Below, piece by piece: positions 1-64,000 of a stretch of 64,000 nt of DNA (its first letter is position 1; the number at the start of each line of letters is the position of its first letter). Both the position numbers and the translations under genes were made by a program. Source of the DNA: Desulfogranum japonicum DSM 18378. Lineage in GTDB: Bacteria; Desulfobacterota; Desulfobulbia; Desulfobulbales; Desulfobulbaceae. The DNA lies in the NCBI RefSeq assembly GCF_000429945.1, contig NZ_AUCV01000005.1, positions 1 through 64,000 on the forward strand. The letters are read 5' to 3'. The notes beneath the pieces were generated by a model that made no database searches, was not told where the DNA came from, and was given only the letters and a program-made list of their open reading frames with translations.

Positions 1-2
1 TC

Positions 3-62
3 AATCGGCTGAAGCAACAAGCAAAAACCATGGGTTTTCAATTGGTGCCGGTAGTAGAGTAG
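3..62 (+). CDS. 3' end of an unidentified protein, possibly a transposase tail
   Basis: An open frame enters from the left edge and stops at TAG 60-62, giving 19 residues that end LVPVVE. The basic, amphipathic RLKQQAKTMGFQLVP tail reminds me of the last residues of some transposases, but this is only an impression. Support for a mobile-element reading comes from context: the histidine kinase that follows has lost its 5' part just downstream. It could equally be chance coding. Confidence 0.25.
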   Translation, partial: NRLKQQAKTMGFQLVPVVE

Positions 63-337
63 CTCATTGCAAAGAATAGAGTCATTATCTTTTCTGATTG
101 TCACGATGAGGTCGAAAACTGAACTGAAGCGATAGAGCGCGGGATCTAACATGACCGGCTGGACACCGGCACAACGAATTGTCAGCTCGAAAGAGACTAC
201 GGATATAAAACTGAAAGTACCCCCAGCGTCCAGCCACGACAATCAGAGTAATAAGGACCAAGGAAACCAGAATTGTGACCTGTAATCAAGACGATGTTAA
301 CCTACCTCGAGTCCGGGGCAGAAGGTAGTTTCATATA
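63..337. other. non-coding, possibly structured stretch between gene fragments
   Basis: No convincing reading frame exists here on either strand. Several complementary segments are visible: GGCTGGAC at 157-164 with GTCCAGCC at 228-235, ATTGTC at 178-183 with GACAAT at 238-243, and a local CCGG-loop-CCGG at 155-169. The crossing arrangement of the first two would be a pseudoknot. It may be the non-coding end of a mobile element or intron that truncated the downstream kinase; no family was recognised. Confidence 0.3.
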
Positions 338-394
338 AAGGGATGTCACAAATGGGTTCGAATCATCGGCCATCCTGTCGTAATAAATGGTTGT

Positions 395-1621
395 GTGGTT
401 CAAGTGCAGGGCTCAATACAGGATATTACCAAACGTAAGCAGAATGAAGAAGAAATGCGCCAGTTGCGTAATTATCTCTCAAATATCATCAATTCCATGC
501 CGTCGATACTTGTAGCGGTGGACCTCGATGGTAAAGTTACTCAATGGAACAGCCGGGCCTCAGAACTCACCGGATTGAGCTTAGAAGACGTTCGTTCTCA
601 ACCGCTGGCAGAAGTATTTCCTCTTTTGGCCAATGAAACAGATCGGATTCAGACGGCCATCAAGGAATGCCGAATAATCAGCTCACCTAAAGTCTCCCGC
701 AAGGTGGATCACGAAGACCGCTATGAAGATATCACTATTTTTCCTCTGGTTGCCAATGGGGTTGAGGGGGCCGTAATCCGTATTGATGATGTGACCCAAC
801 ATATGCGTATGGAAGAAATGATGATCCAGAGCGAAAAGATGTTATCTGTAGGCGGTCTGGCGGCTGGCATGGCCCATGAAATTAACAATCCTCTGGCTGG
901 TATGATGCAGTCTGCTGAAGTTATATCCAATAGGCTGGGAACCAATATTCATATGCCTGCCAACGAAAGGGCGGCCAAAGAGGCGGGGACGACGTTGGAC
1001 GCAATTGAAAGCTTTATGAAGGCCAGGGGAATACCTCGGCTGCTTGGCAATATCAATGAATCTGGCAGGCGGGCAGCAGGTATCGTAAGAAATATGCTCA
1101 GTTTCTCAAGGAAAAACGAAGCAACAGTTTCTTCCTGCGATCTTGCCGAACTCATCGATAAAACCTTGGAACTGGCTGCTACCGATTATGATCTTAAAAA
1201 AGAGTATGATTTCAAAAAGATCGCTATTGTTAAAGAGTATGCTGTCCCTTCCATTTCAGCGCCTTGCCAGAGTATTAATATCCAGCAGGTGTTGCTGAAT
1301 ATTTTGCGTAACGGCGCCCAGGCCATGCAGGGAGCAGGAACAGAATCGCCCAGGTTTGTTTTGAAAGCACGGATGGAACACGATTCTGAAATGGCGGTAA
1401 TGGAGATTGAAGACAACGGACCGGGCATGGATGAAGCTACCAGGAAACGAGTTTTTGAACCGTTTTTCACTACTAAACCCGTGGGTACTGGCACAGGTCT
1501 TGGACTGAGTGTTTCCTATTTTATCATTACCGAAAACCATGGGGGAAAAATATCTGTAGAATCCAGTCCTGGCAACGGAGCAAAATTCACCATCTCTTTG
1601 CCATTGAAAGAGAGAGGGTAA
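395..1621 (+). pseudogene. 5'-truncated PAS-domain sensor histidine kinase
   Basis: The protein (408 residues from GTG 395) has a complete PAS domain at about 24-135, a HisKA helix with phospho-acceptor His161 in AHEINNPL, an N box near residue 297 (LLNILRNGAQAM), a G1 box DNGPGMD near 341, an F box and GTGLGLS. It therefore has the parts to autophosphorylate and pass phosphate to an unseen response regulator. The first residues (GSIQDITKRK) are the end of another PAS/PAC unit, and matching PAS residues (KWVR..GHPVVINGCVV) continue in frame upstream to about 338, before a stop at 326-328. The gene was thus longer and has lost its input end. No membrane segment or partner regulator is present. 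A shortened soluble kinase may still be made, but no good ribosome site precedes GTG 395. Confidence 0.75.
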
Positions 1622-1681
1622 TGGTGCGAAACTAAGATTTAAATGAAGCACGTGAAACAATCGCAAACATGTAGAATTGCG

Positions 1682-1803
1682 GAAGGGCATGATGGTGTCA
1701 CACCCGCCCACATAACACTTTCCTGGCTGAGATCGAATCAGCAAAGTATGAGATTGAAGGAGCACGTTACCCCGACGCACTCGTGAAACTTTCCGGACGT
1801 TGA
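1682..1803 (+). pseudogene. aldo/keto reductase C-terminal remnant 1
   Basis: Two short frames together resemble the C-terminus of an aldo/keto reductase of the YajO/IolS type. Frame one (1682-1729) reads GVTPAHITLSWL, matching the conserved GATPAQIALAWL segment. Frame two (about 1720-1803) reads LAEIES..YEIEGARYPDAL...SGR and stops, matching the usual AKR ending. The roughly 40 residues normally between these segments are missing, and the frame shifts, so this is a deletion remnant. A second copy of the same ending lies at 2725-2803. Confidence 0.6.
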
Positions 1804-1872
1804 GGTAGATGCTGCAGTTTGCTACCAGACAACCGCATTGATGATTGTGAGAAAAAAGAAAGGGGACACGCT

Positions 1873-2601
1873 ATGAAAACACGGTATACGCTTTGGTGTG
1901 TTGTGCTTTTCGTGTTGTTCACTATGCATCCACTTGCAGCGCAGGATCACTTGGTGCTTTCACGTGCGGAAAAGCTTTCCGGAGCAACGACTCTAGCAGG
2001 GGAGCGTATTCTGAAGAAAGCTTATGCGGAACTGGGCATCGACTTTGAATTTCGAGAACTACCCAACGTACGTGCCATGGTCACGGCCAACAGCGGCGGT
2101 ACGGATGGAGCCTTTCTTCGTCTTGCCGGACTTGAGCAGACCTATCCTAATCTTGTTATGATTTCCGTCCCAATGGGCTATGTAGATATTGTGGTCTATA
2201 CTAAAGAGACAGAATTTGCGGTTAAGGGGTGGCAGAGTCTGGCACCATACTCAATTGGCTTTGTGAGAGGGTTTAAACTCGCAGAATTACGAACAAAGGG
2301 TATGCATGTGGAGGAAGTCAATAGTGTCGAACAGGCTTTTCTTAAGCTCGATACCGGTCGTAATGATGTAGTCGTGGAGAGCAGAAGTGCACAATGCCGG
2401 CTGAAGAATCTCGACGTGTCAGGCGTTCGGATCTTAGAGCCCCCGATTGATCAGCTTGTCCTTTATCATTATCTTCATAAACGTCATAGGGGCCTTGCAG
2501 CGAAGTTGGAAGTCATATTAACGCGAATGCAGCAAGAAGGAGAGTTCACAAGAATACAGGAGCAGGCTACAAAAGATTATCAGGAGGTATGTGGACAATA
2601 G
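1873..2601 (+). CDS. periplasmic solute-binding protein, family 3 type
   Basis: This 242-residue protein begins with a signal peptide (Lys-Arg start, hydrophobic core about 7-18, LAAQ cleavage region). The mature part has the shape of SBP_bac_3 / PBP2 proteins, with ERILKKAYAELGIDFEF after the first strand, a GAFLRL segment, and VEEVNSVEQAFLKLDTGRNDVVV near 145-170. Such proteins bind amino acids or small acids for ABC importers, or act as sensors. No permease or ATPase is nearby, so it is an orphan. ATG 1873 is preferred because AAAGAAAGGGGA lies just upstream; the longer open frame back to 1819 has no ribosome site. It lies between two aldo/keto reductase remnants in a decayed region. Confidence 0.7.
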   Translation: MKTRYTLWCVVLFVLFTMHPLAAQDHLVLSRAEKLSGATTLAGERILKKAYAELGIDFEFRELPNVRAMVTANSGGTDGAFLRLAGLEQTYPNLVMISVPMGYVDIVVYTKETEFAVKGWQSLAPYSIGFVRGFKLAELRTKGMHVEEVNSVEQAFLKLDTGRNDVVVESRSAQCRLKNLDVSGVRILEPPIDQLVLYHYLHKRHRGLAAKLEVILTRMQQEGEFTRIQEQATKDYQEVCGQ

Positions 2602-2668
2602 TTGTGTCAAACCTTTTTCGTAACTGATTCCTGAGCCACAACCCCCAAAAAAACAAACTGGCAATATT

Positions 2669-2717
2669 TTTCGCATGGACTTGGACCGTAGGGTGCGTTA
2701 CACGCACCATCAAAATT
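2669..2717 (+). repeat. dispersed intergenic repeat, copy 1 (GTAGGGTGCG type)
   Basis: The stretch TTTCGCATGGAC..GGACCGTAGGGTGCG..ACACGCACCATCAAAATT recurs nearly unchanged at 33041-33092. The GGGTGCG and CGCACC halves can pair, so it is a short palindromic repeat unit. It sits downstream of the solute-binding protein gene. Confidence 0.75.
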
Positions 2718-2724
2718 TGCGGGA

Positions 2725-2803
2725 GTTGTTAGCGAGTTGATCAATAATAGAAATTAAAGTTGCACGTTACCCCGACGCGCTCATGCAGTTCTTCGGTCGT
2801 TGA
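2725..2803 (+). pseudogene. aldo/keto reductase C-terminal remnant 2
   Basis: The frame reads ELLAS-stop-SIIEIKVARYPDALMQFFGR-stop, the typical end of an aldo/keto reductase with one internal stop. Seventeen bases (2762-2778) are identical to 1762-1778 in remnant 1. The two remnants flank the solute-binding protein gene, so either a tandem pair of reductase genes decayed, or one gene was split and partly copied. About 220 bases after it up to the next gene hold nothing recognised. Confidence 0.55.
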
Positions 2804-3039
2804 TTCGTCTACCATATATTTTTCAAAATTTCCATTTTCCAGACACATGCCTCTGATTAGTTGTCCCAAGAAGCTGATTTAATAGAGGAAGTGTGGTGCC
2901 ACGCTGTAGTTAGAGCTGTTCCGGAGTAATAGGCAATGATTATGGAGGATCAGCCAAACATGCTGATGACACCATGATTACATTTCTTTGGTAATAAGGG
3001 AATAACTCTGTTTTTCATCTAACAAAAGGAATGCACATC

Positions 3040-4119
3040 ATGAACACTCCCATTCGTGTTGGATTTATTGGCCTCAATCCAGACAGCCACTGGGCTGCAA
3101 CCGCTCATCTTCCTGCTTTGAAGGTCCTGGGGGATAAATTCACCATTGTTGGTGCGGCAAACAGTACGCCAGAGAGTTCTCGTCGAACTGCTGAAGCCTT
3201 GAATTTGCCACATGCCTTTGAAAATGTTGACCAACTCGTCAACTCTCCAGAGGTAGATCTGGTTGTTGTAACCGTAAAAGTTCCCCATCACCTAGAGCTG
3301 GTAACAGCGGCTCTAAAAGCCGGAAAGCATGTCTATTGCGAGTGGCCACTGGGTAATGGCCTGGAAGAGGCTCGCCAGCTTGAAGAACTTGCCAGGAAAA
3401 AAGGAGTGGTTGCTGTTGTCGGTACTCAGGCACGACCTGCGTTGGAAATCGAACACCTGAAAAAACTCATCGAAGAAGGATTTGTCGGGGAGGTTCTTTC
3501 CACCACCCTGATAGGGTCTGGAGGGAATTGGGCAGCAGATACCGTAGAGGAACTCTATTATTTGTTTGATGAAAAAAACGGAGCGACAATGCAGTCTATC
3601 CCCCTTGCTCATACCCTGGCGGCCATGCGTGATGTGCTGGGAGAGGTTGATGCCTTGTCAGCTCGTTTTGTAACCCACTATAACACTGTAAAAATCACTG
3701 ATACTGGTGACGTAAGAAATAAAACAGTACCTGATCAGATTATGGTTCACGGGACTCTGGCCAGTGGAGCAGCACTGTCGATTCATTATCGCGGAGGAGT
3801 CTCCCGGGGCACCAATCTAATGTGGGAAATCAATGGTACAGAAGGTGACATCCAGGTAACAGGTGACTTAGGTCATGCCCAGATGATTCAGCTGACAGTA
3901 CGTGGCGCCCGCGGCGAGGAGACAGAATTAGTATCGCTGATGCCGGAAGATTCTGCATACGAAGGTTGGCCGGAATTTGCCGGGGCCAGAAATGTGGGCA
4001 GGGTCTATGAACGCTTGTATAATGATCTTTGTAACGGAACGCAGACAGCCCCATCATTCCAGGATGCTGTAGCCCTGCATGAACTTCTCGATAAGATTGA
4101 GAAATCTGCGCGGGCATGA
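3040..4119 (+). CDS. Gfo/Idh/MocA family oxidoreductase (Gal80-like)
   Basis: A 359-residue NAD(P)-dependent oxidoreductase. The N-terminal Rossmann fold begins VGFIGLNPDSHWAATAHLPAL, a variant seen in Gal80-like members, followed by the VDLVVVTVKVPHHLE and GKHVYCEWPLG motifs (the usual EKP is EWP here). The C-terminal alpha/beta domain contains GGNWAADT and SIPLAHTLAAM. Family members oxidise or reduce sugars, inositols or related alcohols; the substrate here is unknown. ATG 3040 is chosen over ATG 3031 because AAAGGA sits at proper distance only for 3040. An MFS transporter follows 49 bases downstream, so the two probably import and handle the same compound. Confidence 0.85.
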   Translation: MNTPIRVGFIGLNPDSHWAATAHLPALKVLGDKFTIVGAANSTPESSRRTAEALNLPHAFENVDQLVNSPEVDLVVVTVKVPHHLELVTAALKAGKHVYCEWPLGNGLEEARQLEELARKKGVVAVVGTQARPALEIEHLKKLIEEGFVGEVLSTTLIGSGGNWAADTVEELYYLFDEKNGATMQSIPLAHTLAAMRDVLGEVDALSARFVTHYNTVKITDTGDVRNKTVPDQIMVHGTLASGAALSIHYRGGVSRGTNLMWEINGTEGDIQVTGDLGHAQMIQLTVRGARGEETELVSLMPEDSAYEGWPEFAGARNVGRVYERLYNDLCNGTQTAPSFQDAVALHELLDKIEKSARA

Positions 4120-4168
4120 TCTGTAATGCAATCTCTGCATTGAAATACTACGAAGTATTAAATATATA

Positions 4169-5368
4169 ATGAAATATTTTGGTTTTATAGCGTCGTCGGT
4201 TTCTTTTATGGCGATCTTTGCAGCATCGGCGACGCCTATTCCCCTCTATGATATCTATCGCCGCAGTGATGGGCTGAGCTATAGTGATCTTTCCCTGACA
4301 GCTGTTGTCTATTTTGTTGGTGCTGTAACCGCTTTGCTGTTTTTCGGGCGTATTTCAAACCATCTTGGCCGCAAACCTGTTACCTTGCTGTCATTTGCTC
4401 TGGCTGCTGTCGCATGTGTCATCTTTCTTGATGTAGACAGTGCAACCCCATTAATTATAGGACGTCTCCTGCTCGGTCTTTCCTGCGGGTTGGCCTCCAG
4501 CACTGTGACTTCGTATATTGTTGATAACGCTCCACCAGCTCTGCATTGGCTGGCGGCAGCCATTGTCAGTTGTGGTGGGATGATAGGTTTGACATTGGGC
4601 GCTCTGGCATCGGGAAGCCTTGCTGAATATGGGCCCTATCCGGAGATATTGTGTTACTTGGTGATTTTGGTTGTACTGGCTATTTGTACTGTTCTGGTGA
4701 TGTTCAGTCCAGAGACTGTAAAACGGACTCCCGGGATACTTGCATCGCTTCGGCCCAGATTTTCAATGCCCCATGCTGACCGTCGCTTATATCCTGTAGC
4801 GGCCTGTACGTTTGTCGCTACCTGGGCCCTTGGAGGTTTTTATCAGGCCTTTGGTCCTTCCATTGCCGCTGACCAACTCGGCTCTCAAAATGCGCTCACG
4901 GCAGCTCTCGTGTTTTCTTCGTTCATGCTTCCCAGTGCTGTGGGAGGCCCCCTGAACAAGTTTCTTACACCTGTCAACGCCCAGCGTATCGGAATGATCT
5001 CTTTTACCCTGGCTCTGGGGGCGATTCTTCTCTCGTTGAAAATGTCAGCTATCTTTCTTTTTCTGACAACAAGTGCCCTTGCTGGAATCGCCCAAGGAGT
5101 GACACTTACCGGTAGCATACGTTCACTGCTCGCAGACATTGCACCTCAAGAACGTGCAGGCGTTTTATCGTTAATATATGCTACTTCATACACAGGAGCA
5201 GCAATTCCAAGTTTTATATCAGGGCAGCTTTCCCATTTTATGAACTTGTTTCAACTGGCTGTATGCTATGCATTCCTGGCCGGAGTCGGATGTCTTATAA
5301 CGCTTCTTTTTGCCCGTAGTCCGCACCATGAAGATGTTATGACGCCTGTGACACACTCTTCATCCTAA
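4169..5368 (+). CDS. MFS transporter
   Basis: This 399-residue, very hydrophobic protein has about twelve membrane segments. The loop between segments 2 and 3 carries FGRISNHLGRKPV, the major facilitator signature, and segment 4 has GRLLLGLSCGLASS. It resembles small-molecule exporters or sugar transporters annotated as MFS_1. It follows the Gfo/Idh/MocA gene in the same direction, which suggests co-transcription and a shared substrate, possibly a polyol or sugar. The ribosome site before ATG 4169 is weak, consistent with translation from a joint message. A family-1 repeat starts 13 bases after the stop. Confidence 0.8.
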   Translation: MKYFGFIASSVSFMAIFAASATPIPLYDIYRRSDGLSYSDLSLTAVVYFVGAVTALLFFGRISNHLGRKPVTLLSFALAAVACVIFLDVDSATPLIIGRLLLGLSCGLASSTVTSYIVDNAPPALHWLAAAIVSCGGMIGLTLGALASGSLAEYGPYPEILCYLVILVVLAICTVLVMFSPETVKRTPGILASLRPRFSMPHADRRLYPVAACTFVATWALGGFYQAFGPSIAADQLGSQNALTAALVFSSFMLPSAVGGPLNKFLTPVNAQRIGMISFTLALGAILLSLKMSAIFLFLTTSALAGIAQGVTLTGSIRSLLADIAPQERAGVLSLIYATSYTGAAIPSFISGQLSHFMNLFQLAVCYAFLAGVGCLITLLFARSPHHEDVMTPVTHSSS

Positions 5369-5381
5369 ATTTCTTTATAGA

Positions 5382-5538
5382 TAACTGCTTAAGTGCACCT
5401 GATCTTTCCGCGATCAGCCAGGCTTACGTATAATCCAATATGCTGCGCCAGCCAGATTACGAAAATTTCAGGCACCCTGTAACCAGTTGTAAATACAGGG
5501 GAGTTTTAAGTTTATCCGTCTGCCCTATAAGTAGTTAC
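5382..5538 (+). repeat. family-1 MITE-like repeat, full copy A (about 157 bp)
   Basis: The element starts TAACTGCTTAAGTGCACCTGA and ends CTATAAGTAGTTAC, so its ends are imperfect inverted repeats. Inside are a CTGATC..GATCAG hairpin and a CCCTGTA..TACAGGG hairpin. It matches 27598-27754 along the whole length, the inverted copy at 23660-23815, and shorter pieces elsewhere in this window. It encodes no protein. Confidence 0.8.
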
Positions 5539-5797
5539 GTTTATGTTTAATAAAACTCCTGAAGATTAGTTTTTCAGGTCTAGGCACTTTGCTCTTTCAG
5601 CTAAAAACTGGTGGACGCGTACTCTTATCTATGTTCAAGTGGAAGTCTGTTGAAACATTGCTATTTTTCTATGATTTTCAAGAAATTAAGCAATTGTCCT
5701 TCAGATGATAGAGGTGAAATGCGAATTTTACTCTGTAATCATTTGAAGGGGTATTAAGGAAGTCGAAGAGGTAATCAATTAAAGGAACGTAACAGCT
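5539..5797. other. intergenic region, AT-rich
   Basis: About 260 bases between repeat A and the DUF4242 gene. I see no gene. The region is rich in A and T, as expected for a promoter of the following gene, but no strong -35/-10 pair stands out. Confidence 0.4.
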
Positions 5798-6070
5798 ATG
5801 CCAAAATTTGTAATCGAGAGAGAGATCCCTGGGGCAGGAGAATTATCGTCTCAGGAGTTGAAGGCTATTGCGCAAAAGTCGTGTGGTATTCTACAAGAAA
5901 TGGGGCCACAGATTCAGTGGGTGCAAAGCTATGTCACCGACGATAAGATTTATTGCGTGTACATCGCTCCAAACGAAGACACACTGCTAGAGCACGCACG
6001 ACAGGGTGGCTTTCCGGCGAACAAGATATCAAAGGTCTCGTCAATGATCGACCCGACCACAGCAGAGTGA
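5798..6070 (+). CDS. DUF4242 (SCO4226-like) small protein
   Basis: A 90-residue protein with the DUF4242 pattern: MPKFVIEREIPGAGELSSQEL at the start, then WVQSYVTDDKIYCVYIAPNED and an ARQGGFPANKI ending. The family forms a ferredoxin-like dimeric barrel. The Streptomyces member SCO4226 binds nickel; whether this one does is not known. The ribosome site AAAGGAA lies about 11 bases before ATG 5798. It stands alone, followed by an inverted repeat and the alcohol dehydrogenase remnant. Confidence 0.75.
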   Translation: MPKFVIEREIPGAGELSSQELKAIAQKSCGILQEMGPQIQWVQSYVTDDKIYCVYIAPNEDTLLEHARQGGFPANKISKVSSMIDPTTAE

Positions 6071-6097
6071 ATATTCTTGTCTCATTGCCTTGAAAAA

Positions 6098-6149
6098 TAA
6101 CTGATCACGGGATGATAAGCCTTGTTGGCATTCGCCTGTGATCAGTTGC
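6098..6149 (+). terminator. long inverted repeat after the DUF4242 gene
   Basis: AACTGATCAC at 6099-6108 is a perfect complement of GTGATCAGTT at 6138-6147, with a 29-base loop. It lies 28 bases after the DUF4242 stop. There is no T-run, so it may be a transcript-end hairpin or a decayed repeat element rather than a classic terminator. Confidence 0.45.
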
Positions 6150-6188
6150 CGGCAGAAACTCGGAGACGAGAGTTATGAAAGAATAAAA

Positions 6189-6737
6189 CTATATTCTGCG
6201 ATCAATATCAAGTAACGGTGTATAGATATCTACGTCATGCTTAACAGGCACTGTATAAAGAATCAGATCAAATGAGGAGCAAGCCTTTTCCATAGCATCC
6301 ACATCAGTTGAGGCAAGAATGCCATTGGCACCGATTTCTTTTGCATCTTGCTCTTTATTCTTCGAACGACTGATTACAGTTACATCTGCACCCATAGCTA
6401 CAGCCAGTTTTACAGCCATATGACCGAGACCACCAAGAACTATCACTCCCACTCGGCTGCCTTCTTTAACATGCCATTTGCACAAGGGAGAGTAGGCGGT
6501 GATACCGGCACACAGGGTAGGGGCGGTTCTTTCAAGATCCAAAGCACCGGGAACCCTTAGGACAAATTCTTCTCGAACTACAATATGCTTGGAATAACCA
6601 CCCTGGGTGATTTCACCGGAAATCCAGTCTGGAGCCCATAGGTTGGCGTCATCCCATTGCGGCAAAACTGTTCTTCATGGTTATGGCATTGGTCACATTC
6701 CTGGCAGCTGTCGACCATACTACCAACCGCTACATGA
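6189..6737 (-). pseudogene. zinc alcohol dehydrogenase (YahK/CAD type) remnant
   Basis: Two minus-strand frames join to a broken medium-chain alcohol dehydrogenase. The upstream frame gives VAVGSMVDSCQECDQCHNHEEQFC, the structural-zinc Cys cluster. The second (6189-6665) gives GGYSKHIVVREEFVLRVP, CAGITAYSPL and the cofactor motif GVIVLGGLGHMAVKLA. A frameshift lies near 6640-6665. The N-terminal quarter with the catalytic-zinc residues is missing, cut off at about 6737, and the C-terminal part stops early after LLDIDRRI. Relatives reduce cinnamyl and other aldehydes with NADPH. The cut at 6737 coincides with the start of another gene fragment on the opposite strand. Confidence 0.75.
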
Positions 6738-7028
6738 GATACTGAATTTGGTATGCCATCGAAGTTCCTGCAGACAATCGACACCCCACCTTTTTATGGC
6801 ATTCATCGCCATCTGGGTATGTCTATGTCCTGTTCCGGTGTCGAGGTCAATGAGGAGCTTCAGTGTCTGGATACCAATGGCAATCCCATTGAAGGACTCT
6901 ATGCGGCCGGGAACTGTGCCGGAAACTTTTTTGGCGGCGTAGAATATCCGATGACTGTTGCAGGACTGAACCTGGGCCATAACTACACTCAGGGGTATGT
7001 TGTCGGGAAGAAGCTTGCAACCTTATAA
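6738..7028 (+). pseudogene. C-terminal remnant of fumarate-reductase-like flavoprotein
   Basis: From 6738 the frame reads DTEFGMPSKFLQTIDTPPFYG, then GIHRHLGMSMSCSGVEVNEE, IEGLYAAGNCAGNFFGGVEYP and GLNLGHNYTQGYVVGKKLA before the stop. These are the last roughly 95 residues of FAD-dependent fumarate reductase / 3-ketosteroid dehydrogenase-like enzymes, including the part of the FAD site around AAGNCAG. The first 400 or more residues are missing; an in-frame stop lies at 6735-6737. It abuts the alcohol dehydrogenase remnant on the other strand, so a deletion or rearrangement joined the two. Confidence 0.8.
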
Positions 7029-7154
7029 AATGCAGACCTGAAATTCAGGCTCCATCGCCTGAAGTCCTCAAGATTTCCTTATTACCATAGCATAACTCGT
7101 GGAAGGGCAAAGATAGATCAGCATTTGCGTCAATGGTGTGGAGAGTGGCTCCTC

Positions 7155-7571
7155 TTACAGGGTCCGCTCTCCCCCGGTTTGCTGTGCTTCCATGACCCGT
7201 GGCATATTGCATTCAATCCAGTCAGCCAGTTTCGCAACGTGTTCCACCACCTCTTTTCCCATTTCGGTAAGGCTGTATTCAACATGCGGAGGCACGACGG
7301 GATACGCAGTCCGATTCACAAAGCCGTCTGTGACCAGGGCCTGCAAACTCTGGGCGAGCATTTTCTCACTGACACCACCAAGTTTTCTGCGCAGTTCACT
7401 GAAACGCATCACCGGTTCATTGCGAAGCGCCATCAACGCCAGTAATCCCCATTGGCTGCATACATGTTTGAGGACGTGACGAGAGGGACAGGGAGCAGCG
7501 AACAGGTTGCCCTTGCGAAACTTTTCCGTCAACGAACTATTGTTTGCTGAGTTCTTTTTAGATTTTTTCAT
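7155..7571 (-). CDS. qorR: HxlR-family regulator (QorR/YtfH-like)
   Basis: A 138-residue winged-helix repressor of the HxlR family. The signature CPSRHVLKHVCSQWGLLALM (about 28-47) is followed by RFSELRRKLGGVSEKMLAQSLQAL, the recognition helix region, and YSLTEMGKEV. The single Cys near the start of the domain is the residue that senses oxidation in relatives such as QorR, YodB and HypR. The gene is divergent from qorB with 101 bases between starts, the same arrangement as ytfH-ytfG in enteric bacteria. It likely represses qorB and itself until quinone or diamide-like stress. The symbol is by analogy. Confidence 0.8.
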   Translation of the reverse strand: MKKSKKNSANNSSLTEKFRKGNLFAAPCPSRHVLKHVCSQWGLLALMALRNEPVMRFSELRRKLGGVSEKMLAQSLQALVTDGFVNRTAYPVVPPHVEYSLTEMGKEVVEHVAKLADWIECNMPRVMEAQQTGGERTL

Positions 7572-7591
7572 ACTTACCTTTTGGTGTGTAC

Positions 7592-7620
7592 TTACTTTAG
7601 TAAAGCGTTGAGCCTATACT
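7592..7620 (+). promoter_or_regulatory. qorB promoter with overlapping palindrome
   Basis: TTACTT (7592-7597), a 17-base spacer and TATACT (7615-7620) form a fair sigma-70 promoter for qorB. The -35 hexamer lies within TTACTTTAGTAA (7592-7603), an inverted repeat with a two-base centre. This is a good place for the HxlR regulator to bind and block both divergent genes. Binding is inferred, not shown. Confidence 0.5.
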
Positions 7621-7672
7621 ATACCACTAGAGAGCAGTACAATCTTAAATAAAATATACACAGGAGAAAAAT

Positions 7673-8524
7673 ATGATTGCTGTAACAGGAGCGTCAGGCC
7701 AACTTGGCCGTCTGGTAATTGAACAATTGCTTGCTAAAACCGAACCGTCTCAACTTGTTGCCCTGGTCCGAACCCCGGAGAAAGTTGCCGATCTGCAGCA
7801 GAAGGGCGTGGTGGTCAGAGCGGCGGATTATGCCCAGCCGGATACATTGCTACCGGCGCTGCAGGGTGTAAAAAAATTATTGCTGATCTCCTCCAGTGAG
7901 GTGGGACAACGAAGCGCCCAGCACGTCAATGTAATCAATGCAGCAAAGCAGGCTGGTGTCGAGCTCCTCGCCTACACCAGCCTGCTGCATGCGGACACTT
8001 CACCGTTGCCGCTTCGCTTTGAGCATCTTGACACAGAGAAAGCCATCAAAGAGTCCGGCCTACCTGCAGTGATCCTGCGTAATGGCTGGTATACGGAAAA
8101 TTATGCAGGGGCTGCACCTTCAGCATTCGAGCATGGGGCTGTTTTCGGTTGTGCCGGCGAAGGAAAAATTGCTTCTGCAGCAAGAGCGGACTATGCCGCT
8201 GCGGCCGCTGTGGTACTGCTCAGTGCCGATCAGGCCGGGCGAGTGTACGAACTGGCTGGAGACGAGAGCTACACCCTGAAGGATTTTGCAGATGAGATTG
8301 CAAAACAGTCCGGTAAAGCTGTGGAATATAAGAATCTGACCCAAAGCGAGTATTTTGACCTGCTGAAAAATGGTGGTCTGCCTGAGCCCATTGCGGCAAT
8401 GCTCTCGGAGTCCGACAACGGAGCTGCACAGGGCGGACTTTTTGACGACAGCAAACAGCTCAGCCAACTTATTGGCCGGCCGACTACGCTACTTACTGAG
8501 GTTCTCAAAGGCTTTCTGCTCTGA
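7673..8524 (+). CDS. qorB: NAD(P)H:quinone oxidoreductase 2 (NmrA-like SDR)
   Basis: At 283 residues it matches E. coli QorB/YtfG (286) closely from end to end. It has the atypical short-chain Rossmann motif TGASGQLG at 5-12, LLLISSSEVGQR at about 73, AYTSLLHADTSPL at about 102, RNGWYTENY and GKIASAARADYAAAAA. QorB reduces quinones with NADPH as part of electrophile defence. The ribosome site AGGAGAAA precedes ATG 7673. It is transcribed away from its likely repressor gene and ends in a strong terminator, so it is a single-gene unit. Confidence 0.9.
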   Translation: MIAVTGASGQLGRLVIEQLLAKTEPSQLVALVRTPEKVADLQQKGVVVRAADYAQPDTLLPALQGVKKLLLISSSEVGQRSAQHVNVINAAKQAGVELLAYTSLLHADTSPLPLRFEHLDTEKAIKESGLPAVILRNGWYTENYAGAAPSAFEHGAVFGCAGEGKIASAARADYAAAAAVVLLSADQAGRVYELAGDESYTLKDFADEIAKQSGKAVEYKNLTQSEYFDLLKNGGLPEPIAAMLSESDNGAAQGGLFDDSKQLSQLIGRPTTLLTEVLKGFLL

Positions 8525-8552
8525 GTTTCCTGATAGCTGTAAGAGTGGTTAC

Positions 8553-8592
8553 AAAGAGCGCACCCCTTGAGGATAAAGGGGATGCGCTCTTT
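8553..8592 (+). terminator. rho-independent type terminator after qorB
   Basis: AAAGAGCGCA..CCCCTT pairs with AAGGGG.TGCGCTCTTT around an eight-base loop, giving a stem of about 16 pairs with one bulge. It is 28 bases after the qorB stop. The A-run on one side and T-run on the other mean that it can work in both directions and may also end the minus-strand araC message. Confidence 0.8.
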
Positions 8593-8687
8593 AGGACCCA
8601 ATGATCCCATAGCCGTCATAAGTACCAACTTTTTGTTTTTTGTCTGTTCTTTTTGTTTGATAGACCGACAAGGTAGTATTTCGCCCC

Positions 8688-9650
8688 TTAAGCCTTAGTG
8701 AGATATTTGAGACTATCTTTTTCAAGTAGCGATTTAATATCCTGTGATGGAGGCGATCCGAACAGGCGGCTATATTCACGGCTGAATTGTGAAGGGCTGG
8801 CATAGCCAACTTGAAATGCCGCAGTTGTCGCGTCCATTTGTTCCATAAACATTATTTTTCTTGCTTCATTGAGTCGCAGTCTTTTCTGAAATTGTAACGG
8901 ACTCATAGCGGTCATCGCACGGAAGTGTTGATGAAGACTTGAAGAACTCATGCCGGTGTAAGCGGCCAGGTCATCAATTTTGATGGTCTTATCGTAATTT
9001 TCTTTCAGCCACCCAATCGCCCGTGCAATCAGTTGGCTATGACTGCCAATCATTGAAATCTGCCGAAGACGCTGTCCCTGTTCACTTGTAAGAAGACGAT
9101 ATAGTATTTCTCTTTGTATGAGAGGTGCAAGAACTGGGATATCCTCAGGATGATCAAGCAATTCCAATAAGCGTAGTATAGCTCGAAGTATCGGGACTGA
9201 AAGCTGGCTAACAAGCATCCCTCGATCTGTAACAGCCGATTCTGTTGATGTTGTCGGGATCTCATTTTCCAACATCATCTGAGCAATTATTTTTCTCTCT
9301 AATTTTAATGTGATTCCCAGGTATGGTCGCTGTGGGCTGGCATCAAATATTTCCGCTAACAGGGGGAGATCTATGGATGTCAAAAGATAATGATGCTCAT
9401 CATAGATATATTCATCTTCACCAAGTACAACACGTTTGCGACCCTGGGCTACCAGGCAAAGGCTTGGTTCCTGCATATAGCCGGTTCTTTCCAGGGGTTC
9501 TTCCTGCCTGAAGAGAAACAGCGAAGGGTATGCCGTGGTCGGGTTGCCTCGATTATCCCGTGTTAAACGGTGCATTTTTTCAATGAGTGAAAGCTGGAGG
9601 GTGTCAAGACTGTGAAGGTCTTGCTCTAATGTTTGGTTATAGGTCTTCAT
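8688..9650 (-). CDS. AraC-family regulator with N-terminal AraC_N domain (paralog 1)
   Basis: A 320-residue regulator. Residues about 35-195 are the cupin-like AraC_N domain (TTAYPSLFLFRQEEP, GYMQEPSLCLVAQGRKRVVLG, YLLTSIDLPL). Two helix-turn-helix motifs follow at about 220-310: IKIDDLAAYTGMSSSSLHQHFR and TTAAFQVGYASPSQFSREYSRLFG. Such regulators usually activate nearby aldehyde or quinone reductases. The closest neighbours are qorB and a porin-like gene, but a direct target cannot be read from sequence. A close paralog lies at 31329. GAGGTGA precedes the start. Confidence 0.88.
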   Translation of the reverse strand: MKTYNQTLEQDLHSLDTLQLSLIEKMHRLTRDNRGNPTTAYPSLFLFRQEEPLERTGYMQEPSLCLVAQGRKRVVLGEDEYIYDEHHYLLTSIDLPLLAEIFDASPQRPYLGITLKLERKIIAQMMLENEIPTTSTESAVTDRGMLVSQLSVPILRAILRLLELLDHPEDIPVLAPLIQREILYRLLTSEQGQRLRQISMIGSHSQLIARAIGWLKENYDKTIKIDDLAAYTGMSSSSLHQHFRAMTAMSPLQFQKRLRLNEARKIMFMEQMDATTAAFQVGYASPSQFSREYSRLFGSPPSQDIKSLLEKDSLKYLTKA

Positions 9651-9863
9651 TCTTCACCTCTTCCTTCTACCTGAATCCGTGAGCATCCTTCGTTCCGCAT
9701 GGCCATTGCTCGAAATCATGAATTGTATAATTTTTATGTAATTACAGGTTGATACATTTATTAGCAAAAACAGTCACGGATTCAGATGTTATTTTTTGAA
9801 TAGTAACTAAGGAACAGGCTTTTACAAGGCAATGCGTTACCCGTGGAGGATTAGGCAAGGAAT
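9651..9863. other. intergenic region upstream of araC paralog 1
   Basis: An AT-rich stretch around 9720-9780 probably holds the minus-strand araC promoter. I see no gene or strong hairpin. Confidence 0.35.
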
Positions 9864-9998
9864 ATGGAGAATCGTTACAATGCGGTTGTAAGCTTTTGGT
9901 ATTTAATTTTCTGGTCGTCACTGATGTTACTCTCTGAATCTGCGTCTGGACATTCTGACGACAGCCTTATTGAGAGTAGTGGGCTGCAACTTTTTTGA
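9864..9998 (+). CDS. possible 44-residue membrane or secreted peptide
   Basis: ATG 9864 opens a 44-residue frame with a hydrophobic stretch (VVSFWYLIFWSSLMLLSES) followed by an acidic, Ser-rich tail. It looks like a signal peptide or one membrane helix. GGAGG lies about 15 bases upstream, longer than ideal, while AAGGA is too close. No homology was recognised. It may be a leader of the small ORF and outer-membrane gene downstream, or chance. Confidence 0.25.
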   Translation: MENRYNAVVSFWYLIFWSSLMLLSESASGHSDDSLIESSGLQLF

Positions 9999-10050
9999 TG
10001 ATGAAGCGTGATTTGTAAGCGTAAGCCATAGCAATAAGGTTTGGCGTATC

Positions 10051-10155
10051 ATGCAAGAAATTCGTTGGATTACGTTAGCAGCATTGTGGTTACTGTCTTA
10101 TATTTCACCATCGTTATATTTTTATACTTATCAAAAGCCACAGGATGATACATGA
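10051..10155 (+). CDS. small 34-residue membrane peptide, coupled to the next gene
   Basis: The frame codes a hydrophobic peptide (WITLAALWLLSYISPSLYFY) with one predicted membrane helix and a short polar tail KPQDDT. Its stop overlaps the start of the outer-membrane protein gene in ATGA (10152-10155), a classic sign of translational coupling. No family was recognised. It could be a real small membrane protein or a leader peptide that tunes translation of the following gene. Confidence 0.45.
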   Translation: MQEIRWITLAALWLLSYISPSLYFYTYQKPQDDT

Positions 10156-11120
10156 AAAAATTATTAGCATGCATGATTGCAGTCTCATCAGTCACCCTCA
10201 TTTCCCAACAGGTTGTTGCCCAGGAAGATAATGATATATCCGGTTCCCTGGGGGGCGGATTCATGATCATTGACAGCGCAAATAACCTTAACCCCGAAAG
10301 CTCAAACAAGTGGCTTGATTCTCTTGATTCCGCACCGAGCAGACAAACAACCTTTGTACCGGTTATTCTGCCTGAGGTTACCTGGGACATTGGAAAAACT
10401 GATGGTGCAAAGGTGTATTTTAAAATAGATCCGCCTATTGATGAGGTTGGAAGTCTTGCCTTGAATTTGGGATCCAGCTATGAGGTCGGCAACCTGGGGA
10501 TCATTGACACCAGTGTTTTCGTCACACCATTTGCAGAAGTCTGGGAAGACCCTTTTCTTGTTGGAGAAGCCAGGGAAGAAACGGATCTTAATATTTATGG
10601 GGTTACACTTGGCTTAAACCGGATCATGGGAAGCGGGTTGAGAGTCCAGCTTGTGTACATGGCGACAGATGTGGATGATGATCTGATTGGTGAAAGGATT
10701 TCCCAATTATCAAGAGATGGGGCCATTTATTCATTGAAGATGAATTATTCGTTCAACGTGAACCCCAACGTGGAAATACGGCCCACGATGAGTATCAGAA
10801 AAGGGGACTATGACGGGGATGCAAACTCTTTTATCAAATACAAATTTCAACTCGAAAGCAGGCTTCGGTTTGGAAAAATGTTTGTGATGCCACGTGTGTT
10901 TTATAGTTACAGCGAATATGACGAAATGCACCCGATTTTCAACAAAATTCGAGACAACAATGCTTACGGCGCAAGCCTCGCTGCTACGTATATTGCTCCA
11001 TTTGATCTCCAGGACTGGTCTTTGACCGGGCTGGTGAGTGTCAGCCGTGGAGAAAGTAATATTGATTTCTACGATACTGAAGCAACCACTGTCGGTGCGA
11101 TAGTTACGTACCGTTTTTAA
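10152..11120 (+). CDS. outer-membrane beta-barrel protein, DUF2860-like
   Basis: A 322-residue protein with a signal peptide (MKKLLACMIAVSSVTLISQQVVAQ). The mature part has alternating hydrophobic strands and ends in TYRF, the C-terminal aromatic residue used by the BAM machinery. The start SGSLGGGFMIIDSANNLNP, the PVILPEVTW stretch and the ARGR-like barrel strands fit the DUF2860 family of Gram-negative outer-membrane proteins, whose substrate is unknown. It overlaps a 34-residue ORF by four bases. A partial family-1 repeat begins three bases after its stop, and an exporter gene follows, so the two may act together in export. Confidence 0.7.
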   Translation: MKKLLACMIAVSSVTLISQQVVAQEDNDISGSLGGGFMIIDSANNLNPESSNKWLDSLDSAPSRQTTFVPVILPEVTWDIGKTDGAKVYFKIDPPIDEVGSLALNLGSSYEVGNLGIIDTSVFVTPFAEVWEDPFLVGEAREETDLNIYGVTLGLNRIMGSGLRVQLVYMATDVDDDLIGERISQLSRDGAIYSLKMNYSFNVNPNVEIRPTMSIRKGDYDGDANSFIKYKFQLESRLRFGKMFVMPRVFYSYSEYDEMHPIFNKIRDNNAYGASLAATYIAPFDLQDWSLTGLVSVSRGESNIDFYDTEATTVGAIVTYRF

Positions 11121-11123
11121 TTG

Positions 11124-11162
11124 TAACTGCTCACAGTACACCTGATCTTTCCGTGACCCTAA
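11124..11162 (+). repeat. family-1 repeat, partial copy B (left end only)
   Basis: TAACTGCTCACAGTACACCTGATCTTTCCG matches the left third of copies at 5382 and 27598. After that the sequence diverges (TGACCCTAAGAACGG). The right inverted end is missing. It starts three bases after the stop of the outer-membrane protein gene. Confidence 0.7.
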
Positions 11163-11243
11163 GAACGGTTATGACCAGCCAGGAAGAGCTTAATGGCTCG
11201 CCTATAGCTGATTTGAATATGTCTACGATATTAAAAGATTGTC

Positions 11244-12479
11244 ATGCGTTTGGAAGATAGAAAAAAATTTAAGGTGTCATCCGGTTCCATTGACACCCAA
11301 GGCTGGTATGTGCTTGGTGTTCTCAGTTTACTCATGGGATTTGCGTCAATATCAACTGATCTCTATCTGCCTGCCATGCCTGCAATGAGCCGTTCCCTGG
11401 GGGCGGATCACGGAACTATTGAACTGACTATTTCCGGCTATCTTATCGGCTTCAGTTTTGGTCAACTTGTATGGGGGCCAATCAGTGACCGATATGGTCG
11501 CCGTCCGTCAACGGCAACAGGGTTGCTTCTCTTTGTGATAGGATCAGCCGGCTGTGCAATGGCGGGAGATGCGCATGTCCTGATCGGCTGGCGTATTGTA
11601 CAGGCACTCGGTGCCTGTTCCTGTGTTGCCTTGTCTCGTGCTATGATTCGTGATCTGTATGACGGCAATCGTGCAGCACGTATGTTGTCCATTCTTATAA
11701 CAGTGATGGCCATTGCACCCTTGATCGGGCCACTGGTTGGCGGTCAGATAGTGCTCATTGCCGGTTGGCGTGCCATCTTCTGGTTTTTGGTGAGTATCGG
11801 TGTGCTTACTTGTATTGCCTTATGGACTATTCCTGAGACGCTACCGGAGTCACGAAGAAACAATGCCCCGCTGATTCACTCCATTTCCGGTTATGTTAGG
11901 CTCCTATGCGATCGAAGGGTGCTGGGCTACGCCGGGACCGGAGGCTTTTATTATGCGGGAATGTTTGCCTATATTGCAGGTACGCCCTTTGCTTATATTG
12001 ATTACTACCACATTCCAGAGGAACGTTACGGTTTATTGTTCGGCCTGGCGGTTGCTGGAATTATGGGAGCCAATATGCTGAATACCAGGCTTGTCATGCG
12101 GCATGGTTATGACAAAATATTACACCTTGGAGCACTGAGTGCTTTTATCACCGCAATTATGGTTACTGTTGCAGCAGGAACAGGGTGGGGCGGTCTCTGG
12201 GGGCTGGTGATACCACTTTTTCTCTTTGTCTCAACAAGTGGATTGATTGTGGCCAATTCCGTTACAGGTGCGCTTGCACATTTCCCTGAACGTGCCGGCG
12301 CTGTTTCTGCGTTGGTGGGCGCTATACATTACGGAAGCGGTATTATGGGGTCTGCTCTGGTGGGTATCTTGGCAGACCAAACCCCCTGGCCCATGGGGCT
12401 GGTCATAGGCGTAACCGGGCTCGGTTGCGTGCTCTCTACCTTGTGCCTTTTAAAACAAAGCGTTGGCAAAGCTGCCTAA
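11244..12479 (+). CDS. Bcr/CflA-family multidrug exporter (MFS)
   Basis: A 411-residue protein with twelve membrane segments. The first carries SISTDLYLPAMPAM, the signature of the Bcr/CflA drug:proton antiporters (DHA1). Loop 2-3 has GPISDRYGRRP, segment 4 R-x-x-QALGACSCVALSRAMIRD, and motif C is APLIGPLVGG. It probably pumps drugs or metabolites out across the inner membrane. The start ATG 11244 has little ribosome-site support; a later start is possible. The stop TAA is directly followed by a family-2 repeat. Confidence 0.85.
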   Translation: MRLEDRKKFKVSSGSIDTQGWYVLGVLSLLMGFASISTDLYLPAMPAMSRSLGADHGTIELTISGYLIGFSFGQLVWGPISDRYGRRPSTATGLLLFVIGSAGCAMAGDAHVLIGWRIVQALGACSCVALSRAMIRDLYDGNRAARMLSILITVMAIAPLIGPLVGGQIVLIAGWRAIFWFLVSIGVLTCIALWTIPETLPESRRNNAPLIHSISGYVRLLCDRRVLGYAGTGGFYYAGMFAYIAGTPFAYIDYYHIPEERYGLLFGLAVAGIMGANMLNTRLVMRHGYDKILHLGALSAFITAIMVTVAAGTGWGGLWGLVIPLFLFVSTSGLIVANSVTGALAHFPERAGAVSALVGAIHYGSGIMGSALVGILADQTPWPMGLVIGVTGLGCVLSTLCLLKQSVGKAA

Positions 12480-12625
12480 CTAGTGTCTGTCCATAAATAA
12501 GGATTTTCGATCGAGAGCAAGGCATCTTTAAAATTTTACCACAGGCATATATCTGATATTCCGAGGATAAAATTTTGAAGATAACACAGCTATCGGGCGA
12601 AAAGACCATTTATGGACAGGCACTA
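12478..12625 (+). repeat. family-2 repeat with inverted ends, copy a
   Basis: Left end TAGTGTCTGTCCATAAAT (12481-12498) and right end ATTTATGGACAGGCACTA (12608-12625) are inverted repeats with one mismatch. The roughly 110 bases between contain TAAAATTTT twice in inverted form. It starts at the stop codon of the Bcr/CflA gene and encodes nothing. Other copies are at 24949, 48475, 61431 and, decayed, at 44898. Confidence 0.85.
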
Positions 12626-12685
12626 ACCAGGACCTCTCATGATTTTTTATACAATCATATTACGATAAGAAATATCCTGTTTTCC

Positions 12686-14470
12686 CTAGCTGGCTGCTTG
12701 CACGACTTTCTCTTCCTGTTGTTGTAACTCATACATGGCTCGATAACGGCCATGGGGGATTTTCATTAATTGCTGATGGCTTCCTTGTTCCGTTATTCGG
12801 CCACGGTCAAGTACCAGAATCCGGTCTGCATGATGAATGGTTGATAAGCGGTGGGCAACAACAATGATGGTAACCAGGTCTTTGACCTGGTTCAGGGCCT
12901 GCTGCACGATTTGTTCTGTTTCGCTGTCAACGTTTGCAGTTGCTTCATCGAGTAACAGGATTTTGGGGTTACCTGCTAAAGCCCGTGCAATAATTAACTG
13001 CTGGCGTTGACCTGTTGAAAGACGCAGGCCTCCTTCTCCCAACTGAGTCTGGTAACCATCGGGCATTGATAGTATGACTGCATGTAGGTGTGCCTGTGTG
13101 GCTGCCTGATAGACAGCATCTGCATCCAAATTGCGGTCCATGTCGATATTATCGTAGATTGAAGAGGCTAAAATAAAAGGTTCCTGAGGAATCAACCCCA
13201 CCCCTTGTCGCAGGGTATCATGGTCGAACTCATGCAGGGGATGTCCATCGATGGTGATTCGTCCAGATTGAGGTTGATAAAGATTCAGCAGCAGGCTGAG
13301 CAAAGTGCTTTTGCCGCTACCTGTGTGGCCGACTATGGCAAAAAACTGGCCGGCTTCAATTGTGATATTCACATCCTCCAAAACCGGTGTGTCCGCAGTA
13401 TAGCCAAACCTCATATTTTCAATGCAGAGCCGACCATGCTCGATCTGTTTGTGGATTCCCTGCTGCTCTTGTGCTGACGTTTCCTGAAGTAACTGGTAGA
13501 CCCGGTTGCCGGCAACGATAGCCTGCTGATAGAGGCCGAAACGCTGAGTGATTTCAACCAACGGTTTAGTAAAGCGGCCCAGGTAATTGAGGTACGCATA
13601 CAATACGCCTACCTGTGCAACGCCCTGCACGGCTTTGAGCCCGAAAAACCAGACAACGCCAGCCAGCACAATGATACTGAGCAGGTTAATTGCCGGACGT
13701 AAAAGAAAGGAACCGACAATTATTGTTTGAAGCCGTGTTGTGTAATAGCGGCTGTTAATCTTGTCGAACTGGTTAAGTTTGGAATGTTGCTGATTGGTAG
13801 CCTGAATTACCGGCATACCGCTGATAGATTCATTTACCGTAGCGTTGATATCTGAACGCAGCTGGCGGCTTTCGGCAACTATCTTGACGCTGAAACGTTG
13901 ATACAGATAGATCAGAGTCGCAACAATGGGGACAAGCAGGAGAGATACCAGCATTAACTGAACATCAAGAATCGCCATTGCCACCAGAATTCCGATGAGC
14001 AGAATCAGGTTACTGATGACACTTGAAAGAAATTGAACATAGATGTCCTTAATTGATTCCGTATCGTTAGTAATGCGGCTGACCAACTGCCCGGTACGGG
14101 CATAGTCAAAATAAGCAACAGGTAACTTCAGAATATGTTTAAAGACACTTTTACGGATATCAAGAACGGCGTTCAACGCCATATCAACAAACTTCAAGGT
14201 TTGTTGGTAATTGAGATACGTGCTCAGTACTACCGTTGCGATAAACAGGGTAATCGTACCGATTACAGGCCCTGTGGGATACTGGTCAGGAATGATGAAG
14301 TCATCAATAAATACTTTTCCCAGCATAGGGCCAAGGACATCAAAACCTGTCGCTATTACAACCAAAAGCAGTGTCTTTATAAACTGTGACTTATCGGCAA
14401 TAACGTAGCTTATCAGTAAACGCAGCGAGCCGGAATCTGTATGATCTGTTGCATCTGTTTTGTGTTCCAT
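12686..14470 (-). CDS. mdlB: ABC exporter half-transporter MdlB
   Basis: A 594-residue half-transporter, the same length as E. coli MdlB (593). The first 320 residues hold six membrane helices (ABC_membrane). The ATPase domain has Walker A VGHTGSGKS, the Q loop, signature LSTGQRQ (a variant of LSGGQ), Walker B KILLLDEATAN and the switch His in VVAHRLSTI. It should pair with MdlA as a heterodimeric exporter for lipids, peptides or drugs; the MdlAB substrate is not established. ATG 14470 overlaps the mdlA stop as TGATG, so the two are translationally coupled; the longer frame to 14530 runs inside mdlA. Confidence 0.88.
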   Translation of the reverse strand: MEHKTDATDHTDSGSLRLLISYVIADKSQFIKTLLLVVIATGFDVLGPMLGKVFIDDFIIPDQYPTGPVIGTITLFIATVVLSTYLNYQQTLKFVDMALNAVLDIRKSVFKHILKLPVAYFDYARTGQLVSRITNDTESIKDIYVQFLSSVISNLILLIGILVAMAILDVQLMLVSLLLVPIVATLIYLYQRFSVKIVAESRQLRSDINATVNESISGMPVIQATNQQHSKLNQFDKINSRYYTTRLQTIIVGSFLLRPAINLLSIIVLAGVVWFFGLKAVQGVAQVGVLYAYLNYLGRFTKPLVEITQRFGLYQQAIVAGNRVYQLLQETSAQEQQGIHKQIEHGRLCIENMRFGYTADTPVLEDVNITIEAGQFFAIVGHTGSGKSTLLSLLLNLYQPQSGRITIDGHPLHEFDHDTLRQGVGLIPQEPFILASSIYDNIDMDRNLDADAVYQAATQAHLHAVILSMPDGYQTQLGEGGLRLSTGQRQQLIIARALAGNPKILLLDEATANVDSETEQIVQQALNQVKDLVTIIVVAHRLSTIHHADRILVLDRGRITEQGSHQQLMKIPHGRYRAMYELQQQEEKVVQAAS

Positions 14471-16206
14471 CAGGGTGCATCCTCCATCGCTTGTTCCATT
14501 TGCTGGTAGGCCGCCATGCGTGAGTACCATCCATCATCAGCGACCAGCTGCTGATGTGTGCCCCTTTCGATGATTTTTCCCTGAGACAGCACGAGTATTT
14601 CATCGGCATGTTCAATGGCTGACAAACGATGACTGACAAGTATCAGGGTTTGCCTTGGACGTTTTCGTAAATGCTGAATAATGATCTTTTCTGTCTGTAT
14701 ATCAACGGCTGAAAGGGCATCGTCTAAAATCAACACAGGGGACTGACGGATCAGAGCCCTGGCAATAGCGATACGTTGACGCTGGCCTCCGGAAAGGGTA
14801 ACCCCTTTTTCTCCGACCATGGTGTTATAACCATCGGGGAAATGCTCTAGTTCTTTATGGATGGCAGCGAGTCTGGCCGCTTCAACAATCTCTTCATCGT
14901 TCGCCTCCGGGTACCCCATCTGGATATTTTCCCGTATGGTCGCACTGAACAGAAAAGCGTCTTGGGGCACATACGCATAATTGGCTCGCAGATGCTTGAG
15001 CGGGATATCCTGCAAAAGAGAGTCTGCCAGACGAATAGTATCTGGTGGGGTTTCCCAATAACGCATGAGCAGTTGCAGCAAGGTGGATTTTCCTGCCCCG
15101 GTTGCACCGGTGATTCCCAAAACCCGATTCTCTTTCAAGGTAAAATTGATATCTTTGAGGCTTGGCAGTGAACTGTCCGGGTAGCTGAACGTTAAGTTGC
15201 TGACCGTTATTTCATACCCGGTCGGAGCAGATTTACCACAATCAGGTATGGAATCAGGCAAGGTGAGTAATTCTTCAAGCCGTTCAATCGCAGCACTGCC
15301 TCGTTGCAGGATGTTCAACAACCAACCGAAGGCATACATGGGCCAGATCAATTCGGATAAGTACATGGTAAAACTGGTCAACTGGCCTATGGTTAACTGG
15401 TTTTCGTGGATGCGCCATCCGCCGGCCAGCAAAACAATGAGCATGGCAGCCCCCAGGCTCAGTTGTACAATGGGGTGAAATTTTGCCTCAGAACGTTGCA
15501 CCAGATATGTGCTGCCTGCCGCCTGTTCGGCGATTTTTTCGAATTTGTTTGTTTCAATTTTTTCACGCCCCATGGCCTTGATCATACGGATACCGATGAT
15601 TGCCTGTTGGGTTTGCTCATTGAGCGCTGAAAATTTATTCAAGCTATCCCTGAATTGATGATGCACCTGAGTCGACAGACGGTAAAAACCTATACCCATC
15701 AATGGGAAAGGAAGAACAGCGACCGCAGCAAGACGCCAATCGATAAAGCAAAACATCATCACCACGACTGCGATAAATGTTATTAAGCCATCAAACCCGG
15801 AGAGAATACCTTCGCCGGCAGCGACTTCCACCGCGTCAATGTCGTTTGTTGCCCGAGCCATCAGATCGCCGGTTGAGTGCGTGTTGTAAAAGAACTGTCC
15901 CTGGCGGGTGAGGCGGAGATAGAATTGCCGGCGCAGGATGTTTCCAAGCCTGTAAGACGTGCCAAAAAGCATGCGGCGCCAGCCATACCGTAAAAGGTAG
16001 ACGGCAAAAGCACCGGCAAGCAATCCGATGAGGTAGTGTTTGGTTTTTACCAGATCGCCAGTTTCCAGGATGTGGTCTATGGATTGTCCTATGGTCCAGG
16101 GGATGATCATATTGATTGCGGCAACTGCAATGAGCATGGTCAGGGCCAGGCTGTATGCATACCAATAACGGCGGAAAAACCACCTTAAATGTAGTAAGAG
16201 CTTCAT
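14470..16206 (-). CDS. mdlA: ABC exporter half-transporter MdlA
   Basis: The first gene of the pair, 578 residues. It has a type IV (exporter) membrane domain with GDLMARATNDIDAVE near residue 110, followed by an ATPase with Walker A GATGAGKST, signature LSGGQRQ and Walker B VLILDDALSAVD. Asp in place of the catalytic Glu (LDDA) is the normal state for MdlA-type subunits and means one ATP site is degenerate while MdlB (LDEA) supplies the active one. The start RRYW...EL with a basic N-terminus matches E. coli MdlA. No regulator is adjacent. Confidence 0.88.
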   Translation of the reverse strand: MKLLLHLRWFFRRYWYAYSLALTMLIAVAAINMIIPWTIGQSIDHILETGDLVKTKHYLIGLLAGAFAVYLLRYGWRRMLFGTSYRLGNILRRQFYLRLTRQGQFFYNTHSTGDLMARATNDIDAVEVAAGEGILSGFDGLITFIAVVVMMFCFIDWRLAAVAVLPFPLMGIGFYRLSTQVHHQFRDSLNKFSALNEQTQQAIIGIRMIKAMGREKIETNKFEKIAEQAAGSTYLVQRSEAKFHPIVQLSLGAAMLIVLLAGGWRIHENQLTIGQLTSFTMYLSELIWPMYAFGWLLNILQRGSAAIERLEELLTLPDSIPDCGKSAPTGYEITVSNLTFSYPDSSLPSLKDINFTLKENRVLGITGATGAGKSTLLQLLMRYWETPPDTIRLADSLLQDIPLKHLRANYAYVPQDAFLFSATIRENIQMGYPEANDEEIVEAARLAAIHKELEHFPDGYNTMVGEKGVTLSGGQRQRIAIARALIRQSPVLILDDALSAVDIQTEKIIIQHLRKRPRQTLILVSHRLSAIEHADEILVLSQGKIIERGTHQQLVADDGWYSRMAAYQQMEQAMEDAP

Positions 16207-17001
16207 GCTGTTTTATCTGTCTTTAATGGATCAAGGCTTTGAAAGTACACAGGCGGCCTTTTGTCATTGACAATATAATTGAGACCATTTTTACCGTTGG
16301 AGTAATCCTGTAAGATTATTGCCTGATCGTCTGAATGTGCTCGATAGGCCAGTAATGGTCGCGGAAAAGAAAAAATATCTCAAAATTGCGTAAGATATCG
16401 GTTTGGTAACGTCGTCGCGTCAATGGTTCCATGCTGGCCGTATTGAGCCATTGACGCGACGACGTTACCGAGTTGAGAGACAAGCAAGATTGGATAATTT
16501 ATTTTTTCCGTGACCCTAAAACAAAGAATATCCTTTGGTGGGTCGCCTGATCAGACAGCTGGTGTTCCCTGTTCTGTACACTTGGTATCTCTGTAATCTA
16601 TCCAACGACACCTGGCGTTGCCATGCCGGTTATGTCTAACCGATACGCTAAACAATTCTTCTGCTTCTGGAAGCTGTCAAACCCTCGATGTAATACGTTG
16701 TATTGTAATGGAATCTTCTGGGACTTTCCTGCGTGGCTGTTTCGTGGAATGTAGGCGAGTATGACGATATATAGATACAGTGAAACAGTTATCTCTGCCA
16801 CAGAAATTTGGAGAATCAGGCAAAAGTAATGGAGTATCATTCTAACGGATTCTTGCCAGAGGAGGTATCTTTGAGAAAAGGTGTTGGCCACCATTTCAAT
16901 GAATGATTCAGCATACTCGTTTTTGCGGACCTCAGAGAAAAAGAAATCCTGTCAAACGGGCATGAACCAAAAAACAATGTATTAAATAAGGAGATCTGAC
17001 C
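16207..17001. other. long intergenic region with palindrome, no convincing gene
   Basis: Nearly 800 bases lie between mdlA and the Fe-ADH gene. They hold the perfect 22-bp inverted repeat at 16405-16469 and a family-1 fragment at 16503-16520 (TTTTTCCGTGACCCTAAA). A 98-codon minus-strand frame (16598-16894) has no ribosome site or recognisable domain. The promoter of the Fe-ADH gene must lie toward the right end. Confidence 0.5.
16405..16469. repeat. perfect 22-bp inverted repeat with 21-base loop
   Basis: Bases 16405-16426 and 16448-16469 are exact reverse complements. The arm contains GTCGTCGCGTCAATGG. The loop 16427-16447 is not self-complementary. There is no T-run, so it is not a standard terminator. 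The position, 200 bases upstream of mdlA and 530 upstream of the Fe-ADH gene, does not fit a promoter-proximal operator for either. Confidence 0.9.
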
Positions 17002-18168
17002 ATGTTACTGGATTTTTCCTACTATAACCCAACCACCATTCATTTTGGCAAAGAGGCCTTAAGTAACTTGAGCGGCGAGCTGGCTCACTATGGCAAGACC
17101 GTTTTGCTGGTGTACGGCAAGGCCGCTATCAAGAAAAATGGGTTGTACGACCAGGTTATCGCTATCTTAAAGGAAGCCGACAAAAAGGTTGTGGAGCTTT
17201 CAGGTGTAATGCCTAACCCTACCTATAATAAGATGTTGGAAGGCTGTGAGCTGGTCCGCAGCCATGGCGTTGACCTTATCCTGGCTGTGGGTGGAGGTTC
17301 TGTCATAGACTGCGCAAAAGGTATTTCTGTTTCAGCCTATTGTGAGGAAGAACCTTTTAAAAAATACTGGTTAGAATTCCAACCTGTCTCCAATAAAACG
17401 GTTCCAGTGGCATCCATTCTTACCATGGCCGGTACTGGTTCGGAGATGAATGGTGGTTCTGTCATCACTCATGAAGAGATGAAAATCAAGGGAGGCAGGG
17501 TGTTCCCTCCTGAAATCTTTCCGAAATTTTCTATCCTTAATCCGGAATATACCTACACCGTTTCTCCGTATCAGATGGTGAGCGGTGTCTTTGATACCAT
17601 GTCTCACCTGATGGAGCAGTACTTCTGCGGAAATGATAACAATACCACAGATTACCTTATCGAGGCACTGCTTCGTTCCTCCATTGATAATGTGCGTGTT
17701 GCCTTAAACGATCCGGAGGATTACGAAGCTCGCAGCAATATCATGTGGAATGCGACCCTGGCACTCAATACCGTGACAGGGCTTTCCAAAACCCAGGACT
17801 GGGAAGTCCACATGATTGAGCATCAGCTCGGCGCATATACCGACTGTGCCCATGGTATGGGATTGGCTGCAATTTCAATTCCCTATTACCGCCACGTCAT
17901 GCCCCATGGACTTGATAAATTTGCACGTTTTGCCATGGTAGTATGGAATATCCCTGCCGAAGGCAAGTCACAAGAAGAGTTGGCCAAAGCAGGAATTGAT
18001 GCGCTGGAAGTATTCTGCAAGGAGTGCGGCATTGTGATTTCGCTCAAAGAGCTCGGAGCAACAGAAGAAATGCTGCCTAAAATAGCAGAGTCAAGCTTCC
18101 TGTTAGATGGTGGCTACAAGAAACTGAACAGCGATGAAATCCTTGAAATCTTGAAAGAGTGCTTCTAA
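17002..18168 (+). CDS. iron-containing alcohol dehydrogenase (YqhD/BDH type, paralog 1)
   Basis: A 388-residue group III alcohol dehydrogenase. The N-terminal Rossmann-like half has GGGSVIDCAKG (NADP-binding), then TGSEMN. Metal ligands expected in the C-terminal half are visible: Asp and His in GVFDTMSHLMEQ, His in EVHMIEHQLGA and His in DCAHGMGL. The 40-Gly-Lys region (LVYGKAAIKKNGLYDQV) and GVMPNPTYN fit NADPH-dependent butanol dehydrogenase and YqhD, which reduce short aldehydes. AAGGAGA precedes ATG. A cupin gene follows in the same direction, and a second Fe-ADH of the same family lies at 35161. Confidence 0.9.
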   Translation: MLLDFSYYNPTTIHFGKEALSNLSGELAHYGKTVLLVYGKAAIKKNGLYDQVIAILKEADKKVVELSGVMPNPTYNKMLEGCELVRSHGVDLILAVGGGSVIDCAKGISVSAYCEEEPFKKYWLEFQPVSNKTVPVASILTMAGTGSEMNGGSVITHEEMKIKGGRVFPPEIFPKFSILNPEYTYTVSPYQMVSGVFDTMSHLMEQYFCGNDNNTTDYLIEALLRSSIDNVRVALNDPEDYEARSNIMWNATLALNTVTGLSKTQDWEVHMIEHQLGAYTDCAHGMGLAAISIPYYRHVMPHGLDKFARFAMVVWNIPAEGKSQEELAKAGIDALEVFCKECGIVISLKELGATEEMLPKIAESSFLLDGGYKKLNSDEILEILKECF

Positions 18169-18244
18169 CGCGCACGGCGTCTTTCAAGGACATCTTTAAG
18201 AAACGAAAATACCATAATTATATGTAAATGATAGGAGTAATCAG

Positions 18245-18658
18245 ATGGAGAACAATCTGGAAAACAGTGTGATTTTTGATAAGGGTGAAGTGAATCCTTA
18301 TGGTAAGTATTTTTCAGGCACCAGCTATCTGAATATGTTGACTCTGGAAGGTGTCGTAACCGCCAATGTAACGTTTGAACCTGGTTGTATTAATAACTGG
18401 CATACCCACAATGCGGACAAGGGCGGTGGCCAAATCCTGCTGGTAACCGGTGGACGAGGCTGGTACCAGGAGTTCGGTAAGGAAGCTCAGGAACTGCATG
18501 CCGGCGATGTCGTCGTCATTCCTGCTGGTGTAAAACACTGGCATGGAGCTGCAAAAGACAGTTGGTTTGTTCATATTGCCGTGGAAGTTCCCGGAGAAAA
18601 TTCCTCCAATGAATGGCAGGAACCTGTGGACAGAAACGAGTACGATACACTGAAATAA
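18245..18658 (+). CDS. small cupin-domain protein
   Basis: This 137-residue protein is a single cupin barrel. Motif 1 is NNWHTHNADKGGGQILLVTGG, with His ligands in HTH and a Gln in place of the usual Glu spacing; motif 2 is GDVVVIPAGVKHWHGA, giving the last His. The pattern is the same as in cupins next to carboxymuconolactone decarboxylase-like proteins and in manganese mandelonitrile lyases. A metal-dependent lyase or isomerase is possible; the substrate is unknown. The gap to the Fe-ADH gene is 76 bases with its own AGGAG site, so the two probably form one unit. Confidence 0.8.
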   Translation: MENNLENSVIFDKGEVNPYGKYFSGTSYLNMLTLEGVVTANVTFEPGCINNWHTHNADKGGGQILLVTGGRGWYQEFGKEAQELHAGDVVVIPAGVKHWHGAAKDSWFVHIAVEVPGENSSNEWQEPVDRNEYDTLK

Positions 18659-18885
18659 AGGACAGGCTGATCCCCTGGCTTGGCAAATGTACATGGGAAG
18701 AGCAAGCACAGACATCACTGTCAAAGGGTTGGCTTGAGGTGGTAGAATAAAAATAAACACTCTTTTGAGAGCGGGTATTATCTGAAGCACCTGTGACCAG
18801 TTATGGCTCTGAACTGGTTGAAATATCAATATTGTTAACCCCGTGATCAGGTACCACTAAAAGTCATGTGATTTGAGGCCGTGGC
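18659..18885. other. intergenic region, cupin to methyltransferase
   Basis: About 230 bases without a gene. It contains CAACCAGTT-like pieces and CCGTGATCAGGTACCA near 18840, which distantly resemble the family-1 repeat in inverted orientation. I treat this as a weak, decayed match only. Confidence 0.3.
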
Positions 18886-19605
18886 ATGTCATCGAATGCA
18901 GATGATTTAAAGATAGCTCAAGCAGCATCCCTTAGCCATTGGATGAGATTAGTTGTAGTGTATCTCTCCATACCACTGGTTCTGTTTGTATGTGGAGGGG
19001 ATTTCGGTTGGTGGCAGGCATGGGGGTATTCCCTGCTGCTTGTTGGCGCTGGTCTAGGGGGGCGCATTTCGGCGGAACGGCGGCATCCAGGGTTGTTGGT
19101 TGAACGACAAAACACCAAGAAGGCCCAATGTGCGAAAGCTTGGGATAAAGTACTTGCTCCGTTGATGGCATTGAGTGTGAGTTTTCCTCTGGTCATTGTG
19201 GCTGGGCTGGATCACCGTTTTGGTTGGTCACCCGTATTGCCGCTATGGCTTATATTGCTCGGCTTTCTCTTGATCTCTCTTGGATACGCTTTCGCCACGT
19301 GGGCATTGGTAGAGAACCGTTTTTTTTCCAGCGTGGTGCGTATTCAGACGGATAGAGGGCATGTGGTATGTGATAGTGGCCCCTATCGGTTTGTACGACA
19401 TCCAGGCTATGCTGGAAATATGTTGGCACTTCCGGGCATGGTGCTGGCCTTAAGCTCGATTTGGACATTTGTTCCAGTGGCGCTGGCGTTAATTATTACG
19501 GTGATTAGAACGATGTTGGAAGACCAGACTTTACAAGACGAGTTGCCGGGGTACCGCGACTATGTGCGACGTGTACGCTATCGGTTGATTCCTGCGATTT
19601 ACTGA
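18886..19605 (+). CDS. ICMT/NnrU-like membrane methyltransferase
   Basis: A 239-residue integral membrane protein with about six hydrophobic segments. The C-terminal third carries CDSGPYRFVRHPGYAGNML and RTMLEDQTLQDELPGYRDY, the S-adenosylmethionine-binding signature of isoprenylcysteine O-methyltransferase-like and phospholipid methyltransferase proteins (PEMT/ICMT). In bacteria such proteins methylate small lipophilic substrates or are of unknown role. GAGG precedes ATG 18886 at eight bases. Gene neighbours do not indicate a pathway. Confidence 0.85.
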   Translation: MSSNADDLKIAQAASLSHWMRLVVVYLSIPLVLFVCGGDFGWWQAWGYSLLLVGAGLGGRISAERRHPGLLVERQNTKKAQCAKAWDKVLAPLMALSVSFPLVIVAGLDHRFGWSPVLPLWLILLGFLLISLGYAFATWALVENRFFSSVVRIQTDRGHVVCDSGPYRFVRHPGYAGNMLALPGMVLALSSIWTFVPVALALIITVIRTMLEDQTLQDELPGYRDYVRRVRYRLIPAIY

Positions 19606-19679
19606 AGGCGTTCATGCTGCGACTTGCTGGTGGAACCAGTTCTGCGTGAACGTTGGCTGTTTTTTTAGATATTTATTAT

Positions 19680-19706
19680 TTTCCGCGACCCTTAGGCTTA
19701 GGTGAT
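19680..19706 (+). repeat. family-1 repeat, short decayed fragment
   Basis: TTTCCGCGACCCTTAGGCTTAGGTGATG aligns with the TTTCCGCGATCAGCCTGGCTTATGTATG core of family 1, with a few changes. The inverted ends are not present. Similar stubs are at 11148, 16503 and 55546. Confidence 0.4.
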
Positions 19707-19784
19707 GCGATCATTTTACGCGAAAGTGAGTACAACCGAGGGACCGGATTCTGGAAAACCGCATCTCCAGGACCGAACAAAAAT

Positions 19785-20138
19785 ATGAAGAGCATGAGAA
19801 TATACTCCTCACCAAACTTTACAATGGTTGCTCACGTTAAAAATATCCTTGAATCTCGAGATATTAAATGTGTGATTCGGAACCAATATACCAGCTCTGC
19901 TCTTGGTGAGATTCCAATAAATGAATGTTGGCCAGAAGTATGTATTATTGATCCTGAACAAATTGAAATAGCAAAAGAAATCGTAAAGGAAATAATCGAA
20001 CCACTCACAGACAATTTGCCTCCCTGGGAATGTTCTAAGTGCCATGAAATACTTGAAGGGCAATTTACTGAATGCTGGAATTGCGGCACAGAAAAAGACA
20101 TGAAGAGTATAAAAGCTAACGGGCCAACATCAAGCTGA
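19785..20138 (+). CDS. DUF2007 protein with C-terminal zinc ribbon
   Basis: A 117-residue protein. The first 70 residues (MRIYSSPNFTMVAHVKNILE, VIRNQYTSSALGEIP, WPEVCIIDPEQIEIAKEIV) match DUF2007, a ferredoxin-like domain also called putative signal-transducing protein. The C-terminus has a CxxC...CxxC zinc ribbon (CSKCHE, CWNCG). The function of this domain is unknown; it often occurs next to proteases or transporters. ATG 19785 or ATG 19794 is the likely start; the earlier frame from 19653 covers repeat sequence. Confidence 0.7.
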   Translation: MKSMRIYSSPNFTMVAHVKNILESRDIKCVIRNQYTSSALGEIPINECWPEVCIIDPEQIEIAKEIVKEIIEPLTDNLPPWECSKCHEILEGQFTECWNCGTEKDMKSIKANGPTSS

Positions 20139-20494
20139 TTAATTGGGCATTCATTGTTACGTAACGTGATCTCAGTGTTGGGTAGTGTGTGGGTAGTGTG
20201 GGAGATCCCTCATCTTCAGTGGCGTTTATTGAGGGGGCCAGAAAAGTCATTATTGCCCACCGCTACAGGTAACTTTCACATGAACAGGGGGGCGAGAAGC
20301 TTCACACGTACTCTTTCATGGCGACGTCGTCGCCATGAATCGCGGTGCTTGACCAGTCACCGTGAAAAGACTCGCCACATAATCGAGATGTCTTAACGTG
20401 CTTTTTTCCGTTTCCTGAGCAGCCCCCTAATGGGATAAGTAATCCAGGCTGATTACTGAAAAATTCAGTGGCCTGGGGGAGGTTACGACCCAGG
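20139..20494. other. intergenic region with palindrome
   Basis: About 350 bases. No gene was supported. The main feature is the palindrome at 20315-20339; the outer flanks TTCACACGTA and TCACCGTGAA can extend the pairing imperfectly. Confidence 0.4.
20315..20339. repeat. 25-bp palindrome (11-bp arms, 3-base loop)
   Basis: TTCATGGCGAC and GTCGCCATGAA are exact complements around GTC. No T-run follows. The core GCGACGTCGTCGC resembles the core of the larger inverted repeat at 16405-16469, which may mean that both are sites for the same protein. Confidence 0.85.
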
Positions 20495-21364
20495 TTAAAA
20501 CGCCCTCAGGTAGTCAGGCTTGAGGCTGATCTCCCCGTTAAGTGCTCTGTCAATAAGGCGAATCGTTTCAGCTTTTTGCTCAGGAAGCCGCGCCTTAACC
20601 GGCAAATAGTTGGACGCATGGTTGGCATGAAAATATCCGTCTGTCAGTTCGGTATGTTCAATCATGGTCTGCAGTTCTGCAAGCATTTCCAAGGTATCGG
20701 GCAGCTGAAATTCGCCCCGCTCATACTCCTCATACAGTGGAGTTCCGGGATTGAGCATAAGACTTAGCCCACCGACGTACTTTGGATCAATGGCTGTGAG
20801 CACTCTGCCGGTTTCCCTGGCATGGATCTGAGAACGTTCCCGCCCGGCAACGCCGATCAGCACAGTCAGAGACAACGTCATTCCACTGGCTGTAAGCTTT
20901 TGGCCCATTTCAATCAGGCGCTTGCTGTCAGAGCCTTTACGAATCCTTTCAAGGGTCACATCATCTCCCGACTCAACTCCCATATAGGCAATATCCAAAC
21001 CGGCCTGATGCAGTTCCTGTAGTTCCTGTTCTGACTTCATGGCAATACTCTTGGTATTGGCATAGATACCTATCCTGTTTACCCTGGGCAGTTTTTGTCT
21101 GATTTTCCCAAGGATATTAAGCAAACGCTTTTGCGGCACAATCAAGGCGTCACCATCGCAGATAAAAAGTCGCTCCTGCCATTTACAGTTCTGCTCGGCA
21201 AAGTCGATGTCTGCCATAATGGTCTCATCACTCTTAATGGAAAACCGGCTCCCCTTATACATATCGCAAAAGGTGCACTTGTTGTGGGAACAGCCGGTTG
21301 TAACCTGTAGTAAAATTGACTTCGCTTCACTTGGCGGTCGAAAGATGTTGCCCTGATAATCCAT
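20495..21364 (-). CDS. radical SAM protein
   Basis: A 289-residue radical S-adenosylmethionine enzyme. The cluster motif is TTGCSHNKCTFCDMYK, which is CX4CX2C instead of the textbook CX3CX2C; this spacing is normal for the RPPSEA-type family of B12-free radical SAM proteins found across anaerobes. The core barrel continues with FICDGDALI, MGVESGDD and SLMLNPGTPLYEEY. The reaction is unknown. It has no obvious operon partner: the AcuI-like gene upstream is separated by 203 bases that contain a hairpin. Confidence 0.85.
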   Translation of the reverse strand: MDYQGNIFRPPSEAKSILLQVTTGCSHNKCTFCDMYKGSRFSIKSDETIMADIDFAEQNCKWQERLFICDGDALIVPQKRLLNILGKIRQKLPRVNRIGIYANTKSIAMKSEQELQELHQAGLDIAYMGVESGDDVTLERIRKGSDSKRLIEMGQKLTASGMTLSLTVLIGVAGRERSQIHARETGRVLTAIDPKYVGGLSLMLNPGTPLYEEYERGEFQLPDTLEMLAELQTMIEHTELTDGYFHANHASNYLPVKARLPEQKAETIRLIDRALNGEISLKPDYLRAF

Positions 21365-21409
21365 GTCTTTGCTCCTGATTCGTAATATCCTTCACTTCTC
21401 ATGGTCATC

Positions 21410-21438
21410 AAGGGCGGCCATGTTTGCCGACCGCCCTT
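21410..21438. terminator. GC-rich hairpin between acuI-like and radical SAM genes
   Basis: AAGGGCGG at 21410-21417 pairs with CCGCCCTT at 21431-21438 around a 13-base loop. The T-run follows on the plus strand, so as an intrinsic terminator it points rightward; on the minus strand it may still slow the message from the AcuI-like gene. Confidence 0.5.
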
Positions 21439-21567
21439 TTATATGAAAGTCTCTGGCAGAGAGCAGAAGGCACCATGCCGGAGTGATAAACTTTCACGGT
21501 TCGTTGTGGCTGGCTAACTTGATCCAGCCATGCTGGTTGGTTCGATTATTGCCGGCGTATAGGAGAA

Positions 21568-22572
21568 TTATTTGCTCACCCTCACAATCGCACGACCGCG
21601 GTTCTTACCTTGGAGGATAAGATCAATACGTTCATCCAGGGCTTCCAGGTCAGGAAGTTCAGTGGTAATCTTGTCTAAATACTCAAGCTTCCAGTCTGAA
21701 GCGATTTTATTCCATACTGCCATTCTGGTATCAACCGGGCAGTTCACTGAATCAATGCCAAGCAGACTAACACCATTTAAAATAAAGGGATAAATTGAGG
21801 AGTGCAGTTCTGCAGAACCTACATTGCCGCAACAGGTCACAGAACCACCATATTTGGTTGTTTTAATAGCTGTTGAAAGAATATTTCCTGCAACGGTGTC
21901 GATTGCACCGGTCCACCTGGGTTTAAGCAATGGACGGCCACTTTTATCATCTGCTTCTTCAATGGAAATAACTTCTTTGGCCCCCAGTTCAAGTAAATAC
22001 TCTTTTTCATCTTTAATGCCGTTAACCGCTATAACTTCATATCCGGATTTCACCAGAATAGAAACCGCGATGCTTCCAACCCCACCTGTTGCCCCTGTCA
22101 CCAATACCGGGCCATCCTCAGGTTTCACCCCGTTATTGATCATCTTGTAGCAAGAAAGAGCTGCTGTGAACCCGGCAGTTCCATACACCATACTCTCGCG
22201 CAGGGTGAGATTTTCAGGCAGTTTTACGATCCAGTTTGCAGGTACACGTATATACTCCTGATAACCACCAGAATGGTTCATTCCAAGGTCATACCCTGTG
22301 ATAAGTACCTCTTCACCTGGGGTGAAATTTTTGTCGATACTTTCCACAACCGTACCAGCCGCATCAATTCCCGGAGTGTGAGGGTAATAGCGGCTAACAC
22401 CCTTGTTGCCGGTGGCTGAGAGAGCATCTTTATAATTGAGTGAAGAGTACTCAACCTTGATGATCACATCGCCTTCAGGAAGATCGTTAATTTCTTTTTG
22501 GATAATTTCACGGGTAAAGGTCTTGTTTTCGCCTTCAGTTACAACCATTGCTCTAAATTCCAAATTTTCCAT
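21568..22572 (-). CDS. acuI: YhdH/AcuI-family NADPH-dependent acryloyl-CoA or quinone reductase
   Basis: A 334-residue medium-chain reductase without zinc. Signature stretches are VEYSSLNYKDALSATGNKGVSR, YPHTPGIDAAGTV, GYDLGMNHSGGYQEY and the NADPH motif TGATGGVGSIAV. This fits YhdH/AcuI, which reduces acrylyl-CoA in the DMSP and acrylate pathway and also detoxifies acrylate. The symbol follows the family; the true substrate is not proven. AAGGAG precedes ATG. A 16-base sequence 24 bases upstream is repeated before the neighbouring TetR gene, so that regulator most likely controls both. Confidence 0.85.
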   Translation of the reverse strand: MENLEFRAMVVTEGENKTFTREIIQKEINDLPEGDVIIKVEYSSLNYKDALSATGNKGVSRYYPHTPGIDAAGTVVESIDKNFTPGEEVLITGYDLGMNHSGGYQEYIRVPANWIVKLPENLTLRESMVYGTAGFTAALSCYKMINNGVKPEDGPVLVTGATGGVGSIAVSILVKSGYEVIAVNGIKDEKEYLLELGAKEVISIEEADDKSGRPLLKPRWTGAIDTVAGNILSTAIKTTKYGGSVTCCGNVGSAELHSSIYPFILNGVSLLGIDSVNCPVDTRMAVWNKIASDWKLEYLDKITTELPDLEALDERIDLILQGKNRGRAIVRVSK

Positions 22573-22595
22573 GTTTTACTCCTTTTGTCTTGGCA

Positions 22596-22611
22596 ATATG
22601 ACCAGTCGTCT
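22596..22611 (-). promoter_or_regulatory. TetR operator in front of acuI-like gene
   Basis: ATATGACCAGTCGTCT is identical to 23263-23278 in front of the TetR gene. The two sites lie 24 and 13 bases before the respective starts, both in minus-strand promoters. The GACCAGTC core resembles operators of NemR-like TetR proteins (GACCGGTC). Assignment is by position and identity only. Confidence 0.7.
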
Positions 22612-22659
22612 TGGGTTGAAGCGGATTATTTCTCTGTGGTGTCAGTTAAAGGTATTATA

Positions 22660-23250
22660 TTAACGTAAAATAAGATCTCGTAAGCTTTGCTGAAAACTAA
22701 GCAGTGATTTTTCGTTCTTATTGGCCTTCATAATCACCAGTGCACCGAACCAGCTATTTCGTAGTGTTTCAGCTTTGAGGTGAATGTCACTTTCTTGAGG
22801 TAGATCACCTCTATCCTTAGCTTCCTGTAAACAATTGATAATGGGCTGATACTCTTGGTCAAAGGCTTTGCTTGCCTCTGCAGCTATCATTTCGCTAATA
22901 TCGGCCATTTCAAGGGTAATGTTACATAAAAAACAGCCAAAAGAATACCGCCCTTTGCTGATGAAATGCTCTATCTTCATCCGATACAGGTTCTCAATAC
23001 GTTCAAGAGGCGGAGTTTGCGTATCGGTGAGTATTTCTTCCATCACAGCAAGTTCCCTGCTGGTGAAATACTGCATGGCCGCAACCGCGAAATCTTCCTT
23101 GGAACTGAAGTAATTGTAGAAACTTCCTTTAGGAATACCCGCTGCATCGGTGATTTCTTTAACTCCGGTTGCGTTGTACCCTTTTCGGTAAAGAACCTTT
23201 AAGCCTTCTTTAATAATGATGAGTTTCTTTTCTTCCTGTTTTTCTTTCAT
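22660..23250 (-). CDS. TetR-family repressor of the acuI-like gene
   Basis: A 196-residue TetR protein. The helix-turn-helix is at about 10-58: KGYNATGVKEITDAAGIPKGSFYNYFSSKEDFAV. The C-terminal half (GRYSFGCFLCNITLEMADIS) is of the type seen in NemR/AcuR-like regulators with Cys residues in the ligand domain (Cys in FGCFLCN). Such regulators sense electrophiles or acrylate by Cys chemistry or ligand binding. It sits just upstream of the AcuI-like gene, and both share a 16-base site, so it probably represses itself and the reductase. Confidence 0.85.
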   Translation of the reverse strand: MKEKQEEKKLIIIKEGLKVLYRKGYNATGVKEITDAAGIPKGSFYNYFSSKEDFAVAAMQYFTSRELAVMEEILTDTQTPPLERIENLYRMKIEHFISKGRYSFGCFLCNITLEMADISEMIAAEASKAFDQEYQPIINCLQEAKDRGDLPQESDIHLKAETLRNSWFGALVIMKANKNEKSLLSFQQSLRDLILR

Positions 23251-23262
23251 GTAAAAAAAAAT

Positions 23263-23278
23263 ATATGACCAGTCGTCT
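23263..23278 (-). promoter_or_regulatory. TetR operator in front of its own gene
   Basis: The same 16 bases (ATATGACCAGTCGTCT) as at 22596-22611 lie 13 bases upstream of the TetR start, where they would overlap the ribosome site or the start of transcription. This position fits tight autorepression. Confidence 0.7.
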
Positions 23279-23559
23279 CGAAAAACAAGTCTTATTTTAT
23301 TTTTTTTATATTTACACGTTATATTAGCGTGTTACTGTTGTGTGTCTACAGTAAAGCTCTTGCATTACAATGAAGAAATTTGTACCGCCAAAATTGAACA
23401 TTCTCCCAATCTGTTAGTTTGAGATAACTCCTGAAAGGGCTAATAACCTAGCACTTCTGAAAAACACGCCTTTTGCTGCTAATTGTGTGACCGTATTTTT
23501 TTCTAGCCAGTCACCAGAGGATAGTTGACATGCCCTGTGTAATCTATGATTCTTCGTAA

Positions 23560-23670
23560 CTACTCATACCCCTCAGGTTGAACTTCTGTCACATCACCCG
23601 CTAAAGCCAACCGGATTGCTACCAGGGGATTAACCCCTCGGTTTGCCATTGCCTGAAGGTAACTACTCAT
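23560..23670 (-). pseudogene. 36-codon frame ending in a family-1 end sequence; possible IS remnant
   Basis: Reading minus from ATG 23670, the frame gives MSSYLQAMANRGVNPLVAIR then LALAGDVTEVQPEGYE and stops at TAG inside TATGAGTAGTTAC. The sequence is plausible protein and ends exactly on the end sequence shared by the family-1 repeats. It may be the last coding piece of the parental insertion element that mobilised the repeats, but I could not identify the family. Confidence 0.35.
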
Positions 23671-23815
23671 AGGGGAAACGGGTAAAACTGAAATTCCCCT
23701 GTATCTGTAACTGGTTACAGGGTGTCTGGGGTTTTCGTAATCAGGATGGCGCAGCGTATTGGATCATACGTAAGCCAGGTTGATCGGGGAAGATCAGGTG
23801 CACTGTGAGCAGTTA
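23660..23815 (-). repeat. family-1 MITE-like repeat, full inverted copy C
   Basis: Reads TAACTACTCATAGGGG at the left and GTGCACTGTGAGCAGTTA at the right, the exact inverse order of copies A and E. The centre holds CCCCTGTATCTGTAACTGGTTACAGGG. It lies between the TetR gene and the Cys-rich protein gene and adjoins the short ORF remnant at 23560. Confidence 0.85.
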
Positions 23816-23842
23816 CCTTTATTCCATGAAGAGGATTCTACC

Positions 23843-24232
23843 ATGATAATCAAAGGAGGACCTTCAGCATATTTAGCCAGTATCTGGTTACTTGCGATGG
23901 TGTTGGTAAATCCAGCTTATATATCTGCAGACTGCCTTAAAGACAGATATGGAGAGGCGTATTGTGGTGCCGGGCGATGTCTGGCCGATAGTAACGGTAT
24001 AGTTTGGTGCTCTCGTCACTTTGATGGTGATGCAGAGCGTACTTCCGACGGCCAGGTGCTTTGTGGCAAGGGGCATTGCGCGAAACGCAGTGATGGTTTA
24101 GTGTTCTGTTCAACAGAGGCTGGTGGCGCTGTCCTGTTAGACAGTAGCGGGCATGTACGTTGTTACGGCCAGTGTGAGCCCGCTACCATAGAAATGTGTG
24201 AACATACTCGAGCCGGTAGCTCAAACAAATAA
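23843..24232 (+). CDS. secreted Cys-rich repeat protein
   Basis: A 129-residue protein with a signal peptide (SIWLLAMVLVNPAYISA). The mature part has about eleven Cys arranged in imperfect repeats: YCGAGRCLADSNGIVWCS, then LCGKGHCAKRSDGLVFCS, then VRCYGQCEP. The unit is roughly DG.V.CG.G.C....DG.V.CS. Such a pattern suggests disulfides or metal binding in the periplasm. I recall similar uncharacterised proteins in Proteobacteria but can give no function. ATG 23843 is chosen because the upstream 21 codons of the open frame lie in the repeat element. Confidence 0.65.
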   Translation: MIIKGGPSAYLASIWLLAMVLVNPAYISADCLKDRYGEAYCGAGRCLADSNGIVWCSRHFDGDAERTSDGQVLCGKGHCAKRSDGLVFCSTEAGGAVLLDSSGHVRCYGQCEPATIEMCEHTRAGSSNK

Positions 24233-24360
24233 AAAATTCAGGCGGTCAGGTTCAGTTCCAGGTAAAAATGGAGTCCTGCTTGAATCTTCGTATGAAAATG
24301 CACCAGGTAAACTGGTGATTTTAGCGTTTTGTATACAAATAAAGCAATAGAGTACAGAAA

Positions 24361-24951
24361 ATGAAAATATCAGTAATACTCGCTCATCCAGATCCTTCTA
24401 GCTTTAATCATGCTATAGCCAATACAACCATTGAGGTGTTACGGCAAAATGGTCATGAAGTAGCCTTCCACGATCTATATAAAGAGCGCTTTGACCCATG
24501 TCTTCCAGCTGCAGAAATTGCAAAAGATGCACTTCTGCCTTCTGAAATTCAACGGCATTGTCAGGAAGCTTCAGAAGCAGACGGCTTCGTTATCATTCAT
24601 CCTAACTGGTGGGGCATGCCACCTGCGATTCTTAAAGGTTGGGTTGACAGGATTATGCGACCAGGAGTTACCTATGAATTTTTGGAAAATGACGGTGGCG
24701 AGGGGGTACCTAACGGTTTGTTAAAAGCAACAAAGGCTATTGTGTTTAATACATCCAACACAGAGACAGATCGTGAAATGAATACTTTCCTGGACCCTCT
24801 TGAAACCATTTGGAAAAACTGCATTTTTGACCTGTGTGGAGTTCGTGATTTCCATCGAAGAATGTTTAATATCATTGTAACGAGCACGGTGGAACAAAGA
24901 GAAATTTGGCTCAATGAAGTAAAGGAAACAGTCTCTACGAGTTTTTGTTAA
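24361..24951 (+). CDS. NQO1/KefF-like NAD(P)H oxidoreductase
   Basis: A 196-residue flavodoxin-fold enzyme (Flavodoxin_2). FMN- or FAD-binding is shown by VILAHPDPSSFNHAIAN at the start, and PNWWGMPPAILKGWVDRI near 80 matches the Y/W-x-x-PA motif of quinone reductases. The middle TKAIVFNTSNTE is the usual third loop. It should reduce quinones or other electrophiles using NAD(P)H in the cytoplasm. Its TAA stop is also the first base triplet of a family-2 repeat. Confidence 0.85.
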   Translation: MKISVILAHPDPSSFNHAIANTTIEVLRQNGHEVAFHDLYKERFDPCLPAAEIAKDALLPSEIQRHCQEASEADGFVIIHPNWWGMPPAILKGWVDRIMRPGVTYEFLENDGGEGVPNGLLKATKAIVFNTSNTETDREMNTFLDPLETIWKNCIFDLCGVRDFHRRMFNIIVTSTVEQREIWLNEVKETVSTSFC

Positions 24952-25041
24952 CTCGTGCCTGTCCATAAATGACTTTCTCGGAATCTTATACCTCGTTTAC
25001 CTGCTTTCAAATGAAAATCTTTAATTTGGGTCAGGCACTCA
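24949..25041 (+). repeat. family-2 repeat, copy b
   Basis: TAACTCGTGCCTGTCCATAA starts on the stop codon of the NQO-like gene; the right end GGGTCAGGCACTCA is a decayed inverted copy. The interior (GACTTTCTCGGAATCTTATACC) matches copy c at 48475. Confidence 0.75.
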
Positions 25042-25080
25042 CTGACAAAAAACTATCTGATATACCTACCAAATACTAGT

Positions 25081-27600
25081 ATGCAACTGCCCGATCTTCC
25101 CATTCGTGCAAGTTTGCCTGCCTTAAAAAAGGCTCTCACAGAAGGATCTGCCGTATTGGCCGCTCCTCCTGGATCAGGCAAAACTACCATTGTGCCTTTG
25201 GCACTTCTTGCAGAACCTTGGCTTGCCGGGAAAAAGATCCTTATTCTTGAACCACGGAGACTTGCCGCACGGGCTGCTGCAGGCAGAATGTCTTCTCTGA
25301 GAAATGAACAAGTTGGAGAAACTGTAGGGTATCAGATTCGTTTTGACAGGCAAGTTTCAGAGGCTACCCGTATTGAAGTGGTTACTGAAGGCATTTTAAC
25401 AAGAAGATTGCAGGCTGATCCCGACTTGTCAGATGTGGGACTCGTTATCTTTGATGAATTTCATGAGCGTTCAATTCATACAGATCTGGCCTTGGCACTT
25501 TGTCTTGATATCTCACAACTGAAGGAAGACTTGCGACTGTTGATTATGTCCGCAACCATGGATACTGTTCCCATTGCTGAGCTTCTCGGTGACGTGCCCA
25601 TTATTACAGGGACGGGACAAAGCCATGAGGTAACCATTGAATATCTGGACCGGGAACCACGGGGCCATATCAGCGACACAACCACTGCAGGGATCTGCAG
25701 GGTGCTGTCTAAGCATAAAGGGGATGTATTGGTCTTCCTCCCTGGAATTGGAGAGATCCGAGGAGTAGAACGAACCCTTCGCAACGAAATCCAGGATCAG
25801 GATTTGTTCATTCTGCCACTGTACGGCAACCTGACCCAGGAGGATCAATATCGCGCAATACTGCCCGATGCAAGCGGTAAGAGACGAGTGATTCTGGCCA
25901 CCTCCATTGCCGAGACAAGTCTGACCATTGAAGGCATTACTCTTGTAGTTGACAGCGGTTGGTCACGCAGGGCGCAATTTGAAGAAGCGTGCGGTCTCAG
26001 CCGGCTGGTAACTGTAAGAGTATCAAAAGCGACTGCTGATCAGCGTGCAGGGAGGGCAGGGCGCCTTGCTCCCGGACATTGTTTTCGTCTATGGACCAGG
26101 AAAGAGCATTATAGCTTCCCACCTTTTCATCCTCCGGAAATTGTTACCGCAGATCTTTCCCCTTTAGCCTTGGAACTCGCCCTGTGGGGAGTCCATGATC
26201 CTTTGGAACTGCAATGGATCAATCCTCCCCGTGCTGGTGGTTATGCCCAGGCCATTGCGCTGCTGCAGACCCTTGAGGCTGTTGACGGGTCAGGCCGTAT
26301 TACTCCCGCTGGACGCCAGATGGCCAGCTTACCCGTGCACCCCCGGCTCAGCCATATGCTCATTCAAGCGAAAAAAAATGGCCAGGGTGCATTGGCATGT
26401 GATATCGCAGCCCTGGTTTCGGAACGAGATATATTGCAACGTGGCATTACCAATAGCACTGCTGAGATCAGTGTCCGTTGGCAGCTCCTGCAACTATGGC
26501 GAAAAAAGGGCAATACTGCCGTCCAGCGGGAAGGAGGAGACCCCAAATCCTGTCGTCTGGTTGACAGGGCCGCCAAAATATTCCGGAGCGCCATCAACGT
26601 GAAATTCAGCCCCGGTGATGAACAGGAAATCGGTCATCTTCTGGTCAATGCTTATCCTGACCGGGTTGCCAGGAGAAGAATGGGAAGTCGACAGAGATAT
26701 CAACTGGCCAACGGCAGGGGAGCAGCTCTATTGCCAGAAGATCCTTTGACTGCAAGTGAATATGTAGTTGTATCCAATCTCGATGCAGGCAGGCAAGAGG
26801 GACGAATTCATCTCGCTGAGGCAATTGATATTTCAATACTGCAGCAGCAACACAGCAGTATTTTTATCAGGAAACGTGAGGTTACCTGGGACGATGCTGC
26901 TAAAAGGGTAGCAGCACAGAATCTTCTCTGTCTCGGTGAGATTATTGTTGAAGAAAAACCATTGTCAGACCTGAGGGCTGAAGAAATGGTCGGGGCAATG
27001 CTCGATGGCATTCGACAGAACGGATTGGAGTGTCTCCCCTGGGACAGGGAAACGCGACAACTGCAAGCTCGTGTTACTTGCCTGCGCCAGTGGCAACCAC
27101 AGCAAAATTGGCCAGATTTGAGTTCCAATACCTTAATTGACGATCTTGGCTGGCTTGAACCCTACCTTGGTGGAGTGAATCGCTTAGAGCAGCTTAAACA
27201 GATTAAGCTACTGGATGTTTTTAATACTATGCTTGGGTGGGAAAAACAGCAGCAGTTAGCTCGAGAGGCGCCTGCAAAGATTTTGGTACCAAGTGGATCC
27301 AATCTGCGTTTGGATTATCTCTCAGGGGAATTGCCTGTACTTGCGGTCCGTATCCAGGAAATGTTTGGTTGCACCGACACACCTACTGTTTGCGGTGGCC
27401 AGGTTACTGTCTTGCTTCATCTGTTGTCTCCTGCAGGACGCCCCGTCCAGGTAACTTCGGACCTGGCCAGCTTTTGGCAACGGAGTTATCCAGAAGTTAA
27501 AAAGGAGTTAAAGGGCCGCTATCCAAAACATTTCTGGCCCGATAATCCGTTGGAAACACCTCCCACTCGGCGGACAAAACCAAGAAAGAAGAATAGGTAA
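25081..27600 (+). CDS. hrpB: ATP-dependent RNA helicase HrpB
   Basis: An 839-residue DEAH-box helicase. Walker A is APPGSGKTT (28-36), Walker B FDEFHERS, motif III SATMD, motif V AETSLTI and motif VI QRAGRAGR. The following HA2-like and HrpB C-terminal regions (RPVQVTSDLASFW, GRYPKHFWPDNPLE) identify HrpB rather than HrpA. Its role in bacterial RNA metabolism is not firmly known. The length fits the family. The TAA stop is the first triplet of a family-1 repeat, so the native 3' end may have been trimmed or replaced; the conserved WPDNPLE motif is intact. Confidence 0.92.
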   Translation: MQLPDLPIRASLPALKKALTEGSAVLAAPPGSGKTTIVPLALLAEPWLAGKKILILEPRRLAARAAAGRMSSLRNEQVGETVGYQIRFDRQVSEATRIEVVTEGILTRRLQADPDLSDVGLVIFDEFHERSIHTDLALALCLDISQLKEDLRLLIMSATMDTVPIAELLGDVPIITGTGQSHEVTIEYLDREPRGHISDTTTAGICRVLSKHKGDVLVFLPGIGEIRGVERTLRNEIQDQDLFILPLYGNLTQEDQYRAILPDASGKRRVILATSIAETSLTIEGITLVVDSGWSRRAQFEEACGLSRLVTVRVSKATADQRAGRAGRLAPGHCFRLWTRKEHYSFPPFHPPEIVTADLSPLALELALWGVHDPLELQWINPPRAGGYAQAIALLQTLEAVDGSGRITPAGRQMASLPVHPRLSHMLIQAKKNGQGALACDIAALVSERDILQRGITNSTAEISVRWQLLQLWRKKGNTAVQREGGDPKSCRLVDRAAKIFRSAINVKFSPGDEQEIGHLLVNAYPDRVARRRMGSRQRYQLANGRGAALLPEDPLTASEYVVVSNLDAGRQEGRIHLAEAIDISILQQQHSSIFIRKREVTWDDAAKRVAAQNLLCLGEIIVEEKPLSDLRAEEMVGAMLDGIRQNGLECLPWDRETRQLQARVTCLRQWQPQQNWPDLSSNTLIDDLGWLEPYLGGVNRLEQLKQIKLLDVFNTMLGWEKQQQLAREAPAKILVPSGSNLRLDYLSGELPVLAVRIQEMFGCTDTPTVCGGQVTVLLHLLSPAGRPVQVTSDLASFWQRSYPEVKKELKGRYPKHFWPDNPLETPPTRRTKPRKKNR

Positions 27601-27754
27601 CTGCTCACAGCGCACCTGATCATTCCGCGATCAGCCTGGCTTATGTATGACTCAATACGCTGCACCAGCCTGCTTGCGAAAACCTCAGGCACACTGTAAC
27701 CAGTTACAAATATGGGAGATATTCAAGCTTATTCGTATCTCCTGTGAGTAGTTA
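27598..27754 (+). repeat. family-1 MITE-like repeat, full copy E
   Basis: The repeat starts TAACTGCTCACAGCGCACCT at the hrpB stop codon and ends CCTGTGAGTAGTTA just before the molybdopterin oxidoreductase gene. It is 157 bases, the same size as copy A, and matches it throughout, including the CTGTAACCAGTTAC core. Confidence 0.85.
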
Positions 27755-27781
27755 CATCCGGGCTAAGTTTGCATGGTTATT

Positions 27782-29992
27782 TTATGACCCTGAAGTGGAA
27801 GTACTGTTCTCCACCTCTTTTTCTACGCGACACAACAAGGCAGAATGTGGCCAGCTGCCTATTTCCGGACTGCAAAATTCAGGATCATCCGGACAGAGAA
27901 CATTCGCGTTTGATTCAAAAACGCCAAAAAGTTCCGGAAGTTTCGGGTCACGCTCGGGGAACCACCAGGAATGTTGTATGTCAACCATCTTGGGATGCAT
28001 TACATCCGTAATTTTTACCCGCTGGCGTATCGAGCCAAGCGGCGTGGAGATCACGGCCCAGTCGCCTTCGGTCAATCCTAACTTTTCAGCTGTTGAAGGA
28101 TGTATTGAGACCAAAGGATCCGGTACTTTCTGGCGTGCCTTTTCGATTTGCCGCTGTTCTGATTGATACATGGGCATGAAGCGGCTTCCTGTGATGAGGA
28201 TGAGCGGATATTCCTCTGCCAGCTGCGGATTTCCCACTGGGCTCCACACAGGCTCATGGTATTGAGGAAGAGGGGCTGCGCCCAGTTCTTCAAAAATTGA
28301 GGATTTCAGCTCAACCTTACCCGAAGGAGTGCCGAATCCGAACTGTTCGTAGCGGCGATATTCCTTTTTGCCAAAAACACCGTACTGGTCCACCAGTTGC
28401 TTGAATGTCAAGCCAACCGGTTCCAAAGCGTGGTCATATACTTCTTCGATATTTTCCCAGGGCCAATATTCTTTCTGGCCCAACCGCATACCAAGCCCGC
28501 GGTAAAAGTCATAACTGTTACGCCGCTCAAATATTGGCTCAATACCCTGCGGGCAGGCCATGCAAAATCCCCCGGTCAGCCAGAGCTCAGAGGTTTCCAC
28601 AGTTGAAGCTGCCGGAAAAACATAGTCAGCCATCGCTGCAGACGGGGTCATGTAGTAATCCACAACCATATAAAGCTGCAGTGCCTGCAGAGCCTCAAAT
28701 ACTTTTTTCGTATTGGGCAGGGCTAGAAGCGGGTTGTTTGCCAGTGTTATTGCAGCTGTTACCGGATAGGGCTTGCCGGTAATAATAGCGTCCATAACCT
28801 CTCTGGCATGTGCCAGGTTGGAATGCCAGGCCTCAGGGGCGGCCATGTATCCTTCTGGTAGTTTCTTGTTTGCGGCCGTGTTTTTTTCCCACCCGGGGAA
28901 GCCGAAAAATGGATATTTGTCCACGCCAAGCTGCTTGGCTTTTTGATGCTCCGGCATCATGTCGTTGAGCTCAAAATATTCCCAATCCCTGATTTTTCCT
29001 ATATCACCGGCAAGGGAAAAGACCTCGCCTCCAGGGATTTCCAGGTTGCCGGTAATGGCTCGGATAATTGCCCGGCCCCTTGCACATTGCGTGGCATTGA
29101 CGCCCTGTTTATCCAGACCAAGTCCGAAAGGAATTACTGCCGGGCCGTTTGTGGCATACATTCTTGCCGATTGTTGAATAAGATCAACAGGCACGCCAGT
29201 GATCTCTGCAACCTTTTCCGGAGTATAGCTCTCAACCGCATCTTGTAATTCATCAAAACCAATGGTCCAGCGGGATACAAATTCATGGTCATACAGATCC
29301 TCAGCAATAATCAGGCGAATCCAGCCTAGCATTAAAGCGAGGTCCGTGCCCGGCCTAATCTGCAGCCATAAATCTGCCTTTTCTGCCTCTCTGGTTCTTC
29401 TGGGATCAATGATTATCAGTTTGGCCCCTTTTTTTCGAGCTGCAAGAATTTTAGGATAGAGATTAATCGGATTTGATTGTGACGCATTACAACCCCATAG
29501 AACAATGCATTTGGCAGCAGGTACTTCGCTGCCCATAATCATGCCGCCATAGGTCGCAAATTCCGTGGCATAGCTTGGGCACATGCAGATAGTATTTACT
29601 CCGCAGGTGTTGGGAGAACCGAAGAGATTGAAAAAGCGGCGGCAATCCCAGTGGTATGTTCGTTTGGTCCCGTGGGTAAAGGCGAGTGTCTCGGCCCCGT
29701 ATGTATCCCTTAAATGTGAGAGTTTTTCAGCTACCTCATCCAGTGCCTGTTCCCAGGATATCTGTTGCCAGCGGCCTTCTCCTTTTTCACCAACTCTCTT
29801 TAAAGGATGATTCAGTCGTTGCGGATGATAGAGGTGATCCCGCATCAGCCGGCCACGTTCGCAGATGACTCCTCGGGTGATTGGATGATCCGGATCGCCG
29901 GTTACTTTTACAACCTTGTCGTTTTCAATATGCAACAGGGTTCCACATCGCGGGTGGCAAAGACCACAATAGCTTCTACGAATTTCTTTCAT
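27782..29992 (-). CDS. single-subunit molybdopterin oxidoreductase (DMSO-reductase family, acetylene-hydratase-like)
   Basis: A 736-residue Mo/W-bisMGD enzyme. The [4Fe-4S] ligands Cys9, Cys12, Cys16 and Cys44 are present; the metal is probably bound by Cys in NTICMCPSYATEF. Further marks are WGCNASQSNP, IIIDPRRTREAEKADLWL, RPGTDLAL and the molydopterin-binding C-terminal domain (LILITGSRFMPMY). No Tat signal is seen, so it acts in the cytoplasm. The layout resembles acetylene hydratase and related CoA or aldehyde enzymes; there is no partner Fe-S or membrane subunit next to it. It is divergent from a TetR gene with paired palindromes between, indicating ligand-induced expression. GGAGA precedes ATG. 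Confidence 0.85.
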   Translation of the reverse strand: MKEIRRSYCGLCHPRCGTLLHIENDKVVKVTGDPDHPITRGVICERGRLMRDHLYHPQRLNHPLKRVGEKGEGRWQQISWEQALDEVAEKLSHLRDTYGAETLAFTHGTKRTYHWDCRRFFNLFGSPNTCGVNTICMCPSYATEFATYGGMIMGSEVPAAKCIVLWGCNASQSNPINLYPKILAARKKGAKLIIIDPRRTREAEKADLWLQIRPGTDLALMLGWIRLIIAEDLYDHEFVSRWTIGFDELQDAVESYTPEKVAEITGVPVDLIQQSARMYATNGPAVIPFGLGLDKQGVNATQCARGRAIIRAITGNLEIPGGEVFSLAGDIGKIRDWEYFELNDMMPEHQKAKQLGVDKYPFFGFPGWEKNTAANKKLPEGYMAAPEAWHSNLAHAREVMDAIITGKPYPVTAAITLANNPLLALPNTKKVFEALQALQLYMVVDYYMTPSAAMADYVFPAASTVETSELWLTGGFCMACPQGIEPIFERRNSYDFYRGLGMRLGQKEYWPWENIEEVYDHALEPVGLTFKQLVDQYGVFGKKEYRRYEQFGFGTPSGKVELKSSIFEELGAAPLPQYHEPVWSPVGNPQLAEEYPLILITGSRFMPMYQSEQRQIEKARQKVPDPLVSIHPSTAEKLGLTEGDWAVISTPLGSIRQRVKITDVMHPKMVDIQHSWWFPERDPKLPELFGVFESNANVLCPDDPEFCSPEIGSWPHSALLCRVEKEVENSTSTSGS

Positions 29993-30184
29993 GTGTGTCT
30001 CCAGACTTGGTTGAGAATAGTACGTTTTCTGCCCCTTGGCTTATGGATCGACCAATCTCTATGGGAGTATTTTATTATACAACTCAGCAGGGTATTCCCG
30101 TTCATCAAAAAGAGGAAGTAGCAACTGTGTATGCAGATACATGTTTTTTACATGCTGTTATACTGTTTTCTTATCGCGATATAG

Positions 30185-30213
30185 TATTTCACATATGATG
30201 CAATGTATGTCAA
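30185..30213 (-). promoter_or_regulatory. minus-strand promoter of molybdopterin oxidoreductase
   Basis: On the minus strand TTGACA (30213-30208) is a perfect -35 box, followed after 17 bases by GAAATA (30190-30185) or slightly later TACTAT as a -10 box. It points toward the oxidoreductase start at 29992, leaving about 190 bases of 5' leader. Confidence 0.45.
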
Positions 30214-30217
30214 AATA

Positions 30218-30251
30218 GACTGGCAGTCAATTTTAAATCGACTATGAGTCG
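30218..30251. promoter_or_regulatory. paired palindromes, likely TetR operator
   Basis: GACTGGCAGTC (30218-30228) and CGACTATGAGTCG (30239-30251) are two perfect short palindromes, 21 bases apart from start to start, that share GACT/AGTC half sites. They sit between the divergent oxidoreductase and TetR genes and beside the minus-strand -35 box. Two helical turns of spacing suit two repressor dimers. Confidence 0.6.
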
Positions 30252-30305
30252 AAAAAGCTTTTTAGGCACACCGGGGCTCTCCGAACAGGGACCAAGAGGA
30301 TAAAC

Positions 30306-30947
30306 ATGAAAAAATCCACTACCGTTGCAACTCAATCTGGCCAAAAGAATACTCGTCGAATCGGTGCACCATCAGGACCGAGAAGGTCGGATCAAAGACG
30401 GGCAACGTTAATAGAAGCTGCAGGCAAGCTCTTTGTTGAGCAGGGCTACGAGGCGACCACCATGGATGAAATCGCTGCTGCCGCCAATGTGGCAAAAGGC
30501 ACACTGTATCATTATTTTTCAAACAAAGCTGAATTGCTTCAAGTCTTAAGGGAAGGTTTTGAATCAGAAGTTATGAAACGTATTCGTTCACGTGTAGATA
30601 TGTGTCATGATGATGATTGGCGAGGTCGTATCAAAGCGTGGATAGATGGAGCCGTTAATGCCTACTTTGCAATGCAGGAGCTTCATGACATAGTTATCTA
30701 CAGTACTGGCATGCCATTTCGCAACGCAATGGCGGATGCTGAAATAACCAGATATCTTGCTCAGTTGATTCGTGATGGCGTCCAGGCAGGAGCCTGGAAG
30801 GTTGATGATGAGCACTGGACTGCTGTGGTCATGTTTTACAGCTTTCGGGGCGGTTGCGATGAAGCCATAATAGGAGCCCAGCGCCCGGAAGATATTCCGG
30901 AAAAGCTGAATACATTATTTTTAAAAATACTAGATGTAACTACGTGA
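30306..30947 (+). CDS. TetR-family regulator
   Basis: A 213-residue TetR protein. A basic N-terminus is followed by the helix-turn-helix at about 28-75: FVEQGYEATTMDEIAAAANV then KGTLYHYFSNKAELLQ. The ligand domain is not assignable. The gene is divergent from the molybdopterin oxidoreductase (314 bases between starts) and the interval holds twin palindromes, so it most likely represses that enzyme and itself. AAGAGGA lies before ATG 30306. Confidence 0.85.
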   Translation: MKKSTTVATQSGQKNTRRIGAPSGPRRSDQRRATLIEAAGKLFVEQGYEATTMDEIAAAANVAKGTLYHYFSNKAELLQVLREGFESEVMKRIRSRVDMCHDDDWRGRIKAWIDGAVNAYFAMQELHDIVIYSTGMPFRNAMADAEITRYLAQLIRDGVQAGAWKVDDEHWTAVVMFYSFRGGCDEAIIGAQRPEDIPEKLNTLFLKILDVTT

Positions 30948-31328
30948 AGGTTGGTTGCCCCATGATGCCATAGAGGCAGTAATGAGTATTTTCCGGCAAA
31001 TATAAAGACTCCTTTATACTTTGTGATGTGCTTTTTCTTTCTGTCTACGTCTGGGCTGGGGATATTGTCAAAGTAGCTGGCTACTGGTAAAAGATATCCG
31101 TCCTTGACGATATATCGTCCAGTTTTTTCACATTAACTTCATAGAATCGGTTGCCATGTTTAAATCTCAAATTGTCAGAGGCAGTTCTTGTACTTATAAT
31201 CAATCAAGCGGCTTCAAATTTGCTTAATTGATCCTCCACAGCCCTTGCCTGATTTTCCAGGAATACATTGGTTTGCAAAAGATCATCGTTTGATTCATAT
31301 GTGAGAAATTTTCAAAAGGAGGGATGTT
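30948..31328. other. intergenic region before araC paralog 2
   Basis: About 380 bases, AT-rich, no gene supported on either strand. GACGATATATCGTC at about 31106-31119 is a perfect 14-base palindrome and could be an operator. Confidence 0.4.
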
Positions 31329-32261
31329 ATGAGTTCTGAAAGTACAATGTCAGAGCAGGATGAGCGTACTCTGGCCGCCTCACTTGCTACTTTAACAGAA
31401 CGACTGGACCATCTCACCTTAGCTCAGCGAAATGAGCCAACCACAGCATATTCTGCCTTGTCTATTTACCGGCAGGAAGAGCCTACTGAGTTGACCAGTT
31501 ATATGCAGGAACCAAGCATTTGTCTGATCGCGCAGGGGAATAAACGCGTCGTACTTGGTGAAGAAGAGTATGTGTATGATCAGCACCATTACCTGGTAAC
31601 ATCAATAGATTTACCATTGGTGGCACAGATCATGGAAGCAAGCAGGGAAAAGCCTTATTTGGGATTGGTACTGAATTTGGAAAGGAAAATCATAGCCCAG
31701 ATGATGTTGAATAACGATATCTCGATTAACCGCTCCCCATCTGCTGATCGATGTATCGGGGTGAGCAAGATATCCCTGCCGGTTGTACAGGCTATTCTGC
31801 GTTTGCTTGATCTGCTTGAGCACCCTGATGATATTCCCATCCTTGCCCCTCTTATTCAGAGGGAGATTTTATATCGTCTGCTCACAGGCGAGCAGGGACA
31901 GCGTTTACTGCAGATTGCAATGCTTGGAAGTCACAGTAGCCAAATAGCGCGTGCAATTGACTGGTTGAAGGAAAACTACGACAGAACCATTAAAATAGAT
32001 GATCTTGCCGCCTACACAGGGATGAGCACGTCAAGTCTTCATCATCATTTCCGGGCAATGACAGCTATGACGCCGTTGCAGTTTCAGAAGAGGCTGCGCC
32101 TGAACGAGGCCAGGCAACTCATGCTTATGGAACAGAAAGATGCTACTACAGCAGCTTTTGAGGTTGGTTATGAAAGCCCTTCGCAGTTCAGTCGTGAATA
32201 CAGCCGTCTGTTCGGAGCCCCTCCTTCCCGGGATATAAAAAGACTGCTTGAAGCAACATAA
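31329..32261 (+). CDS. AraC-family regulator with AraC_N domain (paralog 2)
   Basis: This 310-residue protein is a close relative of the AraC gene at 8688: TTAYSALSIYRQEEP, YMQEPSICLIAQGNKRVVLG, then AIDWLKENYDRTIKIDDLAA and EVGYESPSQFSREYSRLFGAPP. The cupin-like part would bind an aldehyde or similar effector and the two helix-turn-helix motifs bind DNA. It faces the minus-strand Fe-ADH operon (32436-36351), which is its likely target. AAAGGAGGG precedes ATG. The stop codon TAA is the first triplet of a family-1 repeat. Confidence 0.88.
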   Translation: MSSESTMSEQDERTLAASLATLTERLDHLTLAQRNEPTTAYSALSIYRQEEPTELTSYMQEPSICLIAQGNKRVVLGEEEYVYDQHHYLVTSIDLPLVAQIMEASREKPYLGLVLNLERKIIAQMMLNNDISINRSPSADRCIGVSKISLPVVQAILRLLDLLEHPDDIPILAPLIQREILYRLLTGEQGQRLLQIAMLGSHSSQIARAIDWLKENYDRTIKIDDLAAYTGMSTSSLHHHFRAMTAMTPLQFQKRLRLNEARQLMLMEQKDATTAAFEVGYESPSQFSREYSRLFGAPPSRDIKRLLEAT

Positions 32262-32325
32262 CTGGTTGCAGTGCACCTGATCTTACCGCGATCAGCCTGG
32301 CTTATGTCTCCCCTATGAGTAGTTG
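32259..32325 (+). repeat. family-1 repeat, internally deleted copy F
   Basis: TAACTGGTTGCAGTGCACCT through GATCAGCCTGGCTTATGT matches the left part of copies A and E, then jumps to CTCCCCTATGAGTAGTTG, the right end. About 90 central bases are missing. It begins on the araC stop codon. Confidence 0.8.
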
Positions 32326-32388
32326 CGAAGCAACGCCACAATAATAGCTGATATCATTCGCAGCTTATCTCATCTTAGTATTGCTCGT

Positions 32389-32421
32389 CACCTCTTTTCT
32401 TTTTTGGGAAGAAAAGAGGTG
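32389..32421. terminator. perfect 13-bp hairpin downstream of flavodoxin gene
   Basis: CACCTCTTTTCTT pairs with AAGAAAAGAGGTG around TTTTGGG. It lies 15 bases beyond the end of the minus-strand FMN reductase gene and between converging genes, so it probably ends both messages. Confidence 0.65.
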
Positions 32422-32435
32422 ATGCAACGTATGCG

Positions 32436-32969
32436 CTACGCATTTTTCCCCATGGTATACGCTTCGCTCATGGCATTGGTATTTTTTACCTTGCCAGCGT
32501 CCCAAATACCGGTAACAGAGATTGTTCCTTTTTCAACAACATCCAGACAGTCTGTGAAAGTTCTGAAGCTTTGAAAAGTGCTTTCTACTGGCAGGCTTCC
32601 TCCGGCAGCGGAAGCGATAAAATATACGTCTGTATTGTGGATCATAGGATACGCAGGGCAGACTCGATCGATGAAGGTTTTCATCTGCCCATTAAAGGAA
32701 CGAAAATAGACAGGGCTGGCCAATACCAGAATATCTGCGGCAACTATTTTGGTCAGGATTTCATTCATATCGTCCTGCTGGACACATGCTCCGGGTTTAC
32801 CGATGCAGGTGCAGCATCCTGTACAATAGTTGATGTTTTTTTCTGATAATCGTATTTTTTCCACACTGTGGCCGGCATCCCAGGCGCCTTTCCTGAATTC
32901 GTCACATAATATGTCTGAATTACCGTTCTTTCTTGGGGTAGATGATAGTATTAGTATTTTTTTGCTCAT
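32436..32969 (-). CDS. flavodoxin-fold FMN reductase with CxxC...C motif
   Basis: A 177-residue NADPH-dependent FMN reductase-like protein. The FMN loop is SSTPRKNGNSDILCDEF (9-25), followed by YCTGCCTCIGKPGACVQQDDM, a Cys-rich segment typical of this anaerobe subfamily that may hold a metal or cluster, and VLASPVYFRSFNGQMKTFIDRV. It probably moves electrons to flavins or quinones. It is the last gene of the minus-strand Fe-ADH group but a palindromic repeat separates it from the cyclophilin-like gene. Confidence 0.8.
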   Translation of the reverse strand: MSKKILILSSTPRKNGNSDILCDEFRKGAWDAGHSVEKIRLSEKNINYCTGCCTCIGKPGACVQQDDMNEILTKIVAADILVLASPVYFRSFNGQMKTFIDRVCPAYPMIHNTDVYFIASAAGGSLPVESTFQSFRTFTDCLDVVEKGTISVTGIWDAGKVKNTNAMSEAYTMGKNA

Positions 32970-33019
32970 GATATTTTTTATGCGCTTGCCAACAAAAATC
33001 AGCCATTCTTTTTAATACG

Positions 33020-33092
33020 GTACGTATGACGCACCCTACCTTTCGCATGGACCCGAACCGTAGGGTGCGCGTCACACGCACCATCAAAATTA
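33020..33092 (+). repeat. dispersed intergenic repeat, copy 2 (GTAGGGTGCG type)
   Basis: GACGCACCCTAC (33029-33040) and GTAGGGTGCGCGTC (33060-33073) form a strong hairpin; the right half TTTCGCATGGAC..ACGCACCATCAAAATTA repeats 2669-2717. It lies between two minus-strand genes and could protect or end the upstream message. Confidence 0.75.
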
Positions 33093-33096
33093 CTTG

Positions 33097-33459
33097 TTAT
33101 TGCAGAGTAATGGTGACAGAGATCTGTTCATCAAGAGTATCCATTATTGAAGGCTGAACAGTTATTTTGCCGAGTGTCACCATATTGCCGTACTGTTGTG
33201 AAATCTCTTCATCCTTATAGAGGATGGCAAAATAGTTGCCATCTGCCGCAAATGCGAGATCTCCATTTGACCATCCGTTACGCAGCTCACTTTGGTTATA
33301 GGAAAGGGCTTTCATCACACCGCAGTAGTCATGCGCATACCTCTGAAGTTTCACTGTATAAGGGAGCATGTCTATAAGTTCTTTGGACGGAGTACTGTCG
33401 TTCAAGACTGCAGGGATTACCGCTTCTCCGATGGTCAAGAGTATTTCTGTTTTATTCAT
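33097..33459 (-). CDS. cyclophilin-like fold protein
   Basis: A 120-residue single-domain protein with the Cyclophil_like pattern: LPYTVKLQRYAHDYCGVMKA, then GWSNGDLAFAADGNYFAILY and MVTLGKI. The fold is that of cyclophilin but these bacterial proteins lack clear prolyl isomerase residues, and their function is unknown. They often sit in AraC-controlled clusters with Fe-ADH and flavodoxin genes, as here. The gap to the hydrolase gene upstream is 11 bases, so they share a message. Confidence 0.75.
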   Translation of the reverse strand: MNKTEILLTIGEAVIPAVLNDSTPSKELIDMLPYTVKLQRYAHDYCGVMKALSYNQSELRNGWSNGDLAFAADGNYFAILYKDEEISQQYGNMVTLGKITVQPSIMDTLDEQISVTITLQ

Positions 33460-33470
33460 TTTGTTTCTTC

Positions 33471-34514
33471 TTATTTCAAAGACTCCTGGAAAAAAGAGGT
33501 GATTTTGTCAAACGGGATCATATCCACTCTGTCATACAGATCAATGTGTCTGGCGCCGGGAACAATAACGAGTTCTTTGGGTTCGGCGGCCATTTCATAT
33601 GCATCTTCCGTAAAGTATCTTGAGTGAGCATTCTCGCCCATGATGAACAGAATAGGTCTTGGTGAAATTGATTGAATATAGCTCAACAAAGGAAAATTCA
33701 TGAAAGCCATATTGCTTGTCAGTGTAAATGGGCCGTGTGACCGTGGGTGGTGACCACGGGCCATTCCATAATATTCGAAGAACTCGCTTGAAATAGGGTC
33801 TAATCCTTCGGGAATGGAAGCAGCCGCTTCTTCTGGGAATCCTGGAGGTAAGAATGGACTACCGTTTTCGAAATCCTTCCAGCGTTGCTCTCCAAGCTGG
33901 TCAAGGGTTTTGTTGCGCTGTTCATCGGTCATTCCGTCTTTCCATCCGTTACGGATTACACGGCTCATATCATACATACTCACCGTGGTAACGGCCTTGA
34001 TACGGTGATCAACCTGTGCCGCGGTAAGGGAGAATGCGCCGCTGCCACAGATGCCAATCACACCAATTTTATTTTTGTCAACAAATGGGCGTGTCCCGAG
34101 AAAATCAACTCCGGCACTGAAATCTTCAACAAAAATTTCTGGAGATGATACGTGTCTTGGCTCTCCGCTGCTTTCTCCATTGAAAGATTCATCAAAGGCA
34201 ATGGTAATAAAACCCCTCTCTACCAGGGTTTGTGCGTAAATGCCTGCTCCCTGCTCTTTCACACCGCCATAAGGGGTACCTACAACAATGGCTGCATATT
34301 TTTTTGATGTATCTATATCTTTTGGCAGATACATATCTGCAGCTATGGTGATTCCGTATCTATTGGGATAGGCAACTTTTTCGTGGACGACCTTTTCACT
34401 TTTCGCAAAGGTTTTATCCCATGCGGCATCTTCTGCCCAGGTAACACCGGTTATGAATACAAGCGTACTCATCACTAGTATTATCGAGATTGTATGGAAC
34501 AAATTTGTTTTCAT
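33471..34514 (-). CDS. exported alpha/beta hydrolase with Cys in nucleophile position
   Basis: A 347-residue secreted hydrolase. The signal peptide is MKTNLFHTISIILVMS..GVTWA. The nucleophile elbow is IGVIGICGSGAFS: by the GxCxG reading, Cys rather than Ser would be the nucleophile, as in dienelactone hydrolase and YcjY-like proteins. FDESFNGESSGEPRHVSSPE and a late His in GARHIDLYDR complete the site. Substrates are unknown. ATG 34514 is preferred to 34526 because GGAG lies seven bases before it, inside the longer frame. It belongs to the Fe-ADH operon. Confidence 0.78.
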   Translation of the reverse strand: MKTNLFHTISIILVMSTLVFITGVTWAEDAAWDKTFAKSEKVVHEKVAYPNRYGITIAADMYLPKDIDTSKKYAAIVVGTPYGGVKEQGAGIYAQTLVERGFITIAFDESFNGESSGEPRHVSSPEIFVEDFSAGVDFLGTRPFVDKNKIGVIGICGSGAFSLTAAQVDHRIKAVTTVSMYDMSRVIRNGWKDGMTDEQRNKTLDQLGEQRWKDFENGSPFLPPGFPEEAAASIPEGLDPISSEFFEYYGMARGHHPRSHGPFTLTSNMAFMNFPLLSYIQSISPRPILFIMGENAHSRYFTEDAYEMAAEPKELVIVPGARHIDLYDRVDMIPFDKITSFFQESLK

Positions 34515-34553
34515 GTTCGTCTCCATTTTTAAAATTATATTCCCCGCGTGTCT

Positions 34554-35120
34554 TTATTTGATTACTTTCTGCATTTTTGCTGGTACCCCTGCAACAATAC
34601 AGTCGGGTTGAACATCCTTGGTGACAACGGCACCAGCAGCAACAATTGCATTATCACCTATCGTCACACCGGGTAGGACTGTCGCGTTTGCCTCTATCCA
34701 TACGTTTTTGCCAATGACAACGGGGAGTGGATAGATTGTTTGTCTCTTGTCTGCTGCGATGCCATGATTCAGAGTACACAACACAACATTCTGGCCTATC
34801 TGCGTATCGTCACCGATGGTAATTCCGCCGTAATCTTGAAAGGTACAGCCGGTATTGAAAAAGACATTTTTTCCTATTGTGATATTTTTGCCAAAGTCGG
34901 TGTAGAACGGAGGAAACATAAAGAAGGAGTCATCAATATCTGTTCCTGTTAATTGAGCAAACAGCGAACGTATTTCGTCTGGATTATGGTATGATCCATT
35001 CAGTTGTGCAGTAATCCGCAGTGCTTCGTTGCTGTGTTTGACCAAGAGGGCGTGTGCTGTAGTTCCAACGACAATCGGTTCCCCTTGTTTGATAATTCTT
35101 CTGATTTCGTTCGATTTCAT
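34554..35120 (-). CDS. maltose/galactoside-type O-acetyltransferase
   Basis: A 188-residue left-handed beta-helix acetyltransferase (hexapeptide repeats), similar to maltose acetyltransferase and LacA. Acceptor-side start [15 protein letters not shown] and [16 protein letters not shown]; then repeats [32 protein letters not shown] and the catalytic His in CTLNHG. It transfers acetyl from acetyl-CoA to a sugar or small alcohol. It lies 40 bases downstream of the Fe-ADH gene and 40 upstream of the hydrolase gene. GGGAGA precedes the start. Confidence 0.85.
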
Positions 35121-35160
35121 AGCGTTTCTCCCTGTATCCAGATACCTTTAAGGTGAACTT

Positions 35161-36351
35161 TCACAAGGCTGTCTTGAGTACGGTAACAATATCGTCTTTG
35201 CTCATGGCAGGGCGGCTAAGGAGTTTGCCCTCACCGTCACGCAGTACCAGCGCAGAATCTTCCGCATATTGGGCAAGCAACTCATCACCGATGCCAACTT
35301 CTTTAAGTCGTGTTGGGCAGCCTATGGACTTGAGGAATTCCTCATAGGCAGCAATACCTGCCAGAGCACAATCCATATCATCGTTACTCTTTGCCTGGAG
35401 TCCAAAAATACGCTCGGCAAACTGTACAAATTTGGTAGGACGATGGTTGGCGGCAAATTTCATCCATGCAGGATTGACGATTGCCAGGCCAGCACCATGG
35501 GTGATGTCGTGGTGGGCGGAGATTGCATGTTCGATCATGTGCACAGGAAAACCGGCCGGGTTCATGCCTGCAGCCATGAATCCATTCAAAGCAAGGATGG
35601 AAGCCCACTGCAGTTGAGCACGTGCTTCAAGATCGTTGCCATCGGCAACTGCTCTTTTACCATATTCAATGGTGTTGAGAATAATACCCTCGGCGAAATG
35701 ATCTTGAATGGGGGTACCATCAATACCGTTGAAATATGCCTCGGTTACATGGACAATGATGTCGCAGACACCATAGGCGGTCTGGTCTTGAGGGACGGTT
35801 AAGGTGAGTTCAGGGTCTACAACAGCGGCAGTAGGATAGAGCGCATCAGACTGTACAAACGATTTTATTTTGGTTTCTTCATTACTGATGACCGCAGCAG
35901 CGTTCATTTCCGACCCGGTCGCAGCGAGAGTCGGGATAGTAACAACAGGAAGTGCTTTTGTTGGGATAACCCAGTCTTCCTGGCCATGGCCAATCAGATC
36001 CCATGGATCGCCATGGTAAAGGGCTGCTGCTGCAATAACTTTGGAGGCGTCCATGGTAGATCCTCCGCCCAGGGCAACGATAACATCACAGTTTTCCTCA
36101 CGAGCGATTTGCGCACCGCGGGCAACGGAAGTGATTCTCGGATTGGGTTCAATGCCAGAGCACTCGACGACTGTGACACCAGTCTGTTCAAGTGATGTAA
36201 CGGCACGTTGGAATGTGCCGTTACGTTTCACACTGCCTCCACCGATTACCAGGAGTGCTCGAGAGCCTTTTTCTTTTACGATCTCTCCAAGGCGATTGAG
36301 GGAACCTGCACCAAAAATAAGACGGGTGGGATTATAAAATTCAAAATTCAT
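35161..36351 (-). CDS. iron-containing alcohol dehydrogenase (paralog 2)
   Basis: A 396-residue group III dehydrogenase and lead gene of the operon. NADPH site VALGGGSTMDASK, substrate loop TLAATGSEMNAAA, metal ligands in YGVCDIIVHVTE (Asp, His), VHMIEHAISA and DITHGAGLAI. In the first ligand segment the family has D...H, conserved here as D-I-I-V-H. It should reduce short aldehydes or ketones. It differs from the one at 17002 (only about a third of residues look alike), so the two are old paralogs, not a recent copy. AAGGAGA precedes ATG 36351. Confidence 0.88.
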   Translation of the reverse strand: MNFEFYNPTRLIFGAGSLNRLGEIVKEKGSRALLVIGGGSVKRNGTFQRAVTSLEQTGVTVVECSGIEPNPRITSVARGAQIAREENCDVIVALGGGSTMDASKVIAAAALYHGDPWDLIGHGQEDWVIPTKALPVVTIPTLAATGSEMNAAAVISNEETKIKSFVQSDALYPTAAVVDPELTLTVPQDQTAYGVCDIIVHVTEAYFNGIDGTPIQDHFAEGIILNTIEYGKRAVADGNDLEARAQLQWASILALNGFMAAGMNPAGFPVHMIEHAISAHHDITHGAGLAIVNPAWMKFAANHRPTKFVQFAERIFGLQAKSNDDMDCALAGIAAYEEFLKSIGCPTRLKEVGIGDELLAQYAEDSALVLRDGEGKLLSRPAMSKDDIVTVLKTAL

Positions 36352-36578
36352 TGTGTTCTCCTTGCTGGGGCTAATGAATGGGCATCCTGATTGGATGCTT
36401 CCACTATATGCCCATAAAGGAAAACCTGTTAGAACGATACTCCAGAGTTATTGTCTGATTCTCCAAAATGACAGAGAGGTCATTGGTGTTTCTTTTTTTT
36501 GAAACTGACTTTGTCAAGCTTTCCGTCTGTTGTCAGTCTTTGTGATAAAAAACGGATACACCGGTTGAAACTGTTTAA

Positions 36579-36869
36579 TCAGCGGATAGAAAGCTGTTTT
36601 TCAAGGGTTTTTGCAAGTTGATCTGTGCATGAGGTACCTTTGTTGCCACAGATAATACCTTTTAACTTCTCAATGACTTCTTCTGCCGGCATACCTTCGA
36701 GCAATACTGAGATTGCACTGAGATTTCCCTGGCATCCACCAACAAAATTAAGATTGTGTACTCTGCCTTCTTCTAAACTGAATGTGATTTTTTTCGCACA
36801 TACTCCCTCTGGAATAAAGCTCTCACCTTCGTTATCTCTTGCAAATTCAGCTATATTTAAAAATTGCAT
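36579..36869 (-). CDS. TSCPD-domain protein (TIGR03905 type)
   Basis: A 96-residue protein with FIPEGVCAKKITFSLEEGRV, GGCQGNLSAISVLLEGM and ICGNKGTSCTDQLAKTLE. These four conserved Cys (VCAK, GCQGN, CGNKGTSC) define the TSCPD family, also found at the end of vitamin B12-dependent ribonucleotide reductases. They probably bind a metal; function is unknown. The start at ATG 36869 has AAGGA upstream; the open frame extends to 36914 without support. Confidence 0.8.
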   Translation of the reverse strand: MQFLNIAEFARDNEGESFIPEGVCAKKITFSLEEGRVHNLNFVGGCQGNLSAISVLLEGMPAEEVIEKLKGIICGNKGTSCTDQLAKTLEKQLSIR

Positions 36870-36966
36870 AAAAAAATCCTTAACGTAATTCTTTAAAAAT
36901 AAAATCAAAAACACTCCGTAAATACACCTGCATCAAGTGACCTGCAATTGGTTTTTTCAGCAAAGA

Positions 36967-37035
36967 TAACTGCTCACAGTGCAATTGATCTTTTCGCGAT
37001 CAGCTTGGCTCAGGTATGACCCGATACGCTATATA
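36967..37035 (+). repeat. family-1 repeat, left-half copy G
   Basis: TAACTGCTCACAGTGCAATTGATC and the GATCAG core are present, then CCCGATACGCTATATA, after which the match to copies A and E stops. There is no right end. It lies 98 bases upstream of the TSCPD start, in the gap before selO. Confidence 0.7.
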
Positions 37036-37335
37036 AGTGGATACCAGCAAAGTAAGCATAATATGAGCCCTGACCAGGATTTTGAGCGAGTTTTTTTGAA
37101 ATGCGAAAGGTACACCTGCCACGACTGCTTACCTATTGGCTGGGGGGTAATATGGTTACCCTGTTGATTCTTAATAACGAACGCATTAACAGACTTTTGC
37201 TCTGAAAATATGCGCAGGTCATATTTTTCCTGCCTTTGAGTATTTTGTAATTATCATCAGTTGTGCTTGAAAAAGTGAGAATGATTCCTAGAATGTATGT
37301 GTGTTGCTACCTAACTTAAGCTTGAGAGACATGAC
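37036..37335. other. intergenic region upstream of selO
   Basis: About 300 bases with no supported gene. GAGAATGATTCCTAGAATG at about 37278-37296 is a weak dyad that could be a regulatory site or part of the selO promoter; it is not a clear Fur box. Confidence 0.35.
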
Positions 37336-38838
37336 ATGCAATCCACTACGGTCAATGGGAATCATTCTGCTGGTTTTGATAATACCTACATTCGCCTTCA
37401 AGAGAAGTTTTTTCATCACTGTAACCCTGACAAGGTGCCTCAACCTCGACTGATCTGTTTTAATAACGAGTTGGCAGACCATTTAAACCTTCGCCTCCAG
37501 GGGTTGAGTGATATGGATTTGGCCGGCTATTTTTCCGGCAATATGCTGTTTGCTGATTCTGAGCCCATTGCCATGGCATATGCCGGCCATCAGTTTGGTT
37601 CTTTCGTTCCCCAGCTTGGGGATGGAAGAGCCATTCTTCTTGGAGAAATTGTTACTCTAAAAGGGAAGAGGTACGACATTCAACTGAAAGGTTCAGGACG
37701 TACCAGGTGGAGCAGAGGCGGTGATGGCAAGTCTGCCCTTGGCCCTGTCATTCGCGAATATATTGTCAGTGAAGCGATGCATGCTCTTGGTGTACCAACT
37801 ACCAGAGCACTGGCTATGGTGACCACCGGTGAAGAGGTGTTGCGCCAGACCGGTAAATTGCCGGGCGGTATACTTACCAGAGTAGCCTCTGGTTATATGC
37901 GCATCGGGACATTTGAGTATTTTCTTGCAAGAAATGATCTGGAAGCCATCGGTCAACTGGCAGATTACGCCATACGCCGTCACTATCCTGAAGCAGCCAG
38001 GGATGAAAATCCTTATATCAGTTTTTTCAAACAGGTCTGTGACAGGCAGGCAGCACTTGTAGCCAAATGGATGCAACTTGGTTTCATTCATGGCGTTATG
38101 AACACCGATAACACCTCCATTTGCGGTGAGACCATTGATTACGGCCCCTGTGCCTTCATGGATGAGTATGACCACAATACCGTATTCAGCTCCATTGATA
38201 TCCATGGCCGCTATCGTTATGGCAATCAGGGCGGCATCATTCTCTGGAATCTCAGCAGTTTGGCCCATTGCCTTTTCCATCTGTTTGACGAGGACGAAGA
38301 TACCTCCCGTAGCCTTTACACCCCTATCCTTGAACACACCCAGGTGCAATTTCTACATAACTGGCAACAGGGAATGTTGAAAAAAGTAGGCCTGAACAAG
38401 GTGGAGGAAAAAGATATTGAATTAGTTGAGAACTATCTCGATATACTCCGGGAGCAAAACGTTGATTACACCCTGGCGTTCAGGTACCTGGCAGACAATA
38501 TCAACCGAAATACGCTTTCAGGGCGGTATTCTGCCCTTTTTAAGCGTCCTGAAGAACTGGATAACTGGATGTTACAATGGAAAAAGAGGTTATTGCGGGA
38601 ATCTGCTTCCGGCGCAAATATTGTTTCTTTAATGAATAGAACAAATCCCGCCTATATTCCCAGGAACCACAGGGTTGAAAAAGCGATTCAGCAGGCTGAA
38701 AAAGAAAACAGGTTTGAAGAGATACAGCGCTTTATGGACGTGTTGAAGAACCCTTTTTCAGAACAACCTGACACCGCAGAATATATGCTGCCTCCTACAA
38801 CAGAGGAGCGAGTATTGCAAACTTTCTGTGGAACGTAG
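37336..38838 (+). CDS. selO: protein adenylyltransferase SelO (YdiU)
   Basis: A 500-residue pseudokinase that transfers AMP from ATP to protein Ser, Thr or Tyr residues during redox stress. The family motifs are present: YAGHQFGSFVPQLGDGRA, LKGSGRTRWSRGGDGKSALG, REYIVSEAMHALGVPTTRAL, and GVMNTDNTSI with the catalytic Asp. The end is LQTFCGT: Cys three residues from the C-terminus, where animal SelO carries selenocysteine. That Cys can form a disulfide that controls activity in E. coli SelO. The start has only a weak ribosome site (GAGAG). Confidence 0.92.
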   Translation: MQSTTVNGNHSAGFDNTYIRLQEKFFHHCNPDKVPQPRLICFNNELADHLNLRLQGLSDMDLAGYFSGNMLFADSEPIAMAYAGHQFGSFVPQLGDGRAILLGEIVTLKGKRYDIQLKGSGRTRWSRGGDGKSALGPVIREYIVSEAMHALGVPTTRALAMVTTGEEVLRQTGKLPGGILTRVASGYMRIGTFEYFLARNDLEAIGQLADYAIRRHYPEAARDENPYISFFKQVCDRQAALVAKWMQLGFIHGVMNTDNTSICGETIDYGPCAFMDEYDHNTVFSSIDIHGRYRYGNQGGIILWNLSSLAHCLFHLFDEDEDTSRSLYTPILEHTQVQFLHNWQQGMLKKVGLNKVEEKDIELVENYLDILREQNVDYTLAFRYLADNINRNTLSGRYSALFKRPEELDNWMLQWKKRLLRESASGANIVSLMNRTNPAYIPRNHRVEKAIQQAEKENRFEEIQRFMDVLKNPFSEQPDTAEYMLPPTTEERVLQTFCGT

Positions 38839-38846
38839 GAGAAGTC

Positions 38847-38866
38847 CGGGGAAGCCGCTTTCCCCG
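38847..38866. terminator. hairpin between selO and lutC (convergent)
   Basis: CGGGGAA pairs with TTCCCCG around a six-base loop. It lies between two converging genes. There is no T-run on either side, so its strength as a terminator is uncertain. Confidence 0.35.
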
Positions 38867-38916
38867 AATCAGGGCTGCGGAAAATACTGTTCGCGAAGTC
38901 AGGTGTATGGTTGTGC

Positions 38917-39690
38917 TTATTGTTCTTCACCTATAATAAACAGGTGCAATTCCCGAGGGCCGTGCGCTCCGTGAACCATTATAAGTTCGATGTCCCCGGT
39001 TTTACTGGGGCCGGATATGAGGGAAAGGTTGTTGGTCAGGCCTTCCTTACGTTCGGCTGGATCCCATTTGAGCAGAGTGTAGAGTTCCTCGAGGGTTGAA
39101 AGGAGTTTTTTCTCTTTAACAACAGCCACGTGGATGGATGGAACCAGAGAAACCGATCGGCTCTGTCCGGGACGACTTCGAAGGGCAAGAGTTGCTGTTG
39201 CCGCCACACAGTAATCTGCAGAAGTAATGCCGATAAATGACTGTTCCACCTGGGCTCGAAACTGTTCTTTTTGACTGGATGGAATTGGCCTGGCCTGGTC
39301 TGTAACGTCAAAAATCGGGGTCGTATGAATAGGGATTCCCGATAACTCCGGCAGAGATTCCAGCTTGAGTTGGTTTATTAATGGATGATCCCAGCGGCAG
39401 ACATGTTTTTCCGTTCCCCATTCAGGTGACTTTTCCTTAATTAACGCGGCAATGGCCTCTGCAGTCTCTTCCAGGCTACTATGTTCGTGCAGGTTAACAT
39501 ACAGGGGGCCTGTGACCTCGCGGAGCCTCGACATGTTTGCGTTATGCTGGGCAGATGTGCGCTGTTGGATCTGTGTAAGCACTATTTTTTCATGCTCAGA
39601 AGGCTCGGTGGTGAAAAGGTCTTCTGCAGGTTTTGATCCCTGTGATCTTCCCAGCGCTTGTTTGATGGTACTTATGAACGTCTGTTGCAT
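38917..39690 (-). CDS. lutC: LutC/LldG-type LUD-domain protein
   Basis: A 257-residue LUD-domain protein, third subunit of the LutABC lactate-oxidation complex. FIGITSADYCVAATATLALRS and RSVSLVPSIHVAVVKEKKLL are the conserved LUD core, and SLISGPSKTGDIELIMVHGAHGPREL the C-terminal signature. The start ATG 39690 overlaps the lutB stop (TAATG), and CAGGAGGGG supplies a strong ribosome site. It is the last gene of the operon that starts with the TRAP transporter genes. Confidence 0.87.
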   Translation of the reverse strand: MQQTFISTIKQALGRSQGSKPAEDLFTTEPSEHEKIVLTQIQQRTSAQHNANMSRLREVTGPLYVNLHEHSSLEETAEAIAALIKEKSPEWGTEKHVCRWDHPLINQLKLESLPELSGIPIHTTPIFDVTDQARPIPSSQKEQFRAQVEQSFIGITSADYCVAATATLALRSRPGQSRSVSLVPSIHVAVVKEKKLLSTLEELYTLLKWDPAERKEGLTNNLSLISGPSKTGDIELIMVHGAHGPRELHLFIIGEEQ

Positions 39691-41129
39691 TATTTTTTCC
39701 CCTCCTGTTTCTCCTGCCATCTCTGCATAAAGGTTTTTGGTGCCAGAGGCTGCATGTTGCGTTGGCTGGTCCAGCCATTAAAAGGGTAGGGGAGCTTCCT
39801 GATCATGCCATCCTGGGTGGGGAGAATTTTTTGTGCTTTTCGTGCCACTGCATAAAAAAGGTTATATAACGTGCGATTGCCGTTAACAAACTGCCAGCAG
39901 CGAAAGAGCCATCTTTCCTGGTTGCGGGCTGGTTTGACCTGCCAGCTGGGATCACCTTCGGAGAGCTTGGATCGTAAGGCCAACAGCATCCTCGGCAAAT
40001 TGATTTCCAGTGGACAAGCCTGTCTGCACGCACCACAAAGAGATTCGCCCGAACAGAGATCTGAGGCATCGTTGATGCCAAATAGCAGGGGCGTTACGAC
40101 AGCCCCGACAGGGCCACTGTAGGCTGATCCGTAACTGTGACCACCAATTTTTCCGTAGACCGGGCAGATGTTCAGGCAGGCCCCGCAACGAATGCAGCAG
40201 AGCATTTCCCTGAATGTCTCATCAGCCAGGATCTTTGAACGTCCATTATCCACAATGATCAGATGGAACTGCTCCGGCCCGTCACTGTGGCCGGGGGCAG
40301 CCGGGCCGCCAACATAACTCACATAGCCGCCGATCTGTTGGCTCGCAGCACCCATGGACATAAGACGGAGGATAGCCTGCTGCTCCTCCAGATTGGCAAC
40401 GATGCGCTCCATTCCCATGACCGCAACATGCAATTTGGGCAGGGTGGTTGCCATGCGAATGTTGCCCTCGTTGGAGACTGTGGTGATATGTCCGGTTTCT
40501 GCGCAGGCAAGGTTACAGCCGGAAATACCCATATCAGCTGTCAGGAATTTTTCGCGCAGTGCCCTGCGGGCATCCTGGGTCAGGGTTGGTGGGTCATCGG
40601 TGTAAGGAGTGCCAAGTTTTTCTGTAAACAGTTCTCCTATCTGTTCGCGGGTTTTGTGGATGGCCGGAGCCACGATGTGCGTTGGCCGTTCACCGGCAAG
40701 TTGGATGATATATTCGCCCAGATCGGTTTCGGTCACCTCGATACCCGCCTGTTCCAGGCCATCATTGAGTCCGATTTCTTCGGTGACCATGGATTTACCC
40801 TTGACCACAGTGCGAACATGATTTTCCAGGGCAATGCGCACACAGATTTCCACAGCATCTTCAGCTGAGGGTGCAAAATGGACCTGCCCTCCATGGGACC
40901 GGATATTTTCTGCCAGGGTCTCCAGAAGAACATCCAGGTTATCAATAGCTTTACGGCGATACTGATGTGCAATTTTTCGCAGTTCCTGGCCTTCCGGCAG
41001 TGTATTGTACAGCTTTTTGGTTGCAGGTCCCAAACGTCCCTGCAGGCTGGTGAGGGCAGACTGCAGTACTGGATCTGCAATGGCTTTATGGGCGTTCTGT
41101 TTATACTTTTCCGAGTCTATCCCAGCCAT
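39690..41129 (-). CDS. lutB: LutB/LldF-type iron-sulfur protein
   Basis: A 479-residue subunit with an N-terminal LUD domain (VVKGKSMVTEEIGLN, ISGCNLACAETGHITTVSNE) and a C-terminal pair of [4Fe-4S] motifs, CCIRCGACLNICPVYGKIGG and CGACRQACPLEI. It relays electrons from 2-hydroxy acid oxidation, probably L-lactate to pyruvate, to the quinone pool. ATG 41129 lies one base after the lutA stop with GGAGAG upstream; the longer open frame to 41156 runs within lutA. Confidence 0.88.
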   Translation of the reverse strand: MAGIDSEKYKQNAHKAIADPVLQSALTSLQGRLGPATKKLYNTLPEGQELRKIAHQYRRKAIDNLDVLLETLAENIRSHGGQVHFAPSAEDAVEICVRIALENHVRTVVKGKSMVTEEIGLNDGLEQAGIEVTETDLGEYIIQLAGERPTHIVAPAIHKTREQIGELFTEKLGTPYTDDPPTLTQDARRALREKFLTADMGISGCNLACAETGHITTVSNEGNIRMATTLPKLHVAVMGMERIVANLEEQQAILRLMSMGAASQQIGGYVSYVGGPAAPGHSDGPEQFHLIIVDNGRSKILADETFREMLCCIRCGACLNICPVYGKIGGHSYGSAYSGPVGAVVTPLLFGINDASDLCSGESLCGACRQACPLEINLPRMLLALRSKLSEGDPSWQVKPARNQERWLFRCWQFVNGNRTLYNLFYAVARKAQKILPTQDGMIRKLPYPFNGWTSQRNMQPLAPKTFMQRWQEKQEGKK

Positions 41130-41130
41130 A

Positions 41131-41862
41131 TCATCTCTCCGCCAGCAACTGGGCAATATGTTTTACTTCAACCGATGCATTGATACGACTGAGCATACCC
41201 TGAATATTCATCAGACATCCCATGTCGCAGCCAGTCACCACCTCTGCGCCGGTTTGCAGAATGTTGTCCACTTTCTCTTTGAGAATGGCTTCGGAAATGT
41301 CTGAATATTTCACGGCAAAGGTGCCGCCAAAACCGCAACAACGATCTGCGTCTTTCATCTCGATCAGTTCCATCTCCCGGATATGGGAGAGCAGGGCTCT
41401 CGGTTGCCTGTCTACACCGAGAAAACGATTCAGGTGACAGGACGCATGGTAGGTGACCTTGCGGGCAAATCTGGCGCCCACATCCTCGGCCTGGAGAACA
41501 TCCACCAGATACTGGGTAAACTCATAGGTTTTGGCGCCGACTTTTATGGCACGTTTTTGCATTTCAGGATCGTCTGCAAACAGTTCTGGGTAGTGATGGC
41601 GTACCATATTAACACAGGAACCTGAAGGCGAGATAATGATCTCTGCCTCTTCAAACAGGTCAATGAATTTACAGGCAGCTGCCTTGGCAACCTGACGGTG
41701 CCCGGAGTTGAATGCGGGTTGGCCGCAGCAGGTCTGGCTGGTTGGGCAGGAGACCTGAATGTTCAGGTCCTCCAATACCTTGACCATGGCCTCTGCGACA
41801 TCCGGGTAAATAGTATCAATAATGCACTGGACAAACAGTGTGACAGGTGGTGTGTGCTTCAT
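41131..41862 (-). CDS. lutA: LutA/LldE-type CCG-domain iron-sulfur protein
   Basis: A 243-residue protein with two CCG domains: SQTCCGQPAFNSGHR near 42 and DRCCGFGGTFAVKYSDIS near 175, and the matching HASCHLNR and TGCDMGCLMN Cys motifs. These coordinate the unusual iron-sulfur cluster seen in heterodisulfide reductase B-like proteins. It is the likely electron-transfer or catalytic part of lactate oxidation in LutABC. Only eight bases separate it from dctM, so it is part of the transporter operon, tying uptake to oxidation. Confidence 0.88.
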   Translation of the reverse strand: MKHTPPVTLFVQCIIDTIYPDVAEAMVKVLEDLNIQVSCPTSQTCCGQPAFNSGHRQVAKAAACKFIDLFEEAEIIISPSGSCVNMVRHHYPELFADDPEMQKRAIKVGAKTYEFTQYLVDVLQAEDVGARFARKVTYHASCHLNRFLGVDRQPRALLSHIREMELIEMKDADRCCGFGGTFAVKYSDISEAILKEKVDNILQTGAEVVTGCDMGCLMNIQGMLSRINASVEVKHIAQLLAER

Positions 41863-41870
41863 GGTTTATG

Positions 41871-43190
41871 TTAATTGATCAGGTGCGAGGGCATCCAGGT
41901 AATGATCTGGGGAAAGAGTATAAGCAGCAAAATGGCTAAAACCTGCAGGCCGACAAAGGGCATGACTCCTTTGTAAATGTCCACGGTTTCAACGCCTGGA
42001 GGAGCAATGCCTTTAAGGTAAAAAATCGAATAGGCAAAGGGTGGCGTCAGAAAGGAAATCTGCAGATTCACCATAACAAGCACTGCAAACCAGACAGGAT
42101 CAAAACCAAGTTCAGCCGCTATGGGAGTAATCAGGGGAACAATGATGAACAGGATTCCCATCCAGTCAATGAACATTCCGCACAGTACCAGGAGCAACAT
42201 GATGGCAGCCAATACGCCCCATTTACCCATGGGCAGTTTCATAAAGAGAGAGGTGATAACCTCGTCGCCTCCCAGGGTAACAAAGACCGTGGAAAAGAAA
42301 CTGGCGCCAATGGCGATCATCATGATCATTGCAGTGATGGTCAGGGTTTGCTGACAGGCTTCCTTTACCACTGAAAAATTCAGTTTGCCATATGATGCAG
42401 CCAGCAGCATGCTGGCAACTGCACCCACGGCTGCAGCCTCTGTAACAGCAGCAATGCCAAAGAAAATTGAGCCCAGCACAGAGAAAATAATACAGGCAGG
42501 CGGGATAACTGAGGTCAGCAGTATTTTAATTTTTTGTCCACCTGTTGTCTGCCGTTCTTCAACTGGCAGTGGGGGCCCGTCCTGGGGTCTGAGGTAGCAG
42601 CGGATAGCTATGTAGAGCATGTAGAGTAAGACGAGCAGCAGGCCGGGCATCAGGGCGCCAAGAAAAAGTTTGCCCACTGATATGCGTGCAATGGGGCCGT
42701 AGACAATGATCATGACGCTGGGAGGAATCAGTATACCCAGGGTACCTCCTGCGCAGATCGCCCCGCACGCCAGAGATTTGTTGTACTTTTTTTCCAGCAT
42801 TACCGGCAGGGCCATCAGGCCTATGGTGATCTCAGATGCTCCGACAACACCTGTTGCCGCGGCAAAGATAGCTGAAATGGCTATGGTGGAAATACCAAGT
42901 CCGCCACGGAATCGACCCCAAAGGATGTGCATGGCATTGAACAGACGTTCGGCCATGCCTGATTTTTCCATGAAAACACCCATGAATAGAAACAGCGGCA
43001 CTGCCAACAGGGTGTAGTTTTTCATCAGGCCGAAAAGGCGGGTGATGAACAGACCGAAGATGTCCATGCCCATATTACCGGCACCAAAAAGAAAGGCCAC
43101 ACCACCTAAGACAAAGGCTGTGGGGTAACCGAGAAAGATGCCTGCGAACAGGACAGCAAACATGAGGAGAACTGAAATTTCCGGACTCAT
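41871..43190 (-). CDS. dctM: TRAP transporter large permease (DctM)
   Basis: A 439-residue membrane protein with about twelve hydrophobic segments. Marks of the family are FLGYPTAFVLGG, LLAVPLFLFMGVFMEKSG, GGLGISTIAISAIFAAATGVVGASEI and GGTLGILIPPSVMIIVYG. It carries the substrate and sodium path for the DctPQM transporter. Its ATG overlaps the dctQ stop by four bases (ATGA). Translation coupling to dctQ and nearness of lutABC suggest a carboxylate such as lactate as substrate. Confidence 0.9.
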   Translation of the reverse strand: MSPEISVLLMFAVLFAGIFLGYPTAFVLGGVAFLFGAGNMGMDIFGLFITRLFGLMKNYTLLAVPLFLFMGVFMEKSGMAERLFNAMHILWGRFRGGLGISTIAISAIFAAATGVVGASEITIGLMALPVMLEKKYNKSLACGAICAGGTLGILIPPSVMIIVYGPIARISVGKLFLGALMPGLLLVLLYMLYIAIRCYLRPQDGPPLPVEERQTTGGQKIKILLTSVIPPACIIFSVLGSIFFGIAAVTEAAAVGAVASMLLAASYGKLNFSVVKEACQQTLTITAMIMMIAIGASFFSTVFVTLGGDEVITSLFMKLPMGKWGVLAAIMLLLVLCGMFIDWMGILFIIVPLITPIAAELGFDPVWFAVLVMVNLQISFLTPPFAYSIFYLKGIAPPGVETVDIYKGVMPFVGLQVLAILLLILFPQIITWMPSHLIN

Positions 43191-43705
43191 TTGACTTCTT
43201 CTCCTCCACAGATGAAAACAAGGTTGCGGAGCACTTCTGCCAAGCCTTGCAGCAGGAGCATGGAGACAGCGATCGGCATAACGGTTTTAAATGGATAGAT
43301 AATTGGCTGCCAGTATCCCTGCATGGAACGTTCTCCTATTTCCCAGGAAAACTGTACATAAGGAATCAAAGCATAGAGTATGCCTCCCCAGAGGGGAAAG
43401 AACAACGCGAGATACATCACGATATCAATTACAGCTCTGGTCTTTCGCGAAAAGAGTCTGTAAAAAATATCTATGCGCACATGCTGTCTTCTCTTTAACG
43501 TCCAGGCTTCTCCCATCAGGAAGAAGGTGCCCCCAATCATATAACTCAGGTCAAAGGACCATTTTGTGGGTGCATCGAGCACGTAACGGGAAAATATTTC
43601 GTAGCTGATTATTGCGGTCAGCACCAGAACCAGCCAGATGATCACCTTGGCGGTTAACTCACTGACACTGTCTATGGTGCGGATTATACATCGAAGAGCG
43701 TTCAT
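43187..43705 (-). CDS. dctQ: TRAP transporter small permease (DctQ)
   Basis: A 172-residue protein with four hydrophobic segments. YEIFSRYVLDAPTKWSFDLS and LMGEAWTLKRRQHVRIDIFY are the standard DctQ signatures. It pairs with DctM in the inner membrane and docks the binding protein. It follows dctP after a 71-base gap containing a strong hairpin, and its stop overlaps the dctM start. Confidence 0.9.
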   Translation of the reverse strand: MNALRCIIRTIDSVSELTAKVIIWLVLVLTAIISYEIFSRYVLDAPTKWSFDLSYMIGGTFFLMGEAWTLKRRQHVRIDIFYRLFSRKTRAVIDIVMYLALFFPLWGGILYALIPYVQFSWEIGERSMQGYWQPIIYPFKTVMPIAVSMLLLQGLAEVLRNLVFICGGEEVK

Positions 43706-43729
43706 GGAAAATGACCTGCAAACAATAAA

Positions 43730-43756
43730 GGAGTCACCCGATCTGCAGGTGACTCC
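43730..43756 (-). terminator. hairpin with T-run between dctP and dctQ
   Basis: On the minus strand GGAGTCACC pairs with GGTGACTCC around a nine-base loop, followed by TTTATTGTTTG. This has the form of an intrinsic terminator 20 bases after the dctP stop. It most likely acts as a partial terminator or message-end stabiliser, giving more binding protein than permease. Confidence 0.75.
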
Positions 43757-43776
43757 TCCATAGATACGTGGGAATA

Positions 43777-44829
43777 TCAGTAGGAAGGCTGCATGAGTTT
43801 CTGGTACTCATCATACCCTTTTCTGAAATTTTTCTGTGATTCGTATACTTTCTTGAAAAAAGGATCTTTCTCACCTTTGGCTATCATCAGGGTCTCTGCC
43901 TTTTTGGCAAGCTCTTTCTGGATTTCAGGAGAAAGGTATTGGATTTTTACGCCTTTTTCTTTGAAGAACTCCAGGGCAGGAACATCTGCTTTAATGCATT
44001 TTGTCAGAATTTCCAGGGTGGTGGCTTTTGCGGCAACATCGATGATTGCTTTCAGATCGTCTGGAAGTTTGCTCCAGGAGCGTTTATTGATCTTCAGGTC
44101 AAGAATGGTGCTTGTCTGGTGGATACCGGGCAGAAGCAGGTAATCAGCAATTTCGTAAAACGCCAGATCTTTATCCATGCTGGGAATGGAGAATTCACCT
44201 GCATCCAGCACCTTTCGCTGGATAGCCTCATAGACCTCTCCGGCAGGCAGCATCATTACCGAGGCGCCGGCATCGCTAAGGATTTCACCCCAGTACCCGG
44301 AGGTGCGGAATTTCAGACCTTTGAAATCTTCCATCGTGGTGATGGGTTTGTTAGACCATGCCAGGTCTTCACTGGGAATGATACCGCAGGGTGCTGCATA
44401 TCCATAGTCAAACTTTGCATAGAGTTCTGCAAAGAGCTCCTTGCCTTCGCCTTCGTACATCCAGGTCAGGAAAGGAATAGGTTCCATACCAAAAGGGATG
44501 TAGCCAAATAACGGTGCTGCTGGTAACTGGCCAACGGAATAGCTGGCAGAACTGTGTGCCGCATCAATGGTACCCATGCGAACTGCGTCAGCAACTTCCA
44601 GTGCTCCCATGAGAACACCTGCCGGATAGCTTTTAATGGTCAGCCGACCGCCGCTCATTTTGCTTACCTTGTCGGCAAAATCGTTGGCAGCTTCCTGTAA
44701 AATAGTTCCATCCGGCCAGGATGTAGCCATTTTCCAAACAATTTTATCCTCACTGAAGGCGCTGGTCGTACACAGCAGTGACAGTGAGAAGCAGACCAGT
44801 GTGGCCAGGATTGCGCATGGTGTCCGCAT
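43777..44829 (-). CDS. dctP: TRAP transporter substrate-binding protein (DctP)
   Basis: A 350-residue periplasmic binding protein. The signal peptide is MRTPCAILATLVCFSLSLLCTTSAFSE. Mature protein signs are WKMATSWPDGTILQEAANDFA, GAGVLMGALEVADAVRMGTIDA-like GVLMGALEV, KFRTSGYWGEILSDAGAS and the EVYEAIQRKVLDAGEFS hinge. It resembles the TakP/lactate group of DctP7-like proteins. ATG 44829 has AGGGGG upstream; the longer frame to 44997 covers a decayed family-2 repeat. It is the first gene of dctPQM-lutABC. Confidence 0.9.
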   Translation of the reverse strand: MRTPCAILATLVCFSLSLLCTTSAFSEDKIVWKMATSWPDGTILQEAANDFADKVSKMSGGRLTIKSYPAGVLMGALEVADAVRMGTIDAAHSSASYSVGQLPAAPLFGYIPFGMEPIPFLTWMYEGEGKELFAELYAKFDYGYAAPCGIIPSEDLAWSNKPITTMEDFKGLKFRTSGYWGEILSDAGASVMMLPAGEVYEAIQRKVLDAGEFSIPSMDKDLAFYEIADYLLLPGIHQTSTILDLKINKRSWSKLPDDLKAIIDVAAKATTLEILTKCIKADVPALEFFKEKGVKIQYLSPEIQKELAKKAETLMIAKGEKDPFFKKVYESQKNFRKGYDEYQKLMQPSY

Positions 44830-44897
44830 GACAGAAACCCCCTGATAATTGGTGAGTGACAATCCGGAAATGATTTTTTTGTTCAGGTTTTGCAGGG

Positions 44898-45000
44898 CGC
44901 TCAAAATAATCCGATGAATATTGAGTATATACCTGTGGCAAAATGTATCGCATATCTCGAAGTTGAACAAAAAAACTCTGTGTTTCAGGATAGGCACCGG
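44898..45000 (+). repeat. family-2 repeat, decayed copy e
   Basis: GCTCAAAAT, then CTGTGGCAAAATGTATCGCAT, CTCGAAGTTGAACAAAAAAAC and GGATAGGCACCGG match the interior and right end of copy d (61431-61614), with many changes. The left end is missing. It lies in the leader of the dctP operon. Confidence 0.6.
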
Positions 45001-45188
45001 TAATATGGTTTATGGAACTTACTGTGAGAGCGCAGTTATTAACAGCGCTGTGAATGAATTGTCAATCATTTTTGTCTGTATGGCAAGGAATGCTGATGCT
45101 TTGCTTTTGCTTCATGGAAAACGATCCGCACATTTTTGTCTGTTTGCTGGACCACAGATACAGAGGTGTGGCCAGTAAATCCGATTGA

Positions 45189-45755
45189 TTATATGACCAG
45201 TTCTCTGGCCAGTTGTTCCGCTTCCATGGCAAATGTGCTGATGTCGGTATTGGGCATCATGTCCAGCCCTTTGGCAACAATGGGCAACACCTTGAAACCG
45301 TACATCTCCAGATACATGGTATAGCGGTCAAGTACGTCTTCGTGTTCTGAGGAACGGGCGACCTGGGCCAAAATCAGCACGGCAATTTTTCCTGCTTCCA
45401 ATCGGCTTGCATTTTCGGGGTCTTTTTTATATTCAGGTCCGATGAGGGACCACATACGGTCGTAAAACAATTTGAACTGCCCGCTCGCATCGCCAAAATA
45501 AATTGGTGTTGAAAATACCACAACATCTGCTGTGTACATCTTGTCGAGAATCTCAGTCGCGTCATCGCGGAGAATACATTTATCTGATCTGGTATGACAC
45601 CCTTCGCATCCCTGACAACCACGATATTGCAATCCATTGAGGTAATAACTGTAAATATCTGCGCCTCTGCGTTCTGCTGTTTCAGCGAAAGCTTTGGCAA
45701 TACGAGCAGAAGTTCCGTTTTTCCTCGGGCTGCCCAGAATATTTAAAATTTCCAT
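45189..45755 (-). CDS. flavodoxin-fold NADPH-dependent FMN reductase
   Basis: A 188-residue protein with FMN loop LGSPRKNGTSARIAKAF (8-24), a Cys cluster YRGCQGCEGCHTRSDKCILRD-like pattern with CxxCxxC, and VVFSTPIYFGDASGQFKLFYDRM. It is the same class as the protein at 32436 but not a close copy. It likely uses NADPH to reduce flavins, quinones or nitro compounds, and the Cys group may bind metal. AAGGAGA precedes the start at 45755. No operon partner. Confidence 0.82.
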   Translation of the reverse strand: MEILNILGSPRKNGTSARIAKAFAETAERRGADIYSYYLNGLQYRGCQGCEGCHTRSDKCILRDDATEILDKMYTADVVVFSTPIYFGDASGQFKLFYDRMWSLIGPEYKKDPENASRLEAGKIAVLILAQVARSSEHEDVLDRYTMYLEMYGFKVLPIVAKGLDMMPNTDISTFAMEAEQLARELVI

Positions 45756-46035
45756 CTGGATGTTCTCCTTACAAGCGTATGCTCATTGGATATTTTTATT
45801 CATCGATCCGCTTTTGTAGCATATTTTTATAATTTTCTCTGCGAAAATGCATCTTGCTTTTCTAAAATCTGTCAGAATTTTTCCTGAAAATCAGGCAGGG
45901 ATCAGTTCGTGCGATAAGCTGATTTTCTTTGTGGCACAAGGGTTTCTGGAGTAAAAATGGCTTGACTTTTTTTCTGTGAGTGGGAAACTGAACCTAAGAG
46001 TATGCCTTTATATGACCCTTTACCGACAGCTACCC

Positions 46036-46629
46036 ATGAAGACTGTACTGCAAAGTTTCTTTGGTGGTAATCATAACACCATAATTGAACCGCTTGAAAT
46101 GAGTATGGATGTCAAAAGAGAGGCAATGTGTAACTGCGTTTTACCCGCTCTGCGTGGAGATATTGCAGCCATTGGCCTGGAAGATGTCTTTCAACTTTTC
46201 AATTTTGCCGGTCTTACCGGTGAACTTGAAGTGCAGGGTGTCAGCAATAATGGCTTTTTCTTTTTTGAGAAGGGAGCCTTGATATTTGGCGCACTGGACA
46301 ACAAACAGACCAAAATTGGTGAGCTCTTTCTCGCCAGTGGCCGTATCACTGAAGAACAGCTGAACGAATGCCTGGCTATTCAAAAACAGAATGGTAATAC
46401 TCAGAGACTTGGTCAGATACTCATTGCAAAAGGGTATATTGGTCGCAATAATCTGACCGCAAGCCTCAGTCGTCAAATGCGTGAAGCATTTTTTGATGTT
46501 CTCACCTGGAGCGAAGGCGTGTTCTCTTTTTATCTGGATCATGCTCCAGGAAAAGATGAGCAGCGACTTCATGAGCGTGTTGACGCACTTTTACTTCAGG
46601 GTGCGATGCACATTGATCACTCCCAGTGA
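46036..46629 (+). CDS. DUF4388 (PATAN-like) signalling protein
   Basis: A 197-residue protein. From about residue 33 on it shows the DUF4388 pattern: LRGDIAAIGLEDVFQLFNFAG, LTGELEVQ, FFFEKGALIFGAL, then a helical region with GELFLASGRITEEQLNECLAI and LGQILIAKGYI, as in PatA-like regulators and type II/IV secretion-associated proteins. DUF4388 proteins act as scaffolds in two-component and motility signalling in Deltaproteobacteria and cyanobacteria. The start is uncertain: GTG 45976, ATG 46012 or ATG 46036 share one frame without a clear ribosome site. Confidence 0.7.
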   Translation: MKTVLQSFFGGNHNTIIEPLEMSMDVKREAMCNCVLPALRGDIAAIGLEDVFQLFNFAGLTGELEVQGVSNNGFFFFEKGALIFGALDNKQTKIGELFLASGRITEEQLNECLAIQKQNGNTQRLGQILIAKGYIGRNNLTASLSRQMREAFFDVLTWSEGVFSFYLDHAPGKDEQRLHERVDALLLQGAMHIDHSQ

Positions 46630-47052
46630 TGAGCATGCCAGCCTTGGGCTGGTGTAATAGTCACTACCTCGACAGTTCAAGTCTCATGGATCTTCAGCGA
46701 TAGACGTTGGTTTGTTTTGTCCTGTGGGGCTGTTCGATTGTCTGCTGGTCCTCCCGTCCACCTGCCATCTATGGTTTTTCATTGTCTACACTCCATGATT
46801 TCTCAGCCGGTGAGTATATCAATATCACCCGTGAGTATTGTTTTTTTTAAAAGTCGAGAGAAATGCCAGATACTCTGTAGGCATAGTTGCTAAAATAGGG
46901 TATGTATCCAAGCAGTTTCCTGGCTGCGTGGTTCCATGTTGTTTGCATGGCCCCAGTGTCAGGAAGATGCAATGAACCGGATTCCCCAAAACACCGGAGT
47001 GTTATGGGCGATTTCGGAGAGTGGTGTGTTATGGGGGGGTGGAGTACAAGGC
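46630..47052. other. intergenic region upstream of PLP decarboxylase
   Basis: About 420 bases. CCAGCC-TTG-GGCTGG at 46639-46653 is a small hairpin ten bases after the DUF4388 stop. Close to the decarboxylase start GTGTTATGGG occurs twice (near 46998 and 47026). The open frame extends through here from 46936, but nothing suggests that it is translated. Confidence 0.4.
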
Positions 47053-48477
47053 ATGGAACAGGAAAAAGTATTTGAACGTTTATTTAAACTGATTGAGCAG
47101 CATCACTGTCAACAGACGCAAGGTACGTTTGTTGAGTATCATGAACCTCAGGAACTGCGTGAATTATTGCAGCTTGAGAAAAAAGACAGCCAGGAGGATC
47201 TGGACCAGCTTTTCCATTGGGTGGAAAAGTACCTGAAATATGCTGTGAAGACCGGGCATCCCGGCTATTTAAACCGTATGTGGGCCGGGGCCAATCTGCC
47301 ATCCATGGTGGGAGAGATGGTCACTGCGATATCCAACACCTCTGCGTGTACCTATGAAACAGCACCGGTTTCCACTTTGATGGAGCAGTATATGTTCCAG
47401 GAGATGTTGAATCTGGTAGGTTTTAAGAATGGTGTCGGCCAGATGACCACCGGATCGAGCAATGCCAACATGATTGCCATGATGGCTGCACGCAATACAC
47501 ACAGTACGTGTACCAAAACACAGGGATTGTTCGGGCAAGCCCCTCTGTGTGCATTTGTCAATGAGGATGCCCATTACTCCATGGATAGAGCGGCATCTAT
47601 CCTGGGTATTGGCACTGATTATCTGATTAAAGTGGCCATAGACGATCACGGTCGGATGATACCGGATGCCCTGGAGCAGGCCATTGAAAACGCGAAACAG
47701 AGAGGATGTGTGCCTTTTTTTGTGGCAGCCACTGCCGGTACCACGGTACGGGGAGCGTATGATCCCATCGGTGCGCTCCTGGACTTGCGAGACAGACATG
47801 GATTCTGGTTGCATGTAGATGGGGCCTGGGGAGGTGCAGCCGTGCTCAGTGAGCGCTTACGGCTGAAATATCTGCCGCGTTTGGAAGAGAGCGATTCCTT
47901 TACCCTGGATTTTCATAAGATGCTTGGTTCGTCGTTGATGTGCAACGTACTGCTCTTCAACGGACGGTCTGGTATATTGCGCAAGATCTGCAGTGCTGGG
48001 GATGAAAGTTACATTTTTCGGGAAGGCGATAATGGTGAGACCAGGGATTTGGGAACACTTTCACTGCAATGCGGTAGAAAAGTGGATGCCCTGAAATGGT
48101 TTCTTGACTGGAAATTTTACGGCCAACAGGGACTGGCTGCCCGTGTTGAGAAGTATTACGAGTTATGCCGATACGCTGAAGAACGAATTCTGGCCAATCC
48201 CAATTTGGAGATGGTTGTCCCGCGCGAATCATTTAATCTTTGTTTTCGTTATATTCCTCCCGTGGGTTCTTCTAAGGACGAGTTTACCATTGCTTTACGT
48301 TCGCAATTGCAGAAAACCGAGAGAGCTCTGGTTGGGACCGGATATGTAAAGGGGCAGGTTGTCATGCGTCTGCTTATAACTAATACAAATGTCGATAAGG
48401 ACGCCATTGATCGATTTTTAAGCAATGTTGTTTTGTCGGGGAAAGAACTTTGCCGGCAATACGAACAGGCCTGCTAA
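47053..48477 (+). CDS. PLP-dependent group II decarboxylase (glutamate/sulfinoalanine type)
   Basis: A 474-residue decarboxylase of the Glu/Asp/cysteine-sulfinate family. The cofactor Lys is in SFTLDFHKMLG, with GHPGYLNRMWAGANLPSMVG and TGSSNANMIAMMAAR upstream and LHVDGAWGGAAVL (the PLP-binding Asp and Ala) before. It resembles cysteine sulfinate decarboxylase and aspartate 1-decarboxylase-like enzymes; substrate choice cannot be read. GGAG sits nine bases before ATG 47053. The stop TAA is the first triplet of a family-2 repeat. Confidence 0.85.
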   Translation: MEQEKVFERLFKLIEQHHCQQTQGTFVEYHEPQELRELLQLEKKDSQEDLDQLFHWVEKYLKYAVKTGHPGYLNRMWAGANLPSMVGEMVTAISNTSACTYETAPVSTLMEQYMFQEMLNLVGFKNGVGQMTTGSSNANMIAMMAARNTHSTCTKTQGLFGQAPLCAFVNEDAHYSMDRAASILGIGTDYLIKVAIDDHGRMIPDALEQAIENAKQRGCVPFFVAATAGTTVRGAYDPIGALLDLRDRHGFWLHVDGAWGGAAVLSERLRLKYLPRLEESDSFTLDFHKMLGSSLMCNVLLFNGRSGILRKICSAGDESYIFREGDNGETRDLGTLSLQCGRKVDALKWFLDWKFYGQQGLAARVEKYYELCRYAEERILANPNLEMVVPRESFNLCFRYIPPVGSSKDEFTIALRSQLQKTERALVGTGYVKGQVVMRLLITNTNVDKDAIDRFLSNVVLSGKELCRQYEQAC

Positions 48478-48560
48478 CTCATGTCTGTCCATAGATGGAC
48501 TTCTCGGAGCTTTTTCTTACCTGGTCTTGCAACGAGAATTCTTATTTATGGACAGACAAT
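48475..48560 (+). repeat. family-2 repeat, copy c
   Basis: TAACTCATGTCTGTCCATAG at the decarboxylase stop codon and TTATTTATGGACAGACAAT at the right are inverted ends. The interior GGACTTCTCGGAGCTTTTTC resembles copy b. Confidence 0.8.
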
Positions 48561-48690
48561 GACTCTATGCTGCTGGTGGAGGTACTGTTTGGTAGTTAAG
48601 GAGCTGAACAGGCTTGCTCTCTACCGGCTTTTACGGTTTACTGCAGTAAAGGTATGGATTGTGTTTTGAACGAAGAGACAGAGGTAGTCG

Positions 48691-49410
48691 ATGAGTGAGA
48701 CTGAATATCAGGTATCGCAGAAAGAGGCAGCCGAATATCTTAATGTATCCACTAAAACCATCAGCAGGTATCGTAAAAAAGGGCTGCCTTACAGGATGAT
48801 TCTCAATCCTGTTACAGGAAAGCAGGAAGTGCGTTTTAAAAGTCAAGACCTTGAACGTTGGCATCAGGGGCGTGAACTGCTCTCGACTTACGGGCAGGAT
48901 GGAGAAAGCTTGAACAGAAAAGGCGAGTCACTGGGTACCCGCGCGAAGGGCGGAACAGGTGGACAAAGACAGGTTGAACAAAACAGCTACCTGGATGAGT
49001 TGCTTGAAGTGTACAAGGAACAGGTTCAACTGTTGCGGGAACAACTGGAAGATATGCGTGCACAGCTTGCCAGAAGGGATCGTCAGATAGAAGATCTGAT
49101 GCGTTTCATGGTAGGCTTTCAACTGGAATATAAGCCCTCGGCACCAGAAGATGAACGGCAACAGGACCAGTTGAAGGGAGCTGTTCAGGAGCTTTCTGCA
49201 GCGCCTTCCAAAAAAGTTTTCAGGCGTGAAGAGTTGTCACAATCAGTGCTGCGCTTACGGAAAAAAGGCAAAAGCTATGCAGAAATTGCCCGGGGACTTA
49301 ACCAGATCAATGCTGCAACCCTGTCCGGCAAGGATGAATGGAGCCCGGCAGAGGTGCAATCTCTGCTGCCACCCCTGGTGGAAGATGAGCAGGGTGTGAT
49401 TGAACTGTAG
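48691..49410 (+). CDS. HTH, coiled-coil and recombinase-like protein of unknown function
   Basis: A 239-residue protein in three parts. Residues 1-60 are a MerR/excisionase-like helix-turn-helix (QVSQKEAAEYLNVSTKTISR then YRKKGLPYRMI). Residues 100-150 form a long coiled coil (LLEVYKEQVQLLREQLEDMR). The end (LRLRKKGKSYAEIARGLNQI then WSPAEVQSLL) is similar in shape to the small DNA-binding part of large serine recombinases. There is no catalytic domain. It may be a DNA-binding regulator or a partitioning or phage-derived protein. GAGG precedes ATG 48691. Neighbours give no hint. Confidence 0.6.
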   Translation: MSETEYQVSQKEAAEYLNVSTKTISRYRKKGLPYRMILNPVTGKQEVRFKSQDLERWHQGRELLSTYGQDGESLNRKGESLGTRAKGGTGGQRQVEQNSYLDELLEVYKEQVQLLREQLEDMRAQLARRDRQIEDLMRFMVGFQLEYKPSAPEDERQQDQLKGAVQELSAAPSKKVFRREELSQSVLRLRKKGKSYAEIARGLNQINAATLSGKDEWSPAEVQSLLPPLVEDEQGVIEL

Positions 49411-49469
49411 AGAGATATATGAGGCGGTAAATCTGCAGGTAGAGCATATTTGTGAACAAGAATAGTGCG

Positions 49470-49486
49470 GTGCGCATATTGCGCAC
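49470..49486. terminator. short GC hairpin after gltD
   Basis: GTGCGC (49470-49475) pairs with GCGCAC (49481-49486). It is just past the gltD stop and between converging genes. No T-run follows in the minus direction, so it is a weak candidate. Confidence 0.3.
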
Positions 49487-49492
49487 ACCCCA

Positions 49493-50920
<1,428 letters not shown>

Positions 50921-50981
50921 TCACCTGGGTAACCATTATACGGGGACTCACCATGGAAATATATATACTGGCAAGAGGTGG

Positions 50982-53900
50982 TTATTCGCCACGTTGTCGT
51001 AGTCGGTTTAAAAGGTCGGCAAATTCAGCGGCCTTTGGCTTGACCATCCAGAAGTTGCCTATATAATCAACAAAATCGTCCAGCAGGTGCCAGGCCCAAT
51101 CACTGTTTGTTTCCCTGGCAAATTTTTCAATCACCTGGTGCAGGTGATGCCGGTACTCCTCCATATATCCGGAATGGATACGTTGAATTTCAACCAGTTC
51201 ATGGTTGTATTTATCCACAAAGGTGTTGTCCATATCCAATACATAGGCAAAGCCGCCCGTCATTCCAGCCCCGAAGTTAACCCCGGTTTTTCCCAGTACC
51301 GCGACCATACCTCCGGTCATATATTCACAGCAGTGATCTCCGGCACCTTCAATAACAGCCATAGCACCGGAATTTCGTACTGCAAAACGTTCTCCGGCTA
51401 TCCCGGCACCATAGAGTGTGCCACCCGTGGCACCGTAGAGGCATGTGTTACCCATGATACTGGTTTCACATGTTTTAAAGGCAGATCCGGCTGGAGGAGA
51501 TATGACCAGTTTGCCGCCAGCCATTCCCTTGCCAACATAATCATTGGCATCCCCATGTAAATACATTTCCAATCCTCCGGCATTCCAGACTCCAAAGCTC
51601 TGGCCGGCAACACCTGTAAGCAGAACCTTGACCGGGGTGTCCGTCATGCCCTGATTGCCGTGTCTTTTTGCTATTGCACCGCTGATTTTGGCACCGATGG
51701 AGCGGTCGCGATTGGTCACCTCATAGATGAACGTGCCACCGGATTTTTTTTCTATACTCGGCAACATGTCTTTGAGCATGGTTTCCGCAAGGATACCCTT
51801 GTCAAAGGGTTGGTTCTGTCGGACCGTACAATGGCGGGGCTTATCTGACAGCGATGAGTCCCTGTAAATGATGGGCGAAAGGTCAAGCCGCTGCTGCCTG
51901 CCGGTTTCACCTTGACTTGGCACAAGCAGGTCTGCGCGGCCAATGAGTTCTTCAAATGTTCCTATTCCCAGGGCAGCCATCCACTGCCTGGTTTCCTGGG
52001 CAACAAACCGGAAATAGTTCATGGCCTTTTCCACCGTGCCCTTGTAATGACGATCTCGAAGGTCGGAACGTTGCGTGGCCACACCGGTGGCACAGTTGTT
52101 GAGATGGCAGATCCGTAGATATTTACATCCAAGGGCGATCATGGGTGCTGTGCCGAAGCCAAAACTTTCAGCTCCAAGCAGAGCAGCCTTGATGACATCA
52201 AGCCCGGTTTTGAGTCCGCCGTCTGTTTGCAACCGCACTTTGCCACGCAGGCCATTGACCTGCAAGGCCTGATGTGCTTCACTCAAACCCAGTTCCCAGG
52301 GAGAACCTGCATAGTGGATGGATGAGAGTGGGCTTGCGGCAGTACCTCCGTCATATCCTGAAATGGTGATCAGGTCCGCATAGGCTTTTGCCACCCCAGC
52401 TGCAATGGTGCCGACACCAGGTCTTGAGACGAGTTTCACTGAAACCAGAGCATCCGGATTAATCTGTTTCAGATCAAAAATAAGCTGGGCAAGATCTTCT
52501 ATGGAGTAGATGTCGTGGTGGGGTGGAGGGGAAATAAGGGTCACACCAGGAGTGGAATAGCGCAGTTCGGCAATGAGATCGTTGACCTTACCGCCAGGGA
52601 GCTGTCCACCTTCACCAGGCTTTGCTCCCTGGGCAATCTTAATCTGCATAACTTCGGCATTAACCAGGTAATGGGGGGTAACACCAAAACGGCCAGAAGC
52701 GATCTGCTTGATTTTGGAGTTTCTGTTCGTACCGTAACGTTCAGGGTCTTCACCTCCTTCGCCGCTGTTGGAGCGTCCCCCCAAGGTATTCATGGCCATG
52801 GCAAGCGCCTCATGTGCCTCTGGTGAGAGGGCTCCAAGGGACATGGCCGCAGAATCAAAGCGTTTTACGATTTCGCTGATCGGTTCTACCTCATCAAGGG
52901 GGATTGGCTCCAGCCCTGTCTTCAGTTGCAACATATCTCTGAGGGTGGCATGCTGCCTGGAATTGATCAGATCTGCACATTTTTGCCAATGCTCGTATTC
53001 TCCGGAATTGACAGCAAATTGCAGGGCATGGACAACGTCAGGATTGAAGGCGTGAAATTCCTGGCCATGCATGTATTTTAAAATACCGCCCGGACGAATG
53101 GCTTGTTGCGGCTTGTGAAATGCATCCCTGGCAAGAATCTTTTGATCTGCTTCAAGGTCGGAAAAATCAGCCCCCTGTATGCGACTTGGGGTTCCCTGGA
53201 AACAACGATCAACCACCTCCCGATGCAGGCCGATAATTTCAAAAAGCTGCGCACCTCTGTAGGAGGCAATGGTGGAGATGCCCATCTTGGAAAGAATTTT
53301 CAGCAGTCCTTTGTTGAGGCCTTTACGATAATTCTTAAACGCCTGGTCAACTGTTACCACCAGCCTTCCTTGATCATGCAGATGATTAAAGATTGAATAG
53401 CTCAGGTATGGAAATACGGCTGTTGCACCGTAGCCTATCAGACAGGCAATATGATGGGCATCCCTGGCCGTGGCTGTTTCCACAATGATATTGGCGTCAC
53501 AGCGAATGCCTTGCAGGCACAACTGTCTATGCACTATTCCCGTGGCAAGCAGGGCATGTATGGGGAGGAGATCCGGCTCCACATAGTCATCGGAGAGAAC
53601 CAGGAGTACCGCACCTGCCCGAACTGCATCACAGGCTTTTTGGGCAAGGTTGTCCAGCGCCTGCTGCAGGTTTTCTTTTTCCGGATTGTAATAGAGTTTA
53701 CAGCGATGAACAGGGTATCCCCAACGGTCAAGATTGACCAGGGCCTTGAAGCGGCCAATGGACAATACCGGCGAGGAGAGACGCACACGGGCGGCGTGAT
53801 TTTCTGTTTCTTCGTAGATGGAAAGTTCCGGCCCCACACAGGTCTCCAACGACATGACAATGGCTTCCCGCAGAGGGTCGATAGGAGGGTTGGTAACCTG

Positions 53901-55460
53901 GGCAAACTGTTGGCGAAAGAAATCGTACAACGGACGCTGTGTTCTGGAGAGCACCGCCATGGGGGTATCGTCGCCCATGGATCCTGTGGCCTCCTGGGCA
54001 GTTTCTGCCAGAGGGCACAAGAGCTGATCGCACTCTTCAAAAGTGACCTGAAACAGTTTCATCAATGCCTTGAGTTCCGTGTCAGGCAGTTTACGTTCCA
54101 CATCTTCTTTTTCCAGAGAGGCTTCAATACGCAGGGTATTATTTTTCAACCATCGTTTGTAAGGGTGACGTTGTTTCAGTTGTTCGTCAATTTCCCTGGA
54201 ATGACGAATGGTGCCGGTGGCTGTATCCACTGACAGAATTTTTCCCGGTCCCAGTCGACCTTTGGCCAGGATGTCTTCCGGGGCATGATGGGTTACCCCC
54301 ACTTCAGAAGCCACAGTGATGATATTATCTTTTGTCAGTACCCACCTGGAAGGGCGTAATCCGTTCCGATCCAGGGCGCATACGGCATATCGGCCATCGG
54401 TGATAACCAGACCGGCTGGTCCGTCCCAAGGCTCTATGTGCATGGAGTTGTATTCAAAAAAGGCGCGAAGATCAGCGTCCATATGTTCCACATTCTGCCA
54501 AGAAGGAGGCACAAGCACCCGAATTGCCCTGTGCAGTTCCATGCCCCCGGTAATAAGGATCTCCAGCATATTATCCAGGCTTGATGAGTCTGATCCATGG
54601 AGGTTGATCAGGGGAGGAACTTTATCCAGATCAGGTAACAGGGGGCTGATGAATTTTGGGGTGCGAGCCAGGGCCCAGTTGCGGTTACCGGTGATGGTAT
54701 TGATTTCGCCATTATGCGCCAGGAGGCGGAATGGCTGTGCCAGCTGCCATTGGGGCATGGTATTGGTGGAAAATCGTTGATGAAAGACACAGATTGCCGT
54801 TTCCAGGTTCCTGTCAGCCAGGTCCGGATAAAAGATAGACAAGTCTGCCGGCATCATGAGACCTTTGTAGGAAAGCACTTCGGTGCTGAGACTGGCGATA
54901 TAAAAATCCCGGTCTTCTGCAAGTTCTCTTTCCGCCATTCTTCGCGCCATGAACAGTTTTGCTGCAAACTCCTGTTTATCCAGGGCGCAACCGTTTACAA
55001 ACAGGTGAACGAAAGATGGCATGGATTCCAGGGCAATCGGTCCAAGGCACTTGGTATCTGTAGGGATTTCACGCCAACCGGCAATCTGCAGGCCCTGTTT
55101 CTCCAGGGACGCGGTCAGGATTTTGCGGCAATGCTCAGCTTGTTTTTTGTCCCGGTTGAGCATGATGGAACCTACCGCATAGAGGTCACTGAGCGGGGTT
55201 GAGCAACATTTTTCAGCTACTTTGCGTAAAAAGAGATCTGGTTTTTGGATTAAAAGCCCACAGCCATCACCTGTTCGGCCATCTGCGGCAATACCACCCC
55301 TGTGGGTCATGCTCGTGAGTGCTTCGATTGCTGTTGCCAGTAACGTATGACTGGCTTCACCGTTCACATGGGCAACCAGTCCGAAACCGCAGTTGTCTTT
55401 GTAGTCGCTGTTGTTGTACAAACCTTTTGATATAGTGTGTGAAAGTGGATGCTCTGTCAT
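50982..55460 (-). CDS. gltB: glutamate synthase large subunit
   Basis: A 1492-residue enzyme, near the usual 1,500. Residues 24 on are the Ntn glutaminase: Cys24 in [13 protein letters not shown] becomes the N-terminal nucleophile after removal of 23 residues. The central domain and the FMN barrel follow ([40 protein letters not shown] with the [3Fe-4S] Cys), then the GXGXG beta-helix ([18 protein letters not shown]). It makes glutamate from glutamine and 2-oxoglutarate. The start at 55460 fits the propeptide; the longer frame to 55556 has no ribosome site. Confidence 0.94.
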
Positions 55461-55724
55461 AAGGGACTCACCGTGGGTAATGGTGTTGGTTATTTGAGGG
55501 GGAGTCTGCCAGCCGGTATACTTCGCAACTTTTGGATAGTTGCTGTTTTTCCGCAACCCTCAGGACACCGCATTTTTAAAGACAGGATTTTATTGGCCAG
55601 CGTATATATCCAGTGTAGACTATGTGCAGTACTTGAACCCGAACATCTGGACATCTGAATGCAACTGGTATTCCCTTAGCGCTGTCCTTTTCTATCTATA
55701 ACCGATACTTTGTTATTTACGGTA
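55461..55724. other. divergent intergenic region gltB / DHH-CBS gene
   Basis: About 260 bases. Promoters of both genes should lie here. GTTTTTCCGCAACCCTCAGG (55545-55564) is a distant stub of the family-1 core. I saw no riboswitch. Confidence 0.4.
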
Positions 55725-57023
55725 ATGCAAATTGTAACAACCCATAAAAATACTGATTTTGATGCTCTGGCCTCCATCCTGGCAGCCACTGTGTATTATC
55801 CGCAATGTGTAGCTGTTTGCCCTAAAAGCGTGAATCCCAACGTTAAACGTTTTCTCGCCTTGCATAAAACTGCTTTTAATATCGTGCTTCCCAATGAAAT
55901 CGAATCGGAGGATGTTGAGAGTCTTGTGGTGGTGGATACCAATACCTGGCATAGGCTTGATCGGATGGAAGCGTTACAACAAAAGGAGGACCTTGAGATC
56001 CAGATATGGGATCACCATATGGGCATAGGGGATATCAATGCCTCCTGGCAGCGCGTGGAGAAGGTGGGTGCCACCATCACCCTGTTTGTGGAGGAATTCA
56101 TTGCAAAAAACATCGAGTTGACCCCGTTGCAGGCAACAGTGTTTTTGATTGGCCTTTATGAAGATACAGGCCAGCTGACCTTCAGCTCCACGACCCCAAG
56201 GGATGCCCATGCTGCTGCATTTCTATTGGAACAGGGAGCAGACTTGACCATTGCCGTGGAATTTTTGAATATGGCTTATGGAGAGACACAGAAGAAAATT
56301 CTTTTTCGTCTCATGCGTGATGCAGAAGTAATAGATATTCATGGTCACAGTGTTGGTATGGGAGTTGTGCGCGTTGACAAACGCGCCGAATTGGCCATGG
56401 TTGTGCAACATTATAGTAAAATTGTAAATGCTGACGCTGTTTTTGTTATATTTGTCAATAATGATGGGGGGCAGTTTGTCATTGGCCGGAGTGCTGTACC
56501 GGAAATTAATGTGGCAAGAGTGGTAGAGCTTTTTGGGGGAGGAGGGCATCCTGGAGCAGGTTCTGCTGTTATCCGGGATGAAAGAAAAGCTCCCGGGACA
56601 GTCCGGCAAGAGATCATCTGTGCTCTGGAAAATAACCAGGGCGGAGAAGCATTGGTTGCAGATATGATGTCTTTTCCTGTAACCACGGTTACGGAAGATA
56701 CACCAATGCACGAGGTTCGCACGCTCATGGAAAAGGAAAAGATACGTGGTGTGATCGTTTCCGGCGGTAAAGGTATCCTGGGCATAGTTGTATTATGGGA
56801 TTTTAAAAAATTAAAGAGCGACCGCCAGTGGAACAGCCCTGTGAAAGCTTTTATGACCAGAAATGTTACCTCCATCGCTCCCGACGTCATGGCAAGCGAA
56901 GCCGCGGAACTCATGGTGAAGAAAAATATTGGGCATCTGCCTGTTCTTCAGGATGATGAGGTTATAGGTATTGTTACCCGTACAGATATTATTAATTATC
57001 TGTACGGGATGCTTCCAGAATAA
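55725..57023 (+). CDS. DHH-family phosphoesterase with two CBS domains
   Basis: A 432-residue protein: DHH phosphoesterase (residues about 1-165), DHHA1 nucleic-acid-binding domain (to about 290), and two CBS domains (about 310-430). DHH motifs are HKNTDFDALAS, VVVDTN, WDHHMG and GLYEDTGQ; DHHA1 has GGGGHPGAGSA. It probably hydrolyses oligoribonucleotides or cyclic dinucleotides under control of adenine nucleotides bound by CBS. In many relatives the same DHH-CBS part is fused to a tRNA nucleotidyltransferase (A- or CC-adding type); that part is absent here because a stop follows CBS directly. ATG 55725 is preferred over TTG 55710. Confidence 0.85.
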   Translation: MQIVTTHKNTDFDALASILAATVYYPQCVAVCPKSVNPNVKRFLALHKTAFNIVLPNEIESEDVESLVVVDTNTWHRLDRMEALQQKEDLEIQIWDHHMGIGDINASWQRVEKVGATITLFVEEFIAKNIELTPLQATVFLIGLYEDTGQLTFSSTTPRDAHAAAFLLEQGADLTIAVEFLNMAYGETQKKILFRLMRDAEVIDIHGHSVGMGVVRVDKRAELAMVVQHYSKIVNADAVFVIFVNNDGGQFVIGRSAVPEINVARVVELFGGGGHPGAGSAVIRDERKAPGTVRQEIICALENNQGGEALVADMMSFPVTTVTEDTPMHEVRTLMEKEKIRGVIVSGGKGILGIVVLWDFKKLKSDRQWNSPVKAFMTRNVTSIAPDVMASEAAELMVKKNIGHLPVLQDDEVIGIVTRTDIINYLYGMLPE

Positions 57024-57202
57024 TTTTAAAAGGCTCATAGCAAAACAGTGATTTTAACTGGTTCTTTTTTTTATGAGTGCTATCCTGTTATTGTAGGTAT
57101 ATGGTCATTATCTGTTTCAATTCACCAGAAAAGGAGTACAGGGCAAGGGGTGATATGTAACGCTTTTTTTCCATTTCATCAGATAGGATTTATTTGGCAG
57201 CC

Positions 57203-60046
57203 ATGAAAAAGTGGTTCCGACAACTTTCTATACAGGGAAAACTGCATATTATCATTTTGGGCTCTTGCCTGGTTGCTCTTTTGTTCACAGCTATTGTCTT
57301 TCTTGCTGGTCAGCGATACCTGCTGCGCAGGCAATTTACAGAAGAGCTTATGACGCTGTCCGGGGTTATAAGTGAAAACTGCCAGGCAGGAGTAGCTTTC
57401 AAGGATACTGCTTCGCTGCAGGGAATTCTACGTTCACTGGTTGCCAAACCTTCTATCCTTCAAGGGCAGGTCTATTCCAAAAATAAAGTTCTGCTTGCCA
57501 GTTATGAGCGGAGTGGAACCCAAGGCAAGATCATCGCGGAAAACGATACAGAAGAAGCCAGCTTTGCCATGGGCGTACACTTTCATTCTGATCATGTCTC
57601 TGTGGGTAAAACCATTGAACTGGAAGATGAACCCATCGGTTTTCTTTATCTCCGTGCCGGTCTCGATAATCTTAATAAAAGTCAGGTGTTAATTATTCTG
57701 CTCATGGGGATGGGGTTAGCCATAGGTATGGGGATGGCCATGCTGCTGTCATCCGGCCTGTTGCGCGTTATAGTTGAGCCTATCCTGAGCCTGCTTGCCA
57801 CCATGCAGAAGGTCAGCAAGGAAAAATCCTACGCAGCGAGGACACCCATTATCAATGATGATGAGTTAGGTGCCTTGGCAAGCGGCTTCAATAAGATGAT
57901 TGAGCAGATACAGCAGCGGGATGAACATCTGGAAGAGCAGGTGAACGAGAGAACCAAGGATTTGCTTGCCGCCAAGGAAATGGCAGAGGAAGCGAACCGC
58001 GCTAAAAGCACGTTTCTCGCCAATATGAGTCACGAAATACGCACCCCGATGAACGCCATTATCGGTATGACCCACCTTGCGTTGGAAGACGAGCCGCCGG
58101 CACGCCAGAAAAAAATTCTGCAAACTGTGAAAACATCGGCAGATAGCCTACTGGGTATACTCAACGATATTCTGGATTTTTCCAAGATTGAAGCAGGGCA
58201 AATGCAACTGAGCTATAAGCCTTTCAAGCTGGAAGAAGTTCTGAAATCCGTTGTTTCCACCATGGAAATGTCTGCCTTGGAAAAGGGGCTTGACCTCAGT
58301 TATGTGAAAGATGACAACATGGCTGATGTCTATTTGGGTGATGATCTCAGGTTGACCCAGATTTTATTGAATCTGGTGGGTAATGCTGTCAAATTTACCC
58401 ATAGCGGTATGGTGCGGATAAAAGTGAATAAAGCTGCAGTGTTGCAGAAAAGCGGGCAATTTGTCCTGCATTTTGCTGTTGAAGACAGCGGGATCGGCAT
58501 TGCAGAAGATAAGCTGGATATTATCTTCAACACCTTTGAACAGGCAGACAAGTCCTATGTGCGCCGCTTCGGTGGAACCGGCCTGGGGCTGACTATCAGC
58601 CGACAGTTGGCGGAAATGATGGGGGGGCGGATATGGGTTGAAAGTCAGCCTGATCAGGGGAGCACATTTCACTTTACTGTTTGCCTGGAAGAGGGCGGTG
58701 ATTCGCAGCTCTCCGAGGAAGCAAGTTTTTCATACACCGGTCAGGCTAAAGTGAGTGGTCTGCATATTCTGGTTGTTGATGATAATGAGGCCAACCGTGA
58801 ACTTGCCCAAATGGTTTTGGAGAAGGATAATACTGTGGAGGTGGCGGCCAATGGACTGGAAGCTGTAGAAAAGTTGAGCCATGATAATTACGATGTGGTG
58901 GTTATGGATGTGCAGATGCCTATTATGGACGGCTTGGCCACCACCAGATTGATCAGGGCGGTGGAAGAAGGAAAAATACCCAAGGGTTCCATTGAACCTG
59001 AATTGCTTGTCCATCTGCAGGAAAGGCTGCAGGGACGGCACACATTGGTTATCGCAATGACCGCCCATGCCATGAGCGGTGATATGGAGATGTGCTTGGA
59101 AGCAGGCATGGATGATTATGTGACCAAGCCATTTCATCCCGATCAGCTTTTCAGCGCTTTTACGATCCATACCGGAGGATATGCCTCGCAAACGTCCAGA
59201 AACAGACAGCATCAGGCTCTTTCCGAAGGCGGTTCACTCCGTCCTGGTCAAATCTGCTTGGAAGACATGCGTAGTTTTTTGCAGCAGAGCAATGCGTTTT
59301 CCCTCCAGCAGGCCAACACTATCCTGGATACTTTTATTCGCAACATGCAAACGAAAGTAACCCAGGCAGAGCAGGATTTGTCAGAGAAAGACTATAAGCA
59401 GCTTGGTGAAACAGCACATGCCCTGAAAGGAATGCTTCTGCAGTGTGGAATATTTGATTGGGCGGAAAGAGCGCAGCTCCTTTGCCGAAAGGCCAGGGGA
59501 GGCTATGTCGAGGATTCCTATGAAGAATTGGTTACAACAATTAAAAATGCTCTCCAGCCCTGTATTTCCGCCCATGGCACCATGAAGGGTGAGGGCAGTA
59601 CAAAAGGGGAAAACAACGAAGAGTCGGACCCTTTACCTCTACAGTCTGGCGAGCCGCACAGTGAGTTGCGCAAACCCTGTGTACTGGTGATGGATGATGA
59701 TGAAGGCGTTCGCAGAGTGGCAGCAAGGATGCTGACATCCCTTGGCTGTGAAGTCAGTGTCGCAGAACATGGAAAAATGGCTGTTGCCATGTTTCAGAAG
59801 GCCATGGAACAAGGAAGACCCTACAAGCTGGTCATCGTAGACGCCCGTGTCCCCAAGGGGCTAGGAGGGAGGGAAACTGCTGAGAAGATTCTCAGCCTTG
59901 ATGCAGGAGCAAATATAATTATCTGCAGTGGGGATAATTTTGATCCGGATATGCAAAGTTATCTGGAATTCGGCTGCGTGGATGCCATGGAAAAACCATA
60001 TAGCATAAAAGAGTTGAAAAAGTATCTGGCCCGGCACCTGCCTTGA
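57203..60046 (+). CDS. hybrid sensor histidine kinase with HPt and C-terminal second receiver
   Basis: A 947-residue inner-membrane kinase. Membrane helices at about 18-38 and 163-187 enclose a periplasmic sensor domain (CHASE8-like); HAMP follows, then HisKA with His277 ([10 protein letters not shown]), ATPase ([25 protein letters not shown]), receiver 1 with Asp569 ([13 protein letters not shown]), HPt with His739 (AHALKGML) and a second receiver with Asp880 (VIVDARVP). The order kinase-REC-HPt-REC is a full phosphorelay in one chain, with a second receiver after HPt. Receiver 1 has an extra stretch ([20 protein letters not shown]) before TAHAMSG. No partner gene is adjacent. Confidence 0.9.
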
Positions 60047-60199
60047 TTTTTCATGCCCATGGCCTTTGGCATAGTCGTTAATTTTCTTTTGTGTAGTTCC
60101 TTTTTGCGATCAGTGTAGGCCAGTTGCGCTGCACGCACCACCAAACTGTCGCGAGAAATCAGCCATACGCAGGTGAGATACGGAGTCGTACACTGTCTG

Positions 60200-60231
60200 G
60201 GGCGCAGAGCGTGAAAAAATGTTCTGCGCCC
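60200..60231 (-). terminator. hairpin after the HIT gene
   Basis: GGGCGCAGA pairs with TCTGCGCCC (nine bases each) around a 14-base loop, 24 bases past the stop of the HIT gene. The kinase gene converges on it from the other side. No T-run on the minus strand. Confidence 0.5.
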
Positions 60232-60254
60232 GGCATATTTCATGCTTTCAGCTT

Positions 60255-60596
60255 TCAGCCTGGAGGCCACTGCATACTGCGACCGCCAAGTACGTGCATA
60301 TGTACATGAAAAACTGTCTGGCCCGCCTGCTCACCATTGTTAAAGACAATTCGGAACTGTTCGATCCCCTCCTGTTGTGCGACTTTGCTGCCAATACGCA
60401 TGAGTTTTCCGATCACCTTTTCATCCTCCTCCGCAACATCGGTGGGGCCTGAAATATGCTTTTTAGGCACAACCAGAAAATGGACAGGAGCCTGTGGAGC
60501 TATGTCTCGAAAGGCGAGGACATCTTCATCTTCGTAGAGTTTTTCAGCTGGAATGTCACCTGCGATAATTTTGCAAAATAGACAGTCTGTTGGCAT
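60255..60596 (-). CDS. hinT: HIT-family nucleotide hydrolase (HinT)
   Basis: A 113-residue histidine-triad protein. CLFCKIIAGDIPAEKLYED begins the fold, GPTDVAEEDE and IVFNNGEQAGQTVFHVHMHV carry the active-site triad HVHMH. It hydrolyses AMP-lysine and other phosphoramidates and is nearly universal. The start ATG 60596 has AAGGAGA upstream; the open frame to 60707 is not used. It ends WPPG, the common C-terminus. Confidence 0.92.
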   Translation of the reverse strand: MPTDCLFCKIIAGDIPAEKLYEDEDVLAFRDIAPQAPVHFLVVPKKHISGPTDVAEEDEKVIGKLMRIGSKVAQQEGIEQFRIVFNNGEQAGQTVFHVHMHVLGGRSMQWPPG

Positions 60597-60775
60597 GGTA
60601 ATTCTCCTTATATGATGGAAAAAATCCCAGGAGACTGACTGTGTGAGAATGCCCTTTTCCTCAGCTCGATGGCATTTCAGAAAAATAATGCTCGCAACAT
60701 GAAACATAGGGCTGCGCTTAGTATTTTGAAATGCCTTGATCTGAGTAAAAAGCTTTTTCCCGGACAGCCTCCTGA

Positions 60776-61402
60776 TCAGTGTTTTGCAGGACGGGGCTGC
60801 ATCTCTACAATCAGAGTGTTTTTAACACCCGCAATACGTACAGGATCCATGGCTAGGGGAACCTGCTGATTGCCTAACTGTAAATTGAGAATGTTCCATT
60901 TATCAAATGGAATGGAATATTCCTTGTTACTGAGGCTTCCCAACAGGGGATCAAGGCCTGTCTGCTGGCTATTGTCATTTTGGGCAGCTGATTTGAAGGT
61001 TGGCGTGATATAGAGCAAACGTTTCTTGGTATCAAGACGTGTTGCCAGGTCACAGGTTATGGGAAGCTGAACCGCACCAAGTTTTAGACGGATGTTTTGA
61101 CCGGCGATTTGTGTGTTCATTGCAAGGTCGTTGCCATGAACCATGCCGCGAAAATGTATGATATTGCCGTCTATACTGAGCGAATCAAGGGACGTGAGCA
61201 TAATATCGCCGTCCAGATCATTCTGGCCTGTTGCCAGAGGTAAAGGAAGAACCTGCTGGATGGAAGCAAGTAATGCTTCTGCCGGGAGCTGGAGATGGAT
61301 GTTACGGGCGGCTGCCTGAGCCGAAAATGCGCTAAGAGCTGTGAACAGAACGCATAATCCGAGCAGTTTGTAGGTTCTGCGAAAGAAAATTGAACAAGTC
61401 AT
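60776..61402 (-). CDS. exported protein of unknown function (LPS-assembly-like)
   Basis: A 208-residue protein with a signal peptide (LLGLCVLFTALSAFSAQAAA). The mature part begins RNIHLQLPAEALLASIQQVL, then SLDSLSIDGNIIHFRGMVHG and MNTQIAGQNIRLKLG, a beta-rich pattern with repeated bilayer-type strands that recalls small lipid- or membrane-binding periplasmic proteins. No family was recognised. ATG 61402 is the signal-peptide start; the longer frame to 61594 reads through a family-2 repeat. Confidence 0.55.
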   Translation of the reverse strand: MTCSIFFRRTYKLLGLCVLFTALSAFSAQAAARNIHLQLPAEALLASIQQVLPLPLATGQNDLDGDIMLTSLDSLSIDGNIIHFRGMVHGNDLAMNTQIAGQNIRLKLGAVQLPITCDLATRLDTKKRLLYITPTFKSAAQNDNSQQTGLDPLLGSLSNKEYSIPFDKWNILNLQLGNQQVPLAMDPVRIAGVKNTLIVEMQPRPAKH

Positions 61403-61430
61403 AGACAGATAATATAAGGTTAGAGGTTGA

Positions 61431-61614
61431 GTTAGTGCCTGTCCATAAATGGCTTTTTTACACAATTTTTGCGTTATGCTCAAAATGTTATCTTCTAGGT
61501 AAACGTAGATTCCGATATCAACTCTATGTCTGTGGAAAATTGTATCGCATGCCTCGGAGTATACGCTTGCCTCAACTTGAGTAAAAAAACTCATCTATGG
61601 ACAGACACCAGTTA
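61431..61614 (+). repeat. family-2 repeat, copy d
   Basis: GTTAGTGCCTGTCCATAAAT on the left and TCTATGGACAGACACCAGTT on the right are the inverted ends. At 184 bases it is the longest copy. The inside contains CTGTGGAAAATTGTATCGCA, found again in decayed copy e. It lies upstream of the exported protein's start codon. Confidence 0.85.
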
Positions 61615-61949
61615 AGGGAAATAGTGTCATCAGTCCCATGTGAAAGTATGCCAGAGTCGACCACAGGGGGAAGTCTTAAAAGGTTTGGCTGATACTTGTA
61701 GCCTGTGAAATGTCAACGCTCCCCTGAAAGTCAATACGTCTATTGTATACTCTTTTGTAAAGTTCGCAAGTGTCGGTAACAAGGTACGGACGGTAATTGT
61801 GCTTATAATATGTTACTTGTTTTATTATGCTATTTTTTGTACGCTGTGCTGCTTGAAAAAAGATGTATACCATGTTTGACCCTGATGTGACTTTTGTATT
61901 CCACTTGTAATATCGGGGCTTGTCAACATTCAGAGAGATATCGCTCACC
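61615..61949. other. intergenic region upstream of the XPB-like helicase
   Basis: About 330 bases without a supported gene; a 97-codon minus-strand frame has no start site or domain. It likely contains divergent promoters. Confidence 0.4.
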
Positions 61950-63311
61950 ATGACTAACCCCACCATCACCCTGACAGTTGACCGTCAGTGTTGTCTGACC
62001 GGGGCTCCTTCATCGGTCCTTGACTCCATCCGTTCGTATCTGACCATAGATAACCCCAAGTATATGGATGCGAAACGATATAGTCGCTGGGTCGGAAAAA
62101 CACTGAAACCTACCTTGCATTTTTATTCCGAGCAGAAGGATGCACTCTGTTTTCCACGCGGCTTTGGCAATGGCGCAGTTCGCATGTGTCGTAAGCATGC
62201 AGGCTGCACGCCGCAGATAATTGATAATCGACGGAGTCTGGATCCTCTGGCTGTTTCGTTTTCAGGAGACCTGCGGCCCTACCAGGCTTTGGCGGTAGAA
62301 GATGTGTGCCGGCATTCTTTTGGCGTATTGGAGGCTGGGACCGGCTCGGGGAAGACAATCATGGCCCTGAATATTATATCCAGGCGTTCACAGCCTACCC
62401 TTATTCTTGTTCATTCCAAGGAACTTTTGTTCCAATGGAAAGAACGTATACGTTGTTTTTTGGGAACAGAGGCAGGCCAGGCCGGTGGTGGAAAATTTGA
62501 ACTGCAGCCGATAACCGTGGCTATTGTCAATACTGCTAGAAAACATCTCGATACGCTGCCCGGACATTTTGGGCAGCTGATTGTGGATGAGTGCCACAGG
62601 GTACCGGCAAGCCTGTTCACAGATGTTGTTTCTGCCTTTGACTGTACCTATATGCTTGGTCTTTCAGCTACAGCGTTTCGACGGGAAGACGGCATGACCA
62701 GGTTGATCTATCTCTACATGGGCGACAGGGTGCATCAGGTAAGCAATGAAGTCCTGGCCGCTTCAGGGGCAGTGGTTATTCCTGAATTGATCTGTAAAGA
62801 AACCACTTTTCATTACAGGTATCGCGGTGAATACAGTAAACTGATGAAAGCGTTGGCAGAAGACAAAGAAAGAAATACTCAGATCGCCGACGATGTAGAC
62901 GGGCTGGTCAAAAATGATCCGGATGGGATAGTGCTGGTTGTGTCCGATCGTGTTCAGCAGTGTGAAGAAATATCCAGCATGCTGCATGAGCGGCAATGCA
63001 TAACTGCCGTTCTGACCGGGCAGATATCGCAGGAGCAACGCAGTACCATTGTGGACCAGGTGCAGCAGGGGGAAATACAGGTGCTGCTGGCGACCATTCA
63101 ACTGATTGGTGAAGGGTTTGATTGTCCTGGTCTGACAAGCCTGGTTCTGGCCACTCCAATTAAATTCCAGGGCAGATTGCTGCAGGTTGTTGGCAGGGTT
63201 ATGCGGCCGTCACCGGGTAAGAAGGCCAGAGTGATAGATTATGTGGATACCGGAATTCCCCTTCTCGTTCGCTCTGCAGAGGCCAGAAAAATGCTTTTTT
63301 CTTCTTTATAA
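61950..63311 (+). CDS. DEAD/DEAH-box helicase, XPB/SSL2-like
   Basis: A 453-residue SF2 helicase. After a 100-residue lead with several Cys, motif I is LEAGTGSGKTIMALN, motif II VDECHRVPASL, motif III GLSATAFRR, and domain 2 has VLLATIQLIGEGFDCPGL and LLQVVGRVMRP. The GDLRPYQALAVEDVCRHSFG Q-motif region is typical of ComFA/XPB-like type. It may act in repair or DNA transport. AGAGAGA and the ATG at 61950 give the start; the frame to 61920 has no ribosome site. No repair gene is adjacent. Confidence 0.82.
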   Translation: MTNPTITLTVDRQCCLTGAPSSVLDSIRSYLTIDNPKYMDAKRYSRWVGKTLKPTLHFYSEQKDALCFPRGFGNGAVRMCRKHAGCTPQIIDNRRSLDPLAVSFSGDLRPYQALAVEDVCRHSFGVLEAGTGSGKTIMALNIISRRSQPTLILVHSKELLFQWKERIRCFLGTEAGQAGGGKFELQPITVAIVNTARKHLDTLPGHFGQLIVDECHRVPASLFTDVVSAFDCTYMLGLSATAFRREDGMTRLIYLYMGDRVHQVSNEVLAASGAVVIPELICKETTFHYRYRGEYSKLMKALAEDKERNTQIADDVDGLVKNDPDGIVLVVSDRVQQCEEISSMLHERQCITAVLTGQISQEQRSTIVDQVQQGEIQVLLATIQLIGEGFDCPGLTSLVLATPIKFQGRLLQVVGRVMRPSPGKKARVIDYVDTGIPLLVRSAEARKMLFSSL

Positions 63312-63780
63312 GCATATGCCAGGTGTATATGGTTATAGTATTTTGATGTGATTTTCAAAAAGACTATCTTTTGAATATTACACATATGTTTGCGGCTAGA
63401 TGCGTATCTGGCTGTACAGTGGAGCGTGGTTATTACCTGCAATCTGGCTGGCAGGGACTGATGCAAGTCAAGAGACCGTGTGCAATCTCCTTGTTTTTTT
63501 GCCTCTCTTGCTGTACAGTCTGCGCTTTTTTTACAAGATGATTATCGAATGTCTGCCATCCATGTTTCATAGAGAGGTGTTTATTCGAAATCATGTGCGT
63601 CAACGCTTTTGCGTAAAAGAGGTAATGCATCCCTTTATCTTTATATCTGGGAACTGTAATTCAACCGATTTCCACCCGCCTTTCTGATAAACAGGATATG
63701 CGAGATGGAACCATCTCAATGGATTTTCCCTCTTCAAGAATAGTGAATTTTTTTAGATACCTTTAAAAAATCCTCCCTCC
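63312..63780. other. intergenic region upstream of typA
   Basis: Nearly 470 bases. A 95-codon frame at 63400-63687 has two hydrophobic stretches but no good ribosome site or known domain, so I leave it uncalled. The typA promoter and leader must lie near the right end. Confidence 0.4.
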
Positions 63781-63788
63781 GGAGGTGA
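63775..63788 (+). promoter_or_regulatory. typA ribosome site inside a palindrome
   Basis: The Shine-Dalgarno GGAGGTGA (63781-63788), ten bases before ATG 63795, is part of CCTCCGGAGG (63775-63784), a perfect palindrome. It may pair and hide the site. Confidence 0.5.
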
Positions 63789-63794
63789 GACCAT

Positions 63795-64000
63795 ATGCAG
63801 CAAGAAAATATTCGTAATGTCGCTATAATTGCCCATGTTGATCACGGTAAAACCACTCTGGTGGATCAGCTTTTTCGTCACAGCGGTATGTTCCGCGAAA
63901 ATCAGGATGTGGCTGAACGCCTGATGGACTCCATGGATCTTGAGCGGGAACGCGGTATCACCATTGCCTCTAAAAACGGATCATACATCTACAAAGACTA
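63795..64000 (+). CDS. typA: GTP-binding translation factor TypA/BipA, 5' part
   Basis: The first 68 residues of a ribosome-associated GTPase running off the right edge. The P loop is [10 protein letters not shown] (residues 13-22), followed by [14 protein letters not shown], the switch region motif shared by BipA, LepA and EF-G; the absence of longer N-terminal sequence and the HSGMFR stretch point to TypA. It aids ribosome assembly and stress response. The ribosome site is GGAGGTGA. The stop is outside the window. Confidence 0.9.

Follow-up and report, generated by a model that had tools for sequence, protein, structure and literature searches.

The gene described here encodes a molybdenum or tungsten bis-MGD enzyme of the acetylene hydratase/catechol dehydroxylase branch. 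It lies divergently from a TetR-family regulator gene, with twin palindromes between the two. We see roughly an even chance that the product is a substrate-induced dehydroxylase or hydroxyl-transfer enzyme switched by this TetR protein. All coordinates refer to the window, which is the whole 64,000-nucleotide stretch that was analyzed.

The enzyme gene (27782..29992, minus strand) is an intact open reading frame for a single subunit of 736 aa. Pfam analysis detected the Fe4S4, molybdopterin and dinucleotide-binding domains (PF04879, PF00384 and PF01568) in this order, all above their cut-offs, and by this three-domain criterion the protein belongs to the DMSO reductase (MopB, bis-MGD) superfamily. 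An AlphaFold2 model was obtained with a pLDDT of 91.1. Alignment to the acetylene hydratase structure 2E7Z located the Fe4S4 ligands at Cys 9, 12, 16 and 44 and the metal ligand at Cys136, and placed Cys138, His13, Arg46 and Arg604 among the key residues. The first Fe-S cysteine is preceded by only 8 residues, and upstream the reading frame stays open for just 16 more codons (752 versus 736), leaving no room for a Tat signal. No ferredoxin-motif frame of at least 45 codons overlaps positions 24000-33500 around the gene. The original prediction of an enzyme lacking both a Tat signal and partner subunits was therefore borne out, as was its cysteine at the metal-ligand position, and the sequence supports a cytoplasmic, orphan, Cys-ligated bis-MGD enzyme.

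Comparison with solved structures placed acetylene hydratase first by both sequence and fold. It scored 445 bits, compared with 276 bits for polysulfide reductase, and 2E7Z was the top match of the enzyme model (TM 0.92, Z 47.1, rmsd 1.9 over 713 residues), above 2VPW with Z 35.7. Pyrogallol-phloroglucinol transhydroxylase (PGTL) was rejected as the closest solved relative: it gave 35.5 bits, over residues 186-328 only, versus the 445 of acetylene hydratase. Support values are quoted from a careful 44-row tree unless stated; the 108-row tree was a quick one. The sulfate-reducer clade containing the enzyme received support of 100/100, and together with acetylene hydratase and the small Gordonibacter enzymes it formed one clade (100/99) with 2VPW outside. 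Inside this 27-row clade the tree gives no firm order among the query clade, acetylene hydratase and the small Gordonibacter enzymes. Matches from the same genome (L007, L008, L010, L011 and L014) were left outside the trees as duplicates of other stretches or for poor coverage, and so was the partial gene L046. The partial L047, under the coverage limit, enters no protein count, and the clade residue counts exclude L020, which is of another family. Some MAGs described as 'Deltaproteobacteria' are labelled Myxococcota by NCBI, and these labels were not relied on.

The family tree sought by the original prediction thus puts the enzyme beside acetylene hydratase and the small Gordonibacter enzymes. 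Of the groupings that the prediction named as contrary to its reading, the one with the polysulfide/thiosulfate reductase type (2VPW and two relatives) was rejected in AU tests (p 0.0035); a clade with acetylene hydratase was allowed (p 0.088). Arsenate reductase, of which the trees contained no representative, was judged by scores only, the NCBIfam ArrA model giving 89 bits where its cut-off is 1600. The top-scoring NCBIfam model was that of the thiosulfate reductase PhsA, at 319 bits, although its cut-off is 694. This score is what speaks for a thiosulfate, polysulfide or arsenate reductase now left without partner subunits. Given the AU result, the ArrA score and the lack of a Tat signal and of an Fe-S partner, we regard such an enzyme as very unlikely.

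The active site was compared by alignment across the clade. Cys136 corresponds to Cys141, the metal ligand in acetylene hydratase; this ligand and the Fe-S cysteines (9, 12, 16 and 46 in acetylene hydratase, 9/12/16/44 here) are present in 31/31 clade members. The catalytic Asp13 of acetylene hydratase is replaced by His in all 31 and, among the other relatives compared, is kept in L132 alone. Trp179 is replaced by Pro in 28 of the 31; positions 14, 113 and 142 are also changed in the clade, and position 179 in most of its members. In PMC12096430, the Asp13-to-Ala variant of acetylene hydratase is described as inactive. Because Asp13 is His in 31/31 members, we conclude that the enzyme is most probably not an acetylene hydratase. 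A true acetylene hydratase would agree with the best match in sequence and structure, with the joint clade allowed by the AU test and with the retained Cys ligand and Fe-S cysteines; set against the loss of Asp13, the other altered positions and an identity of 35.5%, it is very unlikely. The likeness to acetylene hydratase that had been predicted thus holds for branch membership and the Cys ligand and finds no support for acetylene hydration itself.

A further predicted active-site cysteine, Cys138, forms a CxC motif present in 31/31 clade members, two of three small Gordonibacter enzymes and 3/66 other relatives. In the alignment, His13, Cys138 and Arg604 fall at positions whose residues line the site in acetylene hydratase. 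The SExRQ motif occurs in the enzyme and in 8/10 Gordonibacter genes and is absent from acetylene hydratase; the partial L046 is the sole clade member without it. Since His13 (50/66), Arg46 (34/66) and SExRQ (38/59) are also common in other relatives, most of which have no assigned function, these features are not diagnostic of dehydroxylases.

The presence of electron partners was compared in one scan. Ferredoxin-like genes lay within 2 kb in 0/25 clade loci (those flanked by 2.5 kb or more), versus 6/10 Gordonibacter genes and 15/50 other relatives. L068 and L127, both from Gordonibacter pamelaeae, directly adjoin a small 4Fe-4S gene, and none was found beside L071. A Tat signal is found in one sub-branch of the clade (5/30 loci), and these genes are likewise partnerless where flanks are present. 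The enzyme family therefore occurs without partners in both compartments. The original prediction had anticipated neither an exported branch of the clade nor catechol dehydroxylase-type enzymes as the nearest relatives with a proposed activity.

These observations bear on whether the reaction consumes electrons at all. Dehydroxylation consumes electrons, yet no dedicated carrier accompanies the clade genes, which suits a redox-neutral reaction at least as well. The enzyme could be a hydratase, transhydroxylase or isomerase acting on a substrate other than acetylene, with the reduced metal serving as a Lewis acid, a role proposed by some models of acetylene hydratase. The nearest solved fold is that of this non-redox member, and the scan that found no partner in the clade did detect partners in relatives. 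The exchanges of Asp13 and Trp179 count against the idea, however, as do His13, Arg46 and SExRQ, which are common to relatives adjoining a ferredoxin-like gene. On balance we hold a redox-neutral enzyme to be possible, at distinctly less than even chance.

Analysis of 30 neighbouring proteins (L021-L045, Pfam) showed that clade neighbours differ between genomes and indicated no pathway; no neighbour type is common to most clade loci. L021 and L033 have E1 dehydrogenase genes close to the enzyme gene. Clustering placed DUF169 genes, named from the L023 protein, next to the enzyme gene or one gene off in L023, L028, L029 and L032. A flavodoxin-like gene was seen in L029 and an RND pump in L037.

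Sulfur transfer was also considered, with Cys138 accepting a persulfide beside the metal. PMC9516567 describes for metallopterin ergothioneine synthase (MES) a Cys-ligated module resembling acetylene hydratase, with a proposed sulfur transfer via a Mo-sulfido ligand. The distribution of Cys138, invariant in the clade and rare outside it and the small Gordonibacter enzymes, would agree with a MES-like role. No desulfurase domain was detected by Pfam in the enzyme or in the 30 annotated neighbouring proteins, however, and the genome lacks an EgtD-type methyltransferase (PF10017), for which the control search was positive in 2/14 named genomes. We consider a MES-like enzyme improbable.

The regulator gene (30306..30947, plus strand) encodes a TetR-family protein of 213 aa (TetR_N, 72.5 bits, Pfam) and is divergent from the enzyme gene. 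Matches to PDB were distant, mostly in the DNA-binding half, with a best score of 61 bits. Two palindromes of the form GACYNNNRGTC, GACTGGCAGTC at 30218..30228 and GACTATGAGTC at 30240..30250, are spaced by 22 bp and represent putative operator halves 1 and 2. The divergent TetR gene and twin palindromes of the original prediction are thus both in place. GACYNNNRGTC occurs only twice in the window, both times between the TetR and enzyme genes, and two such sites were obtained in 0/3000 dinucleotide shuffles of the intergenic region. The double site has a single copy in the whole 5.8-Mb genome.

In five related loci, comparison of neighbourhoods by blastp and alignment identified TetR orthologs (58-72% identity) whose genes are likewise divergent from that of the enzyme. 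In 5/5 of these the palindrome pair is kept at exactly 22 bp, one half-site having one mismatch. It was found in 0/94 other upstream regions scanned; of all 99 regions, 94 have at least 400 bp upstream of the open frame. This conservation supports the TetR gene and its putative operators as a conserved pair with the enzyme gene in five related loci. Within the DNA compared, a TetR ortholog was seen in 5/30 clade loci and none in the remaining 25. When additional single operator sites were sought, 18 matches were obtained, fewer than the 46 of a reversed control, and for this reason no regulon is claimed.

A putative promoter of the enzyme gene was located at 30202..30230 on the minus strand (-35 TTGACT, 17-bp spacer, -10 TACATT; 9/12 consensus bases), with its -35 element overlapping operator half 1. 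This call is a consensus match only, promoter-like sites in the scanned region numbering 9 versus 5.6 in shuffles. TTGAC(T/C) is kept in 6/6 loci, and a -10 element with at least 4/6 bases at 17 bp in 5/6. TetR is predicted to bind the putative operators and to repress from them, and inducible control would in turn imply a defined substrate.

Our preferred reading, the TetR-switched dehydroxylase or hydroxyl-transfer enzyme, would then operate as follows. The gene may be an accessory gene carried by scattered sulfate reducers. Its dedicated TetR would occupy the two palindromes over the enzyme promoter and repress both genes. Release would come from a small molecule of phenolic or unsaturated type, probably the substrate or a related compound, and would switch the enzyme on. 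At the metal (Mo or W), held by Cys136 with His13, Cys138 and Arg604 predicted nearby, a hydroxyl group would most likely be removed or moved, and electrons, if any, would come from general carriers and not from a dedicated subunit. A more speculative and rather doubtful reading is that the sulfate-reducer clade forms a distinct CxC and His13 class, partnerless in the cytoplasm and, for the Tat branch, in the periplasm. It would then be a second redox-neutral enzyme of the branch, carrying out hydroxyl or sulfur transfer on the inducing phenolic or unsaturated compound.

Known activities in the acetylene hydratase/catechol dehydroxylase branch are few, yet relatives abound: at E <= 1e-3 a single scan confirmed at least 555 stretches related to the enzyme, of which the best 80 were kept. 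A lone enzyme gene that comes with a dedicated regulator and a defined putative operator offers an unusually direct handle, because the TetR protein can be used to seek the inducer and hence the substrate. Such work is practical since the matches listed include clade members in named strains, Desulfosarcina widdelii and Desulfobulbus rhabdoformis DSM 8777. The enzyme gives a lead on new anaerobic chemistry that can be put to the test. A literature search, with most subscription papers outside its scope, found among the papers listed none on the sulfate-reducer clade or its TetR. In two articles about anaerobic benzene degradation, acetylene hydratase is named solely in the reference lists.

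Among known systems, the PsrA/PhsA polysulfide/thiosulfate reductases share the DMSO reductase superfamily fold and the Cys ligand but form a separate clade, and differ from the query in partner subunits and Tat signal. MES resembles the enzyme in its Cys-ligated module of the acetylene hydratase type (PMC9516567) and differs in the desulfurase domain and EgtD. Acetylene hydratase of Syntrophotalea/Pelobacter acetylenica is also a single subunit without a signal peptide, of the same length and fold, and by alignment has the same Fe4S4 and Cys-ligated bis-MGD site. In contrast to it, the enzyme carries His for Asp13, Arg for Lys48, Pro for Trp179, the additional Cys138 and the SExRQ motif. The small (Dodh/Cldh-type) catechol dehydroxylases of Gordonibacter are alike in His13, Arg46, CxC (L068 and L071, two of three compared) and the absence of a reported Tat signal, and identity is higher (41% to L068 and L127 versus 35.5% to acetylene hydratase). 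They differ in that L068 and L127 adjoin a 4Fe-4S gene, an arrangement given for soluble catechol dehydroxylases in PMC7028382 and seen in none of the 25 query-clade loci scanned. From gene arrangement, similarity and published papers rather than from a named record of a tested enzyme, L068, L071 and L127 are predicted to be dehydroxylases. Enzymes of the catechol dehydroxylase type are the nearest relatives for which an activity has been proposed.

The gene of the 736-aa bis-MGD Mo/W enzyme (27782-29992, minus strand) is intact and encodes all three bis-MGD enzyme domains (Pfam). The 213-aa TetR regulator gene (30306-30947, plus strand), also intact and with a TetR_N domain (Pfam), diverges from it. 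The enzyme cannot be assigned to any NCBIfam family: of 27 matching models, all 25 listed fall below their cut-offs. When compared with its own genome (5.8 Mb, 124 contigs), the enzyme gene gave 1758 bits against itself and 186 bits for the next-best matched stretch. Two AraC regulator genes of the window (31329-32261, with an AraC_N domain, and 8688-9650) are 71% identical, and a 61% relative directly adjoins the enzyme gene in locus L028. An alpha/beta-hydrolase-like gene (33471-34526) lies 2.5 kb from the TetR gene; in Desulfobulbus rhabdoformis (L045:3364-6810) a 69-74% relative of it adjoins the enzyme gene and is apparently interrupted by an IS66 transposase gene.

Close relatives form, with the enzyme, a sulfate-reducer clade represented by 30 other loci. 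TetR orthologs (58-72% identity) diverge from the enzyme gene in five of these (L021, L022, L025, L026 and L045), that is, in five of the eight loci at 76% identity or above; at least 900 bp of upstream DNA was covered in 27 of the 30. The twin palindromes of the original prediction are kept: two GACYNNNRGTC copies exactly 22 bp apart are present in the window (30218-30228, half-site 1, and 30240-30250) and in all five TetR-bearing loci, one copy in L045 having one mismatch. Among 99 upstream regions scanned, 94 of them offering at least 400 bp, the pair was found only in these five loci. None of 3000 shuffles of each region contained two sites, which is descriptive because the motif was read off the same sequences. 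Independent support for the putative operator comes from the pair following TetR from locus to locus and from its position in DNA that otherwise aligns poorly. Allowing up to three mismatches, the genome has just one double site, and single sites are no commoner than the reversed control, so that TetR and the putative double operator look like a one-target switch. Since a promoter-like -35 of the enzyme gene, TTGACT, overlaps half-site 1 (TACATT follows 17 bp on), we infer that TetR represses this gene. TTGAC is kept in 6/6 loci and a -10 matching at least four of six bases in 5/6. A DUF169-type gene adjoins the enzyme gene or sits one gene off in L023, L028, L029 and L032, all without TetR, and in L023 and L028 a MarR gene lies upstream of the enzyme gene.

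By sequence, acetylene hydratase (2E7Z, 445 bits) ranked first among solved structures, with polysulfide reductase (2VPW) behind at 276 bits. The AlphaFold2 model of the enzyme (pLDDT 91.1) superimposed on 2E7Z with a TM-score of 0.92 (Z 47.1, rmsd 1.9 over 713 residues) and on 2VPW with Z 35.7. Identity is 41% to the Gordonibacter pamelaeae enzymes L068 and L127, 35.5% to acetylene hydratase and 30% to 2VPW. In a careful tree of 44 rows the sulfate-reducer clade (10 rows) had support 100/100; arsenate reductase and pyrogallol transhydroxylase are absent from the trees. The sulfate-reducer clade belongs to a 27-row clade (100/99) that also takes in acetylene hydratase, the small Gordonibacter enzymes and proteins from Chloroflexota and archaea, and polysulfide reductase types fall outside a wider 38-row group (99/99). 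Forcing the clade together with 2VPW and its two relatives was 48.7 log units worse (AU p 0.0035). This rejects the polysulfide or thiosulfate reductase type, a grouping that the original prediction had named as speaking against it. Forcing the clade with acetylene hydratase and L132 was 11.2 log units worse (AU p 0.088), a grouping that the test does not reject, so that the clade may be a specific sister of acetylene hydratase. L132:4679-6940, from the Gordonibacter pamelaeae genome, pairs with 2E7Z (100/100) and, alone among the relatives compared, keeps Asp13 of acetylene hydratase; it may be an acetylene hydratase-like enzyme of a gut bacterium.

The enzyme gene is patchy in the phylum, as 7 of 395 sampled genomes, its own included, hold a relative at E <= 1e-250. 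Close relatives among the best 80 loci of the genome scan include those in Desulfosarcina widdelii, strain NaphS2 and Desulfobulbus rhabdoformis (83%). A more distant relative from the same bacterial family (L018:522-5102, about 39% identical over the alignment) is surrounded by glycosyltransferase and sugar-transferase genes (Pfam), an unusual setting for a molybdoenzyme; L019 and L020 have the sugar-transferase cluster in common with it. The 3.6-Mb Gordonibacter pamelaeae genome contains 55 stretches matching the enzyme at E <= 1e-40, of which one gene may give several; such enzymes are very strongly expanded there.

The Fe-S cysteines and the ligand Cys136 (acetylene hydratase Cys141) are conserved in all 31 clade members. 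Asp13 and Lys48 of acetylene hydratase are replaced by His and Arg in all 31, and Trp179 by Pro in 28. According to a review (PMC12096430), Asp13 to Ala kills acetylene hydratase activity; identity with acetylene hydratase itself fails on this residue. The SExRQ motif was found in 30/31 clade members (only the partial gene L046 lacks it), 8/10 Gordonibacter genes and 38/59 others, and was absent from acetylene hydratase, 2VPW and three E. coli references. A reductive reaction is favoured by His13, Arg46 and SExRQ, common to the enzyme and dehydroxylase-type relatives, although these residues are frequent in other relatives too. A second cysteine two residues past the metal ligand is present in all 31 members (CMC 30, CFC 1), in two of three small Gordonibacter enzymes and in 3/66 other relatives. 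This residue, Cys138, suggests MES-like sulfur transfer; however, in comparison with MES (PMC9516567), the enzyme has no desulfurase domain and its genome no EgtD gene.

The orphan state originally claimed was borne out: no ferredoxin-motif frame overlaps 24000-33500 of the window, and none lies within 2 kb in any of 25 clade loci having at least 2.5 kb of flank. The same scan was positive in 6/10 Gordonibacter genes and 15/50 other relatives, such a frame directly adjoining L068, L127 and several others; none was near the small Gordonibacter enzyme L071. A 3-kb scan gave one frame, in L136, beside a different molybdoenzyme gene. A redox-neutral reaction is favoured by this missing dedicated carrier. 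As predicted, the window protein lacks a Tat signal, its N-terminus leaving no space for one. A twin-arginine motif ahead of the first Fe-S cysteine is absent in 25 of the 30 other loci (in one of these, L030, that stretch showed no standard start codon); a Tat-like signal, e.g. TRRKFL and a hydrophobic stretch, is clear in the remaining five, L033-L037, which form a single branch (support 100, quick tree). With the signal confined to this sub-branch, a family of partnerless molybdoenzymes has apparently acquired or lost export. The partnerless enzyme thus seems to be present in the cytoplasm and the periplasm alike, suggesting that it uses general electron carriers or transfers no electrons at all.

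Overall, the enzyme is most likely induced by its substrate, a small phenolic or unsaturated compound, from which it would remove a hydroxyl group or on which it would move one. No paper listed in our literature search dealt with the sulfate-reducer clade, with the CxC motif or with the TetR switch. The wider group is already known, homologs in Desulfobacula and other degraders being named in an eLife paper (PMC7028382). According to that paper and PMC12771579, soluble catechol dehydroxylases have no Tat signal and a small 4Fe-4S protein alongside; the Gordonibacter arrangement is the same, and L068 and L127 are probably such dehydroxylases.
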